DNA of 48,931 nt from an uncultured Pseudomonadota bacterium (lineage in GTDB: Bacteria; Pseudomonadota; Gammaproteobacteria; Steroidobacterales; Steroidobacteraceae). Where the stretch lies: positions 1 through 48,931 of the forward strand of contig CAIOHZ010000100.1 in assembly GCA_903858165.1 (NCBI GenBank), given 5' to 3'. Shown here in pieces: positions 1 through 48,931 of this stretch (position 1 is the first letter of the stretch; every line of letters begins with the position of its first letter). The translations under genes were made by a program, and so were the position numbers. The notes beneath the pieces were generated by a model. The model was not told the origin of the DNA and did no database searches. It saw only the letters and a list, made by a program, of their open reading frames with translations.

Positions 1-1
1 G

Positions 2-808
2 GGCGTCGGCGACCCAAACCTTCTGCGTACTGCCGGTCTGCCGGTGGAACACGCCTTGCCGGGCGTCGGTGCCAACCTGCAAGACCACCTCCAACTGCGT
101 ACCGCTTGGCGCGTGCAGGGCGCGCGTACGCTGAACACGCTCTACCAATCTTGGTGGCACAAGGCTGCTATGGCCCTGCAATACGCCTTGTGGCAGAAGG
201 GCCCCCTGAGCATGGCGCCTTCGCAGCTCGGTGTCTTCACCCGCAGCCGACCGGAACTGGTCTGGCCAGACCTCGAATTCCACGTACAGCCGCTCACCCT
301 GCCCGCCTTCGGCCAAGCGCTCGACCCGTTCCCGGCATTTACGGCGAGCGTTTGCCACTTGAACCCCAGCAGTCGCGGTACCGTACGGACTGCATCGCCC
401 GACCCCATGGCCGCTCCGGTCATTGCGCCGAACTATCTCTCTACCGACGAAGACCGCTCGACAGCAGTAACTGCCTTGCGCGTGGCACGCAAGCTGGTGC
501 AACAGCCAGCCTTGGCACACTACCAACCGCAAGAGTTCAAGCCAGGCCCGGCGCTACAAACAGATGCAGAACTGCTGCGCGCCGCCGGTGATGTTGGCAC
601 GACGATCTTCCATCCAGTGGGCACTACCCGCATGGGCCAGGCGAGCGACCCTCAAACGGTAGTGGATTCACGGCTAAGGGTGCTCGGTATTGCCGGCCTG
701 CGCGTGGTGGATGCCGGTGTCATGCCCAACATCACCAGTGGTAACACGGCGAGCCCCACATTGATGATTGCCGAAAAGGCAACGCGCTGGATTCTCGCCG
801 ACGCGTGA
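2..808 (+). CDS. GMC family oxidoreductase, C-terminal part (5' end outside window)
   Basis: The reading frame is open from base 2 and continues beyond the left edge, so only the last 268 residues are present. The text GVGANLQDHLQ near the start of the fragment and the C-terminal block FHPVGTTRMG...NTASPTLMIAEKA are hallmarks of the glucose-methanol-choline family. The His of FHPVG (about 65 residues from the end) and the Asn of GNTAS (about 21 from the end) are the usual catalytic pair that abstracts the alcohol proton. Members are FAD-dependent and oxidise alcohols to aldehydes or ketones; choline dehydrogenase-like proteins are typical. The substrate cannot be read from sequence. A hairpin at 812-833 follows the stop, and the next gene, a Baeyer-Villiger-type monooxygenase, runs towards it. 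An alcohol-to-ketone-to-ester route is possible but inferred only from position. Confidence 0.93.
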   Translation, partial: GVGDPNLLRTAGLPVEHALPGVGANLQDHLQLRTAWRVQGARTLNTLYQSWWHKAAMALQYALWQKGPLSMAPSQLGVFTRSRPELVWPDLEFHVQPLTLPAFGQALDPFPAFTASVCHLNPSSRGTVRTASPDPMAAPVIAPNYLSTDEDRSTAVTALRVARKLVQQPALAHYQPQEFKPGPALQTDAELLRAAGDVGTTIFHPVGTTRMGQASDPQTVVDSRLRVLGIAGLRVVDAGVMPNITSGNTASPTLMIAEKATRWILADA

Positions 809-811
809 CCA

Positions 812-833
812 GGCGCAAGCCTCCAGCTGCGCC
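812..833 (+). terminator. Hairpin after the GMC gene, likely terminator
   Basis: GGCGCAAGC and GCTGCGCC form an eight-pair GC-rich stem with one bulged A and a five-base loop, four bases after the GMC stop codon. It is followed by only TTTG, so the U tract is short. It lies between two convergent genes and may act in both directions. Confidence 0.45.
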
Positions 834-902
834 TTTGAAACCGTCGACCCCAAATCACCAGCTTCCCATGTCGATAGACGTCACTCAGCGAGTAGACACC
901 GC

Positions 903-2381
903 TCAGCGAGAACTCTTCGTAAATTCGAGTGTGCCGTCGCGCAATGGGCGCCAGCGGAGCATGGCCAAGTCGAATAGAAAATTCTGCTTGAAGCGCCAAG
1001 GCAAACCGGCGCCCTGCTTCGGGAAGATATCTACCGAGCGTTGCACATAGCCCGCACGGAACTCCAACAATGGGTGCGGCTGCAGCGTGCTGGCATCGCA
1101 ACGCGGACGCACCATCGTGTAGCCCTTGCGCTCCATCAAGCGCAACACCCTACAAATCCAGCGGGAGACCAAGTCGGCGCGGAGCGTCCAGGAAGCGTTG
1201 ATGTAGCCCACGCAGAAACTGATATTCGGAAGGTTGCCGAGCATGATGCCTTGGTAGGCATAAGTGGCGCCGAGATCTACCGGCACTCCATCTACCTGAA
1301 CTTTCAGTCCACCACCCGGCAAGAGGCGCAGCCCGGTCGCAGTAACGACAACGTCGGCCACCAGTTCACGCCCGCTCTGCAGCCGAATTCCCGTAGCCGT
1401 AAAGGCATCAATCTGGTCAGTAACAATTTCCGCTTTGCCGCTGCGAATAGCCCGGAACAGGTCGCCGTCTGGTACCAAACACAAACGCTCATCCCACGGC
1501 TGGTAGCGCGGTGTGAGGTGCTTATCGATGTCGTACTCACGGCCGAGGAAGGCGCGCTGACCCTGCCGCAAGGCCTTGCGGATGACATTCGGCCAGCGAC
1601 GCGCAATCTGGTAGGTGACCAAGCTGTACGCCACCTGCTTGGCCCGGACGAGCGAATGAGCCAAGCCGGCCGGCAGCCACTTGCGTAGAAAATTCGCTAG
1701 CGGGTCTTTCGATGGCAGCGAGGCAATCCAGGTGGGCGACCGCTGCAGCATGGTGACGTGTGCAGCGAGCGGCACCATGGCGGGTACCAGCGTGACCGCG
1801 GTTGCGCCACTACCGATGACGACCACGCGCTTGCCGGTGTAGTCAAACGCTTCAGGCCAGAACTGCGGATGGATACGCTGTCCTTGAAATGCTTCCTCGC
1901 CCGCAAACGAAGGGGTGTGGCCCTGCTCATAGTCATAGTAGCCGGTGCACAAATGCAGAAACCGGCAAGACAGTTCTTGCACCATTCGCTCTGGCCCGAC
2001 CTCTACCGTGACTATCCATCGCGCAATGGCGCTATCCCAGGACGCCGCAACGGCACGATGATGTAATCGAATGTGTTGGTCGATACCCGTGTCTTTAGCC
2101 GTGTCCTTCATGTATTGAAGGATGGTAGCGCCATCCGCCAGCGACCTCTCCCCCCGCCAAGGGCGGAAAGGGAAGCCCAGCGTGTACATGTCCGAGTCGG
2201 AACGGATACCCGGGTAACGGAACAGGCTCCAAGTGCCACCCAGTTCAGCCCGACTCTCCAGAATGGCGTAACGCAGGTGGGGCAACTGGCGCTGCAAGTG
2301 CCAAGCTGCATCCACACCGGACAAACCGGCACCGATGATGAGGACGTCCAGTTCGACAGTGTGGTTTTCCATGATTGCCAT
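903..2381 (-). CDS. Flavin-containing (Baeyer-Villiger type) monooxygenase
   Basis: This 492-residue protein has two dinucleotide-binding motifs: GAGLSG near residue 18 for FAD and GSGATA near 190 for NADPH. Between them FQGQRIHPQFWP (165-176) fits the Baeyer-Villiger fingerprint FxGxxxHxxxW[P/D]. The stretch GGTWSLFRYPGIRSDSDM is typical of the EthA-like branch. Such enzymes are cytoplasmic and use NADPH and O2 to insert oxygen next to a ketone or to oxidise sulphur compounds. I chose the ATG at 2381 because GGAGGGG lies about eight bases upstream; the open frame runs further up to 2546 but that part has no family similarity. The gene is convergent with the GMC oxidoreductase. The substrate is unknown. 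Confidence 0.9.
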   Translation of the reverse strand: MAIMENHTVELDVLIIGAGLSGVDAAWHLQRQLPHLRYAILESRAELGGTWSLFRYPGIRSDSDMYTLGFPFRPWRGERSLADGATILQYMKDTAKDTGIDQHIRLHHRAVAASWDSAIARWIVTVEVGPERMVQELSCRFLHLCTGYYDYEQGHTPSFAGEEAFQGQRIHPQFWPEAFDYTGKRVVVIGSGATAVTLVPAMVPLAAHVTMLQRSPTWIASLPSKDPLANFLRKWLPAGLAHSLVRAKQVAYSLVTYQIARRWPNVIRKALRQGQRAFLGREYDIDKHLTPRYQPWDERLCLVPDGDLFRAIRSGKAEIVTDQIDAFTATGIRLQSGRELVADVVVTATGLRLLPGGGLKVQVDGVPVDLGATYAYQGIMLGNLPNISFCVGYINASWTLRADLVSRWICRVLRLMERKGYTMVRPRCDASTLQPHPLLEFRAGYVQRSVDIFPKQGAGLPWRFKQNFLFDLAMLRWRPLRDGTLEFTKSSR

Positions 2382-2615
2382 GTTAGCAGCCCCTCCACCG
2401 AACCCAAATCGCGGCGAGTCGGACTTGTACAGGACAAGCATGAGGCGTGAATTTTCTATCAGACTCCGCCACAATAACCTTTGTCGCACTCGAACCAAGC
2501 AGTAGCGACGTGCCGGAAGGAAGCGTTTCACATGGCCTGCAGCCACCGAAGGTAGAATCGCCTCGGGTTTGCTGCAGGGGTTCCCTCACACTTCTGCTCC
2601 ACAAGTACCCCAAGC

Positions 2616-3305
2616 ATGCCCCGCTCCACTCCAGCCCCTGCTGCCATCGCTGCCATTGCCGCCATTGCCTTCGACCTCGACGGCACGTTGGTCGACAGCG
2701 CACCCGATATCAGCGATGCCCTGAACTTCGCCTTGGCGAAGGAAGGCTTGGCGCCCTTCGACGTCATGCAGGTCATTCAGTGGGTCGGCGACGGCCCGGA
2801 CGCCCTCATTGACCGTGCACTGGCTCGCCACGGCTTGCCCGCGCCCGACCGCACCACGCTGCAGCGGGTGCGTGCCGCCTATGATGAACAAGCCCTGCGG
2901 GCGCCATTAGGTCGTGGACAATTGTTCCCGGGCATCACTGAGCTCCTCGCTACGCTGGATGGCCGCTGGCCGCTGGCCGTGGTTACGAATAAGCCACCCG
3001 ATCTTGCCTTGGCCGTGCTGGCCAGTGCAGGTATCGCCTCGCGTTTCGTTACCGTGCATGGACCTAATCGCCGTCAGGAGCGCAAGCCGGAACCCTTCAT
3101 GCTGTTGGCCGCCGCCGAGCAACTCGGCGTGGCCACGACCTCCCTGCTGATGGTCGGCGACAGTCTAGCGGACCTCGGCGCGGCAGCCGCCGCCGAATGC
3201 CCGGTGGCCTATGCACTGTGGGGTTACGGCAAGGAAGGCGCGCTACAGCGGCATCCAGGGGCTTTCGTGCTGGAACGCCCCGAAGATCTCCTGCCGTTGT
3301 TGTGA
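2616..3305 (+). CDS. gph: Phosphoglycolate phosphatase-like HAD hydrolase
   Basis: This 229-residue HAD-superfamily enzyme has motif I DLDGTLVDS (nucleophile Asp20, acid/base Asp22), motif II VVTNKPP, the motif III lysine in RKPEPFML and motif IV MVGDSLADL. Length and motif spacing fit Gph, which dephosphorylates 2-phosphoglycolate to glycolate in the cytoplasm. The N terminus before motif I is about ten residues longer than usual and holds three perfect AAI repeats. No good ribosome site precedes the ATG at 2616, so the start is uncertain. The aldolase gene follows 109 bases later. A glycolate/D-lactate-type dehydrogenase at 6154-7530 could use the product, but that link is inference. Another small phosphosugar is the main alternative substrate. 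Confidence 0.85.
   Translation: MPRSTPAPAAIAAIAAIAFDLDGTLVDSAPDISDALNFALAKEGLAPFDVMQVIQWVGDGPDALIDRALARHGLPAPDRTTLQRVRAAYDEQALRAPLGRGQLFPGITELLATLDGRWPLAVVTNKPPDLALAVLASAGIASRFVTVHGPNRRQERKPEPFMLLAAAEQLGVATTSLLMVGDSLADLGAAAAAECPVAYALWGYGKEGALQRHPGAFVLERPEDLLPLL
2640..2666 (+). repeat. 9-base tandem repeat (x3) coding AAI-AAI-AAI
   Basis: Three in-frame copies of GCYGCCATY lie just upstream of the HAD motif I of gph and code for Ala-Ala-Ile three times. The copies differ only at third positions. The repeat extends the N terminus and could vary in copy number between strains. Confidence 0.8.
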
Positions 3306-3414
3306 CACTAAAGCGACCGGGAGCCGACCAGCACCCCGACGCCCTTCCCTTGGACGCGGTCCTTGCTGCATCATTCAGGGCTGATACTTGCCACCGTAGC
3401 CTCTGGAGTTCCCC

Positions 3415-4452
3415 ATGGCCCTCATCTCCCTGCGTCAGTTGCTCGACCATGCCGCCGAAAACGGCTACGGCGTGCCTGCCTTTAACGTCAACAACCTCGA
3501 GCAGGTTCAGGCCATCATGCAGGCGGCGGAAAAAACGCAAAGCCCGGTCATCCTTCAGGCATCGGCTGGGGCCCGCAAATATGCCGGTGAGCCGTTCCTG
3601 CGCAAGCTCATCGAAGCGGCTATCGAGCAGTACCCGGACATTCCGCTGTGCATGCACCAGGACCACGGCGCCAGCCCCGCAGTCTGCGTGCAGTCCATTC
3701 GCTCGGGCTTCAGTTCGGTGATGATGGACGGCTCGCTGATGGAAGACGCCAAGACTCCGGCGTCCTATGAGTACAACGTCGAAGTCACGCGCCATGTCTG
3801 CAAGATTGCCCATGCCGTGGGTGTTTCCGTGGAAGGCGAACTGGGCTGCCTCGGGTCGCTGGAGTCGGGCCAAGCCGGTGAAGAAGACGGCTCGGGCGCT
3901 GAAGGCATCCTGTCCCACGACCAGCTCCTGACGGACCCCGACCAGGCCGCGGACTTCGTCGCCAAGACGGGCGTAGACGCGCTGGCCATTGCCATCGGCA
4001 CCTCGCACGGCGCCTACAAGTTCAGCCGCAAGCCCACCGGCGACATCCTCGACATGAAGCGTGTGCAGGAAATCAACGCCAAAATTCCGAACACCCATCT
4101 CGTGATGCACGGCTCGTCCAGCGTGCCGCAGGAATGGCTGGAAATCATCCGTGAATACGGCGGAGACCTGAAGGAGACCTATGGCGTGCCCGTCGAGGAA
4201 ATCCAGCAAGGCATCAAGCACGGCGTGCGCAAGATCAACATCGATACGGACATTCGTTTGGCCATGACGGGCGCCATCCGCCGCGCAATGGCCAAGAACC
4301 CCGGCGAGTTCGATCCGCGCAAGTACATGAAGGACTCCATGCTGGCAGCGCGCGACATCTGCATCGCCCGTTACGATGCCTTCGGTTGCTCGGGCATGGC
4401 CCAGAAAATCAAGGTCATCCCGCTCGAAGCGATGGCGAAAAAATACCAATAA
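3415..4452 (+). CDS. fba: Fructose-bisphosphate aldolase, class II
   Basis: This 345-residue protein is a zinc-dependent class II aldolase of the CbbA/Calvin-type subgroup. It starts [27 protein letters not shown] and carries the zinc-binding MHQDHG, the GSSSVPQE loop and the phosphate-binding stretch [10 protein letters not shown]. It cleaves fructose-1,6-bisphosphate to dihydroxyacetone phosphate and glyceraldehyde-3-phosphate, and runs in reverse for gluconeogenesis. The ATG follows a GGAG ribosome site (CTGGAGTTCCCC). Length is normal for the family. Gph lies just upstream, and PEP synthase, the entry step of gluconeogenesis, is also in this window. No RuBisCO or other Calvin-cycle gene is visible, so a purely glycolytic/gluconeogenic role is the safer reading. 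Confidence 0.97.
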
Positions 4453-4511
4453 AACCCGTGCCTTTTGCGGGGACCCCGGGTGCCGTGTCAGCGGTGCCTC
4501 CAGGAGCGCGC

Positions 4512-5462
4512 ATGAAACGCTGGCAGAAGTGGTCAGGAACCGTGTTGGCACTCTTGCTGGTGGCGGTGGCAGTCCCTGCCATCGCCTTCTGGGCCCCGGA
4601 CCAGCCGGTCAGCGCGCTGCAAGGGCGTTGGGCACCGCCACCATCGCAGTTCGTGGCGGTGGATGGTGTGCCCTTCCACCTGCGCGATGAAGGCCCTCGC
4701 GACGACCCCGCCCCCATCGTCCTGCTCCATGGCACCTCGTCTTCCCTGCACACCTGGGAAGGCTGGGTGGCTGGTTTGCGGCAACAACGCCGCGTCATCA
4801 CCTTCGACTTGCCGGGCTTCGGACTGACTGGGCCGGCACCCGATGCGGACTACAGCATCGAGGCCCATGTTCGCCACGTGGTGGCCGTGCTCGACCATTT
4901 GGGCGTGCAGCACTGCGTTTTAGGCGGCAATTCCTTGGGCGGGGCCATCGCCTGGGCCGTAGCCGCTGCCCATCCGGAGCGGGTCGATCGCCTAGTTCTG
5001 GTCGACTCCGCAGGTTACCCGGTGGCCTCGAAGTCGGTGCCTATCGGCTTCCGCTTGGCGCGCAACCCGGTACTGGCACCCCTCATGAATAGCATTCTGC
5101 CGCGAAGCATGGTGGAAAGTAGCGTGCGTAACGTCTTCGGGCACCCGGAACGGGTCACCCCGGAACTGGTGGACCGCTATTTCGCCATGACCATTCGCGC
5201 CGGTAACCGGCAAGCTCTCATCCAGCGGATGGCTAATCCACGCTGGGGCGCGGACACTTCGGCGCTGAAGACCTTGCGCCAACCGACGCTAATCATTTGG
5301 GGCGGCCAGGATCGCCTGATACCGCCCGCGGCAGGCGACCGCTTCGACGCGGACATCCCCGACAGCCGTCTGGTGGTATTCGAAGACTTGGGGCATGTGC
5401 CGCAGGAAGAAGATGCAGCTCGCACGCTGCCGCCGGTACTGGAGTTTCTGGCCCGGCCGTAA
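4512..5462 (+). CDS. Alpha/beta hydrolase with N-terminal membrane anchor
   Basis: This 316-residue protein begins with a hydrophobic segment (about residues 8-27) that should act as an anchor or uncleaved signal, placing the catalytic domain outside the inner membrane. The fold is shown by HGTSSSLHTW (oxyanion loop, near 73), the nucleophile elbow GGNSLGG (Ser141), GGQDRLIPP (Asp267) and GHVPQE (His295), a complete Ser-Asp-His triad. I chose the ATG at 4512 because AGGAG lies six bases upstream; an open frame extends into the end of fba without family similarity. It is 59 bases after fba on the same strand and may be co-transcribed. Esterase, lipase or C-C hydrolase activity are all possible; the substrate is unknown. 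Confidence 0.88.
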   Translation: MKRWQKWSGTVLALLLVAVAVPAIAFWAPDQPVSALQGRWAPPPSQFVAVDGVPFHLRDEGPRDDPAPIVLLHGTSSSLHTWEGWVAGLRQQRRVITFDLPGFGLTGPAPDADYSIEAHVRHVVAVLDHLGVQHCVLGGNSLGGAIAWAVAAAHPERVDRLVLVDSAGYPVASKSVPIGFRLARNPVLAPLMNSILPRSMVESSVRNVFGHPERVTPELVDRYFAMTIRAGNRQALIQRMANPRWGADTSALKTLRQPTLIIWGGQDRLIPPAAGDRFDADIPDSRLVVFEDLGHVPQEEDAARTLPPVLEFLARP

Positions 5463-5468
5463 GGCCGG

Positions 5469-6089
5469 TCAGTCCTTGGCTTCCACGTCGAACACCACCT
5501 CGTGGCGCCGCATGAACGGCAACGTCCAAGGGGGGTCGTAGCGCAGCAAACGCGGCGGCCCCACAGCGCGCATGCCCCGTGCTTTTAGCCACATGAGTAG
5601 TTCTTGCGCCTTGCCCTCCACTTTCACCTCGTTCATGAAGCCGGAAAAGCGCAGTACCGCCGTGCGCTGTCCAGGTAACTCGCGGAGCGCGACCGCCGGA
5701 TTGTTCGGGCGCGGCAAGGTGGCCAGGGTGTACTTCGAGGGCATGACGAATTGCACCCGCCAACGGTTCGCGCCTTCGAGGCTCTGGCGGTCTTCCGGTA
5801 CCGCGACCACCGGCGCCGTCATCGCAATGCGTTCCGAGACAGGTTCGGCTGAAACGGCCGAAACGGTCCGATTCCCCCCAAAGATGTAACCGGCAACCAA
5901 GCTGAAACCCCGGCTTGAGGCGGTCTCCAGATCGCCGCCCACCACGACCTCCGCGACCACCGTCTGGGCGTACTGGCGCACTTCATAGTCACCCTCTTTG
6001 AGCAGCGACTTGAAAGGAGGCTCTTCGATTGCACTGGCCACAGGCACCACTCCCAGCGTCAGCAACACCAACCCTAACGAACGCCACAT
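5469..6089 (-). CDS. SOUL family haem-binding protein, exported
   Basis: This 206-residue protein has a signal peptide (MWRSLGLVLLTLGVVPVASA) and a SOUL/HBP domain. The domain is recognised by YEVRQYAQTVVAEV, SRGFSLVAGYIFGGN, ERIAMTAPV and the C-terminal LLRYDPPWTLPFMRRHEV. SOUL proteins bind tetrapyrroles; the bacterial periplasmic versions have no settled function. The start at 6089 is supported by TAAGGAG seven bases upstream, and the longer open frame above it is rejected. The gene is divergent from the FAD dehydrogenase at 6154. Their shared 64-base gap contains a perfect inverted repeat (6115-6136) that could control both. It ends six bases from the convergent hydrolase gene. Confidence 0.9.
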   Translation of the reverse strand: MWRSLGLVLLTLGVVPVASAIEEPPFKSLLKEGDYEVRQYAQTVVAEVVVGGDLETASSRGFSLVAGYIFGGNRTVSAVSAEPVSERIAMTAPVVAVPEDRQSLEGANRWRVQFVMPSKYTLATLPRPNNPAVALRELPGQRTAVLRFSGFMNEVKVEGKAQELLMWLKARGMRAVGPPRLLRYDPPWTLPFMRRHEVVFDVEAKD

Positions 6090-6114
6090 GTCAGAACTCC
6101 TTAAGCCGTTACCA

Positions 6115-6136
6115 GTATCGTGGGCTGCCACGATAC
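6115..6136. promoter_or_regulatory. Perfect 9-bp inverted repeat in a divergent promoter region
   Basis: GTATCGTGG and CCACGATAC are exact reverse complements separated by four bases. The element sits in the 64-base gap between two divergent genes, 26 bases above the SOUL start and 18 bases before the dehydrogenase start. A dimeric repressor or activator site shared by both promoters is the simplest reading. A 5' UTR hairpin is the alternative. Confidence 0.5.
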
Positions 6137-6153
6137 CGTAGCATTCTATCCTC

Positions 6154-7530
6154 ATGAACCTGTGCGATGCTTTTGCTGAACTTGCCACCCGTTTCGGGGA
6201 GCGCTTTTCCACCAACGCCACCCTGCGCGAGCAGCACGGGCATGGCGAAAGCAACGCCGTGCTCTTCCCGCCGGATGGCGTCATCTGGCCGGAAACCACA
6301 GCCGAAGTGGCAGAAATTGTCCGCCTCTGCGTTGCGCATCGCGTGCCCATGGTGCCGTTCGGCGCCGGCACTTCCCTCGAAGGCCATATCGCGGCGGTAC
6401 GCGGCGGCGTGTGTATCGACCTCTCCCGCATGGACCAGTTGCTGGAGTGTTCGCCCGAAGATTTGGACTGCACGGTCCAACCGGGCATCACTCGTGAAGG
6501 GCTAAACCATGCGCTGCGCGAGACCGGGTTGTTCTTCCCGGTCGACCCGGGCGCGAACGCCAGCATCGGTGGTATGACCAGCACCCGTGCCTCCGGCACC
6601 ACCACCGTGCGCTACGGCGGCATGTCGGCAAATGTGCTGGCTCTCGAGGTCGTTACGCCCCAAGGTGAGGTGGTTCGCTTAGGCAGCCGCGCCCGCAAGA
6701 GCTCGGCCGGCTACGACCTAGTCCATCTGATGACGGGCGCTGAAGGCACTCTCGGCATCATCACGGCAATCACGTTGCGCCTGCACCCGCGCCCGGAAGC
6801 CGTAGGCACGCTCACCTGCGCCTATCCCGCCATACGTCCGGCTGTGGATACGGTTATCGAACTGGTACAACTCGGTGCGCCATTAGCCCGCATGGAGTTT
6901 ATCGACGAAGTGGCGGCGCGTGCCTGCAACGCATGGTCCGGCACCAGCTTGCCCGAAACACCCACACTGTTCATCGAGTTTCATGGCACGCCTGCAGGTG
7001 TGGCAGAGCAACTGGAACGCGCTCGCGAAGTCGTCCACGGGCACGGCGCCTCCGCCATCAGTACCAGCACGGATGAGCAGGAAATTGCGCAGCTTTGGCG
7101 CGCGCGGCACACTGCTTATCACGCCGGGCGCGCCTTGCGTCCTGGCACTGAAGCCGTCACCGGGGATGTGGCTGTGCCGGTGTCGCGGCTCGCGGACAAC
7201 CTAGTAGCCGCACGCGAGGACTTGGATGCCCATGGGCTCACGGCCGCTATTGTCGGCCACGTGGGCGATGGCAACTTCCATGTGCTGTTCCTGCACGACC
7301 CCGCCCCTTCTCGCGAAGCGGATCTCGTGAACGAGGTGTACTCCCGCATGATCGCGCGGGCACAGGCCGATGGCGGCACTTGCACCGGCGAACATGGTAT
7401 CGGCCTTGGCAAGCGCGACAAACTACAGGCGGAATGCGGGACCGGTACCTTGCAACTAATGCGCGCCATCAAGCAAGCCTGGGACCCGCTCGACCTCATG
7501 AACCCCGGAAAAATCTTGCCCGACGCTTAA
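6154..7530 (+). CDS. FAD-linked dehydrogenase, D-lactate/glycolate (GlcD/LDHD) type
   Basis: This 458-residue protein has an N-terminal FAD-binding PCMH domain (PFGAGTSLEGH near residues 68-78) and a C-terminal FAD-oxidase domain. The metal/substrate motif HVGDGNFH is at 369-376 and the conserved GEHGIGLGKRDKL begins at 412. Length and motifs match LDHD-like D-lactate dehydrogenases and GlcD of glycolate oxidase; these oxidise a D-2-hydroxy acid and pass electrons to quinone or cytochrome c. No GlcE or GlcF partner is next to it, which favours a stand-alone D-lactate or D-2-hydroxy acid dehydrogenase. No clear ribosome site precedes the ATG. The stop overlaps the convergent MATE gene by four bases. 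Control through the inverted repeat at 6115-6136 is likely but unproven. Confidence 0.9.
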   Translation: MNLCDAFAELATRFGERFSTNATLREQHGHGESNAVLFPPDGVIWPETTAEVAEIVRLCVAHRVPMVPFGAGTSLEGHIAAVRGGVCIDLSRMDQLLECSPEDLDCTVQPGITREGLNHALRETGLFFPVDPGANASIGGMTSTRASGTTTVRYGGMSANVLALEVVTPQGEVVRLGSRARKSSAGYDLVHLMTGAEGTLGIITAITLRLHPRPEAVGTLTCAYPAIRPAVDTVIELVQLGAPLARMEFIDEVAARACNAWSGTSLPETPTLFIEFHGTPAGVAEQLERAREVVHGHGASAISTSTDEQEIAQLWRARHTAYHAGRALRPGTEAVTGDVAVPVSRLADNLVAAREDLDAHGLTAAIVGHVGDGNFHVLFLHDPAPSREADLVNEVYSRMIARAQADGGTCTGEHGIGLGKRDKLQAECGTGTLQLMRAIKQAWDPLDLMNPGKILPDA

Positions 7531-8894
7531 GCCGTGACCAGCTTGGCTTGGCGCCAAGTACCTGCAAGGTAATACGCGCCTGTCAGAACAAAGCCGAGCA
7601 CGGTAGTCCACGCCGCCACCCACCAAACGCCGTTGGCGCCATAGTGGTCGATGACCCAAAACGCCGCTGTGGCCCGAAAAGCCAGCAGGGTGACTACCAT
7701 AATGAGCAATGGCGCTACGACGGCACCAGCCGCGCGCACCACGCCCGAGAGCACCATGGTGACGCCGAACAAGGGGAAGCTCCACAACACGATTTGATCG
7801 ATATCGTGGGCAATTTCAATGGCCTGGCTGCCAGCCGGCAGGAACAATCCCAGCAGCGGCCGGTCTAGGAAATACAGCACCAGCACCGGCAAACCCGTGA
7901 GCAGTACATTGAAACCCAGCGCTACCCGCGTGGTTTCGCGTACGCGGTTCCACAGACCGGCACCAATGTTCTGCGCCGCCATGGAAGACACCGCTGCACC
8001 CAGAGCGAAGGCTGGCATTTGAATGTAGTTCCACAACTGCATGCCCGCGGCATAAGCGGCAGCCGTGTCGGAGCCAAACCGGTTGACCATCTGCATGTAA
8101 AGCACCATGCCCAAGGACATGACAATCATCTGCAAACCCATCGGGATGCCCTTCAATACCAGCGTCTTGACCAAGGGCCAGCGCATGCGCAGCAAGTGCC
8201 ACTCGCCACGACCCAGTGCCAAAGGGCTACGCACACGGTAGATGTGTACCAGCAAAGCCACCAGCGAAACGCCTTGCGCCACCAGCGTGGCCATGGCCGA
8301 ACCGGCGATGCCCATGGCCGGTACCGGTCCCCAGCCAAAGATAAACAGCGGGTTGCAGACAATATCCAGTGCCACCGACAGCATCAGGAAACGAAACGGC
8401 GTCTTGGAGTCGCCGGCGCCGCGCAAGGCAGCGCTGACGAAATACGCGCCGTATGCAAACGGCAGGGCCACGAACATGAGCCGCATGTAGGCCACGGCCA
8501 AAGGCAAGGCATCGGGTGGCGTTCCCATCCATTCCAGAATTTGCCGACTGAACACCGCGCCGAGCACGGCCAATGCCAGGGAGAGTAGGAGGAAGAAGGT
8601 GACCGATGTACCTACTACTTCCTTGGCTTCTTCGAGTCGCCGTCCGCCGAGGTGCTGGGCCACGAGCAGACTGGCGGCCATGGTGATACCGAATACGGCA
8701 CCCAGCAGCAGGAACTGCACGATATTGGCGTTGTTAGTGGCGGTGAGCGCCGCAGTGCCCAAATAAGTGCCGACCCAAACCGAATTGATGCTGCCGTTCA
8801 ACGACTGCAGGATGTTGCCAGCAAGAATAGGCAGCACGAAGCGGAACAAGGTCCCGGGGATGGCGCCGGTGGTCAGGCTGTCAGAAGGCTGCAT
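7527..8894 (-). CDS. MATE family efflux transporter
   Basis: This 455-residue integral membrane protein has the length, the roughly twelve hydrophobic segments and the sequence character of the multi-antimicrobial extrusion family. The N-terminal half has PILAGNILQSLNGSINSVWVG and the loop ALRGAGDSKTPF; the second half repeats the pattern (GAAVSSMAAQNIGAG). Family members export cationic drugs, flavins or metabolites in exchange for Na+ or H+. The substrate cannot be inferred. The 3' end overlaps the last four bases of the convergent FAD dehydrogenase. Upstream it is divergent from a secreted VOC protein. Confidence 0.92.
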   Translation of the reverse strand: MQPSDSLTTGAIPGTLFRFVLPILAGNILQSLNGSINSVWVGTYLGTAALTATNNANIVQFLLLGAVFGITMAASLLVAQHLGGRRLEEAKEVVGTSVTFFLLLSLALAVLGAVFSRQILEWMGTPPDALPLAVAYMRLMFVALPFAYGAYFVSAALRGAGDSKTPFRFLMLSVALDIVCNPLFIFGWGPVPAMGIAGSAMATLVAQGVSLVALLVHIYRVRSPLALGRGEWHLLRMRWPLVKTLVLKGIPMGLQMIVMSLGMVLYMQMVNRFGSDTAAAYAAGMQLWNYIQMPAFALGAAVSSMAAQNIGAGLWNRVRETTRVALGFNVLLTGLPVLVLYFLDRPLLGLFLPAGSQAIEIAHDIDQIVLWSFPLFGVTMVLSGVVRAAGAVVAPLLIMVVTLLAFRATAAFWVIDHYGANGVWWVAAWTTVLGFVLTGAYYLAGTWRQAKLVTA

Positions 8895-8986
8895 CTAGGC
8901 GCTCGTCAAAGGGGGTAACCCATGATACTGCGGTGTGCGGTTAGACTCGGGATAAAGTTCCCCCAAAGCCCGTGAGGTGCTCTGCC

Positions 8987-10078
8987 ATGTCGCCCAAGAT
9001 AACCCTGTGCTTTCTGCTATCCATGGCCTTGATTGCGCCGTGGAGCCTTGCCACTGCCGCCGCCACTCGCGCCGTGGCAGTCGATACCCCTTTCGGTGAA
9101 CCGCAGGCAGATCGCGGTTGGAGCGAGGCAGTCATTAGCGTCAGTCGCCTTGCCGTCATGGAGGAGTACCTCACCCACGTGGCGCGATGGCGCGTAGTGG
9201 CCCGTGGCAACACCGACCGCACCCTGCTGCGGCACTGGGGTTTGCCGGAAACCGCGCAGGGGCGCGAAGCCTTGCTGTGCAATCCGGGCGACCGCTCCGG
9301 TTGCGTGCGTCTCATCGAGTTCCGTGGTGTCCCTCAAGTACAAATTCGTTCCAGCGCCCAGCCGTGGGAAACCGGCGGTCTCTTCAGCCTAATGACCCGT
9401 GCTCGCGATATCGACGGCACTTTCGCCAGAGCCCGCAGCCTTGGATACGCCGGCTTCAGCGACCCGATCTACTTCGACTACAAGGGCGTGCGCCTGAAGA
9501 ACATGGTGCTGCGCGGACCCGACGGCGTGAATCTCGCGATCTACCAACGGGAGATCCCGACACTGGAGGGATGGTCTAACATCCGGGGCCTGTCCAGTCC
9601 GTTCAATGCGATGCAAATGGTGCGCAACCGCGAAGTGTCGCGCGCGTTCTGGATAGAAGTCATGGACTACAGCAGCTTGTCGGATGCAGAGTTTTTGGAC
9701 GACCAGCCCGGCGAAAACAACTTCGCACTGCCCGCCAACCTAGTCACCAGCGTTTCGCGGCGTCACTCTATTCTCGGCAAGGGCGTGGCGGGCCTCGCCA
9801 ACGGCGCCGGCACGCGGCAAGTAGAACTGATGCAGTTTGTCGGACTGGACGGGCGCGAACTCGGCGCCCGCGCCGTCTTCCCCAACCTCGGCTTGGTGGC
9901 GCTGCGCTTCCCCACCGCGAACCTCGCCGCTTATCGCGACCGCGCAGCGAAGTACGGTACGGCGGACTGCAAAGTCAGCGCGGTGAAGGTACAAGGCTGG
10001 GGACTGGTAAAAGCCTGCGACTTGCGCAGCCCCGATGGGGTTATCGCGGAACTGCTGGAGGCAACCTCAGGGCAGTAG
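8987..10078 (+). CDS. Exported VOC (glyoxalase/bleomycin-resistance fold) family protein
   Basis: This 363-residue protein has an N-terminal signal peptide (about residues 1-24, cleavage near ATAAA). It appears to contain two vicinal-oxygen-chelate halves. The first ends in VLRGPDGVNLAIYQRE and the second in LRSPDGVIAELLE; both look like the last strand of a VOC module, with Glu at the metal-ligand position. VOC proteins bind a divalent metal or sequester ligands; well-known members are cytoplasmic glyoxalase I and ring-cleavage dioxygenases. Export of a two-module VOC protein is less common and its role is unknown. I use the ATG at 8987, preceded by GTGAGGTG; an in-frame GTG at 8972 lies within that ribosome site. 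It overlaps the convergent DUF374 gene by 12 bases. Confidence 0.75.
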   Translation: MSPKITLCFLLSMALIAPWSLATAAATRAVAVDTPFGEPQADRGWSEAVISVSRLAVMEEYLTHVARWRVVARGNTDRTLLRHWGLPETAQGREALLCNPGDRSGCVRLIEFRGVPQVQIRSSAQPWETGGLFSLMTRARDIDGTFARARSLGYAGFSDPIYFDYKGVRLKNMVLRGPDGVNLAIYQREIPTLEGWSNIRGLSSPFNAMQMVRNREVSRAFWIEVMDYSSLSDAEFLDDQPGENNFALPANLVTSVSRRHSILGKGVAGLANGAGTRQVELMQFVGLDGRELGARAVFPNLGLVALRFPTANLAAYRDRAAKYGTADCKVSAVKVQGWGLVKACDLRSPDGVIAELLEATSGQ

Positions 10079-10807
10079 CTGCAGCGGCTCACTATCCTGA
10101 AAACCCGCGTCGATATCCAGCCCGCGGTGGAGTTCAACCGTGCGGCGCTGCAGTTCCAGCCGCACCGCTTCCAGCGCAGCAGCGTCGAGCTTGGCTGGCA
10201 CCTCGAGTGGTTCACCCATGGCCACCTGCACCCTGGCGCCCCAACGCGGAAACACGGTACGGTCCCAACTCTTCTGCCAAATGCGGGCGCCCGCACTGGA
10301 AGCGGCTACCGGCAGGATGATGCCGCCGGCCTTCTGCGCCAGCGTAATAATGCCCAACTGCGCCACGCCACGCGGCCCGCGCGAGCCATCGATAGCCAGA
10401 CAGGAATTCAGGGCGCGGTCTTCACGCTGCGCCTTGATCATTTCTACCAGTGCGCGTGCGCCACCCTTGCCCGAGGAACCACGGGCCACGCGGAAACCCA
10501 GCCCTTCCTCGACGCGCGTCATGGCATCGCCATCGCGACTCTGCGAGCACATCAAGATCCAGCGACCGCGCTCGGGCAAACTGAAGTAGTGCAACAACTG
10601 GAAGGTACGCGCGTGCAGGAAGGCGCCGACTACGGGTTGGTTCCCACGGAGCAGTTCAGCCAACACTTCCGGATTACGGGTTTCGTAGCGCCACGAACCG
10701 GCCAGCGCTCGGTAGTACGCCAGCGCGGCCGGCGGCACCACGTGCTTCATCAAGAAGGCGCGCATCGGCTTGCGGCTGCGCGGCTTTTCTACTGGCGTAG
10801 CAGCCAT
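10067..10807 (-). CDS. DUF374 / lysophospholipid acyltransferase-like protein
   Basis: This 246-residue protein matches the DUF374 family, related to LPLAT acyltransferases. Landmarks are FLHARTFQLL (His at the place of the usual WHG/R motif), CSQSRDGDAM, RGSSGKGGARALVEM, IDGSRGPRGVAQLGIITLAQKAGGIILPV and GEPLEVP. Family members are thought to transfer acyl chains at the inner membrane, but few have been tested. The ATG at 10807 begins two bases after the HMG-CoA reductase stop, so the two genes are almost certainly co-transcribed and translationally coupled. The same frame is open upstream to 11260 inside the reductase gene; that part is a shadow. The pairing hints at an isoprenoid- or lipid-related job, which is inference. 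Confidence 0.82.
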   Translation of the reverse strand: MAATPVEKPRSRKPMRAFLMKHVVPPAALAYYRALAGSWRYETRNPEVLAELLRGNQPVVGAFLHARTFQLLHYFSLPERGRWILMCSQSRDGDAMTRVEEGLGFRVARGSSGKGGARALVEMIKAQREDRALNSCLAIDGSRGPRGVAQLGIITLAQKAGGIILPVAASSAGARIWQKSWDRTVFPRWGARVQVAMGEPLEVPAKLDAAALEAVRLELQRRTVELHRGLDIDAGFQDSEPLQLLP

Positions 10808-10809
10808 CT

Positions 10810-12075
10810 TCAGATCGCGGCCGTGCCGAGCGCCTTGCGCCCACCGCTGGCATGGGCACCAGCAAAAGCCCCGCCTGCCATTGCACCGACGACAGACAGT
10901 TCCCCGGCCAGCACCACAGCGGCAATGATTTCGGCGAACTTCGCGGCATTGCCAGTACCACGACAACCCAGCATGGCCAAACATTCCTGCGCTGTCGGCA
11001 GGTACGTGCCGCCACCCACCGTCCCCACGATAAGATTGGGCAAGGTCACGGAAAGATACACGTTCCCGTCCCGTGTCAATTCGACGCGCGTGAGTGCCGT
11101 GCTGGCTTCGCACACGCAAGCGACATCCTGACCGCAGGCAATGAACAGCGCGGCCACAGCATTGGCGGCGTTGCCTTGCAGCCCTGTGGCCCCGCTTTGC
11201 GCCATGCCGGCCACGGCTTGTTGCCAGCAGCGCACCATGGCGGACGGGTCCGCACGCCAATAGCCACGCAGCACCTTGGCTGACAGCACAATCTCCGCAC
11301 TGGCATTGCGGCCGCGAGCGCCACGGAATGCCATGGCTGTGGCGCGCTTATCGCCGGACAGCGCAGACTCCACGAGCCAAGTGAGTGGCTTCTGTGCCGC
11401 GTTGGCCAGCAGACACTCGCAAACCGCCTGTGCACCCGCGGTCACCATGTTTTGGCCAGCGGCGTCGCCAGTAACAAACTCCAACATCACGTAGACGGTA
11501 TTGCCGATGACTGCCGGGTGCACCTCGCGCAAGCGACAGAAACGGGAAGTACTACGCACCGCCTCTTCCAGTTGCGCACGCAGCCGATGAACCTCACCGA
11601 CGAATGCCGCAGCGGTCGGCAGGTCGGCAAACTCGAAGCACGGAGCGCGACCAACGCGTTCGTCGGTGACGGCGGTGCGGACACCGCCCGAACGGTTCAT
11701 GGCGTTGAAGGCGTGCTGGAATGACGCCACCAATGTGCCTTCGCTGGTGGCGAAGGGCACGAAGAAGTCACCGCTGGCCTGAACCCCCTGCACCTTCAGC
11801 GGCCCGGCTACGCCGATGGGGACGCGGGCGTAACCGATATGCCCCTCGATGGAACCGGCCAACTGCGCGGGGTCGAGGTCCAGCGCGATACCGGCTAAGT
11901 GGTCGACGGCATGGCCGTCAAGCCGCAGCCGGGCCAGACGGGCTGCCGTCGCCTCGCTGGAACATTCAGCAGTAGCCGGCAAGCGGCGCGGGGCAGCAAC
12001 GGGAGCTTCGCCAGCACCGGTCGCACCAGCAGAGTCAGTCGGGCCAGTCGCGCCGTGGGACGTTTCAGAGTTCAT
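10810..12075 (-). CDS. Hydroxymethylglutaryl-CoA reductase, class I-like
   Basis: This 421-residue protein is an HMG-CoA reductase, which uses NAD(P)H to make mevalonate. The catalytic residues of class I enzymes are all in place: Glu112 in ATSEG, Lys243 in SGDKR, Asp317 in ACGQDVA and His408 near the C terminus in GAHAS. Also visible are IGYARVPIGVAGPL (about 80-93), the cofactor motif TGDAAGQNM (202-210) where the class I consensus is GDAMGMNM, and VGTVGGGTYLPTAQE (350-364). There is no N-terminal membrane domain; the first 45 residues are low-complexity Ala/Gly/Thr. Most Gammaproteobacteria make isoprenoids by the MEP pathway, so this gene is unexpected. No HMG-CoA synthase or mevalonate kinase is in the window. 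It forms an operon with the DUF374 gene. Confidence 0.93.
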   Translation of the reverse strand: MNSETSHGATGPTDSAGATGAGEAPVAAPRRLPATAECSSEATAARLARLRLDGHAVDHLAGIALDLDPAQLAGSIEGHIGYARVPIGVAGPLKVQGVQASGDFFVPFATSEGTLVASFQHAFNAMNRSGGVRTAVTDERVGRAPCFEFADLPTAAAFVGEVHRLRAQLEEAVRSTSRFCRLREVHPAVIGNTVYVMLEFVTGDAAGQNMVTAGAQAVCECLLANAAQKPLTWLVESALSGDKRATAMAFRGARGRNASAEIVLSAKVLRGYWRADPSAMVRCWQQAVAGMAQSGATGLQGNAANAVAALFIACGQDVACVCEASTALTRVELTRDGNVYLSVTLPNLIVGTVGGGTYLPTAQECLAMLGCRGTGNAAKFAEIIAAVVLAGELSVVGAMAGGAFAGAHASGGRKALGTAAI

Positions 12076-12121
12076 ACGCCATTTTCAGCCCCTTCGAGCG
12101 CCGTTTCAACCCGCAATGTCA

Positions 12122-12148
12122 TTGCCGCCCCTTGGGGGGTCCTATATT
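12122..12148 (+). promoter_or_regulatory. Possible promoter for the GDT1-dmeF run
   Basis: TTGCCG (12122-12127) and TATATT (12143-12148) resemble sigma-70 -35 and -10 elements with a 15-base spacer, which is shorter than ideal. Transcription would start only about seven bases before the ATG at 12162. No yybP-ykoY-like riboswitch sequence is evident in this short gap. Confidence 0.3.
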
Positions 12149-12161
12149 CTCCCCGCGCACC

Positions 12162-12737
12162 ATGGAAGCATTCCTCTTTTCGACAGGCGTGGTCGCCCTC
12201 GCCGAAATTGGCGACAAGACCCAACTGCTGGCCTTTCTGCTCGCGGCCAAGTTCCGTAAGCCCGGTCCCATCATCCTCGGCATCCTGCTGGCGACTATTG
12301 CCAACCACGGCTTTGCTGGCGCCATCGGCACGCTACTCACCACTTGGATGAGCCCCGAAACCCTCCGCTGGGTCCTCGGCATTTCGTTCATCGCCATGGG
12401 CGCCTGGATTCTGGTGCCGGACAAAATCGACGACAAAGAGGCTAGCCTGACGCGTTTCGGCGTGTTCGGCACCACACTGGTGGCCTTCTTCCTGGCCGAG
12501 ATGGGCGACAAGACCCAGATAGCCACTGTAGCGCTGGCGGCGAAATACCATGCCTACTTCCAGGTGGTGGCGGGCACCACGCTCGGCATGCTCCTCGCCA
12601 ACGTGCCGGCGGTGGTGTTGGGCGACCGTCTCGCCGGACGGATGCCAGTCAAACTGGTACACCGTATTGCCGCCGCCCTCTTTGCCCTGCTCGGCGTGGC
12701 CACGCTGCTCGGCGCCGCCAAGTCCTTTGGTCTCTGA
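12162..12737 (+). CDS. TMEM165/GDT1 (UPF0016) family cation exporter
   Basis: This 191-residue membrane protein has the two signature motifs of the family in mirrored halves: EIGDKTQ at 15-21 and EMGDKTQ at 113-119, each at the start of a hydrophobic repeat, about six membrane segments in all. Family members move Mn2+ or Ca2+ across membranes in exchange for protons; bacterial ones act in manganese export. The ATG at 12162 is chosen over an upstream in-frame GTG because similarity starts there. A DmeF-like CDF exporter starts 13 bases after the stop. The pair therefore looks like a metal-export operon. It is divergent from the HMG-CoA reductase gene. Confidence 0.9.
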   Translation: MEAFLFSTGVVALAEIGDKTQLLAFLLAAKFRKPGPIILGILLATIANHGFAGAIGTLLTTWMSPETLRWVLGISFIAMGAWILVPDKIDDKEASLTRFGVFGTTLVAFFLAEMGDKTQIATVALAAKYHAYFQVVAGTTLGMLLANVPAVVLGDRLAGRMPVKLVHRIAAALFALLGVATLLGAAKSFGL

Positions 12738-12750
12738 AGTGCCCCGCCCC

Positions 12751-13737
12751 ATGCAACACGACCCCGCCCACTCGCACGATTTCGACCACGGCAACCGAGC
12801 GGCCGAACGCGGTACGCGCCTGGTGTTGTGGATTACCTTGGCGATGATGGTCGGTGAAGTTATTGCCGGCCTAAGCTACCGGTCCATGGCTCTGCTGGCG
12901 GACGGCTGGCACATGGGGTCGCATGCCGTGGCCATCGGCCTCAGCACCTTTGCTTACACCTCTGCCCGCAAACTCGCCACCGACCCGCGCTTCGCCTTCG
13001 GTAGCTGGAAAATCGAGGTACTGGCCGGTTACACCAGCGCAGTGTTCCTGCTGGGTGTGGCAGCCTTGATGGCCGTAGCGAGTATTGAACGTCTGCTATT
13101 CCCGGCAGCCATCCACTACCAGCAAGCGTTGTGGGTGGCTCTCGTCGGCCTGGCCGTGAACTTGTTGTGTGCCTGGATTCTCGGTCGCGCCGGGCATCAC
13201 CACCACCACGGGCATGGACACGGACACGGACATGGACATGGACATGGACATGGACAGGGGCATGGGCATAGTCACCACGCGCCACATTCGCCCGATGGCG
13301 ACCTGAACCTGAACGCCGCACGGCTACACGTCATCGCCGATGCGGCCACTTCGGTACTCGCCATAGTCGCCTTGCTGGGTGGCATGCGCTTCGGTTGGGC
13401 GTGGCTGGACCCCGTCATGGGCTTGGTGGGCGCGGTGCTGGTAACACGGTGGGCGATCGGCTTGCTCCGCGAAGGCGGCCGCATCTTGCTCGACCGTGAG
13501 ATGGACCACCCCTTAGCGCTTGAACTCCGCGGCGTGGTTGCTCATCTGCCCGAGGCTAGCAGTACGCATATCACCGACCTCCACGTCTGGCGGGTGGGGC
13601 GTCACCAGTTTGCGTGTGTGCTGCGCTTGGCGACCACCGCACCCACCCTCACCGCTCGGGAGGTTCGCGGGCACCTCGCCCACTTTCCCGCGCTGGTCCA
13701 TGCGACCGTGGAAATCGACTACAGTCCCAACCTATGA
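12751..13737 (+). CDS. dmeF: Cation diffusion facilitator, DmeF-like, with His-rich loop
   Basis: This 328-residue CDF exporter has the DmeF-type N terminus (DHGNRAAERGTRLVLW) followed by SMALLADGWHMGSH, with Asp51 and His54 in the second membrane helix, and HVIADAATS (His193, Asp197) in the fifth. Between helices four and five lies a cytoplasmic loop (149-179) with 17 His among 31 residues, mostly Gly-His repeats. DmeF proteins export Co2+ and Ni2+, sometimes Zn2+, using the proton gradient; the His loop is thought to collect metal. An in-frame GTG at 12739 is an alternative start. The stop codon overlaps the ATG of the 2OG oxygenase gene (ATGA). The loop is coded by an unstable-looking hexanucleotide repeat. 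Confidence 0.9.
   Translation: MQHDPAHSHDFDHGNRAAERGTRLVLWITLAMMVGEVIAGLSYRSMALLADGWHMGSHAVAIGLSTFAYTSARKLATDPRFAFGSWKIEVLAGYTSAVFLLGVAALMAVASIERLLFPAAIHYQQALWVALVGLAVNLLCAWILGRAGHHHHHGHGHGHGHGHGHGHGQGHGHSHHAPHSPDGDLNLNAARLHVIADAATSVLAIVALLGGMRFGWAWLDPVMGLVGAVLVTRWAIGLLREGGRILLDREMDHPLALELRGVVAHLPEASSTHITDLHVWRVGRHQFACVLRLATTAPTLTAREVRGHLAHFPALVHATVEIDYSPNL
13196..13269 (+). repeat. Hexanucleotide repeat (GGACAY) coding a Gly-His tract
   Basis: After a short CAC run, about ten tandem copies of GGNCAY, mostly GGACAT and GGACAC, code for Gly-His repeats inside dmeF. The near-identical copies allow slipped-strand expansion or contraction in steps of two residues without breaking the frame. Confidence 0.9.
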
Positions 13738-14678
13738 CAGCGACACTCTCCGCCATCCAACCGGTTGACCTGGCGCAGTACGACACCGACTTCAACGGCT
13801 TCGCTGCTGCCATGGGTGCGTCCTATGCGCGCTACGGATTCGCCGTCATCGCCAACCACGGGCTACCACCGGCGTTGGTCGATGGCACGCTGGAACGCTT
13901 TCAGCAGTTCTTCGGGCTCCCGGAAGCTACCAAGCGTCGCTACCACGTCCCGGGGCAAGGCGGCGCCCGCGGCTACACACCCTTCGGTATCGAAACCGCC
14001 AAGGGCGCTGCCCATCGCGACCTGAAAGAGTTCTGGCATCTAGGTCGAGAATTGCCCGCCGGGCATGTCTACCGCCAGTTCATGCCAGACAATCTGTGGG
14101 TAGAAGAGGTCCCCGGCTTCAAGGAATACGCCTCTGGCCTGTTCGAGGCTTTTGATGCACTAGGCGCGCGCCTGCTGCGGTCCATCGCCTGTTTTTTGGA
14201 ACTGCCACTGGACTATTTTTCAGACAAAGTGCAACTCGGTAATAGTGTGCTGCGGGTTCTGCACTACCCTCCCGTGCCGGCGGGTGCCGTCGGGGTGCGG
14301 GCTGGCGCCCACGAAGACATTAACGTCATTACCTTGTTGCTCGGCGCCGAGGAAGCGGGCTTGCAAGTGCAGGACCGAGACGGTGAATGGCTGGCGATCA
14401 ATCCGCCCTCGCATTGCGTGGTAGTCAATATCGGCGACATGCTGCAGCGCTTGACCAATCATCGCCTGCCCTCCACTACGCACCGCGTTATCAACCCGGC
14501 CCTTGACCGCGCCAGCCAAGCGCGTTGGTCGCTGCCCTACTTCCTGCACTTCAACCCGGACTTCACCATCCGCACACTGCCGTCTTGCGTGGATGCGGCT
14601 CACCCAGACCGCTATCCGGAGCCCATCACTGCCGACGAATATCTGCAAGAGCGCCTGCGTGAAATCAAGTTACTCTGA
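13734..14678 (+). CDS. 2-oxoglutarate/Fe(II)-dependent oxygenase (isopenicillin N synthase family)
   Basis: This 314-residue protein has the N-terminal DIOX_N region (YGFAVIANHGL near 34-44) and a C-terminal double-stranded beta-helix. The iron ligands are His193 and Asp195 in GAHEDINVITLLLG and His250 in STTHRVINP. The RxS motif Arg264/Ser266 (ARWSLPYF) binds the 2-oxoglutarate carboxylate. Enzymes of this group hydroxylate or oxidise small molecules in the cytoplasm; the bacterial ones are mostly uncharacterised. The ATG overlaps the dmeF stop by four bases, so it is translationally coupled to a metal exporter. Whether that reflects iron/cobalt biology or operon convenience is open. A nucleoside transporter gene follows after 45 bases. 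Confidence 0.9.
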   Translation: MTATLSAIQPVDLAQYDTDFNGFAAAMGASYARYGFAVIANHGLPPALVDGTLERFQQFFGLPEATKRRYHVPGQGGARGYTPFGIETAKGAAHRDLKEFWHLGRELPAGHVYRQFMPDNLWVEEVPGFKEYASGLFEAFDALGARLLRSIACFLELPLDYFSDKVQLGNSVLRVLHYPPVPAGAVGVRAGAHEDINVITLLLGAEEAGLQVQDRDGEWLAINPPSHCVVVNIGDMLQRLTNHRLPSTTHRVINPALDRASQARWSLPYFLHFNPDFTIRTLPSCVDAAHPDRYPEPITADEYLQERLREIKLL

Positions 14679-14723
14679 ACCGGGCATGAAGACGAACATG
14701 AACAATACCTTGGGGAAACCACG

Positions 14724-15980
14724 ATGAACTGGATGCTCTATCTTCAGGCCCTGCTAGGGATAGCCGTTTTTATCGCTCTCGCCATGCCATTCAGTTCCAA
14801 TCGTCGCGGTATCCGCTGGTCATTAGTGGCTGGCGCTGTAGCGCTGCAGTTCGTCATTTGCATCCTGCTCCTGAAAGTGCCGGTCATCAGCGAGGGCTTC
14901 GCCTACATCAACGACGCCGTCAGTGCGCTCAGCGATGCCACGCGCAAGGGCACCAGCTTCGTCTACGGCTATCTGGGGGGGGGCGACAAGCCTTTCGAGG
15001 TGACCAACCCGAACGCTGTCGTCACTTTCGCTTTTCAGGTACTGCCACTCGTTATCGTGATGAGCGCGCTCTCCGCAGTGCTTTGGTACTGGCGCATTCT
15101 GCCGGTGGTGGTGAAGGGTATTTCTTTCGTTTTCGAACGCGTGTTGGCCACCCGCGGGCCTGCCGGGCTAGGCGCCACCGCGAACATCTTCATGGGGCAG
15201 GTAGAAGCACCACTGCTGGTACGCCCGTACATCGCCACCATGACGCGCTATGAACTGCTCATCCTGATGACCGCTGGCATGGCCACCATCGCCGGTTCGG
15301 TCATGGTCATCTATGCCGCTATGCTGGGCGCACAGTTCCAGAACCTGCTTTCCCACCTGCTAATCAAATCGATCATGTCAGTGCCCGCGTCCATTCTCTT
15401 CGCCCACGTGCTGCTTCCTGAGACCACCTCCTCTGAACTCGATGGTGGCAAGGCGCCGCGCATCTACGAGGGCACCATGGACGCCATCAGCCGCGGCACT
15501 GCCGATGGCCTGAACATCTACCTGAACATCCTGGCCATCCTCATCGTGCTCATCGCCTTCGTGGCACTGGTGAACGGTGCAGTCGGTATGCTGCCGGAAG
15601 TGGCCGGCGCACCACTGTCGCTGGAACGCGTAGCCGGCTGGATTTTTGCGCCCATGGCGTGGCTGATGGGCATTCCCTGGGCAGAGGCCACCGTCGCTGG
15701 CAGCTTGCTCGGGGTAAAGACCGTGCTGAACGAATTCATCGCGTACCTCAACTTGGCACAAATACCGGCCAGCGAACTGTCAGACCGGAGCCGGCTCATC
15801 ACCATCTATGCTCTTTGCGGTTTCGCGAACTTCGCCAGCATCGGTATCCAGATCAGTGGTATCGGCGCCATGGCGCCCGAGCGCCGTGGCGATTTGTCGG
15901 ACCTCGCACTACGTGCCCTGCTGGCGGCAACACTGGCTTCGTGCATGACCGGTGCTATCGTCGGTATCGTCGCCTACTGA
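14724..15980 (+). CDS. Concentrative nucleoside transporter (CNT/NupC family)
   Basis: This 418-residue inner-membrane protein matches the CNT family. Landmarks are [22 protein letters not shown] (the QxEAPL substrate-binding loop), [37 protein letters not shown] and [16 protein letters not shown] proteins import nucleosides with H+ or Na+. The gene starts with ATG behind GGGGAAACCACG. A thymidine kinase gene begins 16 bases after the stop. Uptake of thymidine or deoxyuridine followed by phosphorylation to the monophosphate is therefore the likely joint role. Length is close to the usual 400-425 residues. Confidence 0.94.
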
Positions 15981-15996
15981 AGAGGCTAGCAACACT

Positions 15997-16587
15997 GTGG
16001 CCAAGCTCTACTTCTACTACTCAACCATGAACGCCGGCAAGAGCACGGCCTTGCTGCAGGCAAGCCACAACTACGGCGAGCGTGGCATGCGTACGCTCGT
16101 CTACACGGCGCAACTGGACGACCGTGGTGGTGGCCGCGTGCACTCTCGCATCGGCATCAGCGGTGCGGCGCGCCACTTTTCCCCCACCACCGACTTGTTC
16201 ACGGAAGTAGCTATAGAGCAGACCGCAGCGCCACTGGGCTGCGTGCTCTTGGACGAATCGCAGTTCCTGAGCCGCGACCAAGTACGACAACTAGGGCGAG
16301 TAGCCGATGAACTGAATCTTCCGGTGCTTTGTTATGGGCTGCGCACGGATTTCCGGGGTGAATTGTTTCCCGGGAGTGCTGCCCTGCTGGCCTGGGCAGA
16401 TAACCTCGTGGAACTGAAAACCATCTGCCATTGCGGCCGCAAGGCCACCATGGTGGTGCGCGTCGGCGGCGATGGCAACGTGGAACGTCAGGGTGCCCAA
16501 GTGGAAATAGGTGGCAACGAGCGCTACATCTCGCTGTGCCGTCGCCATTTCTCCGCCGCTATCGCCACCGGCAATTTGGACGCCTGA
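15997..16587 (+). CDS. tdk: Thymidine kinase
   Basis: This 196-residue protein is very like the E. coli enzyme from its first residues ([21 protein letters not shown]). The P-loop is MNAGKST (11-17), the catalytic Glu is in LDESQFL, the lasso/thymidine-binding part reads [14 protein letters not shown], and zinc-binding Cys/His occur in TICHCGRKA and SLCRRH. It phosphorylates thymidine to dTMP with ATP. The start is GTG at 15997, supported by AGAGG about ten bases upstream and by alignment to the usual N terminus; the longer frame above runs into the transporter gene. It is coupled to the upstream nucleoside transporter and to the downstream lipoprotein gene, whose GTG start follows the tdk stop directly. 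Confidence 0.96.
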
Positions 16588-17493
16588 GTGAACCGCGCGG
16601 CGCGCCGCCGCTTCGCCGGTTTCGCGCTCGCCGGGCTATTGGCGCTGCACTTGGGAGCCTGCGGGCTTTACCTGCTGAACGAAAGCCAGTTCGCCTTCTT
16701 GGCGCATTGGCGTGATGGCCGCGAGGCTTGGCGTGCTGGGCGCCTGCCTGTCGCCGCCACGGAATTGCGTGCCTTCGCACAAGGCTACCGGGACGCCACC
16801 CAACCCTTCCTGATGCGGCGCGACTTTCCGACCGAAGCCCAAGCCTGGAGTGCCGTGGGTAACGTGTCTGCCGCACGCGGTGAACTTCGCGGCGCCGTCG
16901 ACGCCTTCCTGAAAGCTGCGCGACTGGGGCAAGCCTCAGCCTGGCGCGAGCGCCACGAATTACTGTGGACATTGCGCGATGCCACTGAACTGGAGGCGCA
17001 GGGCAAAGAACGGCTTGCCGACGGCAACCCGGAAGCCCGACAAGACTTGGCCGCGGCCGCGTGGTTGCGTGGCGACGGCCCGACCGCGCTCCGGGAATAC
17101 CGCGCCGCCTTGACTGCGCTACCGCGCTGGCTAGAGCAGCAACAGCGCCCGCGACAGGCCGCGGATGGTGGTGTAGTGGACGAAGAGTTAGCGCTTTTCC
17201 TGCTGGCCGGGACCACCGCATGGTTGAGCAGCGACCGTGCCAAGGGCGAATATTACTGCCGGCTACTCGCCGCGGCCCAAGACGCCGAAAACCCCATGGA
17301 TGGCCTCTGCCGCGCTGCCGCGGCGCTCCATCGTGGTGAAGCCGCCCTCGCTCTAGACATCTTGGCCCAAACCGGCGTCGCCGGTGGCGAACAGGCTTCG
17401 TTCGCCGCCGCGCTCAGGCAGCGGGCGAACCGCGCACTAGTTCCGCAATCCGCGTCGCCGTCTCCAGCGCCCGCAAACCATCTTCGCCACTGA
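16588..17493 (+). CDS. Putative TPR-like lipoprotein of unknown function
   Basis: I do not recognise a named family. The 301-residue product starts with GTG directly after the tdk stop. It has a basic N terminus, a hydrophobic stretch and LGAC ending at Cys25, which could be a lipobox. The rest is Ala/Arg-rich helical sequence with repeats that resemble tetratricopeptide units, such as GNVSAARGELRGAVDAFLKAARLGQ and WLRGDGPTALREYRAALTALP. A periplasm-facing scaffold lipoprotein is plausible. It is the last gene of the co-directional run from 12.1 kb. Its last 80 bases overlap the convergent oxidoreductase gene, which is more overlap than usual, so the true C terminus deserves caution. Confidence 0.7.
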   Translation: MNRAARRRFAGFALAGLLALHLGACGLYLLNESQFAFLAHWRDGREAWRAGRLPVAATELRAFAQGYRDATQPFLMRRDFPTEAQAWSAVGNVSAARGELRGAVDAFLKAARLGQASAWRERHELLWTLRDATELEAQGKERLADGNPEARQDLAAAAWLRGDGPTALREYRAALTALPRWLEQQQRPRQAADGGVVDEELALFLLAGTTAWLSSDRAKGEYYCRLLAAAQDAENPMDGLCRAAAALHRGEAALALDILAQTGVAGGEQASFAAALRQRANRALVPQSASPSPAPANHLRH

Positions 17494-18388
17494 CGACCGC
17501 GGGTTTACCTTGACGGATGCTGTGCAGAAACGCCTCTATTTCCAGACGTAAGGCGTCGCCTTGCTCGAAGTTCCGCTCGTCGATGCTCACCTGCGGCACC
17601 CCTTGGGCATCCAGTGCGATGCCGCTGCCCTGCGGCGCGCCCTTGCGGATGCAGGTAAGAATCTTCTGCTGCAAGTCGAGGGAGAAGTAGGCGTCGTCTT
17701 GGAACAACCGCAGCTTGCGCTCCATCTTCATGCTTACACGGCTAGCGGTGACATTCGCCACGCAGCCGTCCGCGAAGGTGAGGCGGGCATTCGCGATATC
17801 GAGATCGTCGGAGAAGACCTGCGCGCCCACAGCGCTAACCTCCACTAGCGGTTGCCCCACCAGATGCTGCACCAGGTCGATGTCGTGGATCATGAGGTCC
17901 AGCACCACGCTCACATCCGTACCACGCGCCTTGAACGGGGCCAACCGATGGCTTTCCAGAAAGCGGGGACGCGTCAGCAGACCATCGAGCGCCAGCACGG
18001 CTGGATTGAAACGCTCCAAATGCCCCACCTGCAACAACCGACCATTCGCTGCCGCCACGGCAATCAGGTCTTTCGCCTCAGCCACTGTCGTGGTGATGGG
18101 CTTTTCGACGAGCACATGCGCGCCTGCCTCCAAAAAGGCTTTCGCCACTTCATGGTGGTACGGGGTAGGCGTAGCGATAGACACCAGGTCCACCTTGCCG
18201 AGCAAGGCCCGCCAATCGGCCTCGGCGCGGCAGCCCGTCTCCCTAGCGACATTCTGGCGCGCGGTTTCGCCGGGGTCGGCCACCGCCACCAACTGGACGC
18301 CATCGATGGCGGCGTACTTCTGCGCATGAAAGCGGCCGAGATAACCGACGCCGACAACGGCGGCGCGGAGGGTAGCGGTATTGTCCAT
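17414..18388 (-). CDS. Gfo/Idh/MocA family oxidoreductase
   Basis: This 324-residue protein has an N-terminal Rossmann fold (VVGVGYLGRFHAQKY, residues 11-25), the family signature VEKPITTT (Glu95-Lys96-Pro97) and QVGHLERFNPAV, followed by the alpha/beta C-terminal domain with DLMIHDIDLV. The enzymes are NAD(P)-dependent sugar or cyclitol dehydrogenases. The opening GVGYLGRFHAQKYA together with HLERFNPA resembles the subgroup often found in lipid A gene clusters, including the UDP-GlcNAc 3-dehydrogenase GnnA. No lpx gene or GnnB-like aminotransferase is visible here, so that assignment stays tentative. It is divergent from a small membrane protein gene. Confidence 0.88.
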   Translation of the reverse strand: MDNTATLRAAVVGVGYLGRFHAQKYAAIDGVQLVAVADPGETARQNVARETGCRAEADWRALLGKVDLVSIATPTPYHHEVAKAFLEAGAHVLVEKPITTTVAEAKDLIAVAAANGRLLQVGHLERFNPAVLALDGLLTRPRFLESHRLAPFKARGTDVSVVLDLMIHDIDLVQHLVGQPLVEVSAVGAQVFSDDLDIANARLTFADGCVANVTASRVSMKMERKLRLFQDDAYFSLDLQQKILTCIRKGAPQGSGIALDAQGVPQVSIDERNFEQGDALRLEIEAFLHSIRQGKPAVVSGEDGLRALETATRIAELVRGSPAA

Positions 18389-18432
18389 GCGGGGATTATA
18401 TGCCGCGCCTCGTTGCGGTACCCTTGTTCCCC

Positions 18433-18750
18433 ATGAGTGCCTCGTCCTGGTTGTCCCAATTGAATGCCGGTTCCCGTCGCGAACGCGAATGGCGCTGGTT
18501 CCGTCTGCTCGCTGGTTTCGGGTTACTGGGGCTGCCTCTGTGCGTCTTCGTGGCCGGCCGCATCACGCTAGGCGCCTACGAGGGCAGCGGACTGTTCAGT
18601 TTCCTTGGCAACCTGTACCTCGACCTAGTCAAGCTGAAGTTCACCGCCTGGGGCTTGGTGCTCGGGCCATGGCTGCTGTTTCAGGCAGTGCGCTTTACGA
18701 GCCGTCCTGCACGACGCCTCTCGGGGCGTCTGCCCGCTCGCCGACGCTAG
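18433..18750 (+). CDS. Small membrane protein of unknown function
   Basis: This predicted 105-residue product has a basic N-terminal part, two hydrophobic segments (LLAGFGLLGLPLCVFVAG and LKFTAWGLVLGPWLLF) and an Arg-rich tail. I do not recognise a family. The ATG at 18433 lacks a clear ribosome site; an in-frame ATG at 18400 is the alternative and would overlap the promoter area of the divergent oxidoreductase. Coding is supported by the proper two-helix character and the absence of a better frame in this 400-base stretch. A hairpin lies 12 bases after the stop. Confidence 0.55.
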   Translation: MSASSWLSQLNAGSRREREWRWFRLLAGFGLLGLPLCVFVAGRITLGAYEGSGLFSFLGNLYLDLVKLKFTAWGLVLGPWLLFQAVRFTSRPARRLSGRLPARRR

Positions 18751-18762
18751 GCTGGCAGCGCA

Positions 18763-18782
18763 CGGCCCCTTCAGCGGGGCCG
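18763..18782. terminator. GC hairpin between convergent genes
   Basis: CGGCCCC and GGGGCCG form a seven-pair stem with a six-base loop in the 44-base gap between convergent stop codons. There is no T run on either side, so intrinsic termination would be weak. A partial direct copy of its right half (CAGYGGGGCCGCTC) follows at about 18796-18809, inside the 3' end of the M28 peptidase gene. Confidence 0.35.
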
Positions 18783-18794
18783 CTCCCGCCCGTT

Positions 18795-20495
18795 TCAGTG
18801 GGGCCGCTCAGCCGCACTCCGCTCGCGAATGGCACGGAATTCGCTCCCTTCATACCACTGCGGCCACGCGGCCGAGTTCGCCTGCTGCAGCCCCATCTGG
18901 TACAGCAGTTCAAGGTCTTCCATGGAACCCGTTACGTCCCACGTCGGCGAGTATTCGTCACCGGGCTTGTGGTACTTGGTGGCGTTGAATTCGCGGTCGA
19001 TGGCCTCGGAACGTTCCACCCCGCCATCCATTAGGTCCGCGCCTTCCTTGATGTAAAGCGCCGGCACACCATGCTTGGCCAAATTGAAGTGGTCCGAGCG
19101 GAAGAAGTAGCCGCGCTCGGGCACGGGGTCCGGACGGAGCACCCGGCCCTGTGCGGTGGCAAACGCCCGCAGTTCGTCTTCCAATGACGAGGCTCCGTAA
19201 CCGACCACCGTCACATCGCGCGTGCGCCCCAGGGGGTGCAAGGCATCAATGTTGAACGCTGCAGCAGTGCGCGCGTGGGGCACCAACGGGTTATTGCCGT
19301 AGTAGAAACTGCCCAGCAGGCCGCTCTCTTCGGCTGTCACGGCGAGGAACAGCACCGAACGTTCGGGCTTCGTGTCCTTCAGCGCGGCGGCAATACCGAG
19401 AATACCGGCCACGCCCGTGGCGTTGTCTACGGCACCATTAAAGATGGTGTCGCCACCGCCACCGGCAAAGGACATGGCCTTGCCCAGATGATCCCAGTGC
19501 GCCATGAAGATGACGTATTCGCCCGGACGCTTCGTACCGGGCAGCAGCGCCGCCAAGTTGGCGCTATTGGCGCGACGAATGAGGTTGCGTACACCGCCCG
19601 TTGCGGTAACACCGAGCAGCACCGGCTTGAACCCGCGTTGCGACGCCTGAAGACGCAACTTGCCGAGGTCTTGCCCGGCCATCGCCAGCACCTTCGTGCC
19701 GTTATCGCCGGTCATCCAGCCTTCGAGCGCCGCACGGCCCGCGTTGCCGTCTGGGGAAGCCGCGTCCAACTGCGGCCCACTCCAACTGGTTTGCACCACG
19801 TCCCAACCATAGGCAGCGCCCGCGGTGTCGTGGATGATGATGGCGCCAGCCGCGCCTTGCCGGGCGGCCTCTTCGAACTTATAGGTCCAACGGCCGTAGT
19901 AGGTGAGCGAGCGGCCCTTAAAGAGCGTCGCGTCTTCAGTGGCGAAACCCGGGGCGGTGATGAGGATGAGGGCGGTCTTACCCTTCATATCCACGCCGGC
20001 GTAGTCGTTCCAGCCGTATTCCGGCGCTACGACTCCGTGGCCAACGAACACCAGTTCGGAGGCAGCCAACGCGGACTGCGGCTGGACGCGCTTGGTCCAC
20101 AGCAGTACATCCGGTCCGTAGGCCAACTCGAGCGACTGCCCAGCGCTGGCACCGGCGCCGCTGATGGTCAGCTTGGCATCAGTCGCGGCCGTAATTTCCA
20201 CCAACGGCACCGGCTGACGATAGCTATCGCCATTCGCGGGCTTGAGACCCAAACGACGGAACTCGGTTTCGATGTAATCGAGCGTTCGGGCTTCGCCGGC
20301 GGACCCGGGCTTGCGCCCCTCGAAGGCATCGCTGGCGAGGGTTTCAATGTGGCGACGATAATCGGACTCCGCCACATGGAGCACGGGGGCAGCGGCGCCG
20401 GAGCCCGGAACCGGCGGCGCGGCGTATGCAGCCGCCGCTCCCAACAAGGCAGCGAAGGCGGTAGCGATAGAAACGTGACGCAGGTAATAGCGCAT
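18795..20495 (-). CDS. M28 family zinc aminopeptidase with PA domain, exported
   Basis: This 566-residue protein has a signal peptide (cleavage near AYAA, residues 22-26), a protease-associated insert (GVDMKGKTALILI...GAAGAIIIHD) and an M28 catalytic domain. The expected di-zinc ligands are visible: His333 in MAHWDHLG, bridging Asp357 in AVDNATGVAG, Glu390 next to the catalytic Glu389 in TAEESGLLG, Asp417 in NIDALHP and His469 in RSDHFNLAKHG. It should remove N-terminal residues from peptides in the periplasm or outside. The ATG at 20495 has TGGAG seven bases upstream; the frame is open further up without family similarity. A small membrane protein gene lies 38 bases upstream in the same direction. 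Confidence 0.92.
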   Translation of the reverse strand: MRYYLRHVSIATAFAALLGAAAAYAAPPVPGSGAAAPVLHVAESDYRRHIETLASDAFEGRKPGSAGEARTLDYIETEFRRLGLKPANGDSYRQPVPLVEITAATDAKLTISGAGASAGQSLELAYGPDVLLWTKRVQPQSALAASELVFVGHGVVAPEYGWNDYAGVDMKGKTALILITAPGFATEDATLFKGRSLTYYGRWTYKFEEAARQGAAGAIIIHDTAGAAYGWDVVQTSWSGPQLDAASPDGNAGRAALEGWMTGDNGTKVLAMAGQDLGKLRLQASQRGFKPVLLGVTATGGVRNLIRRANSANLAALLPGTKRPGEYVIFMAHWDHLGKAMSFAGGGGDTIFNGAVDNATGVAGILGIAAALKDTKPERSVLFLAVTAEESGLLGSFYYGNNPLVPHARTAAAFNIDALHPLGRTRDVTVVGYGASSLEDELRAFATAQGRVLRPDPVPERGYFFRSDHFNLAKHGVPALYIKEGADLMDGGVERSEAIDREFNATKYHKPGDEYSPTWDVTGSMEDLELLYQMGLQQANSAAWPQWYEGSEFRAIRERSAAERPH

Positions 20496-20533
20496 GACGG
20501 CTCCAGACCAAGGGTGAACCGGGAAACCCGGCA

Positions 20534-20827
20534 TCAATAACGGGTAGGCCAGTAGGCCAAAACAATGACGGCAATCCAGCCGTAGGTACCCGCTTGGGCA
20601 TACCAGCGCCAAGGGCGGTACCGTACCGCCCCAATGAAGGCCGCCACCGAGACTGCCGTGAGGACGCCGAACAGCCCGAGGCTGCGCAGAAGACTGGGTA
20701 TTTCCGCCATCAAGCGCGGGTAGTCGCTACCCAGAATGCCGTAAACGGCGAGCACCATAAGCAAACCCGTGGTGATGGCGACCGCGGAGCCCATGAGGAT
20801 GGCGGTAAGGGCGGCGAGCGGCGACAT
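20534..20827 (-). CDS. Small three-helix membrane protein, unknown
   Basis: This 97-residue product has three clear hydrophobic segments (AALTAILMGSAVAITTGLLMVLAVYG, LGLFGVLTAVSVAAFIGAV and GWIAVIVLAYW) linked by short polar loops. I do not recognise the family. It lies 38 bases upstream of the M28 peptidase on the same strand and is probably in its transcript. No strong ribosome site precedes the ATG. The prc gene is divergent from it. Confidence 0.68.
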   Translation of the reverse strand: MSPLAALTAILMGSAVAITTGLLMVLAVYGILGSDYPRLMAEIPSLLRSLGLFGVLTAVSVAAFIGAVRYRPWRWYAQAGTYGWIAVIVLAYWPTRY

Positions 20828-20921
20828 GCGTTAGCGGCGGTTCCGTGATGAGGTTGGTGGCTACGAGATTCGGGACCGATGGTGCTTGAATGCCAAGCCC
20901 CATACCCGTAGTTTAGCTGTT

Positions 20922-23141
20922 ATGGAGACCCGAAAGCCCGTCGCCGGTTCCCGGCGCACCCGAAATATCCTGCGCCTTGCCATCGTAGCCCCGGCGGCAG
21001 CCGCTGTCGTCCTGCTATTCGCAGGGTCAGCGCCACCACCAGCCGCACAGGCCGCCGCGGAAACGGTAGCCGCCGCCCCCCTGCCCGCCGGTGCCTTGGC
21101 GCCAGCCGAACGGCACCGCCGCATAGCGCGTTTGTCCGCTCAGGTCATCGAACGCAGTCATTTCAGTCAGGTGAAGCTGGACGACAAACTGTCGGCCGAG
21201 ATGCTCGACCGCTACCTCGACCTGCTCGACGGCAACCGTAGCTACTTTCTAGCCAGCGATATCAGCGAATTCGCCACCTGGCGTACCCAGTTGGACGATG
21301 CCATCCGCTCCGGGCGAATCGACCCTGCCTTCGCCATCTTCCAGCGATACCGCGAGCGCAACCGCTCAGCCCTCGCTTCCGCGCTGAAGTCTTTGGCGAC
21401 CGAGCCGGATTTCACCATGGACGAAAACTACACCTTCGACCGCGCCAAATCGCCTTGGCCCACCACGCAGGCGGAACTCGACGACCTATGGCGCCGGCGC
21501 GTCAAGAACGACGCCCTGTCGCTCGAACTGACCGGCAAAACCTGGGCCGAGGCGCAGGACCTGCTGCGCAAGCGTTACGAGCGCTTGCAGAAACGCAGCG
21601 AGCAGGTGTCGGCCGACGATGTCTTCGAGGGGTTCATGAACTCCCTCGCACACGTCTACGACCCGCACTCCAACTATTTCTCGCCGCGTTCCAGCGAGGA
21701 ATACAACATCGCCATGCGCCTGTCTTATCAGGGCATCGGCGCCTCGCTGCAAACGGTCGACGACTACGTCACCATCATGAACATCATTCCCGGCGGCCCG
21801 GCTGCGAAAAGCGGCCAACTAAAAGCCAACGATCGCATCACGGCCGTGGCGCAAGGCAAGAGCGGTGAAATGGTCGATGTAGTCGGCTGGCGCCTCGATG
21901 ACGTTGTGCAACTCATCCGTGGCCCGGCTGACAGTATGGTTCGCCTGTCCATTCTTCCCGGCGGTGCCAGCCCGGGTAGCAAGGAAGTCGTACAGGAATA
22001 CCAGCGCGGTACCGTGACTTTGGAGGCCCAGGCAGCGCAGAAGAAGCCCCTGCGAACCATCGAAGACCCGGGCAAGGTTACGAAGGTTGGCATCATCGAT
22101 GTACCGAGTTTTTATCAGGACTACGATGCCCGCGCCGCCGGCAAGCAGGACTACCGCAGCACCACGCGCGACGTGGAGCGCTTGGTCAAGGAACTGCGCG
22201 CCGAAGGCATGCAGGCATTAGTGCTGGACCTGCGCGGCAATGGTGGCGGCTTGCTGACGGAAGCGGCCGGCCTCGTTGGCTTGTTCGTCCCGGAAGGCCC
22301 CGTGGTGCAACTCCGCGAGACTGGTGGCCGTACTGAAGTGCTGGATGATCCGGAGCCGGGCGTTCTCTGGGATGGCCCGCTCACCGTCCTCGTGGATCGC
22401 AGCAGTGCCTCTGCCTCCGAGATTTTCGCCGGCGCCATCCAAGACTATGGGCGGGGGCTCATCCTCGGCCAGCAGACCTTCGGCAAGGGCACCGTCCAAA
22501 ACATGTTCCAGTTAGACCGCTGGGCGCTCGGCCCGGATGCGGGCTTCGGCCAACTCACCGTGACCATCGGCAAGTACTACCGGGTCTCGGGCGAAAGTAC
22601 CCAGAACCGCGGCGTGTCACCGGATATCGCCCTGCCCTCGTTCATCGATCCTGCCGACATGGGCGAGAGTGTCATGGACTTCGCCCTACCTTGGGATCGC
22701 ATCCCGGCAGCCAGCGCCTACCACCCACCGGCAATGCTGCTGCAGGCAGCCGCGACAGCGCTGAACATCGCCCATACGGCCCGCCTGACCAACGACCCGG
22801 ACCTCAAGGCCTTGCAGGGTGACCTCGCCGCGGTAACGGAACTGCGCAAAGAGAAGTCGATGTCGCTGAATCTCGCCAAGCGGAAGTTGGAGCGCGACCG
22901 GCTGGAGTCGGAGCGCCTCGCTCGGGAAAACACCCGACGGGCTGCGCATGGCGAACCGGCTCTCAAAGACGCCGAGGCCATGGCGGCCACCGAAGCGCCG
23001 GACGCGGTGCTGACGGAAGCGGTAAGGATTACCGCCGATTGGGCCGTGATGGGCGGCAACGGTGCCGTCCAGACCGCGCCCGGCAAACCCAGAATGGTTC
23101 AAGCCAAACCGCCGCAGCCTGCAAAAGCCAACGGCGCTTAA
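20922..23141 (+). CDS. prc: Carboxy-terminal (tail-specific) protease Prc/Tsp
   Basis: This 739-residue periplasmic protease has an N-terminal signal/anchor (about 18-38), a long helical N-terminal domain, a PDZ domain (YQGIGASLQ...GGPAAKSGQLKANDRI, about 268-350) and an S41 protease domain. Spacing relative to E. coli Tsp gives Ser497 in SASASEIF, Asp508 in AIQDYG and Lys522 in FGKGTVQ. The C-terminal extension is Arg/Glu-rich, as in other Prc proteins. It degrades periplasmic proteins with nonpolar C termini and trims cell-wall-related substrates. The ATG at 20922 (METRK) is preferred over a TTG 36 bases upstream. An AT-rich gap then separates it from the RND operon. Confidence 0.95.
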   Translation: METRKPVAGSRRTRNILRLAIVAPAAAAVVLLFAGSAPPPAAQAAAETVAAAPLPAGALAPAERHRRIARLSAQVIERSHFSQVKLDDKLSAEMLDRYLDLLDGNRSYFLASDISEFATWRTQLDDAIRSGRIDPAFAIFQRYRERNRSALASALKSLATEPDFTMDENYTFDRAKSPWPTTQAELDDLWRRRVKNDALSLELTGKTWAEAQDLLRKRYERLQKRSEQVSADDVFEGFMNSLAHVYDPHSNYFSPRSSEEYNIAMRLSYQGIGASLQTVDDYVTIMNIIPGGPAAKSGQLKANDRITAVAQGKSGEMVDVVGWRLDDVVQLIRGPADSMVRLSILPGGASPGSKEVVQEYQRGTVTLEAQAAQKKPLRTIEDPGKVTKVGIIDVPSFYQDYDARAAGKQDYRSTTRDVERLVKELRAEGMQALVLDLRGNGGGLLTEAAGLVGLFVPEGPVVQLRETGGRTEVLDDPEPGVLWDGPLTVLVDRSSASASEIFAGAIQDYGRGLILGQQTFGKGTVQNMFQLDRWALGPDAGFGQLTVTIGKYYRVSGESTQNRGVSPDIALPSFIDPADMGESVMDFALPWDRIPAASAYHPPAMLLQAAATALNIAHTARLTNDPDLKALQGDLAAVTELRKEKSMSLNLAKRKLERDRLESERLARENTRRAAHGEPALKDAEAMAATEAPDAVLTEAVRITADWAVMGGNGAVQTAPGKPRMVQAKPPQPAKANGA

Positions 23142-23162
23142 TGTGAAGTTTTAGTGAATAAG

Positions 23163-23188
23163 TAGTGTTGTAGTTGACTATAACACTA
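23163..23188. promoter_or_regulatory. 26-bp near-perfect palindrome, likely repressor operator of the RND operon
   Basis: The two 13-base halves (TAGTGTTGTAGTT and the reverse complement of GACTATAACACTA) agree at 11 of 13 positions. Size and symmetry fit a TetR-type dimer site. It overlaps the candidate -35 element TTGACT (23174-23179), so binding should block transcription of the efflux genes. No regulator gene lies beside it. Confidence 0.6.
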
Positions 23189-23202
23189 ATTTTACCTACC
23201 AT
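23174..23202 (+). promoter_or_regulatory. Candidate sigma-70 promoter of the RND operon
   Basis: TTGACT (5 of 6 to consensus) and TACCAT (4 of 6) are spaced by exactly 17 bases, giving a start near 23209 and a leader of about 26 bases. An alternative -10, TATAAC at 23179-23184, lies within the palindrome but has no good -35. Confidence 0.5.
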
Positions 23203-23234
23203 CGCGCCACTCTGAACGCTTTTTAGGCGCGCCC

Positions 23235-24374
23235 ATGGTCTTTGTGAACTCCGTCCTTCCCCAACTTCACCGGGCGCCGCTGCGCGCTTTGGCTGTGCTT
23301 TGTCTCGCCGCGCTCGCTGGGTGCTCTGGCAAAGCGAACGACCAGCCGGCAGTGGCTCCACCGGCCCCCGTCGAGGTGCAGTCGGCGGCACGGGGCGAGA
23401 TGCTGGCGGTCTATTCCGGAACAGCGCCCATCGAAGCGGATGGCGAAGCCGTGGTGGTAGCCAAGGTGGGCGGAGAACTCCGCCAACTATTGGTCGAGGA
23501 AGGCGCCTACGTCCGAAAGGGACAGGTGTTGGCAAAACTTGATGGGGAACGGCTCCGGCTGGAGGCCGCACAAACCAAGGCGCAGTTGTCCAAGTTGGAA
23601 CGCGACTACAAGCGCAACGTGGAACTGCAGCAACGTGGCTTGGTGGCCGTGAGTGCGTTCGAAAACTTGCGCTATGAAGTGGATGCCGCGCGTGCAGCCT
23701 ACGACCTCACGGCTCTGCAACTGTCTTACACCGACATTCGGGCGCCCATCGATGGCGTGGTCGCCGAGCGCTTCGTGAAAGCTGGCAACACCCTTAACCC
23801 GAACGACAAGCTGTTCCGTATTGCCGACCTCTCGCCCCTCGTCGCCCATGTGCATGTGCCGGAAAGCGAACTGCGGAAACTCCGCGCTGGGCAGGTAGCC
23901 AGCGTTCAAGTCGACGCGGCAGGCGGCGCTTTCCAGAGCATCATCCAGCGCATTAGTCCGGTCGTGGACAGCAATACCGGCACTTTCAAAGTGACGCTGG
24001 AACTGCGCGATCCAGCCAACCGGCTGAAGCCTGGCATGTTTGCGCGCGTCGACATCGTCCATGAACGGCGCACGAACGTGGTGCGCATAGCCCGCTCCGC
24101 CCTGCTCGAAGATGACGGCAATCAACGCGTATTCGTGGTGCAAGCGGGCAAGGCAGTCTCCCGCGCAGTAACGCTCGGACTCACGAACGGGCCACTGGTC
24201 GAAGTACTGAGTGGCGTCAGTACGGGGGACCCGGTGGTCGTGGTCGGTCAAGGAACTTTGAAGGACGGCAGCCCGGTACGGGTGGTAACGAGTGCACCAT
24301 CGTCAGGACCGGCACCGCAGGTCGCCGGGACTAGCCCCGCACCCGCAGCCACGCCCGCACCCGTTGCGCGCTGA
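23235..24374 (+). CDS. RND efflux periplasmic adaptor (membrane fusion) lipoprotein
   Basis: This 379-residue protein has a lipoprotein signal ending LAGC (Cys30). A split biotinyl-lipoyl domain (VVVAKVGGELRQLLVEEGAYVRKGQVLAKLD and LSYTDIRAPIDGVVAERFVKAGNTL) flanks a short alpha-hairpin, followed by beta-barrel and membrane-proximal domains. The C terminus is Pro/Ala-rich. It should bridge the inner-membrane permeases encoded directly downstream to an outer-membrane channel, which is not in this window. The permease gene starts 11 bases after the stop. A palindrome and promoter lie just upstream (23163-23202). Confidence 0.94.
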   Translation: MVFVNSVLPQLHRAPLRALAVLCLAALAGCSGKANDQPAVAPPAPVEVQSAARGEMLAVYSGTAPIEADGEAVVVAKVGGELRQLLVEEGAYVRKGQVLAKLDGERLRLEAAQTKAQLSKLERDYKRNVELQQRGLVAVSAFENLRYEVDAARAAYDLTALQLSYTDIRAPIDGVVAERFVKAGNTLNPNDKLFRIADLSPLVAHVHVPESELRKLRAGQVASVQVDAAGGAFQSIIQRISPVVDSNTGTFKVTLELRDPANRLKPGMFARVDIVHERRTNVVRIARSALLEDDGNQRVFVVQAGKAVSRAVTLGLTNGPLVEVLSGVSTGDPVVVVGQGTLKDGSPVRVVTSAPSSGPAPQVAGTSPAPAATPAPVAR

Positions 24375-24385
24375 GCCCTAACCCA

Positions 24386-27300
24386 ATGCGCCTCGTCGAG
24401 ATAGCCACCCGTCGCCGTGTCACGGTGACGATGTTCACGCTGGCCGTGCTGCTGTTCGGCTTCGTCTCGCTTTCGCGACTGAAGGTGAACCTGCTGCCAG
24501 ACCTGTCCTACCCCACCCTTACCGTGCGGGTGGAACTGCCTGGCAGCGCGCCTCTCGAGGTAGAGAACCTCATCACCCGTCCCGTGGAAGAAGCTGTCGG
24601 CATCATCCGTAACGTGCGCCAGGTGCGTTCCGTGTCTCGGTCAGGCCAGAGCGATGTCACGCTCGAGTTCGCCTGGGGCACCGATATGGACCTGGCAGGC
24701 ATCGATGTGCGCGAGAAACTGGACCTGCTCCAGTTGCCACTAGAAGCCAAGCGCCCACTGCTCCTGCGCTTCGACCCCGCCAGCGAACCCGTCATGCGCT
24801 ACGCGCTGCTGGATGTCGGCAGCAAAACCGCCCGTCCCAGCAATTCCGCGAACGCCCTGCCACAGGCCGATGAGCGATTAAAGTCTCTCCGACGCTTTGC
24901 CGAAGACCGTTTGAAGCCGGATCTCGAAGCCGTAGAAGGCTCGGCGGCGGTCAAGGTGAGTGGTGGCCTCGAAGAGGAAATTCAGGTTCAGGTCGACGAG
25001 CAGCGTCTGGCGCAACTCAACCTTGGCATCGAGATCATTACCAACCGTCTGCGCGCCGAAAACGTCAACCTCTCCGGTGGGCGACTCGAGCAGGGAACAC
25101 AGCGTTTCCTTGTAAGAACGCTGAACGAATTTGGTTCGGTAGATGAGATGGCGAATGCCATCATCGCGACGCACGAGGGACAACCCGTAAAGTTGCGCGA
25201 CGTCGCCACAGTTATTCAAGGGCACAAGGACCGCGAAGCCATCACGCGGGTGAATGGCAGCGAATCGGTAGAACTTGCCATCTATAAAGAAGGCGATGCC
25301 AATACCGTGGCACTGGCCGCGGGTATCGGCAAAGAAGTGGAACTGCTAGCCAAGTCGCTGCCAGCGGGCTCACGCCTTGAACTGGTTTACGACCAGGCCC
25401 ACTTCATCAACGCCGCCATCAACGAAGTGAAGGAGTCCGCGCTAATCGGCGGCGTGCTAGCCATCTTGGTCCTTTACTTCTTTTTGCGTGATGCGCGGGC
25501 CACCTTGGTTACCAGCATCGCCATTCCGGTGTCCGTCATCGGTACCTTCATGCTCATGTACTGGGCGAAGGTATCGCTCAATATCATGTCCCTCGGCGGT
25601 ATTGCTTTGGCCGTGGGCATGCTAGTAGATAACGCCGTGGTAGTACTGGAAGCCATCGTGCGCCGCCGCGAGCAAGGCATACCAGCAGCAGAAGCGGCCC
25701 GCCAAGGGACGTCGGAAGTAGCGATGGCAGTCACCGCCGCTACCTTGACCTCTGTCGCCGTATTCTTCCCGATGGTGTTCATCTCCGGCATTGCCGGGCA
25801 ACTGTTCCGGGACCAAGCGCTTACCGTCACGTTCTCGTTGCTACTCTCGCTACTCGTGGCGCTGACACTGGTGCCAATGCTTTCCGCCGGGCGCGCCGCA
25901 CCGAATGCCGGCGCCAACCAAGACGAAGACGCCGAGAGGGTGCCCCTGCGCGGGCGCTTGGCCACCACTCTCGCAGCAACGGTAGCAAGTACCCGACGCA
26001 TGAGTGCCGCCGTCTCCGCCTTCATGGCGAAACTGTTATCGCCGGGCGTCTGGTTGATGCAGTCGCTCTACCAATGGGCCGAAGGCGTCTACCCTACCGC
26101 CGTGACGTGGGCGCTTCGCCACCGCCGTACCGTACTCGGCGGCGCGGCTGCCCTCTTCTTGGGCACGATGGCACTGGTGCCCTTGCTGGGTACCGAACTC
26201 ATCCCGCAAATGTCGCAGGGAGAGTTCAACGTCGATGTAAAACTCGCTTCCGGCTCGCCACTAGAGGCGACGGATCAGGCCATGGTGGCCGCAACGCGCG
26301 CGGCCATGAGTCTGCCCAACCTTAAAACGGCCTACGCGGTCGCCGGTACCGGCAACCGCTTGGATGCCAACCCGGTAGATGCCGGCGAAAATACCGGACG
26401 CCTGGCCATCACCCTAGTAGCGGGTGCCAGCCGCGAGGACGAAGAAACGGCTATGAACGCCCTGCGCAAGCAGTTGGCCAATCTGGCGGGAACGGATTAC
26501 CGTTACTCGCGTCCGAGCCTGTTCAGCTTCGCGGCACCACTGGAACTGGTTCTCACCGGTTACGACCTCGACCGCCTGAAAGGCGCCGCCGACCAACTGC
26601 GCACTGCGCTGCAAGCCGACAACCGCTACACCGACGTGAAGAGCACGATGGAAGCCGGGAACCCGGAAATCCGCATCGTGTTCAACCAAGAGCGCGCCGC
26701 CCAACTCGGGCTGCCAGTGCGCGAAATTGCCGACCGTGTGGTGAACGCCGTCCGGGGCGAGGTAGCCACCCGCTACACCCTGCTGGACAAAAAAATCGAT
26801 GTCTTGGTACGCAGTGTCGATACGCGCGCCTCCAGCGTAGAAGAGGTTCGCAACCTCATCGTGAACCCCGGCAGCGACCGCCCAGTACCGCTCTATGCGG
26901 TCGCGTCGGTCGAACTCGCCACTGGCCCTTCTGAGATTCGCCGTGCCAATCAAGAGCGCGTCGCGGTGGTCAGTGCCAATCTTGGTAGCGGTGACTTGGG
27001 CGGTGCCATCGCTGGTCTGAACGAGTTGCTGGCGCGCCAACCACTGCCGCCCGGCATCGCAGCTTATGTCGGTGGCCAGAGCAGTGAACTCCAGGACTCC
27101 TTCGACAGCCTACAGTTCACCCTCATCCTCGCCATCTTCCTAGTGTACTTGGTCATGGCTTCCCAGTTCGAGAGCCTCATCCATCCATTGGTCATCCTGT
27201 TCACCATTCCACTGTCGGCCATCGGTGCGGTTTGGGCGCTGCTACTCACGGGAACCACCGTCAACGTGGTGGCCTATATTGGTCTCATCATGTTGGCCGG

Positions 27301-27604
27301 TATCGTGGTGAATCAATCCATCGTCCTCATCGATGCCGTGAACCAAGCACGCGATCGCGGCCTTTCGCGCCACGCCGCCATCCTCGAAGCGGGACGGGTT
27401 CGACTGCGTCCCATCCTCATCACCAAGTTGACCACCATCCTCGGCTTACTCCCCATGGCGCTCGGCCTTGGTGAAGGCGCCGAAGTTCGTGCCCCCATGG
27501 CCATCACCGTCATCGGTGGCGTACTGCTCACCACATTCCTCACCTTGCTGGTCATTCCGGTGGTGTACGACGTGATGGATAGACGACCGGCCGGAGGGAC
27601 CTGA
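24386..27604 (+). CDS. RND efflux permease 1
   Basis: This 1072-residue protein is a full-length RND transporter: a first helix, periplasmic porter domain, the helix 4 motif GMLVDNAVVV (Asp415), GRxRPI-like text (GRVRLRPILITKLTT) and a second half ending in VVYDVMD. AcrB has two Asp in helix 4 (VDD) and Lys940 in helix 10; here the sequences read VDN and VVN, so only one of these proton-relay residues remains. The same pattern is seen in a large group of RND proteins of poorly known substrate. The two halves of the pump repeat are intact, and residues 500-545 form an unusually long linker between helix 6 and the next segment. The second permease starts four bases downstream. Confidence 0.94.
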   Translation: MRLVEIATRRRVTVTMFTLAVLLFGFVSLSRLKVNLLPDLSYPTLTVRVELPGSAPLEVENLITRPVEEAVGIIRNVRQVRSVSRSGQSDVTLEFAWGTDMDLAGIDVREKLDLLQLPLEAKRPLLLRFDPASEPVMRYALLDVGSKTARPSNSANALPQADERLKSLRRFAEDRLKPDLEAVEGSAAVKVSGGLEEEIQVQVDEQRLAQLNLGIEIITNRLRAENVNLSGGRLEQGTQRFLVRTLNEFGSVDEMANAIIATHEGQPVKLRDVATVIQGHKDREAITRVNGSESVELAIYKEGDANTVALAAGIGKEVELLAKSLPAGSRLELVYDQAHFINAAINEVKESALIGGVLAILVLYFFLRDARATLVTSIAIPVSVIGTFMLMYWAKVSLNIMSLGGIALAVGMLVDNAVVVLEAIVRRREQGIPAAEAARQGTSEVAMAVTAATLTSVAVFFPMVFISGIAGQLFRDQALTVTFSLLLSLLVALTLVPMLSAGRAAPNAGANQDEDAERVPLRGRLATTLAATVASTRRMSAAVSAFMAKLLSPGVWLMQSLYQWAEGVYPTAVTWALRHRRTVLGGAAALFLGTMALVPLLGTELIPQMSQGEFNVDVKLASGSPLEATDQAMVAATRAAMSLPNLKTAYAVAGTGNRLDANPVDAGENTGRLAITLVAGASREDEETAMNALRKQLANLAGTDYRYSRPSLFSFAAPLELVLTGYDLDRLKGAADQLRTALQADNRYTDVKSTMEAGNPEIRIVFNQERAAQLGLPVREIADRVVNAVRGEVATRYTLLDKKIDVLVRSVDTRASSVEEVRNLIVNPGSDRPVPLYAVASVELATGPSEIRRANQERVAVVSANLGSGDLGGAIAGLNELLARQPLPPGIAAYVGGQSSELQDSFDSLQFTLILAIFLVYLVMASQFESLIHPLVILFTIPLSAIGAVWALLLTGTTVNVVAYIGLIMLAGIVVNQSIVLIDAVNQARDRGLSRHAAILEAGRVRLRPILITKLTTILGLLPMALGLGEGAEVRAPMAITVIGGVLLTTFLTLLVIPVVYDVMDRRPAGGT

Positions 27605-27608
27605 GGCC

Positions 27609-30600
27609 ATGTGGCACACCCGAGCTGCGCTCGCCCGCCCAGTCACTACCTGGATGGCCTTTGCGGCGCTGGCGGTCATCGGCCTCATCAGTGCCCGCCA
27701 GTTGCCCCTCGAGGAGATGCCGGACATCACCTTCCCTGGGGTCTTCATCAACGTCCCCTATCCCGGCTCTACGCCCGAGGAAGTGGAACGTCTCGTCACT
27801 CGCCCCATCGAAGAAGCCTTGGCTACCCTGCCCGGTATCGAAGAGATTCGCTCCACTTCTACGGCTGACCGTGCGGAAGTGCAGGTGTCGATGAGTTGGG
27901 GAGGCGATGTGGAGGCGCGTACCTTCGAAGTACGCACCAAGCTGGACACCATCCGGCCCGACCTGCCGGCGGGTGCCGAACGCATGATCATCGGCTCAGG
28001 TTCAACCAGCGATCAGGCCATCATCACCATCCGTCTGTCCGCTGATGAGAACCTGTCGAACCAATACCAAGCGCTAGAGCGCTACCTGAAGAAACCGCTG
28101 GAACGTCTACCCGGGGTGGCTCGCGTCGACTTGGCAGGAGTGGACCCCCTCGAAGTGCGCGTGCTGGTGAACGCCGACCGGGCAGCCGCCCATAGCGTTT
28201 CTCTGGCCGACCTGCGAAAACTGCTGCAGCAGAGCAACTTCTCCGTCTCTGCTGGCGAGATTACCCAAGGTGGACAGCGATTCAGCGTCAGGCCGGTAGG
28301 CGAATTCACCACGCTGGAAGATGTGCGCGCACTGCTGGTCCATGGGAATGTGCGGCTCGGCGATATCGCGGAGGTGACGCTCGACTCGCCTAAGCCGACT
28401 GTAGGCCGCCGTGTGGATGGACGACCCGCTGTGGGATTGGACGTCTACAAGACCACTCAGGCGAACGTAATCGATGTCGCCAACCGGGTTCTCGCGGAAT
28501 TGGAAAAAGCCAAAACCACACCGCAGCTGCGCGGAGTGCGTTTTCTCGTCGTGGGCAATCAAGCCAAGTCCATCCTGTCCTCGCTCTCGGAACTGCGTTC
28601 TGCGGGACTGATCGGCGCCGGGCTCGCTTTGCTAGTGCTGTTCGTGTTCTTGCGCGACGTCCCTACTACGCTGCTCGTCAGCCTAGCCGTCCCTTCCTCC
28701 TTGGTCGTGACGCTGGCGGCCATGTACTTCACGGGGCTGACGCTCAACGTGCTAACCATGATGGGCATGATGCTGTCCGTCGGCATGCTCGTGGACAACG
28801 CTGTAGTGGTAACGGAAAGTATTTTCCGTCACCGTTTGCGCAATCCCGGAGATTCCGCAGCAGCCACCTTGCAGGCGGTAAAGGAGGTAGGGGTTGCCAC
28901 CTTGGCAGGCACGTTCGCCACGGTCGTCGTCTTCCTGCCACTGCTGTTCGGCGAAACGAACCAAGTCAGCATTTTTCTCAAGCACGTGGCCATCCCTATC
29001 GTGGTCGCCATGGTCACCTCTTTACTCATTGCCCAGACGCTCATCCCGATGGTGGCTTCCCGGCTACGCACCCCACGCGAAAGTGAAGCTACCGGCTGGG
29101 TGCGTGCCTTGCAGGAACGCTACGCACGCGCACTGGCCGCCGTATTGCGGCAACCGCGTCGAACGGCGCTGGCCATTGTGCTAGTCGTCCTTTCACCCGT
29201 GCCGCTGTTCACCACCGGCTTGTTCAAAATCGACCCCATGCCGCAGGAAGCCAGTCGACAGCTGTACTTGGCGTACCACGTGGAAGGCACGCACCCGTAC
29301 GAGCAAGTCGCGGCTGCAGTCACCAGGGTCGAAGGTTTCTTGCAGGCCAACCGTGAACGTTTCGACCTCGAGACGGTGTACTCACGATGGAGTGGCGATG
29401 ACGCCATGAGTACCCTTTATCTGCGCCCGAAGGAGCAGGCCCGCCACAAGTCGGCGGAAGTAATGAGTGCCATCACGGCCGAAATGCCAGAGCTTCCTAT
29501 CGGCCGTCCGGGTTTCAGTTTCCAGATGGGGGCAGCGCAGGGCTTCAGCCTGCAACTTACCGGGGAGTCCACCGAACGTCTGCTACCACTAGCCAACCAA
29601 GTAGTAGCCCGCTTGCGCACGGTGCCGGGACTGGAACTGGTCCGAAACGACTCTCGTGGTGGCGAGCGAGAAATCCGGGTAACCATCGACCGAGAGCGAG
29701 CGGCAGCTGCAGGACTGACCAGCGGCGTGGCCGCCCAAGCCATCGCCGCAGCGATGCGTGGGGAACGGCTTCGCGAACTGCGCACCGCCGAACGCGAACT
29801 GACGATGCGTCTGGCGTTTCGCGCCGATGACCAGCAAAGCGTGGAGGACTTAGGCCGGCTGGTGCTGCCAACCCGCAATGGCACGCTGCCGCTATCGGCC
29901 ATTGCTACCTTCACGGAAACCGAGGGTGACCGCGCCATCTCGCGCATCAACCGGCTCACCAGCGTCGTCATCACGGCCAATCTGGCGCAAGGCGTGACAA
30001 TGGAACAAATGCGCACCCGTGTCACCCCCATCATGGAAAGTTTTCCGTTGCCTGCCGGATACAGTTGGAAGCTGGGGCGTGGCTTCGAGGATAACGACAA
30101 AACCCTGACTGGCATGGCCATCAATGTGTTGTTGGCCATCTTGATGATCTATCTGGTGATGGCCGCGCTGTTCGAAAGCGCCCTCCTGCCCCTGTCTATC
30201 GTCAGTTCCATCGTATTTTCGTTTGTGGGTGTGTGTTGGTGTCTGGCCCTTACCGGCACGCCCATGACGCTGATGGCCATGATTGGCATCATGATTCTGG
30301 TGGGCGTGGTAGTAAACATCGGTATCGTGCTAGTGGCCCATATCCAGCAATTGCGCGGCGAAGGGATGCAGCGCGAAGAAGCCATCGTCCAAGCGGGTCG
30401 GGACCGTCTGCGGCCCATCTTGATGACTACTTTGAGCACCCTGCTGGGCTTGCTGCCCTTGGCAGTGGGCGATGCAGCCGCGGGCGGTGCCGGTGGACCC
30501 GCCTACTACCCCATGGCGCGCGCCATCATGGGTGGACTGGCTTTTGGCGCCGCAGTCAGCTTGTTCTTCGTGCCGGCGTTCTATATCTGGTTCGACGACT

Positions 30601-30641
30601 TCAACCTCTGGCGTCGTCGAGTACTCTCCACGGCCGACTGA
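27609..30641 (+). CDS. RND efflux permease 2
   Basis: This 1010-residue RND permease differs clearly from its neighbour, so it is not a recent tandem copy. It begins MWHTRAALARPVTTWMAFAALAV, has EEMPDITFPGVFINVPYPG in the first porter region, GMLVDNAVVV (Asp396) in helix 4 and GVVVNIGIVLVAHI in helix 10, again lacking the AcrB-type Lys. GRDRLRPILMTTLSTLLG follows. Paired permeases with one adaptor, as in MdtABC, can form mixed trimers; that is the likely arrangement here. The gene lies four bases after permease 1 and is the last of the operon. It is convergent with the coiled-coil gene at 30667. Confidence 0.94.
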   Translation: MWHTRAALARPVTTWMAFAALAVIGLISARQLPLEEMPDITFPGVFINVPYPGSTPEEVERLVTRPIEEALATLPGIEEIRSTSTADRAEVQVSMSWGGDVEARTFEVRTKLDTIRPDLPAGAERMIIGSGSTSDQAIITIRLSADENLSNQYQALERYLKKPLERLPGVARVDLAGVDPLEVRVLVNADRAAAHSVSLADLRKLLQQSNFSVSAGEITQGGQRFSVRPVGEFTTLEDVRALLVHGNVRLGDIAEVTLDSPKPTVGRRVDGRPAVGLDVYKTTQANVIDVANRVLAELEKAKTTPQLRGVRFLVVGNQAKSILSSLSELRSAGLIGAGLALLVLFVFLRDVPTTLLVSLAVPSSLVVTLAAMYFTGLTLNVLTMMGMMLSVGMLVDNAVVVTESIFRHRLRNPGDSAAATLQAVKEVGVATLAGTFATVVVFLPLLFGETNQVSIFLKHVAIPIVVAMVTSLLIAQTLIPMVASRLRTPRESEATGWVRALQERYARALAAVLRQPRRTALAIVLVVLSPVPLFTTGLFKIDPMPQEASRQLYLAYHVEGTHPYEQVAAAVTRVEGFLQANRERFDLETVYSRWSGDDAMSTLYLRPKEQARHKSAEVMSAITAEMPELPIGRPGFSFQMGAAQGFSLQLTGESTERLLPLANQVVARLRTVPGLELVRNDSRGGEREIRVTIDRERAAAAGLTSGVAAQAIAAAMRGERLRELRTAERELTMRLAFRADDQQSVEDLGRLVLPTRNGTLPLSAIATFTETEGDRAISRINRLTSVVITANLAQGVTMEQMRTRVTPIMESFPLPAGYSWKLGRGFEDNDKTLTGMAINVLLAILMIYLVMAALFESALLPLSIVSSIVFSFVGVCWCLALTGTPMTLMAMIGIMILVGVVVNIGIVLVAHIQQLRGEGMQREEAIVQAGRDRLRPILMTTLSTLLGLLPLAVGDAAAGGAGGPAYYPMARAIMGGLAFGAAVSLFFVPAFYIWFDDFNLWRRRVLSTAD

Positions 30642-30666
30642 CGCCGCGGTTACTCTGCCTCTCTGT

Positions 30667-31707
30667 TCAGGGCAGCAGCAATCGACCAATCTCAAAGTAG
30701 TCGTCTGCGAGTAATTGTGCAGCGGTGAAATTCGAACCCGGCAACTGCGCGGTATCCGCTTCCAGCGTGACGCCGGCCGGCAGGGTATCCATGCCACTCC
30801 GATATACCGCGGCTTGCGCCAGACGCTCTGCTTGCTCCCGCATCTGTGGCGCTACCACAGCCGTGGTGCGCAGCAAGCTGGCCGCACCATTCAGCTGTGC
30901 CAGCCGTCCAAGCGATTCCGTCCGCGTACCATAACGCAAGCTGCCGAGGTCACGCTGCCAAGCCAGCTTCATCTGCGGAGCAATACCCTCCGGCATCAGG
31001 CGAGCGACTAGTACTTGGGCGAGAGCGAGCACGTGCAGGTTCACCCAACGCCTGCTTTCCACGGACAAACCCGTATATTCCGTCAGTGGCTCCTTCAGCA
31101 GCGTCGCACGGACTGACCGCAAGCTTTCCAAGGCTGCCGCGGCGCCATGCTCGCGGATGCGTGCGTCGGCCACCACCTCGCGCTGTTCCTGACGCTGGAA
31201 GTAATACCAGGGACTGGAGAGCGAGATGAGATCGCGTTCCGCTGCCGCCACTTGGGCGCGTGCAGCGGTAACCTGCTCCTGAGCTGCAGCGATTCTCCCG
31301 TCCGCTTCCTGCAGGCGTAGTCGTCGCGCCGACTGCAAGCCAGTCTGCTGTGCCCGACGCTCCTGTTCTTCATACTGCCGACGCATCTCCGTAGCGACCT
31401 GCTGCAACTGCACCCGCCCGGCGCGCCAGAGCCCACGCAAGGCGAAATGCACCATAGCCCCGAAACCGAGTTCAGGGTTCGCCAACACTTGTTCCAGCCC
31501 CTCGGCGTCCTCGCCGGCGCGGTGCAACAGCGCCTGCTGTTGTTTCAATAAATCGCGCAACTGGCGCACCTCTTCCTCGAGGTCATCCAAGGAACGCTTC
31601 AGTTCCGCACGGTTCCAGTAAAGCTTGAGCAGCCGCGCTTCTTCTGCAGCGGGAAGATGCTCATCGCGGCGTTCGCGCCTTGCCCGCAGCCAGTCAGCGA
31701 ATGGCAT
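30667..31707 (-). CDS. Coiled-coil protein of unknown function in the ppsR operon
   Basis: This 346-residue protein matches no family I know. Residues about 20-65 and 105-200 are rich in Glu, Arg, Gln, Leu and Ala with heptad-like spacing (RAELKRSLDDLEEEVRQLRDLLKQQQALL; AAAQEQVTAARAQVAAAERDL), indicating coiled coils. The C-terminal half is more globular (SRRWVNLHVLALAQVLVARLMPEGIAPQMKLAW). No signal peptide or membrane helix is evident, so it should be cytoplasmic. The ATG overlaps the end of the DUF1249 gene by 14 bases, so the two are translationally coupled. It is the third gene of ppsR-DUF1249-coiled coil. Confidence 0.75.
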   Translation of the reverse strand: MPFADWLRARRERRDEHLPAAEEARLLKLYWNRAELKRSLDDLEEEVRQLRDLLKQQQALLHRAGEDAEGLEQVLANPELGFGAMVHFALRGLWRAGRVQLQQVATEMRRQYEEQERRAQQTGLQSARRLRLQEADGRIAAAQEQVTAARAQVAAAERDLISLSSPWYYFQRQEQREVVADARIREHGAAAALESLRSVRATLLKEPLTEYTGLSVESRRWVNLHVLALAQVLVARLMPEGIAPQMKLAWQRDLGSLRYGTRTESLGRLAQLNGAASLLRTTAVVAPQMREQAERLAQAAVYRSGMDTLPAGVTLEADTAQLPGSNFTAAQLLADDYFEIGRLLLP

Positions 31708-32179
31708 AAAAGGTCTCTGGCCCGTGCCCGGTATCGGTCAGATATTCCAGCCACTTGTTGAGCAAGATATTGCGACGCCAGCGCGCATCGAGCGAGGCCG
31801 GCAACAAGCGGTCGATAACACGCAAGGGACCACGTGCTTCCTGCATACCCACCTGACTCGCTTCGGCCAAGTCGGCGTCGTGGTAGAGGCGTACTTCCAG
31901 CGCCGGCTCCCTCACCACGCCAGTCGCTTCATCGAAAAGGTAGTTCAGCAGCAGTATCGTGGTGTAGGCGCTTTGCTCAAGCACCATCACTTCAAGGGTA
32001 CATTCGCCCTCCACGGTAGAGTGCCATGTTCCTTGCATGCTACGGACCTCGCCCAACAAGCTGCGGAGGCGAATCTGATTGCTTTCGTAAAGCGACATGA
32101 GCGCCACGAAACTGCCCGGCCGCGCACGCCAGGAGGCGCGCAGCCAAGTATCGGATTCCGGGGGAAATGGGTGCTGCAT
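31694..32179 (-). CDS. DUF1249 (YqiB-like) protein
   Basis: This 161-residue protein resembles the DUF1249 family, of which E. coli YqiB is a member. Features are SLYESNQIRLRSLLG near residue 30, the central EVMVLEQSAYTTILLLNYL, then PALEVRLYHDADLAEAS and the C-terminal LLNKWLEYLTDTGH. The function of the family is unknown. It is predicted to be soluble. The ATG is three bases from the ppsR stop and its 3' end overlaps the coiled-coil gene, so the three genes form one tight operon. Confidence 0.85.
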   Translation of the reverse strand: MQHPFPPESDTWLRASWRARPGSFVALMSLYESNQIRLRSLLGEVRSMQGTWHSTVEGECTLEVMVLEQSAYTTILLLNYLFDEATGVVREPALEVRLYHDADLAEASQVGMQEARGPLRVIDRLLPASLDARWRRNILLNKWLEYLTDTGHGPETFYAIR

Positions 32180-32182
32180 GGG

Positions 32183-33037
32183 TTAGGGTCGCACGCGCCG
32201 CGGAATACCGGTGCGGTGCAGGATGCGGCTGGAGATTTCCTCCACCGAGCAATCGGTAGTATCAATGGTGGGAATGCCAAAGCGCTGGAACACCTGTTCA
32301 GCGGTACGCAGTTCGTACTGAACCTGGCTAGCGCTGGCGTAGCGACTGTCCGGACGACGCTCGTGGCGAATCTGTTGCAGACGGTCCGCTCGAATGGTCA
32401 AACCATAGAGCTTTTTCTGGTGAGGCTTCAGGACTGCCGGCAGGCCGCCGCCTTCCAGGTCCTCTTCCGTCAGCGGATAGTTGGCCGCAAACACGCCGTA
32501 CTGCATAGCCAGATAAAGGCAAGTGGGCGTCTTGCCGCTGCGGGAGACTCCCACGAGGATGATATCGGCTTGCTCGTACTCACGGTGCTTGCCGCCATCA
32601 TCGTTGGCCAAAGCGAAATTGGTGGCGTTAATGCGCGCATTGTAGGCGGTAAGGTCGGACATACCGTGCGCACGTCCGGCGGCATGGCTGCTCTTTACCT
32701 TGAACTCGGCCTCCAGAGGGCCGAGAAACGCATCGAAAAAGTCGAGGAACAAGGCGTTGGCCAATTTCACGATGTCGCGCTCGGCGTCGTTCACCATGGT
32801 GCTGAAGATGATGGGCCGAACGCCATCAGCGACCCCGGTGGCGTCAATACGCCGCCGGGCCTCTTCGGCCTTCTCCACACCACTGATGAAGGGCAGCGTA
32901 ACGGCCTGGAAATTGGAGGCCTCGAACTGGGTCAGGAGGCTGTGCCCCATCGTCTCGGCAGTCACGCCGGTCTGGTCCGAGACGAAGAACACCGTCCGGC
33001 GGGGGCCGGGAACCGGCGAGGGGGTAGCACCTTCCAC
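32183..33037 (-). CDS. ppsR: Phosphoenolpyruvate synthase regulatory protein (PSRP, DUF299)
   Basis: This 284-residue protein is the bifunctional kinase/pyrophosphorylase that switches PEP synthase off by ADP-dependent phosphorylation and on by Pi-dependent dephosphorylation. Family landmarks are VFFVSDQTGVTAETMG, RRIDATG, FLDFFDAFLGPLE, the P-loop GVSRSGKTPTCLYLA and HRRPDSRYAS-like text. The start is a GTG at 33037, chosen because GTGGAG lies ten bases upstream and the length then fits the family; no ATG is available. Its target ppsA is divergent 105 bases away, the same arrangement as ydiA/ppsA in E. coli. Two further genes are coupled downstream. Confidence 0.94.
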   Translation of the reverse strand: MEGATPSPVPGPRRTVFFVSDQTGVTAETMGHSLLTQFEASNFQAVTLPFISGVEKAEEARRRIDATGVADGVRPIIFSTMVNDAERDIVKLANALFLDFFDAFLGPLEAEFKVKSSHAAGRAHGMSDLTAYNARINATNFALANDDGGKHREYEQADIILVGVSRSGKTPTCLYLAMQYGVFAANYPLTEEDLEGGGLPAVLKPHQKKLYGLTIRADRLQQIRHERRPDSRYASASQVQYELRTAEQVFQRFGIPTIDTTDCSVEEISSRILHRTGIPRRVRP

Positions 33038-33089
33038 GATAACTAGACTCCACGTACGCTGCGCCGCCAATAAACTCGCTACATCATCG

Positions 33090-33095
33090 TATACT
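33090..33095 (+). promoter_or_regulatory. Candidate -10 element for ppsA
   Basis: TATACT matches the sigma-70 -10 consensus at five of six positions and lies 48 bases before the ppsA start. The -35 position at 17-base spacing (CCAATA) is poor, suggesting an activator or a weak promoter. Confidence 0.35.
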
Positions 33096-33142
33096 CCGCG
33101 GGTTGTGTGGCCTAGCCCCTCCCCCTTTTTGGAGTCTCCCCC

Positions 33143-35515
33143 GTGACCGCCTACGTCCTCCCCTTCGAGAACCTCGGCATGCATGACGTGGAGGTGGTGG
33201 GCGGCAAGAACGCCTCCATCGGCGAGATGATTAGCCACTTGGCGAAGTTAGGCGTCAAAGTGCCCGGCGGGTTTGCCACGACTGCGCAAGCCTACCGCGA
33301 CTTCCTGGCCCACGAGAGCCTAGCGGACTGGATTAATGCCCAACTGACCAGCTTGGACGTCGACGACGTCGTCAAACTCGCCCAAGTCGGTGCCAGCATC
33401 CGCCAGCGCATCCTCGCCACCCCCTTTCCGCCCCGCCTCCAGGAGGAGGTGGTAGCTTCTTGGCGGGCCATGGGTGGCGACGCTATTGCCGTGGCCGTGC
33501 GCTCCAGTGCCACCGCCGAGGACCTCCCCGACGCCTCCTTCGCCGGCCAGCAGGAAACGTTCCTCAACGTGCGCGGCCAGCACGACGTGCTGCACACCAT
33601 GCACGAGGTGTTCGCCTCTCTTTTCAACGACCGCGCCATCGCCTACCGTGTGCATCAAGGCTTCGACCATGCGCAGGTCGCCCTGTCGGCCGGCGTGCAG
33701 TTCATGGTCCGCTCGGACCTCGGCGCCAGCGGCGTCATGTTCACCCTCGATACCGAAAGCGGCTTCCGCGACGTGGTGTTTGTCACCGCCTCCTATGGCC
33801 TCGGCGAAACCGTGGTGCAAGGCGCCGTGAACCCGGACGAGTTCTACGTCTACAAACCCGCCTTGCGTGCAGGCCGCCGCTCCATCGTACGCCGCAACCT
33901 CGGCGGCAAGGCCATCAAGATGGTCTACGCCCCCAGCACTGGCGGCCCCACCGCAGGCCGCCGCGTAGAGACCGTGGATGTCCCCGAGGCGCAGCGCAAT
34001 GCCTTCTCGTTGACGGACGCGGACGTGGAGTCCCTATCGCGGCAAGCGCTCATCATCGAGCAGCACTATGCCCGGCCCATGGATATTGAATGGGGCAAAG
34101 ACGGCGAAACCGGCGAGCTTTATATCCTGCAGGCCCGCCCGGAAACCGTGCAAAGCCGTGCTGGCCGCAGTATCGAGCGCTACAGCCTGAAGGGCCATGG
34201 CGCCGTGCTCACCACTGGGCGCGCCATCGGCGCCCGCATCGGTGCCGGCCCGGCGCGGATCATCAGTGACGTCTCGGAAATGTCACGCGTACGGCCTGGC
34301 GACGTGCTGGTGGCTGATATGACGGACCCCGACTGGGAACCGGTGATGAAGCGCGCCAGCGCCATCGTCACCAACCGTGGCGGGCGCACCTGCCACGCCG
34401 CCATCATCGCCCGCGAACTCGGCATTCCAGCCGTCGTGGGCTGCGGCGATGCCACCCACCGTATCCATGACGGCGACCTCGTCACGGTCTCGTGTGCCGA
34501 AGGGGACACCGGCCAGGTATACGCCGGGAAACTGGACTTCGAGCAGAAGACCATCGAACTGGATGCCCTGCCGCCCTCGCCCGTGAAGATCATGATGAAC
34601 GTCGGCAATCCCGATCGTGCCTTCGACTTCGCGGGCATCCCGCACAGCGGCGTGGGGCTCGCGCGGCTCGAATTCATCATCAACCGCATGATTGGTGTGC
34701 ACCCGCGCGCGCTGCTCGAGTTCGACCGTCTTGAACCAAGCCTGCAGGACACCATTCGTCGCCAGATGGCGGGCTACAGCGACCCGGTAGAGTTCTTCAT
34801 CGCGCGCCTCGCCGAAGGCATTGCCAGCATCGCCTGCGCCTTCGCCCCGGAACCGGTCATCGTTCGCCTGTCGGACTTCAAGAGCAACGAATACGCCAAT
34901 CTCATCGGCGGGCGGGCCTACGAACCCCACGAAGAAAACCCCATGATCGGGTTCCGTGGCGCCTCCCGGTACATCGACGAGGTGTTCCGCCCATGCTTCG
35001 AACTGGAATGTCGCGCCCTGCGCCGCGTCCGGGAGGAGATGGGCCTGATGAACGTGCAGGTCATGGTGCCGTTCGTGCGCACCGTAGGCGAGGCACAAAA
35101 GGTGACCGAACTACTGGCCGCCAACGGGCTTGGGCGCGGTGTGAACGGCCTCAAAGTCATCATGATGTGCGAACTGCCCACCAATGCCCTGCTGGCCGAC
35201 CAATACCTCGAGTACTTCGACGGCATGTCCATCGGCTCGAATGACATGACGCAGCTGACGCTGGGCCTAGACCGCGATAGCGGCATCGTGGCGCACCTGT
35301 TTGACGAGCGGGACCCGGCCGTCAAGGCGCTGCTGTCGATGGCTATCACTGCCTGTCGTCGCGCCGGCAAGTACATCGGCATTTGCGGGCAGGGGCCCTC
35401 GGACCACCCGGACTTGGCGCGCTGGCTGGTAGATCAGGGCATTGACTCTATTTCCCTGAACCCGGACACGGTCGTCGAGACTTGGTTGTTCCTTTCTGGA
35501 AAATCAGCGGACTGA
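33143..35515 (+). CDS. ppsA: Phosphoenolpyruvate synthase (pyruvate, water dikinase)
   Basis: This 790-residue enzyme converts pyruvate, ATP and water to PEP, AMP and phosphate, the first step of gluconeogenesis from pyruvate or lactate. The N-terminal ATP-grasp part has [21 protein letters not shown]; the swivelling domain has [21 protein letters not shown] with the phosphorylated His at about 418 and the preceding Thr that PpsR targets; the TIM-barrel C terminus has [19 protein letters not shown] and [11 protein letters not shown]. The start is GTG, placed by TTTGGAG eight bases upstream. Length equals that of E. coli PpsA (792). The regulator ppsR is divergent. A strong hairpin follows the stop. 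Confidence 0.98.
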
Positions 35516-35525
35516 CAATATCAGG

Positions 35526-35560
35526 AGAATCTTCTCGAGCTTGCAACTCGAGAAGATTCT
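35526..35560 (+). terminator. Strong hairpin after ppsA
   Basis: A 14-pair perfect stem, AGAATCTTCTCGAG pairing with CTCGAGAAGATTCT, encloses a seven-base loop. TTC and, 12 bases further on, GTTGTTTTT follow. It starts ten bases after the ppsA stop, and most likely acts as terminator and mRNA 3' stabiliser. The rest of the gap to 35712 holds nothing I can identify. Confidence 0.7.
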
Positions 35561-35712
35561 TTCAAGCTGTTGTTTTTAATAATAAAACCTACAGTTTTCC
35601 GTCTTCAGCTAGAGACTGTTTCGAGCTTCTGCGGCAACGCTGAAATGGCGCAAGATAGCAGCACGCTGACACTTTGCGCGAAATTGGCAGCGCTACTTCC
35701 ACCCCGCCCAAA

Positions 35713-36276
35713 CTATTCAGCGCCCCGGAACTCTTCACGAAACAAATGGGCCCGATAGTGGCGCAGTTCGGCGATGGAATCCCGAATGTCGTCCAGCGCC
35801 TGATGCTTGCTGCTCTTAGTAAGGCTCGCCAACACCCCTGGTGCCCAGCGTCGCGCTAGCTCTTTCAGGGTGCTGACATCCAAATTGCGGTAGTGAAAGT
35901 ATTGTTCCAACTCGGGCATCCACTGGGCTAGAAACCGCCGGTCTTGGCCAATACTGTTTCCACACAAAGGGCTAGCGCCGGGTTTTACCCAAGTCTTGAG
36001 GAACTCGAGCATCTGCTGCTCGGCCGCCGCCTCGCTCACCAGACTGGCTTGCACTCTAGCGATAAGTCCAGAGCCGCCATGGGTCCGCTGGTTCCAGTCA
36101 TCCATCAACGCCAGTATTTCAGGTGACTGATGCACGGCGATGACCGGTCCTTCGGCCAATACATTCAATTGGTTATCGGTGACAATGATAGCCATCTCGA
36201 TGATGTGATCCACGTCCGGGCGCAGGCCCGTCATCTCCAGGTCCACCCAAACCAGCGCATCAGGCAACTGACTCAT
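35713..36276 (-). CDS. orn: Oligoribonuclease
   Basis: This 187-residue DEDDh exonuclease degrades short RNA oligomers to mononucleotides, including pGpG from cyclic-di-GMP turnover. Motif ExoI is WVDLEMTGL (Asp12, Glu14); further motifs are [12 protein letters not shown] and the C-terminal [15 protein letters not shown] with the catalytic His and Asp. The ATG at 36276 has AAAGGAG about eight bases upstream; a longer open frame above it is not supported. It is divergent from rsgA with a 57-base gap, as in E. coli. Confidence 0.97.
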
Positions 36277-36333
36277 CCGCAGAGCTCCTTTTCCATTGCT
36301 GCGGATGGTAGCAAAGGCTAAGGTGCAAGCCGC

Positions 36334-37359
36334 ATGAATCAATCTCGACACGCCAGCCGCGGCCCCCGCAAGGAGCGCGACGCCGCCCCCGCGCATCGGC
36401 TACCCCCAGGCTTGGTGGAGGGCCGTGTCGTTCGCGCCTATGGTCGCCAACTGGTGGTAGAAGGCGGTGACGGCCAAAGCCATGCCTGCCGCGCCTTCGG
36501 CAAGGAGCTACGCGCTGTTTGCGGTGACCACGTCGGCTTTCTGCCAGAAGGGGCCGGGGACGGCGTGGGGTTGGTCCATGTCATCCGCGAACGCCGCGGC
36601 GTGTTGGCGCGCTGGAATACGGCTGGCAAGCGCGAAGAGCTGGCCAGCCACCTCACCCGCCTCGTGGTGGTCTTCGCGCCGACCCCCGCACCCGACCTCT
36701 TCATGGTCGACCGCTATCTGGCGGCCGCGGCACTGGCCGGGCTAGAGGCCCTGCTGGTCTGTACCAAGGCCGACCTGTTACAGCCAGGTGGCACCGAAGC
36801 CGAGACTGCCGAGGAACTCAACGGCGCTCTCCACGACTATACGGGGCTGGGGTACAGCACCTTCTTGCTCGACACCCGCTCACCGGCCGGCTTCGCACCA
36901 CTGGCCATCGCTTTGGCCACCGGAACCAGCGTGCTGGTGGGCCAAAGCGGCGTGGGCAAGAGCAGTCTGCTGAACCAACTCATTCCGGAAGCCGTAGCCG
37001 CCACGCAGACCATTTCGGTCAGCACCGAGGAAGGACGGCACACCACTACGAGCGCCGCCCTGTACCACCTGCCGGGCGGTGGCGAACTGATTGACTCGCC
37101 CGGCGTGCGGGACTTCGCTCCCCCCGTACCGGAACCGCGGCAAGCACGACACGGGTTCGTCGAAATCGAAGCGCTGAGTGCCGGCTGTCGCTTTATGGAC
37201 TGCCTGCATCGCGAGGAGCCGGGCTGCGCGGTGCGCACCGCCGTGGGCGCGCCTGCGGAAGCGGGGCAGCGACTACTGACCGCGCGACGCTATGCCAGTT
37301 ACCGACGCTTGCTGAATACTTCCCTGCAAATGGAAGAACGACGCCCACCCGGGCGCTAA
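36334..37359 (+). CDS. rsgA: Ribosome small-subunit-dependent GTPase A
   Basis: This 341-residue protein has the circularly permuted GTPase order of RsgA. An OB-fold N terminus ([18 protein letters not shown]) is followed by the G4 motif CTKADLL, then G1 [14 protein letters not shown], the switch [12 protein letters not shown] and G3 DSPGVRDF. The C-terminal zinc-binding part reads [16 protein letters not shown]. It helps late maturation of the 30S subunit. The start at ATG 36334 gives a basic N-terminal extension ([13 protein letters not shown]) common in the family. It is convergent with recR. Confidence 0.97.
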
Positions 37360-37407
37360 CCACGGCAGAGCGTCTCAGGCGCTAGATGACGCGGCGCCAA
37401 CCCGTCT

Positions 37408-38004
37408 TCAGAAGTTCTGGCGCCCTGCCAGTGCATGGGCCAGCGTGCTGCCGTCGACGGTCTCAAGTTCCCCGCCCATCGGCACGCCCTGCGCGATACG
37501 CGTGGCCTGCAAACCGTGTTGGCGGGTAAGTTCGCCCACCACATGCGCCGTGGCCTGGCCCTCCACCGTGGCATTGGTGGCGAGAATGACCTCCCGCACA
37601 ACGCCTTCCGCGAGCAAGGCCTCGAAATGCTGCAAGCCCAACTCGGCGGGGCCCACGCCGTCCAGCGGCGACAGCCGCCCGTTCAACACGAAATAACGGC
37701 CGCGAAAGCCGCCCGATTGCTCTACCGCGATGACGTCGGCCGGCGATTCCACCACGCACAGCACGCTGGCATCGCGGCGCGGGTCCGCGCACACCGGGCA
37801 CAGACCACCATCCGTCAGCATGCGGCAGCGCTGGCACTTGCCCACCAACTCGAGCGCCTCGCCAAGGGCTTCGACGATTTCTTGTGCCCCGTCTCGCCGA
37901 CGCTCCAACAAATGGAACGCCATGCGCTGGGCGCTCTTGGGGCCGATGCCGGGCAACAGCCGCAGGGCATCCACCAACCGGGCCAAAGCAGGGGAATAGC
38001 GCAA
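37408..38004 (-). CDS. recR: Recombination protein RecR
   Basis: This 198-residue protein has the helix-hairpin-helix region [17 protein letters not shown], the four-cysteine zinc finger ([16 protein letters not shown]) and a Toprim domain ([15 protein letters not shown]...[17 protein letters not shown]). With RecF and RecO it loads RecA onto SSB-coated gaps. The start is TTG at 38004 (RYSPALARL), chosen because the encoded N terminus aligns with E. coli RecR and no ATG is nearby; AAGG lies about 12 bases upstream. The gene is 13 bases after ybaB in the conserved dnaX-ybaB-recR operon. Confidence 0.97.
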
Positions 38005-38017
38005 CGAACCAGTGCCT

Positions 38018-38344
38018 TCAGAACGGCATTTTCATGCCGGGCGGCAGTTTCATGCCCGCAGTGATGCCAGCGTACTTCGCCTGCACGGCTGCCTCGACCT
38101 TGCCCACGGCATCGTTAGTGGCAGCCGCAATCAGGTCTTCGAGCATCTCGAGGTCGTCGCCGACCGCACCCGCGGCAATCTGCACGCGGCGCACTTCGTG
38201 CTTGCCGGACATCGTCACTTTCACCAGACCACCGCCGGATTCGCCAAGCACTTCGATGGTGCCGAGTTCACCTTGCGCTTTCTGCATGGCGTCCTGCATC
38301 TGCTGCGCTTGGCGCATGAGATTGCCGATATTGCCCTTGAACAT
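38018..38344 (-). CDS. ybaB: YbaB/EbfC nucleoid-associated protein
   Basis: This 108-residue protein matches YbaB/Ebf[24 protein letters not shown] at the N terminus, [18 protein letters not shown] in the middle and [17 protein letters not shown] towards the end. It forms tweezer-shaped dimers that bind DNA. It sits between dnaX and recR as in most Gammaproteobacteria, 31 bases after the dnaX stop and 13 before recR. Confidence 0.96.
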
Positions 38345-38375
38345 GGAAAGACTCCGTCAATGAAAACTGGCAGCT

Positions 38376-39941
38376 TCAGCGCGGCTTCACGGAAGCCGGA
38401 TCAAGCACGCCACCAAAACGTTCACGCAACAGCCGTACCACCGGTTCCTGCTCCAAGAGAGCTTGGGTCCGTGCCAATAGTTCAGCGGCTTCACGTTCCG
38501 CCATACGCGCTGGCGAATCGTCGAGTTCACCGACCAGTTCAAGGTCGATGCGCATCGACTGACCATAGAACTCGGTGAGTGCAGCACCCAACTTCTCTAC
38601 GATGCCCTCGGTCTGCAAGACCGCGCTACGCGCATCCAGCCGCAGCTTCACCACCGTGGCGGTGCGCTCCACCCATTCGCAGTTAGTGGCCAACTGCTTC
38701 ACTGCACCGCTCAGGTGCAAACGCTCGATGAGCAGGCGCCAATCGCCACTGGTGAAGGCCGTACCCGCCTTGGGGGTTGGCGCGGGCACCGAGCGCTGTG
38801 CAGGGCGCGGACGCAGCGGCGCACTGCGCGTGGCTGCGCGCGGTGCCATATCGGCTTCTGCCGGACGGAAGGCCAGCATGCGCAGCAAAGTCATTTCGAA
38901 GCCGAGCCGGGGGTCTGGCGCCATGGGCAGGTCGCGCCGGCCGTTGAGCGCCATCTGGTAGAAGAGTTGCACGTCTTCCCGGTGCAACTGCGTGGCAAGC
39001 TCCGCCACCGTGCCTTCATCCCAAACGTCATCGGCGCCGGCACCAGGCACGGCCTGTTGCAGCGCAAGCCGTTGCAGCAGCGCGGAGAGTTCGATCAGCA
39101 CATCGTCGTAATCAGGTGCCTGCTCGTCCAGAGCGGCAACTTGCTCTAGCACACCCGCGGCGTCACCAGCGGCCAGCAAGCCCAGAATGCGTGCCACATG
39201 GCCACGGTCAATGGTGCCCAGCATGCCGCGCACATCCGGTTCGGACACTCGCCCACCACCGAACACCAATACTTGATCGAGCAAACTGAGGCCGTCACGC
39301 ATGCTGCCGTCAGCAGCGCGCGCCAGCAATGGTAGGCCTGCCGGATCGAACTCCACCCCTTCGGCAGTGAGGATATGCCGCATCCGTTCGCCGATGAGCG
39401 CGGTGCTGAGGCGCTTCAAGTGGAACTGCAGCACACGCGACAGCACGGTGACCGGCAGTTTTTGCGGGTCCGTAGTGGCCAGCAGGAATTTCACATGCGG
39501 TGGCGGTTCTTCCAGCGTCTTCAGCAACGCATTGAAAGAATGCGCCGAGAGCATATGGACTTCGTCGATGAGGTAGACCTTGTAGCGCCCACGAGTAGGC
39601 GCGTACTGCACGTTCTCGAGCAGCTCACGGGTATCTTCCACTTTGGTACGCGACGCCGCGTCGACTTCGATGAGGTCCACGAAGCGGCCCTCGTCAATTT
39701 CACGACAGGCCGAGCATTCGCCGCACGGCGTGGAGGAAACCCCACGGTCGCAGTTGAGGCTCTTCGCGAGGATGCGCGACACCGTGGTCTTGCCAACGCC
39801 ACGGGTACCCGTGAACAGGAAAGCGTGGTGCACACGGTTGTGGTCTAGAGCATGCATCAAGGCACGCAGCACGTGCTCTTGGCCGACCATCTCGCCAAAA
39901 TTCTTGGGGCGCCACTTACGCGCTAGGACGAGGTAACTCAT
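38376..39941 (-). CDS. dnaX: DNA polymerase III subunit tau/gamma
   Basis: This 521-residue clamp-loader ATPase has Walker A GTRGVGKT (45-52), a zinc module (Cys64, Cys73, Cys76, Cys79), Walker B LIDEVHML and the sensor text LLATTDPQKLPVTVLSR. The tau part after a Pro/Arg/Ala-rich linker (about 370-400) is short. I see no A-AAA-AAG slippery site in the linker, so a frameshifted gamma form as in E. coli is not supported; the product is probably tau only. The start at ATG 39941 (MSYLVLARKWRP) matches the family. The 4.5S RNA gene lies 25 bases upstream in the same direction. Confidence 0.96.
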   Translation of the reverse strand: MSYLVLARKWRPKNFGEMVGQEHVLRALMHALDHNRVHHAFLFTGTRGVGKTTVSRILAKSLNCDRGVSSTPCGECSACREIDEGRFVDLIEVDAASRTKVEDTRELLENVQYAPTRGRYKVYLIDEVHMLSAHSFNALLKTLEEPPPHVKFLLATTDPQKLPVTVLSRVLQFHLKRLSTALIGERMRHILTAEGVEFDPAGLPLLARAADGSMRDGLSLLDQVLVFGGGRVSEPDVRGMLGTIDRGHVARILGLLAAGDAAGVLEQVAALDEQAPDYDDVLIELSALLQRLALQQAVPGAGADDVWDEGTVAELATQLHREDVQLFYQMALNGRRDLPMAPDPRLGFEMTLLRMLAFRPAEADMAPRAATRSAPLRPRPAQRSVPAPTPKAGTAFTSGDWRLLIERLHLSGAVKQLATNCEWVERTATVVKLRLDARSAVLQTEGIVEKLGAALTEFYGQSMRIDLELVGELDDSPARMAEREAAELLARTQALLEQEPVVRLLRERFGGVLDPASVKPR

Positions 39942-39966
39942 GGGCTCGGCGTCCTGTATCGGCGGA

Positions 39967-40078
39967 GGCGACCCGCGCCGGCGACCCCCCGGCACCCGGT
40001 ATCGCCGTTACCGTTGCTCCCTTCCGGGCCTGGCGGGGTTCACGGTTGACCGTCGCGGAGGAACCGACGCGGGCCACC
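39967..40078 (-). ncRNA. ffs: Signal recognition particle 4.5S RNA
   Basis: On the minus strand the conserved Ffh-binding core reads CAGGCCCGGAAGGGAGCA, with the GGAA tetraloop. The ends pair over about 15 bases: GGTGGCCCGCGTCGG at the 5' side with CCGGCGCGGGTCGCC at the 3' side, allowing a few G-U pairs. This gives a single-hairpin RNA of about 112 bases, normal for the small bacterial type. The ends are estimated from this pairing. It lies between tRNA-Ser and dnaX. Confidence 0.9.
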
Positions 40079-40129
40079 ATGGACCGCAAACGACCCCGGA
40101 GCGCGCGCTGACGACACCCCGGCAAAAAA

Positions 40130-40221
40130 TGGCGGAGAGGGTGGGATTCGAACCCACGTATACCCTTGCGGGCATAACTGGAATTCCAGTCCAGCGCCTT
40201 CGACCACTCGGCCACCTCTCC
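40130..40221 (-). tRNA. tRNA-Ser (anticodon GGA)
   Basis: The minus strand folds as a class II tRNA. The acceptor is GGAGAGG paired with CCTCTCC, with discriminator G and encoded CCA. The anticodon stem CTGGA/TCCAG encloses CTGGAAT, giving anticodon GGA. A variable arm and the T arm GTGGGTTCGAATCCCAC follow. It reads UCC and UCU codons. A run of six T follows about one base after the CCA. Confidence 0.97.
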
Positions 40222-40369
40222 GGCGGTCGCAAGGTTACTAGGTCAGGCCGTCAGGGGCAAACTTTCCGGCAATAATTCCCGTCCGCGGTCACGGGATACC
40301 AAGCGCTAGAAACGGGACCAGGCAACCACCCCGGCGCTGGAACCCCGCACAAACCCGCCAGATTTCTGC

Positions 40370-40702
40370 TTATTTCTTTTTCTTCGCGGCCGTCGGACGG
40401 GGCCGACCAGGATAATACGTGGGCGGCTGGTCTAGGCACGGTTCGCCCGCCGCGCGCTTGCGCTCGGCGGCGTCGAGAACGGGAGTCTTCAGCGCCCCAC
40501 GTGCACTGGGCGAGTCGAGCCCTGCAGGCACCTGCAACGCCGGGACTTCGGTGGCCGCCTCGTAAGCCTGCGCATCGCGGCAGGTATCCACGCTCGGCGT
40601 GATTCCCAGCTTGGAGGCGATGCCGCAACCGGCAAGCAATGGCAAGGCGCAAGCGGCAGCAACCAGCCAGCGGAACGAACGAAGTACGGGGGAAAAGGTC
40701 AT
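40370..40702 (-). CDS. Short lipoprotein in the bamC position downstream of dapA
   Basis: This 110-residue product has a lipoprotein signal ending LLAGC (Cys26). The mature part includes EVPALQVPAGLDSPSARGALKTP, which resembles the N-terminal unstructured stretch of BamC (the part that contacts BamD, with a PPLxVPxGLxxP pattern). It then ends in a Pro/Lys tail without the two helix-grip domains of E. coli BamC (about 344 residues). The ATG overlaps the dapA stop by four bases, and dapA-bamC is the E. coli order. I infer a minimal BamC-like protein; it could be an unrelated lipoprotein. The Lys-rich end (TAAKKKK) is just before the stop, so no frameshift is evident. Confidence 0.7.
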   Translation of the reverse strand: MTFSPVLRSFRWLVAAACALPLLAGCGIASKLGITPSVDTCRDAQAYEAATEVPALQVPAGLDSPSARGALKTPVLDAAERKRAAGEPCLDQPPTYYPGRPRPTAAKKKK

Positions 40703-41574
40703 GGGATACCTGCGGCTCGCATCGCCTCACGGACGACTGCATGATGCTGGGGGGAAAGCGGCGTCAATGGCAAGCGCAGACCGCCGGGAATGTGTCCGAG
40801 TTCCGCCACTGCCCATTTCACGGGGATGGGGTTCGACTCGGTGAACAGGGCCCGGTGCAGACCCTGGAGGCGATCATCGATGGCTTCCGCCTGCTCCAAG
40901 CGACCTGCCAGAGCGTGGCTGCACATCTCATGCACCAAGGCGGGAGCCACGTTGGCAGTGACCGAAATGAGGCCACGTGCGCCCGCGGCGATGGACTGCA
41001 CCGCGATGGGGTCCTCGCCGCTGTAGATTTCGAGGTCCTTGCCACAACGCGCGACCAGTTCTTCCACGCGGGCGAGGCTTCCAGTGGACTCCTTGACGCC
41101 CAGAATACGCGGGTGTGGAGCCAGCCGCGCCACCGTGTCGGGCAGCAGGTCCACGCCGGTACGCGACGGCACGTTGTAGAGGATGAGCGGGATGGGTGAA
41201 GCATCGGCCACGGCACGGAAGTGCTGATAGAGCCCTTCCTGCGTGGGTTTGTTGTAGTACGGGGTGACCACCAAGGCCGCTTGGGCACCAGCCGCGGCCA
41301 AGGCACGCGTGCGCTCTATGCTGCCGGCGGTGGAATTCGTGCCCGTTCCGGCGATGACGGGCACACGGTCACCCAACACCATGACCGCGCGCCGGACCAG
41401 CTCACCAGCTTCGGCCAAGGTTACCGTCGGCGATTCGCCGGTGGTTCCCACCACGACGATGACATCTGTTCCCTGCTGCGCATGCCATTGCAGCAGCCCT
41501 TCCCAGGCCTGCAGGTCGATTTCTCCCGCCTCGGTCATCGGCGTTACCACCGCGACCATGCTCCCGCTGAACAC
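40699..41574 (-). CDS. dapA: 4-hydroxy-tetrahydrodipicolinate synthase
   Basis: This 291-residue enzyme condenses pyruvate with aspartate semialdehyde in the lysine and diaminopimelate pathway. Numbering from the GTG start coincides with E. coli DapA: Thr44/Thr45 in GTTGES, Tyr133 in LYNVPSRTG, Arg138 and the Schiff-base Lys161 in GVKESTG. The GTG at 41574 (FSGSMVAVVTPM) is chosen by this alignment over longer open sequence to 41655. It is followed with a four-base overlap by the short lipoprotein gene and is divergent from gcvR. Confidence 0.97.
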   Translation of the reverse strand: MFSGSMVAVVTPMTEAGEIDLQAWEGLLQWHAQQGTDVIVVVGTTGESPTVTLAEAGELVRRAVMVLGDRVPVIAGTGTNSTAGSIERTRALAAAGAQAALVVTPYYNKPTQEGLYQHFRAVADASPIPLILYNVPSRTGVDLLPDTVARLAPHPRILGVKESTGSLARVEELVARCGKDLEIYSGEDPIAVQSIAAGARGLISVTANVAPALVHEMCSHALAGRLEQAEAIDDRLQGLHRALFTESNPIPVKWAVAELGHIPGGLRLPLTPLSPQHHAVVREAMRAAGIP

Positions 41575-41717
41575 TGTTACTTCGCCCCGGGCCGCAAGGG
41601 CCACCGACGGCCACACCGGGCCAATGGGCGCACATGTTAGCGCGAGCGGCGGCACCCGTGTGAACCGTGTAAAATGCTTGGGCGGGCAGCATCGTCCGCG
41701 CCGCCCAGCGCCCTACC

Positions 41718-42311
41718 GTGCCGCCCAGTTCCGTCCCACCGCCCGCCTCTCCCGCGCCTCCGGCCGGTGCCCCTAGCGGGTCCCGCCAGCTATTGGCCAT
41801 TTCCGCGCTCGGCCCGGACCGCACCGGCATGGTGCACGACCTCACCCGCCTCATCGCCGATGCCGGTGGCAACCTCATCGAGTGCCGCATGACCAGCCTC
41901 GGTAGCCAGTTCGCCATGCTGCTGCTGGTGGGTGGCAACTGGCACGCCGTCGGCAAGGTGGAACGCGAACTGGAAAAACTGCAAGGCGACCCCGAGTTTT
42001 CGTTGCAGGTGCGCCGTACGGACCCCCGCACGGTTCGCGCAGACCAGTTGTCCTACACCGTCGAATTCGTCTGCCCGGACCAAACCGGTGTGGTCTCGGC
42101 GTTCTCCGGCTTCTTTGCCGCCCGGAACATCGATATCGCGGAATGTGACTGCCACACCTACGTGGCCATTCACACCGGGGCGCCCATGACAAACGTACGC
42201 ATGGTGGTGAACGTACCCGTGCGCATTCACCTCGGCGTGTTACGCGAAGAGTTCATGGATTTCTGCGACCATCTCAATCTGGACGCCATCCTCGAGCCGG
42301 TGAAGGGCTAA
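41718..42311 (+). CDS. gcvR: Glycine cleavage system transcriptional repressor-like ACT protein
   Basis: This 197-residue protein has two ACT domains: LAISALGPDRTGMVHDLTRLIADAGGNLIECRM and VEFVCPDQTGVVSAFSGFFAARNIDIAECD. This matches GcvR, which in E. coli binds GcvA and controls the glycine cleavage genes. The start used is GTG 41718; about 22 Pro/Ser/Ala-rich residues precede the first ACT strand, so a later start is possible. TAAAAT at 41670-41675 may be its -10 element. Its position next to dapA and bcp repeats E. coli gene order. Confidence 0.9.
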   Translation: MPPSSVPPPASPAPPAGAPSGSRQLLAISALGPDRTGMVHDLTRLIADAGGNLIECRMTSLGSQFAMLLLVGGNWHAVGKVERELEKLQGDPEFSLQVRRTDPRTVRADQLSYTVEFVCPDQTGVVSAFSGFFAARNIDIAECDCHTYVAIHTGAPMTNVRMVVNVPVRIHLGVLREEFMDFCDHLNLDAILEPVKG

Positions 42312-42360
42312 CCGCCCGCCGGCAGTGTTTGGCGCACCCGCTGCCTCAAGGATGCCCACC

Positions 42361-42834
42361 ATGCCCACGGTCACGCTAGACAAGAAAGTTACTGACTTCA
42401 CTGCTGTCGCCACCGGCGGCAACCCATTCCGGCTCAAAGACGCCCTGAAAGCCGGACAAGCGGTCGTGGTGTATTTCTACCCGAAGGACCTCACCTCGGG
42501 CTGTACGAAGGAAAGCTGTGCCTTCGGCGCCTTGCACAAGCAGTTCAGCAAGGCCGGCGTGGTGGTAGTGGGTGTCTCGCCGGACAGCCTGGTCAGCCAT
42601 GAGAAGTTCAAGGCGAAATACAGCTTCCCGTTCGAATTGCTCGTGGATGAAAACCAGGCCTTGTGCCAACTGTTCGACGTGTGGAAAGAAAAAAGCATGT
42701 ATGGCAAGAAGTACATGGGCGTGGAACGCAGCACCTTCCTCATCGACGCCAAGGGCGTCCTGCGTCAGGAATGGCGCAAGGTGAAAGTGGACGGCCATGC
42801 TGAGGCGGTGTTGGCCGCGGCGCAGGCACTATAA
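42361..42834 (+). CDS. bcp: Thiol peroxidase, Bcp-type peroxiredoxin
   Basis: This 157-residue AhpC/TSA-family protein has the peroxidatic Cys48 in TSGCTKESC and a probable resolving Cys53 five residues on, the BCP arrangement. VVVYFYPKD precedes and STFLIDAKGVLR follows, as in the family. It reduces hydroperoxides in the cytoplasm using thioredoxin. The ATG at 42361 is selected because AAGGA is eight bases upstream; another ATG nine bases earlier overlaps poorly with that site. phoH starts nine bases after the stop. Confidence 0.95.
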   Translation: MPTVTLDKKVTDFTAVATGGNPFRLKDALKAGQAVVVYFYPKDLTSGCTKESCAFGALHKQFSKAGVVVVGVSPDSLVSHEKFKAKYSFPFELLVDENQALCQLFDVWKEKSMYGKKYMGVERSTFLIDAKGVLRQEWRKVKVDGHAEAVLAAAQAL

Positions 42835-42843
42835 GGCAATCCC

Positions 42844-44268
42844 ATGCTGCCCACCGCAGGTCGACGTCTGTTCGTGCTGGATACCAATGTATTGATGCAC
42901 GACCCCACTGCCCTGTTCCGTTTCGAGGAACACGACATCTTCCTACCGATGGTAGTGCTCGAAGAACTCGATAACGGCAAGAAGGGCCTTTCGGAAGCCG
43001 CGCGTAATGTGCGACAGGTCAGCCGGTTCCTCGACGAACTGATGCAGGGCGCCACAAAGACGAAAATTGACTCGGGCCTGCCACTGCCAGGGCATGAATA
43101 TGCAGCAGCTCTCGCCGGCGGGGTGAAGAAACGCGCCGCTTGCGGCCGCGTGTTCTTCCAGACTCAACGCCTTGACGGCGCTCTGCCCGACACGCTCCCC
43201 GGCACCGGTGCGGACAACGCCATCCTCGGCCAAGCGCTCGCCTTGCAGCGTATCCACACGGATACCCCGGTCACGCTGGTCTCGAAAGACATCAACCTGC
43301 GCATCAAGGCAACCATCCTCGGCGTGCATGCCGAAGACTACTTCAGCGACCGCACCATCGACGATGCGGACCTGCTCCACACCGGTACCGTAGCCCTGCC
43401 GCAAGATTTCTGGGAGCGCAACGGCAATGACATGCAGTCGTGGAAAGAGGGAACCCGCACGTTCTACCGCCTGAATGGACCACAAGTAGCCGAGTGGAGT
43501 CCGAACACCTTCGTTTACGAGGCTGCCGAAGGCGGACTGGAATGCATCGTCCGCCAAGTTCAGGGAGACGAAGCAGTGCTGGAACTGGTGCAGGACTACC
43601 GCACCGCGCGCCACGGTGTTTGGGGCATCGCTGCCCGCAACCGCGAACAGAACTTTGCCGTGAACCTCCTGCTGGACCCGGACATCGACATGGTGACCAT
43701 TCTCGGTCCCGCGGGGACCGGCAAAACCTTGCTCACCCTCGCCGCCGGGTTGCACCAAACCCTCGATGCCAAACGGTTCAGCGAAATCATCATGACCCGC
43801 GTCACGGTGCCCCTCGGTGAGGACATCGGCTTTCTGCCCGGCACTGAAGAGGAGAAGATGGAACCGTGGATGGGCGCTCTCATGGATAATCTGGAAGTGC
43901 TGACGCAAGGCCAAGACTCCGGTAACTGGGCCAAGTCCGCCACCAACGACCTGGTACGGAACCGCATCAAAATTCGCTCGCTGAACTTCATGCGTGGTCG
44001 GACCTTCCTGAATCGCTACCTCATCCTCGACGAAGCACAGAACCTGACGCCCAAACAAATGAAGGCACTGGTAACGCGGGCCGGCCCGGGTACCAAGTTA
44101 GTGTGCCTTGGCAACATCGCGCAAATCGACACGCCCTATCTCACCGAAACCACCTGCGGCCTCACCTATGTCGTAAACCGTTTCCGCGGTTGGGCGCACT
44201 CAGGGCACATCACGCTCCAGCGCGGCGAGCGTTCGCGCTTGGCGGACTTCGCCTCAGAAGCGCTATGA
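42844..44268 (+). CDS. PhoH family ATPase with N-terminal PIN domain
   Basis: This 474-residue protein joins a PIN ribonuclease-like domain (FVLDTNVLMHDP with Asp13; VVLEELDNGKKG; LVSKDINLRIKA) to a PhoH ATPase domain. The ATPase part has Walker A GPAGTGKT (288-295), Walker B LILDEAQNLTP and the sensor QIDTPYL. This is the PhoH2/YlaK architecture; related proteins unwind and cut RNA. It is nine bases after bcp and shares its transcript. The role in this organism is not known. Confidence 0.94.
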   Translation: MLPTAGRRLFVLDTNVLMHDPTALFRFEEHDIFLPMVVLEELDNGKKGLSEAARNVRQVSRFLDELMQGATKTKIDSGLPLPGHEYAAALAGGVKKRAACGRVFFQTQRLDGALPDTLPGTGADNAILGQALALQRIHTDTPVTLVSKDINLRIKATILGVHAEDYFSDRTIDDADLLHTGTVALPQDFWERNGNDMQSWKEGTRTFYRLNGPQVAEWSPNTFVYEAAEGGLECIVRQVQGDEAVLELVQDYRTARHGVWGIAARNREQNFAVNLLLDPDIDMVTILGPAGTGKTLLTLAAGLHQTLDAKRFSEIIMTRVTVPLGEDIGFLPGTEEEKMEPWMGALMDNLEVLTQGQDSGNWAKSATNDLVRNRIKIRSLNFMRGRTFLNRYLILDEAQNLTPKQMKALVTRAGPGTKLVCLGNIAQIDTPYLTETTCGLTYVVNRFRGWAHSGHITLQRGERSRLADFASEAL

Positions 44269-44306
44269 GCCGGGAACCGCGCTGGCCGCGCGTGGTCTAC
44301 TAAGCC

Positions 44307-45860
44307 ATGCGTTACGCGCCCATCCTGTCTACCTCCTTGCTGCTGTGCGCCACGCTCGCGGCATTCTCCCCAAGCGCAGGCTGGGCAGGCGCTGCAGAGC
44401 CGCCTGGCAGTGGTAGCCACGCGAACGATCTCCCCGACATCGGCACGCCTGCGGACCAGATCTTCACCGCGGGTGAGGAGTACAGCATTGGCTCCAGTAT
44501 CGTCAGGCAACTGCGCGACTCCGGGGAGATTCTGGAAGACCCGGAACTGACAGACTATATCCAGCAACTGGGCCAGCGCTTGGCGGTCCAGGCGCACGAA
44601 GGCAACCTGAAGTTCCACTTCTTCATCATGAAGGATACGGATCTGAACGCGTTCGCTCTGCCCGGCGGGTTCATTGGCATCAATGCCGGTTTAGTCACCT
44701 CTACGGCCAACGAGAGCGAACTCGCCGGTGTGCTGGCTCACGAGATTTCCCACGTCACCCAGCGCCACCTGGCACGGAGCATCGCTGCGCAAACCAAGAA
44801 CGCGACGATGACTACCCTCGGCATGCTGGCAGCAGTGCTCATTGGCGTTGCTGCCGGTGGCGGTGGCGATGCGGTACAAGGCGCAGTAGCCGTCTCGCAA
44901 GGCGTGGCGGCCCAGCAAAGACTGAACTACTCCCGCGCTAACGAAGCCGAGGCCGACCGCGTCGGCATGGGTGTTCTGGCCTCCGCCGGCTACGATCCCA
45001 ATGGCATGGCGACGTTTTTCGAAACGATGGGACGTCAAACCACGCTCGGTGCGAGCCGCATCCCCGAGTTCCTCCTCACGCACCCGGTAACGACCAATCG
45101 CATCGCCGAAGCCAAGGACCGCGCCCAGCAATACAGCACCGTGCGTCCGGTGGACAGCATGGGTTACCAGTTGGCCCGTGAGCGCGTTCGCGTGCTCAGT
45201 ACCCCGGATGGGCGGGATGCCCGTGAGCCCTATGCTGACGCGGTGGCAGGCCAAGATGTCCCGTTGCCGGCCGCGCGTCGCTACGGCCGCGCTATCGCCA
45301 CCACCGCCGCCGGCGACCCGGCGGCGGCCATCGCCGCTCTACGCGAACTGCGCACTGCCCATCCGGAGGTCATTCCGTATCACACCGCACTGGCGGAGGC
45401 CTATCTGAAGGCCGGCGAGACCCCCGCAGCCCGCCGCACGCTGAGCGAAGCCATGACGCTCTTTCCGCGCAACGTTGCCGTGACCGTGCTTTACGGCGAC
45501 ACCCTGCTGCGCAGTAATGAACCGGCTGAGGCGCACCGGGTCCTGCTGGATCTGTTCAACAACGTCCCCGCCACGCCCTTGCAAATTCGCCTGCTCGCCC
45601 AAGCCGCCAGTGGTCAGGGAGACGCTCCCGAAGCGAATTATTACGCAGCGGAGTACCTGCTGGCGGTCGGCGACCTCAACCGGGCCATCAACCAGCTGAA
45701 CCGCGCACTCGCCACCGCGAGCATCAGCGAACTCCAAACCGCCCGCTTTACCGCTCGCCGTGAAGAACTGAAGGAATTCCTTACCCCGAAACTGCAGGGC
45801 TACGTGGACCGCGGTGAGCCGTTGCCGGAACCGGAATACGGGGATGCACGCGGGCGCTGA
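44307..45860 (+). CDS. bepA: BepA-like M48 metalloprotease with TPR repeats
   Basis: This 517-residue periplasmic protein has a signal peptide (about 1-30, cleavage near GWAGA) and an M48 zinc-protease domain with LAHEISHVTQRH (His145, Glu146, His149) and NEAEADRVG (212-220) supplying the third ligand. The C-terminal half consists of TPR repeats (PAAAIAALRELRTAHPEVIPYHTALAEAYLKAG is one). BepA in E. coli degrades or chaperones stalled LptD and BAM substrates. The length is close to the 487 of E. coli. It lies near dapA-gcvR-bcp, as in E. coli, and just upstream of mlaA. Confidence 0.95.
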   Translation: MRYAPILSTSLLLCATLAAFSPSAGWAGAAEPPGSGSHANDLPDIGTPADQIFTAGEEYSIGSSIVRQLRDSGEILEDPELTDYIQQLGQRLAVQAHEGNLKFHFFIMKDTDLNAFALPGGFIGINAGLVTSTANESELAGVLAHEISHVTQRHLARSIAAQTKNATMTTLGMLAAVLIGVAAGGGGDAVQGAVAVSQGVAAQQRLNYSRANEAEADRVGMGVLASAGYDPNGMATFFETMGRQTTLGASRIPEFLLTHPVTTNRIAEAKDRAQQYSTVRPVDSMGYQLARERVRVLSTPDGRDAREPYADAVAGQDVPLPAARRYGRAIATTAAGDPAAAIAALRELRTAHPEVIPYHTALAEAYLKAGETPAARRTLSEAMTLFPRNVAVTVLYGDTLLRSNEPAEAHRVLLDLFNNVPATPLQIRLLAQAASGQGDAPEANYYAAEYLLAVGDLNRAINQLNRALATASISELQTARFTARREELKEFLTPKLQGYVDRGEPLPEPEYGDARGR

Positions 45861-45901
45861 AACGGTAAAATAGGCTATCGCTCTTAAACATTGAAACGAC
45901 C

Positions 45902-46690
45902 ATGACCCGCAAAACTCTCTTTTCCATCGCCTGGCAACTACCACTGCTGTGCGTGCTGTCGTTTCCGCTAGCGACTGCTGCCAACCAAGCTGAAACCACG
46001 CTTGGCGCGGTTGGGTCGACTGGTACTGGCAGTAGCCCTACCGCAACTCCAGTGGACCGGTTCGAACGCTACAACCGCGCCATGTACCGCTTCAACACGG
46101 GCATTGACCGCACGTTACTGCGCCCACTGGCGCAGGGATACGCCAAGTTGCCTCGCCCGATTCGTGGCGGCATCGGCAATTTCATTGGCCATTTGGCCTA
46201 CGCTGACACCATCGTCAACAACTTCCTACAGGGAAAGTTCAGTGATGGCGGCAAGGACCTCGCACGCTTCACGCTGAATACCGTGGTTGGCGTTGGTGGC
46301 CTGTTCGACCCGGCCACCGTCGCGGGCCTGCAGAAAAACGATGAAGACTTCGGGCAGACGCTCGGCAAATGGGGTGTGCCTTCGGGGCCCTATCTCGTCT
46401 TGCCGTTCTTGGGCTCTTCCACGCTGCGCGATGCCCCCACCTGGGCACTCTCCAATGTCCTGGATGGGCGTTCCTACATCGACCAAGATGCCCTGAACTA
46501 CGGACTCGGCACCCTCCGCCTGGTGGACGTGCGGTCCAGCGTGCTGGTCGCCGATGCGTCCATCGAGCAGGCCTATGACCCCTACGCCTTCGTGCGCGAT
46601 GCCTACCTGCAGCGGCGCGAATACAAGGTGCGCGACGGCAACGTGCCGGTAACGATTGAAGAACCGCTGGAAGATCCAGCCGGCGAATAA
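45902..46690 (+). CDS. mlaA: MlaA (VacJ) outer-membrane phospholipid transport protein
   Basis: This 262-residue protein removes mislocalised phospholipids from the outer leaflet together with porins. Family landmarks are FERYNRAMYRFNTGIDRTLLRP, VNNFLQGKFSDGGKDLARFTLNT, GVGGLFDPAT, GPYLVLPFLGSSTLRD and YDPYAFVRDAYLQRREY. Its N terminus reads like a signal-peptidase-I signal ending ATA; the only Cys (17, in LLCVLS) is not in a lipobox, unlike E. coli MlaA. TAAAAT at 45866-45871 could be a -10 element. It is convergent with the mlaEDCB operon across a 75-base gap. Confidence 0.95.
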   Translation: MTRKTLFSIAWQLPLLCVLSFPLATAANQAETTLGAVGSTGTGSSPTATPVDRFERYNRAMYRFNTGIDRTLLRPLAQGYAKLPRPIRGGIGNFIGHLAYADTIVNNFLQGKFSDGGKDLARFTLNTVVGVGGLFDPATVAGLQKNDEDFGQTLGKWGVPSGPYLVLPFLGSSTLRDAPTWALSNVLDGRSYIDQDALNYGLGTLRLVDVRSSVLVADASIEQAYDPYAFVRDAYLQRREYKVRDGNVPVTIEEPLEDPAGE

Positions 46691-46730
46691 GTCCGATAAC
46701 GATTGGGAACGGCATGGCCGGCGGGCGCGG

Positions 46731-46755
46731 CGTGGAGGCGCCAAAAGGCGCCACG
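46731..46755. terminator. Hairpin between mlaA and mlaB
   Basis: GGCGCC, AAAA, GGCGCC forms a six-pair GC stem, extended by CGT/ACG across a three-base bulge. It lies in the gap between two convergent stop codons and lacks a T tract. It may work as a bidirectional terminator with Rho. Confidence 0.4.
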
Positions 46756-46765
46756 TGGAGGCGAG

Positions 46766-47140
46766 TCAACCGCCAGCGTCTGGCGCCAGTTTGGCGTTCG
46801 CCTTCACGATGACGACCGTGCGGTTGAAGTCCTCACCCGGTTCCAGCAAACCCACTACTTCACTAATGCGCGCAATGGCACGGATAGACCGGGGCATAGC
46901 CTGAAAACGAATCTCGCGGCCGGCATGGTGTGCCCAGGTCACCCATTCCAGTAGCACCGCCAAACCGGCACTGTCCGCTTGGGTCACGCCCGCCAAATCC
47001 ACCACCACCGACTCGCAATCGGCGAAAGCAGCCTCGCTCGCTTCGAGGATGCGCCGTGCCGTGGCAAAGCCGAAAACACCGGACAGCACGAACCGCCCGG
47101 GCGCTTCTTCAACAAAACGGTAAAGAGTGTCTTCGCTCAC
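46766..47140 (-). CDS. mlaB: MlaB, STAS domain subunit of the Mla ABC transporter
   Basis: This 124-residue STAS protein has the core VVVDLAGVTQADSAGLAVLLEWVTWAH with the conserved Asp-Ser-Ala-Gly turn, as in MlaB, which binds the ATPase MlaF and stabilises the transporter. The start is GTG at 47140, overlapping the mlaC stop by four bases (GTGA). It is the last gene of the operon. The length is about 25 residues above E. coli MlaB, mostly at the C-terminal end. Confidence 0.92.
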   Translation of the reverse strand: MSEDTLYRFVEEAPGRFVLSGVFGFATARRILEASEAAFADCESVVVDLAGVTQADSAGLAVLLEWVTWAHHAGREIRFQAMPRSIRAIARISEVVGLLEPGEDFNRTVVIVKANAKLAPDAGG

Positions 47141-47796
47141 TTGCGGCGCTGCGCGTCCATACCCGCCGCCTCGGCCTCGAGTCTGGCGATCACGGCATCC
47201 AGTCCTCGTTGCTGTATTTCCAACCCGATGTCCTTGCGGAAATTACGCACATAGGAAATGCCCTCGATGACCACGTCCCAGACCTTCCAGCCATTGGCCG
47301 TACGCCGCATGACGTAGTTCACTGGGACGCGGGTGCCGTCATCGCGGCGAATCTCCGAGCGCACTATCGCCGAATCCGGCGATGCGTCCGGCCGGAAGGG
47401 CAGGAACTTCATGCGGTCGGGAGTGAAGTCGAGAACCGCGGCGCCGTAAGTCTTGAGCAGAGAACGGTAAAGACTTTTGATGAAACGCGAACGCTGCTCT
47501 GGCGTAGCAGTGCGGTAGTGTGTTCCCAACACAAGCCGCCCGGCGTATTCCAAATCGAAGTTCGGCGTCAGCAAGCTATCTACCAAGGCAAAGACGCGCG
47601 CCGGGTCCCTCTTCAAGGCCGGACGCTGCGCATCTAACTCCTTCACCAGGCGGTTAGCGAGTTCAGTCATCTGCTGCTGCGGGTCGGATGCAACCACAGC
47701 TGCAGTTGCAGGAGGCGCTACGGTCACGGCGGCACTAGCCGCGGCGGTGGCAAACAGCGAGGTCGCAAGCAGAAAAATTCGCAGACAGTTCGTCAT
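47137..47796 (-). CDS. mlaC: MlaC, periplasmic phospholipid carrier
   Basis: This 219-residue protein has a signal peptide (about 1-23, ending ASAA) and the MlaC/Ttg2D fold: FALVDSLLTPNFDLEYAGRLVLG, RSRFIKSLYRSLLKTYGAAVLDF, VPVNYVMRRTANGWKVWDVVIEGISYVRNFRKDIG. It shuttles phospholipid between MlaA and the MlaFEDB complex. It starts two bases after mlaD and overlaps mlaB by four bases. Confidence 0.96.
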   Translation of the reverse strand: MTNCLRIFLLATSLFATAAASAAVTVAPPATAAVVASDPQQQMTELANRLVKELDAQRPALKRDPARVFALVDSLLTPNFDLEYAGRLVLGTHYRTATPEQRSRFIKSLYRSLLKTYGAAVLDFTPDRMKFLPFRPDASPDSAIVRSEIRRDDGTRVPVNYVMRRTANGWKVWDVVIEGISYVRNFRKDIGLEIQQRGLDAVIARLEAEAAGMDAQRRK

Positions 47797-47798
47797 GA

Positions 47799-48299
47799 TT
47801 ACGGGCTCTGGGCTGGCGAGGCAGTCTTCTGGTCCGCCTCCTTGCTGGCGAAGGAGAACAGGAACTTGCTGATGAGCTCCTCAAGAACGATAGCGGACTG
47901 GGTCAGCTCGATACGACCCCCGTCGCGGTAAAAGGTTTCCGAGCCACCGGCTTGCAGCCCCACATACTGGCCACCGAGAAGACCGGCAGTAAAGATGGCG
48001 GCATCGCTGTCGTCCGGAATGCGGTTGTACTGTGGCTGGATACGCAGCACCACATGGGCCTTGTAGGTGCCCTGATCGAAACGAATGGACTGGACGCGAC
48101 CGACACTGACGCCGCTCATCGATACCGGCGCGCCTTCCTTGAGGCTGCCGACGTTGTCGAAATTCGCTTCGAGATGAAAACCGGCATCCCCGAACGTAGG
48201 GCTGCGATTGGTGATCTGCGTAACCATGAAGAACATCGCCGCGAAGCCGAGGGCGGCGAAAAACCCCGTGGCTAACTCGATGGATCTGGACTGGCGCAT
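47799..48299 (-). CDS. mlaD: MlaD, membrane-anchored MCE protein
   Basis: This 166-residue protein has one N-terminal membrane helix (about 9-29) and a single MCE domain (FDNVGSLKEGAPVSMSGVSVGRVQSIRF...IFTAGLLGGQYVGLQAGG). It ends with a hydrophobic helix (ELISKFLFSF) that forms the lipid channel of the hexamer. It is slightly shorter than E. coli MlaD (183). The gap to mlaE is 19 bases. Confidence 0.96.
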   Translation of the reverse strand: MRQSRSIELATGFFAALGFAAMFFMVTQITNRSPTFGDAGFHLEANFDNVGSLKEGAPVSMSGVSVGRVQSIRFDQGTYKAHVVLRIQPQYNRIPDDSDAAIFTAGLLGGQYVGLQAGGSETFYRDGGRIELTQSAIVLEELISKFLFSFASKEADQKTASPAQSP

Positions 48300-48318
48300 G
48301 GTCGTTTCCCGGGAATCG

Positions 48319-48931
48319 TCAATGAATGTAGAAAGCAGTGAGCACGTAGTTCAACAGCAGCACGGCAATAGAGGAGTTGACGACGGTGCGCGTGGTGGCA
48401 CGACCGACGCCCTCGGCAGTAGGCTGCGCGTGAAAGCCCTCGAACACCGCCAGAGAAGCGATGGCCAGCGCAAAGAACACGCTCTTGACCATGCCTTCCG
48501 CGATGTCATCCAACTCGACGGCACTGCGCATCTGTGACCAGAACTGACCGGCATCGATGCCCAGCAACTGCACCCCCACCAACTGCGAGCCATAAAGGCC
48601 AATCGTGATGAAAATGGCTGTGAGCAAGGGCAAGGCGACGAGTGCGCCGAGGAAGCGCGGCACACAAACCCGGCGTACTGGGTCCACCGCCATCATCTCC
48701 ATCGCAGACAGCTGGTCTGTCGCGGCCATGAGGCCGATCTCGGAGGTTAGCGCCGTACCGGCGCGCCCGGCGAACAGCAGCGCTGCCACCACCGGGCCCA
48801 GTTGTTTCAGCATGCCCAGAGCCGCCGCCGGCCCCAAAGCCTCCTCAGCGCCGAAGCGTTGGAGCAGGTCTGCCCCTTGCAGCCCCAGCACCATACCGAC
48901 GAACAAACCGCAGAACATGATAAGTGCCAAC
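48319..48931 (-). CDS. mlaE: MlaE, permease of the Mla ABC transporter (5' end outside window)
   Basis: The frame runs off the right edge, leaving 204 C-terminal residues. MlaE/YrbE landmarks are GPVVAALLFAGRAGTALTSEIG, EMMAVDPVRRVCVPRFLG and EGVGRATTRTVVNSSIAVLLLNYVLTAFY. It is the inner-membrane permease that works with MlaF, MlaB and a MlaD hexamer. The methionine at the fragment start is internal, since the family has about 50 more N-terminal residues. mlaF is expected just beyond the edge. Confidence 0.95.
   Translation of the reverse strand, partial: LALIMFCGLFVGMVLGLQGADLLQRFGAEEALGPAAALGMLKQLGPVVAALLFAGRAGTALTSEIGLMAATDQLSAMEMMAVDPVRRVCVPRFLGALVALPLLTAIFITIGLYGSQLVGVQLLGIDAGQFWSQMRSAVELDDIAEGMVKSVFFALAIASLAVFEGFHAQPTAEGVGRATTRTVVNSSIAVLLLNYVLTAFYIH

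Follow-up and report, generated by a model that had tools for sequence, protein, structure and literature searches.

A conserved gene pair suggests a two-step route to fatty-alcohol lipids through a probable FcrA-type reductase and a DUF374 acyltransferase

Within the stretch of Steroidobacteraceae DNA that we analysed (48,931 nucleotides, hereafter the window), a gene of the kind that databases annotate as HMG-CoA reductase (HMGR) stands directly before an acyltransferase-like gene. In MEP-using bacteria such an annotation would suggest a mevalonate step, and the locus raises the question of what the two products make together. Orphan HMGRs are said to have been studied by Gophna et al. in 2006.

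The first gene (positions 10810-12075, minus strand) is an intact open reading frame for a class I HMGR-fold protein of 421 amino acids, and the second (10067-10807, minus strand) an intact frame for a DUF374 (LpxJ-family) acyltransferase of 246 amino acids. The stop codon of the former ends at 10810 and the ATG of the latter begins at 10807, leaving the two-base gap reported in the initial annotation (10808-10809, minus strand); the genes are probably co-transcribed. Pfam matches lie far above chance for both products (PF00368, E 1.2e-98; PF04028, that is DUF374, E 3e-17 and the partner's only Pfam domain), and both genes are under purifying selection, with dN/dS values of 0.048 and 0.056 with respect to a 94%-identical relative.

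Pocket residues and identity of the reductase

All of the following features are encoded on the minus strand. When the reductase was aligned with human HMGR, the four catalytic residues that had been picked out initially, Glu112 (codon 11740-11742), Lys243, Asp317 (11125-11127) and His408, fell on human Glu559, Lys691, Asp767 and His866, and the cofactor motif GDAAGQNM (residues 203-210; 11446-11469) was likewise found as described. The identity given to the protein fared worse, since the pocket has lost all three of the human residues Ser684, Lys735 (the lysine that binds the HMG carboxylate) and Leu862. They are replaced by Glu236, which opens the motif ESALSGDK ending with the catalytic Lys243 (residues 236-243; 11347-11370), by Ala287 (11215-11217), and by Phe404, which opens the motif FAGAH ending with the catalytic His408 (residues 404-408; 10852-10866). 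The three human residues occur together in all 14 alignment rows that keep the lysine (K735-type), and positions 735 and 862 split both kinds in all inspected class I rows, except one outlier and one incomplete row. In 45 of 45 distinct rows, Gln at the position of human Met657 coincides with a missing Lys735.

This pattern is that of FcrA, an HMGR homologue shown to be inactive on HMG-CoA and to turn long-chain acyl-CoA (C14-C18) into fatty alcohol instead (Grossi et al. 2025, PMC11948995). As reported there, the positions of human Ser684, the HMG lysine and Leu862 are changed in FcrA, and Glu, Lys, Asp and His are retained; in the N. pharaonis enzyme, Glu occupies the 684 position seven residues before the catalytic Lys, Gly411 and Asp441 are 30 residues apart, and Trp528 and His532 are four apart. 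The spacings in the window reductase are identical (7 for Glu236-Lys243, 30 for Ala287-Asp317, 4 for Phe404-His408). Homology and these residue tests point to an FcrA-type fatty acyl-CoA reductase, predicted to be NADPH-dependent and alcohol-forming, and the name HMG-CoA reductase is probably wrong for this protein.

The window protein has in common with FcrA the class I HMGR fold, the catalytic Glu/Lys/Asp/His, the exchange of Ser684 for Glu, of the HMG lysine for a small residue and of Leu862 for a bulky one, and a host genome without HMG-CoA synthase. It differs in its DUF374 partner, in a host without WS/DGAT, in being known here from sequence alone, and in the absence of an N-terminal Lad domain (the PF00368 match starts at residue 52), which is not defining for FcrA and is found in certain members only (PMC11948995). 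Class I HMGRs such as the human and Methanothermococcus enzymes share with it the fold, the catalytic residues and the position of the cofactor motif, whereas the HMG-binding lysine is missing in the window protein, Ser684 and Leu862 are replaced and the motif reads GQNM instead of GMNM.

A tree built from 57 rows separated 14 of them, the K735-type, from the other 43 at 99/96, and placed the 15 DUF374-paired rows in one clade with 100/100 support; it shows the split from K735-type HMGRs only, and the FcrA assignment is based on pocket residues and spacings. Three homologues had been dropped from the alignment as short or weak (L014, L015, L048), and left out of the tree were 16 rows that were repeats, truncated or nearly identical to others (L001, L005, L019-L021, L040-L047, L062, L090 and similar). 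Residues were inspected in 11 of the 24 genomes with the other HMGR type, and the remaining 13 were assigned by score. The window reductase matches PDB entry 6hr7 with E 2.3e-68, and the same entry is the best match of its AlphaFold model (mean pLDDT 73.6; residues 1-26 below 50). In a HMMER alignment to 6hr7 the HMG-binding loop seemed to lack 4 residues; this deletion was rejected because the MAFFT alignment of all homologues is gapless there and the FcrA spacing agrees.

Conservation of the pair and features of the DUF374 partner

At 60% identity or more, 16 orthologues of the reductase were found, and the same DUF374 gene comes next, on the same strand, in all 15 loci (the window included) where sequence extends past the stop; the scan used peptide patterns taken from the window gene, and the count therefore covers close orthologues only. 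The 13 distinct relatives that were measured all keep the same strand, with gaps that range, by a mechanical choice of start codons, from -4 to +70 nt, and a 4-nt overlap in five. The pair is retained 15 times out of 15 although its flanks vary, and clustering of the open reading frames of 21 loci found no third gene common to the whole clade, on which the idea of a larger operon was dropped. Flanking genes were identified by eye, except those run against Pfam; in six loci a downstream gene reads as an M3 peptidase. A DUF374 orthologue (54% identity) occurs without FcrA in one genome, G032, which weighs against a joint function. The fcrA-like and DUF374 genes are a conserved two-gene unit among close orthologues.

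Outside the clade, FcrA-like genes adjoin other acyltransferases, namely WS/DGAT at loci L044 and L045, and PlsC together with alkyl-DHAP synthase at L091 and L096. The latter sets resemble the pair in placing an FcrA-like gene beside an acyltransferase of the LPLAT kind, and differ from it in that this acyltransferase is PlsC-type (PF01553) and that alkyl-DHAP synthase is also there. The reductase family is already known; its pairing with DUF374 is new as far as the literature was searched, since no report of an HMGR/FcrA-DUF374 pairing was found and DUF374 is not mentioned in the main text of PMC11948995. Nor did the papers searched include one on an HMGR homologue alongside MEP in Gammaproteobacteria.

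The characterised DUF374 enzymes described in PMC6148475 are LpxJ, late acyltransferases of lipid A. Positions of the partner were equated by motif, not by alignment, with His61, Asp86, Asp132, Trp172 and Asp173 of R. typhi LpxJ; the corresponding His65 (the proposed catalytic base; 10613-10615, minus strand), Asp92, Asp140 (in DGSRGP; 10388-10390, minus strand), Trp181 and Asp182 are invariant in 22 of 22 DUF374 rows. The residue ahead of the catalytic His behaves otherwise, being Leu or Tyr in 15/15 partner-type rows and Trp in 7/7 paralogue rows. The partner subfamily keeps in this way five of the six LpxJ-critical residues, and the missing one is LpxJ Trp60 (Leu64 in the window protein), the mutation of which is reported to abolish LpxJ activity (PMC6148475). 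Because this Trp is replaced, we filed the partner as a DUF374 relative and not as LpxJ. The two have in common the DUF374 domain, the His, the two Asp, the Trp-Asp pair and the lack of an HX4D motif, and the partner is set apart by the Leu or Tyr and by its position next to FcrA. The structural model of the partner (mean pLDDT 91.2) matches PatA (Z 14.7), PlsC, LpxM and GPAT; no wax synthase is among the best 50 PDB matches listed, a result to which we give no weight against the proposal that follows.

Proposed route and alternative readings

The conserved pair suggests a so far uncharted route that would lead in two steps to a fatty-alcohol lipid. In the first step, judging by homology, the FcrA-type enzyme would keep the Glu/Lys/Asp/His machinery of HMGR and the same four-electron NADPH reduction, and its remodelled pocket would take a fatty acyl chain and release a fatty alcohol. 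In the second, the DUF374 enzyme would most likely acylate this alcohol, with acyl-CoA or acyl-ACP as donor; the product would be a neutral or membrane lipid resembling a wax ester, the bacterium itself having no WS/DGAT. With moderate confidence we hold that FcrA makes the alcohol and that the DUF374 enzyme esterifies it, replacing the usual wax synthase. Homology and residue tests argue for the FcrA-type identity, the conserved pair and the absence of HMG-CoA synthase, and we infer the chain length, the cofactor, the co-transcription and the alcohol as acceptor of the DUF374 enzyme. WS/DGAT (PF03007) was found in none of six clade genomes, including that of the window, and in 13 of all 29 genomes searched; genome G003 is only 75% complete, and therefore absences in it carry little weight. 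The proposed reaction, from acyl-CoA and fatty alcohol to an ester, is that of WS/DGAT, and the partner belongs to another Pfam family; the literature search turned up no case of fatty-alcohol acylation by a DUF374 protein. Should the proposal hold, the pair would provide another way to fatty-alcohol esters where known wax synthases have not been found, and the orphan HMGRs that are puzzling in bacteria with the MEP route would become open to experiment by expression of two genes.

It is possible, although we regard it as rather unlikely, that FcrA acts as proposed, that its alcohol is used elsewhere and that the DUF374 protein is an ordinary LpxJ-type secondary acyltransferase of lipid A, the two genes being adjacent because both serve the envelope. 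LpxJ as precedent and the conservation of the His, both Asp and the Trp-Asp pair fit this idea; the partner is moreover the only DUF374 match in the window genome, so it could be a general LpxJ-type enzyme, and DUF374 paralogues of sister genera lie near genes that, by eye, resemble those for lipid A or glycosyl transfer. The consistent replacement of the Trp that LpxJ needs and the retention of FcrA beside the partner despite varying flanks speak against it.

Unlikely too is that the FcrA-like reductase acts not on a straight long-chain acyl-CoA but on another one, with a short, branched, hydroxylated or sterol side-chain acyl group. What distinguishes the clade from Trp-type rows, Phe and not Trp at 862 together with Asn at human His752, would agree with a different substrate, and 12 of 59 FcrA-like proteins were modelled as accommodating smaller molecules only (PMC11948995). 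Against this, the Glu at 684 and the small residue at 735 are as in N. pharaonis FcrA, and the clustering of the 21 loci brought up no conserved neighbour that would belong to a special acyl-CoA pathway.

A doubtful alternative to esterification of the alcohol by the DUF374 enzyme is an ether-lipid route, in which this enzyme acylates dihydroxyacetone phosphate and an alkyl-DHAP synthase exchanges the acyl group for the FcrA alcohol. The idea draws on an ether-lipid role proposed for some FcrA (PMC11948995), on the set at L096, where the best PDB match is alkyl-DHAP synthase (E 1.9e-115), and on the fusion at L091 in FcrA-like relatives. The alkyl-DHAP synthases of both loci carry an HHH motif. 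We take this motif to be the mark of the enzyme, and none of 22 FAD-oxidase_C (PF02913) matches in genomes G000, G002, G015 and G034 showed it in an open frame, although a non-homologous synthase would be possible. Fifteen of these matches carry EHG in place of HHH; the best matches of four (L142-L145) are of the vanillyl-alcohol oxidase or cresol hydroxylase types, those of L141 and L146 are D-lactate dehydrogenase over part of the length, and L147 is a match of 24 residues. No alkyl-DHAP synthase was recognised in the window genome. A gene of the window at 6154-7530 was rejected as alkyl-DHAP synthase, being an FAD-linked oxidase with GEHGIG and not HHH.

As for isoprenoids, Dxr is present in the window genome, HMG-CoA synthase gave no match there, and inspection by eye assigned its three GHMP-kinase matches to ThrB, IspE and a sugar kinase, with no mevalonate kinase recognised among them. 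The initial annotation had counted a full MEP pathway, a lack of other mevalonate genes and a lack of conserved pairing elsewhere, taken together, against a joint pathway. Half of this applies, as an MEP gene is present and HMG-CoA synthase absent, but the pairing is conserved. The idea of one pathway with acyl chains fits; the mevalonate branch, the reverse use in mevalonate catabolism and a lipid built from HMG or mevalonate are not supported, the pocket having the FcrA signature and no HMG-carboxylate lysine. Genomes G053, G067 and G078 contain both HMG-CoA synthase and a GQNM-type gene, and in the wider group lack of the mevalonate pathway is accordingly no strict rule. A true HMGR that forms mevalonate, or runs in reverse on it, with HMG-CoA supplied by leucine catabolism, would suit the fold, the catalytic residues and the two HMG-CoA-lyase-type genes of the window genome, which score above the NCBIfam cut-off, but is very improbable given the replaced pocket, the missing synthase and kinase, the presence of Dxr, the position of neither lyase-type gene in an evident leucine cluster (by eye), for which this source of HMG-CoA was dropped, and the reported inactivity on HMG-CoA of FcrA with such changes (PMC11948995). 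The TIGR00533 cut-off does not discriminate here, because L102, a Streptomyces HMGR within a mevalonate cluster that served as control, scored 282.8 bits, close to the 285.6 of the window protein and likewise below the cut-off of 441.8. The closeness of the two scores would suit a true HMGR, and the cut-off was dropped as evidence against one. The Vibrio and Photobacterium 'HMGRs' fail as counter-examples, as they also have no Lys735 and carry Phe at 862.

The gene pair and the substrate pocket of the reductase

The two genes lie on the minus strand, separated by 2 bases: that of an HMGR-fold protein of 421 aa (10810-12075; Pfam PF00368, E 1.2e-98) is followed by that of a DUF374 protein of 246 aa (10067-10807; PF04028, E 3e-17), with the coordinates and spacing reported in the initial annotation. 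The four catalytic residues described there as intact (Glu112, Lys243, Asp317 and His408) align with Glu559, Lys691, Asp767 and His866 of human HMGR. Purifying selection acts on both: dN/dS for the HMGR-fold and DUF374 genes was 0.048 and 0.056 with respect to a 94% relative, and 0.030 and 0.068 with respect to an 89/86% relative, where synonymous sites are close to saturation. The end of the DUF374 gene (10067-10078) overlaps tail-to-tail, by 12 bases, a plus-strand ORF of 368 aa (8972-10078) that gave no Pfam match at E 0.001. The closest solved structure to the HMGR-fold protein is 6hr7, an archaeal class I HMGR (E 2.3e-68). The protein matches TIGR00533 (NCBIfam) below the cut-off, from which nothing was inferred, because L102, an HMGR encoded in a mevalonate cluster of Streptomyces and used as control, also falls below it.

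The gene is real, but the name HMG-CoA reductase is probably wrong: the pocket matches that of the fatty acyl-CoA reductase FcrA, and the genome has Dxr and no detected HMG-CoA synthase. FcrA, an HMGR homologue described by Grossi et al. (2025; PMC11948995), was shown to turn long-chain acyl-CoA into fatty alcohol and not to reduce HMG-CoA. According to that work, three pocket residues differ between FcrA and HMGR: N. pharaonis FcrA has Glu in place of Ser684, the universally conserved HMGR lysine is replaced by a generally small residue, and Leu862 by a bulky one. The structural section of that paper numbers this HMG-binding lysine 795. Its FcrA counterpart, Gly411, precedes Asp441 (human Asp767), so the residue must be Lys735, and we regard Lys795 as a misprint. 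The spacings of the FcrA pairs Glu360/Lys367, Gly411/Asp441 and Trp528/His532 (PMC11948995) equal those of residues 236-243, 287-317 and 404-408 of the window protein.

The pocket alignment combined 62 locus rows, several of which repeat the same gene, with human HMGR, 6hr7 and 8 loci added later, giving 72 rows, 60 of them distinct. The changes at 684 and 735 (human numbering) were found prior to reading PMC11948995, and 862 was inspected afterwards. Positions 735 and 862 split the rows into two kinds. Ser684, Lys735 and Leu862 are all present in 14/14 K735-type rows (human, 6hr7, L069-L079 and L102). The GQNM type, marked by Gln at human 657, comprises 45 distinct rows. None of them has lysine at 735, the residue there being Ala (23), Ser (12), Gly (3), Thr (3), Phe (2) or Asn (2); at 862 they have Phe (29) or Trp (15), one row not covering this position. 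Position 684 is looser in these 45 rows (Glu 29, Ser 11, Asp 3, Ala 2), with Glu in every row of the window clade. An outlier, L099, combines an NAMGLNM motif with Cys (735) and Phe (862); the gene of this divergent HMGR-like protein lies on a Sinorhizobium plasmid (L099 5881-7125), where its neighbours encode acyl-CoA carboxylase, indolepyruvate oxidoreductase and MmgE. In an IQ-TREE tree of 57 rows, the 14 K735-type rows were separated (99/96) from the other 43 (42 GQNM rows and L099). The window protein falls outside the K735-type HMGRs, within a single clade (100/100) of the 15 rows with DUF374 as next gene, whose sister is L032. We consider it very probable that the window protein is a fatty acyl-CoA reductase.

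Isoprenoid route and distribution

The window is the entire contig C100 of a 3.38-Mb assembly (307 contigs, 99.3% complete). The initial annotation had raised the possibility of a mevalonate branch; the window genome gave one PF00368 match, one Dxr and no HMG-CoA synthase match, and its three GHMP-kinase matches were assigned by eye as one homoserine kinase, one IspE and one sugar kinase. The split was clean among 20 genomes checked, 13 having Dxr without HMG-CoA synthase and 7 the reverse. Three of these 7 (G053, G067 and G078) also hold a GQNM-type reductase, so this type can co-occur with the mevalonate pathway. Bacteria with an FcrA homologue but without canonical HMGR are described as also lacking the other mevalonate enzymes (PMC11948995).

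Counting the window genome, 16 of 79 relatives (any match at E 0.001) and 59 of 369 genomes of the class match the window protein; HMG-CoA synthase and Dxr were sought in 40 of the 59. Among the 16 with the GQNM type, Dxr is present in 15 and HMG-CoA synthase missing in 14, the exceptions being G146 (HMG-CoA synthase, no Dxr, a second HMGR match) and G216 (a weak partial HMG-CoA synthase match, with Dxr). The 24 with the other HMGR type (residues inspected in 11) include 23 without Dxr and 18 with an HMG-CoA synthase match (17 above cut-off); in 6, both Dxr and a synthase match are missing. Single open frames of 756-834 aa with HMGR and GHMP-kinase matches (genome:contig G061:C9, G051:C22, G052:C4 and G078:C97) are, judging by these matches, reductase-kinase fusions; the genomes that carry them have HMG-CoA synthase and lack Dxr.

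Conservation of the pairing and the DUF374 partner

We collected 16 distinct orthologues at 60% identity or above (window, G001, G002, G003, G015, G034 and L022-L031). The G003 contig stops within the reductase gene; in 15/15 remaining loci, window included, the same DUF374 gene comes next on the same strand, which fits the coupling proposed initially. The partner is 61-94% identical to that of the window in the 14 other loci, the G001 contig stopping within it. The intergenic gap in 13 distinct relatives (L123 duplicates L020) is -4 to +70 nt, with a 4-nt overlap in 5, starts being chosen mechanically. Since the wider flanking genes are not common across the clade, the pair itself is the conserved unit. 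L032, a 51% relative, has a DUF3419 gene in place of DUF374. G032 holds a 54% DUF374 orthologue without any reductase match, which runs counter to strict coupling. Reductases of this family were known before; we found no description of an FcrA-DUF374 pair in the published literature searched, including the main text of PMC11948995, which reports a PlsC-like gene adjoining the FcrA gene of Coxiella burnetii.

The DUF374 proteins that have been characterised are the late acyltransferases of lipid A named LpxJ, which acylate a hydroxyl using a His/Asp pair and have no HX4D motif (PMC6148475). The AlphaFold2 model of the window DUF374 protein (mean pLDDT 91.2) matched PatA (Z 14.7, 185 residues, 4.3 A), PlsC (13.4), LpxM (12.4) and squash GPAT (12.3). 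Five of the six residues essential in LpxJ (PMC6148475) are invariant in 22/22 aligned DUF374 rows (correspondence by motif), whereas the sixth, the Trp preceding the catalytic His, is replaced by Leu or Tyr in 15/15 partner-type rows and kept in 7/7 paralogue rows from other genera. With these five residues kept and the Trp replaced, the window partner appears to be a competent acyltransferase with a changed pocket. The target hydroxyl of LpxJ sits on a 3-hydroxy fatty chain of lipid A; since LpxJ acylates this hydroxyl, a fatty alcohol may be chemically near its natural acceptor. In other genera of the family (L114, L115 and L117-L121), a WHQH/WHQ-type DUF374 paralogue is found instead of the pair; several of these paralogues have glycosyltransferase, ArnT-like or nadC-like genes close by (read by eye).

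Possible fates of the predicted fatty alcohol

Known fates of fatty alcohols are wax esters, through WS/DGAT, and ether lipids, through alkyl-DHAP synthase. WS/DGAT was not found in 6/6 genomes of the window clade (one of them 75% complete) and is present in 13 of all 29 genomes searched; FcrA is described as frequently found without it (PMC11948995). As for alkyl-DHAP synthase, 22 FAD-oxidase_C matches from the window genome (G000), G002, G015 and G034 were inspected. None has the HHH motif in open frame; EHG occurs in 15, 4 are closest to enzymes of the vanillyl-alcohol oxidase or cresol hydroxylase kind, 2 match D-lactate dehydrogenase best, over part of their length, and 1 spans just 24 residues. 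With neither WS/DGAT nor a recognised alkyl-DHAP synthase found, the DUF374 enzyme stands out as the candidate for using the alcohol. The FcrA-type reductase would convert fatty acyl-CoA to fatty alcohol, which the DUF374 enzyme would use as acyl acceptor; we moderately favour this two-step pathway, and a specific role of the partner as wax synthase is a rather doubtful proposal.

In the Trp-862 group, the reductase adjoins WS/DGAT in two loci, where WS/DGAT, FcrA-like and DUF2505 genes lie in a row (L044 880-10691; L045 8937-12048). In L044 this row is preceded by DUF1302, DUF1329 and YCF48-like genes and by that of an MMPL transporter, which also adjoins the reductase gene. These rows suggest that wax esters are exported or placed in the outer membrane. 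Two minus-strand loci are compact bacterial ether-lipid gene sets: in L096 (3391-6975) FcrA-like, PlsC and alkyl-DHAP synthase genes follow one another, the synthase matching 2uuu at E 1.9e-115, and L091 (286-5270) has an FcrA-like gene followed by a PlsC-alkyl-DHAP synthase fusion.

Other neighbourhoods contain a recurrent set of FcrA-like, UbiA-like, PPDK/PEP-utiliser-like, DUF3419 (BtaA-like) and dolichol-kinase-like membrane proteins, many members being read by eye, which looks like an undescribed lipid pathway. The set recurs in L040 (UbiA match below cut-off), L080, L083 and L084, with fewer members seen in L081, L082 and L087 and part of the set in L032. In L087 an FcrA-like domain is fused to an APH-type kinase domain (9316-11835), adjoining a CDP-alcohol phosphatidyltransferase / CarS-like protein.
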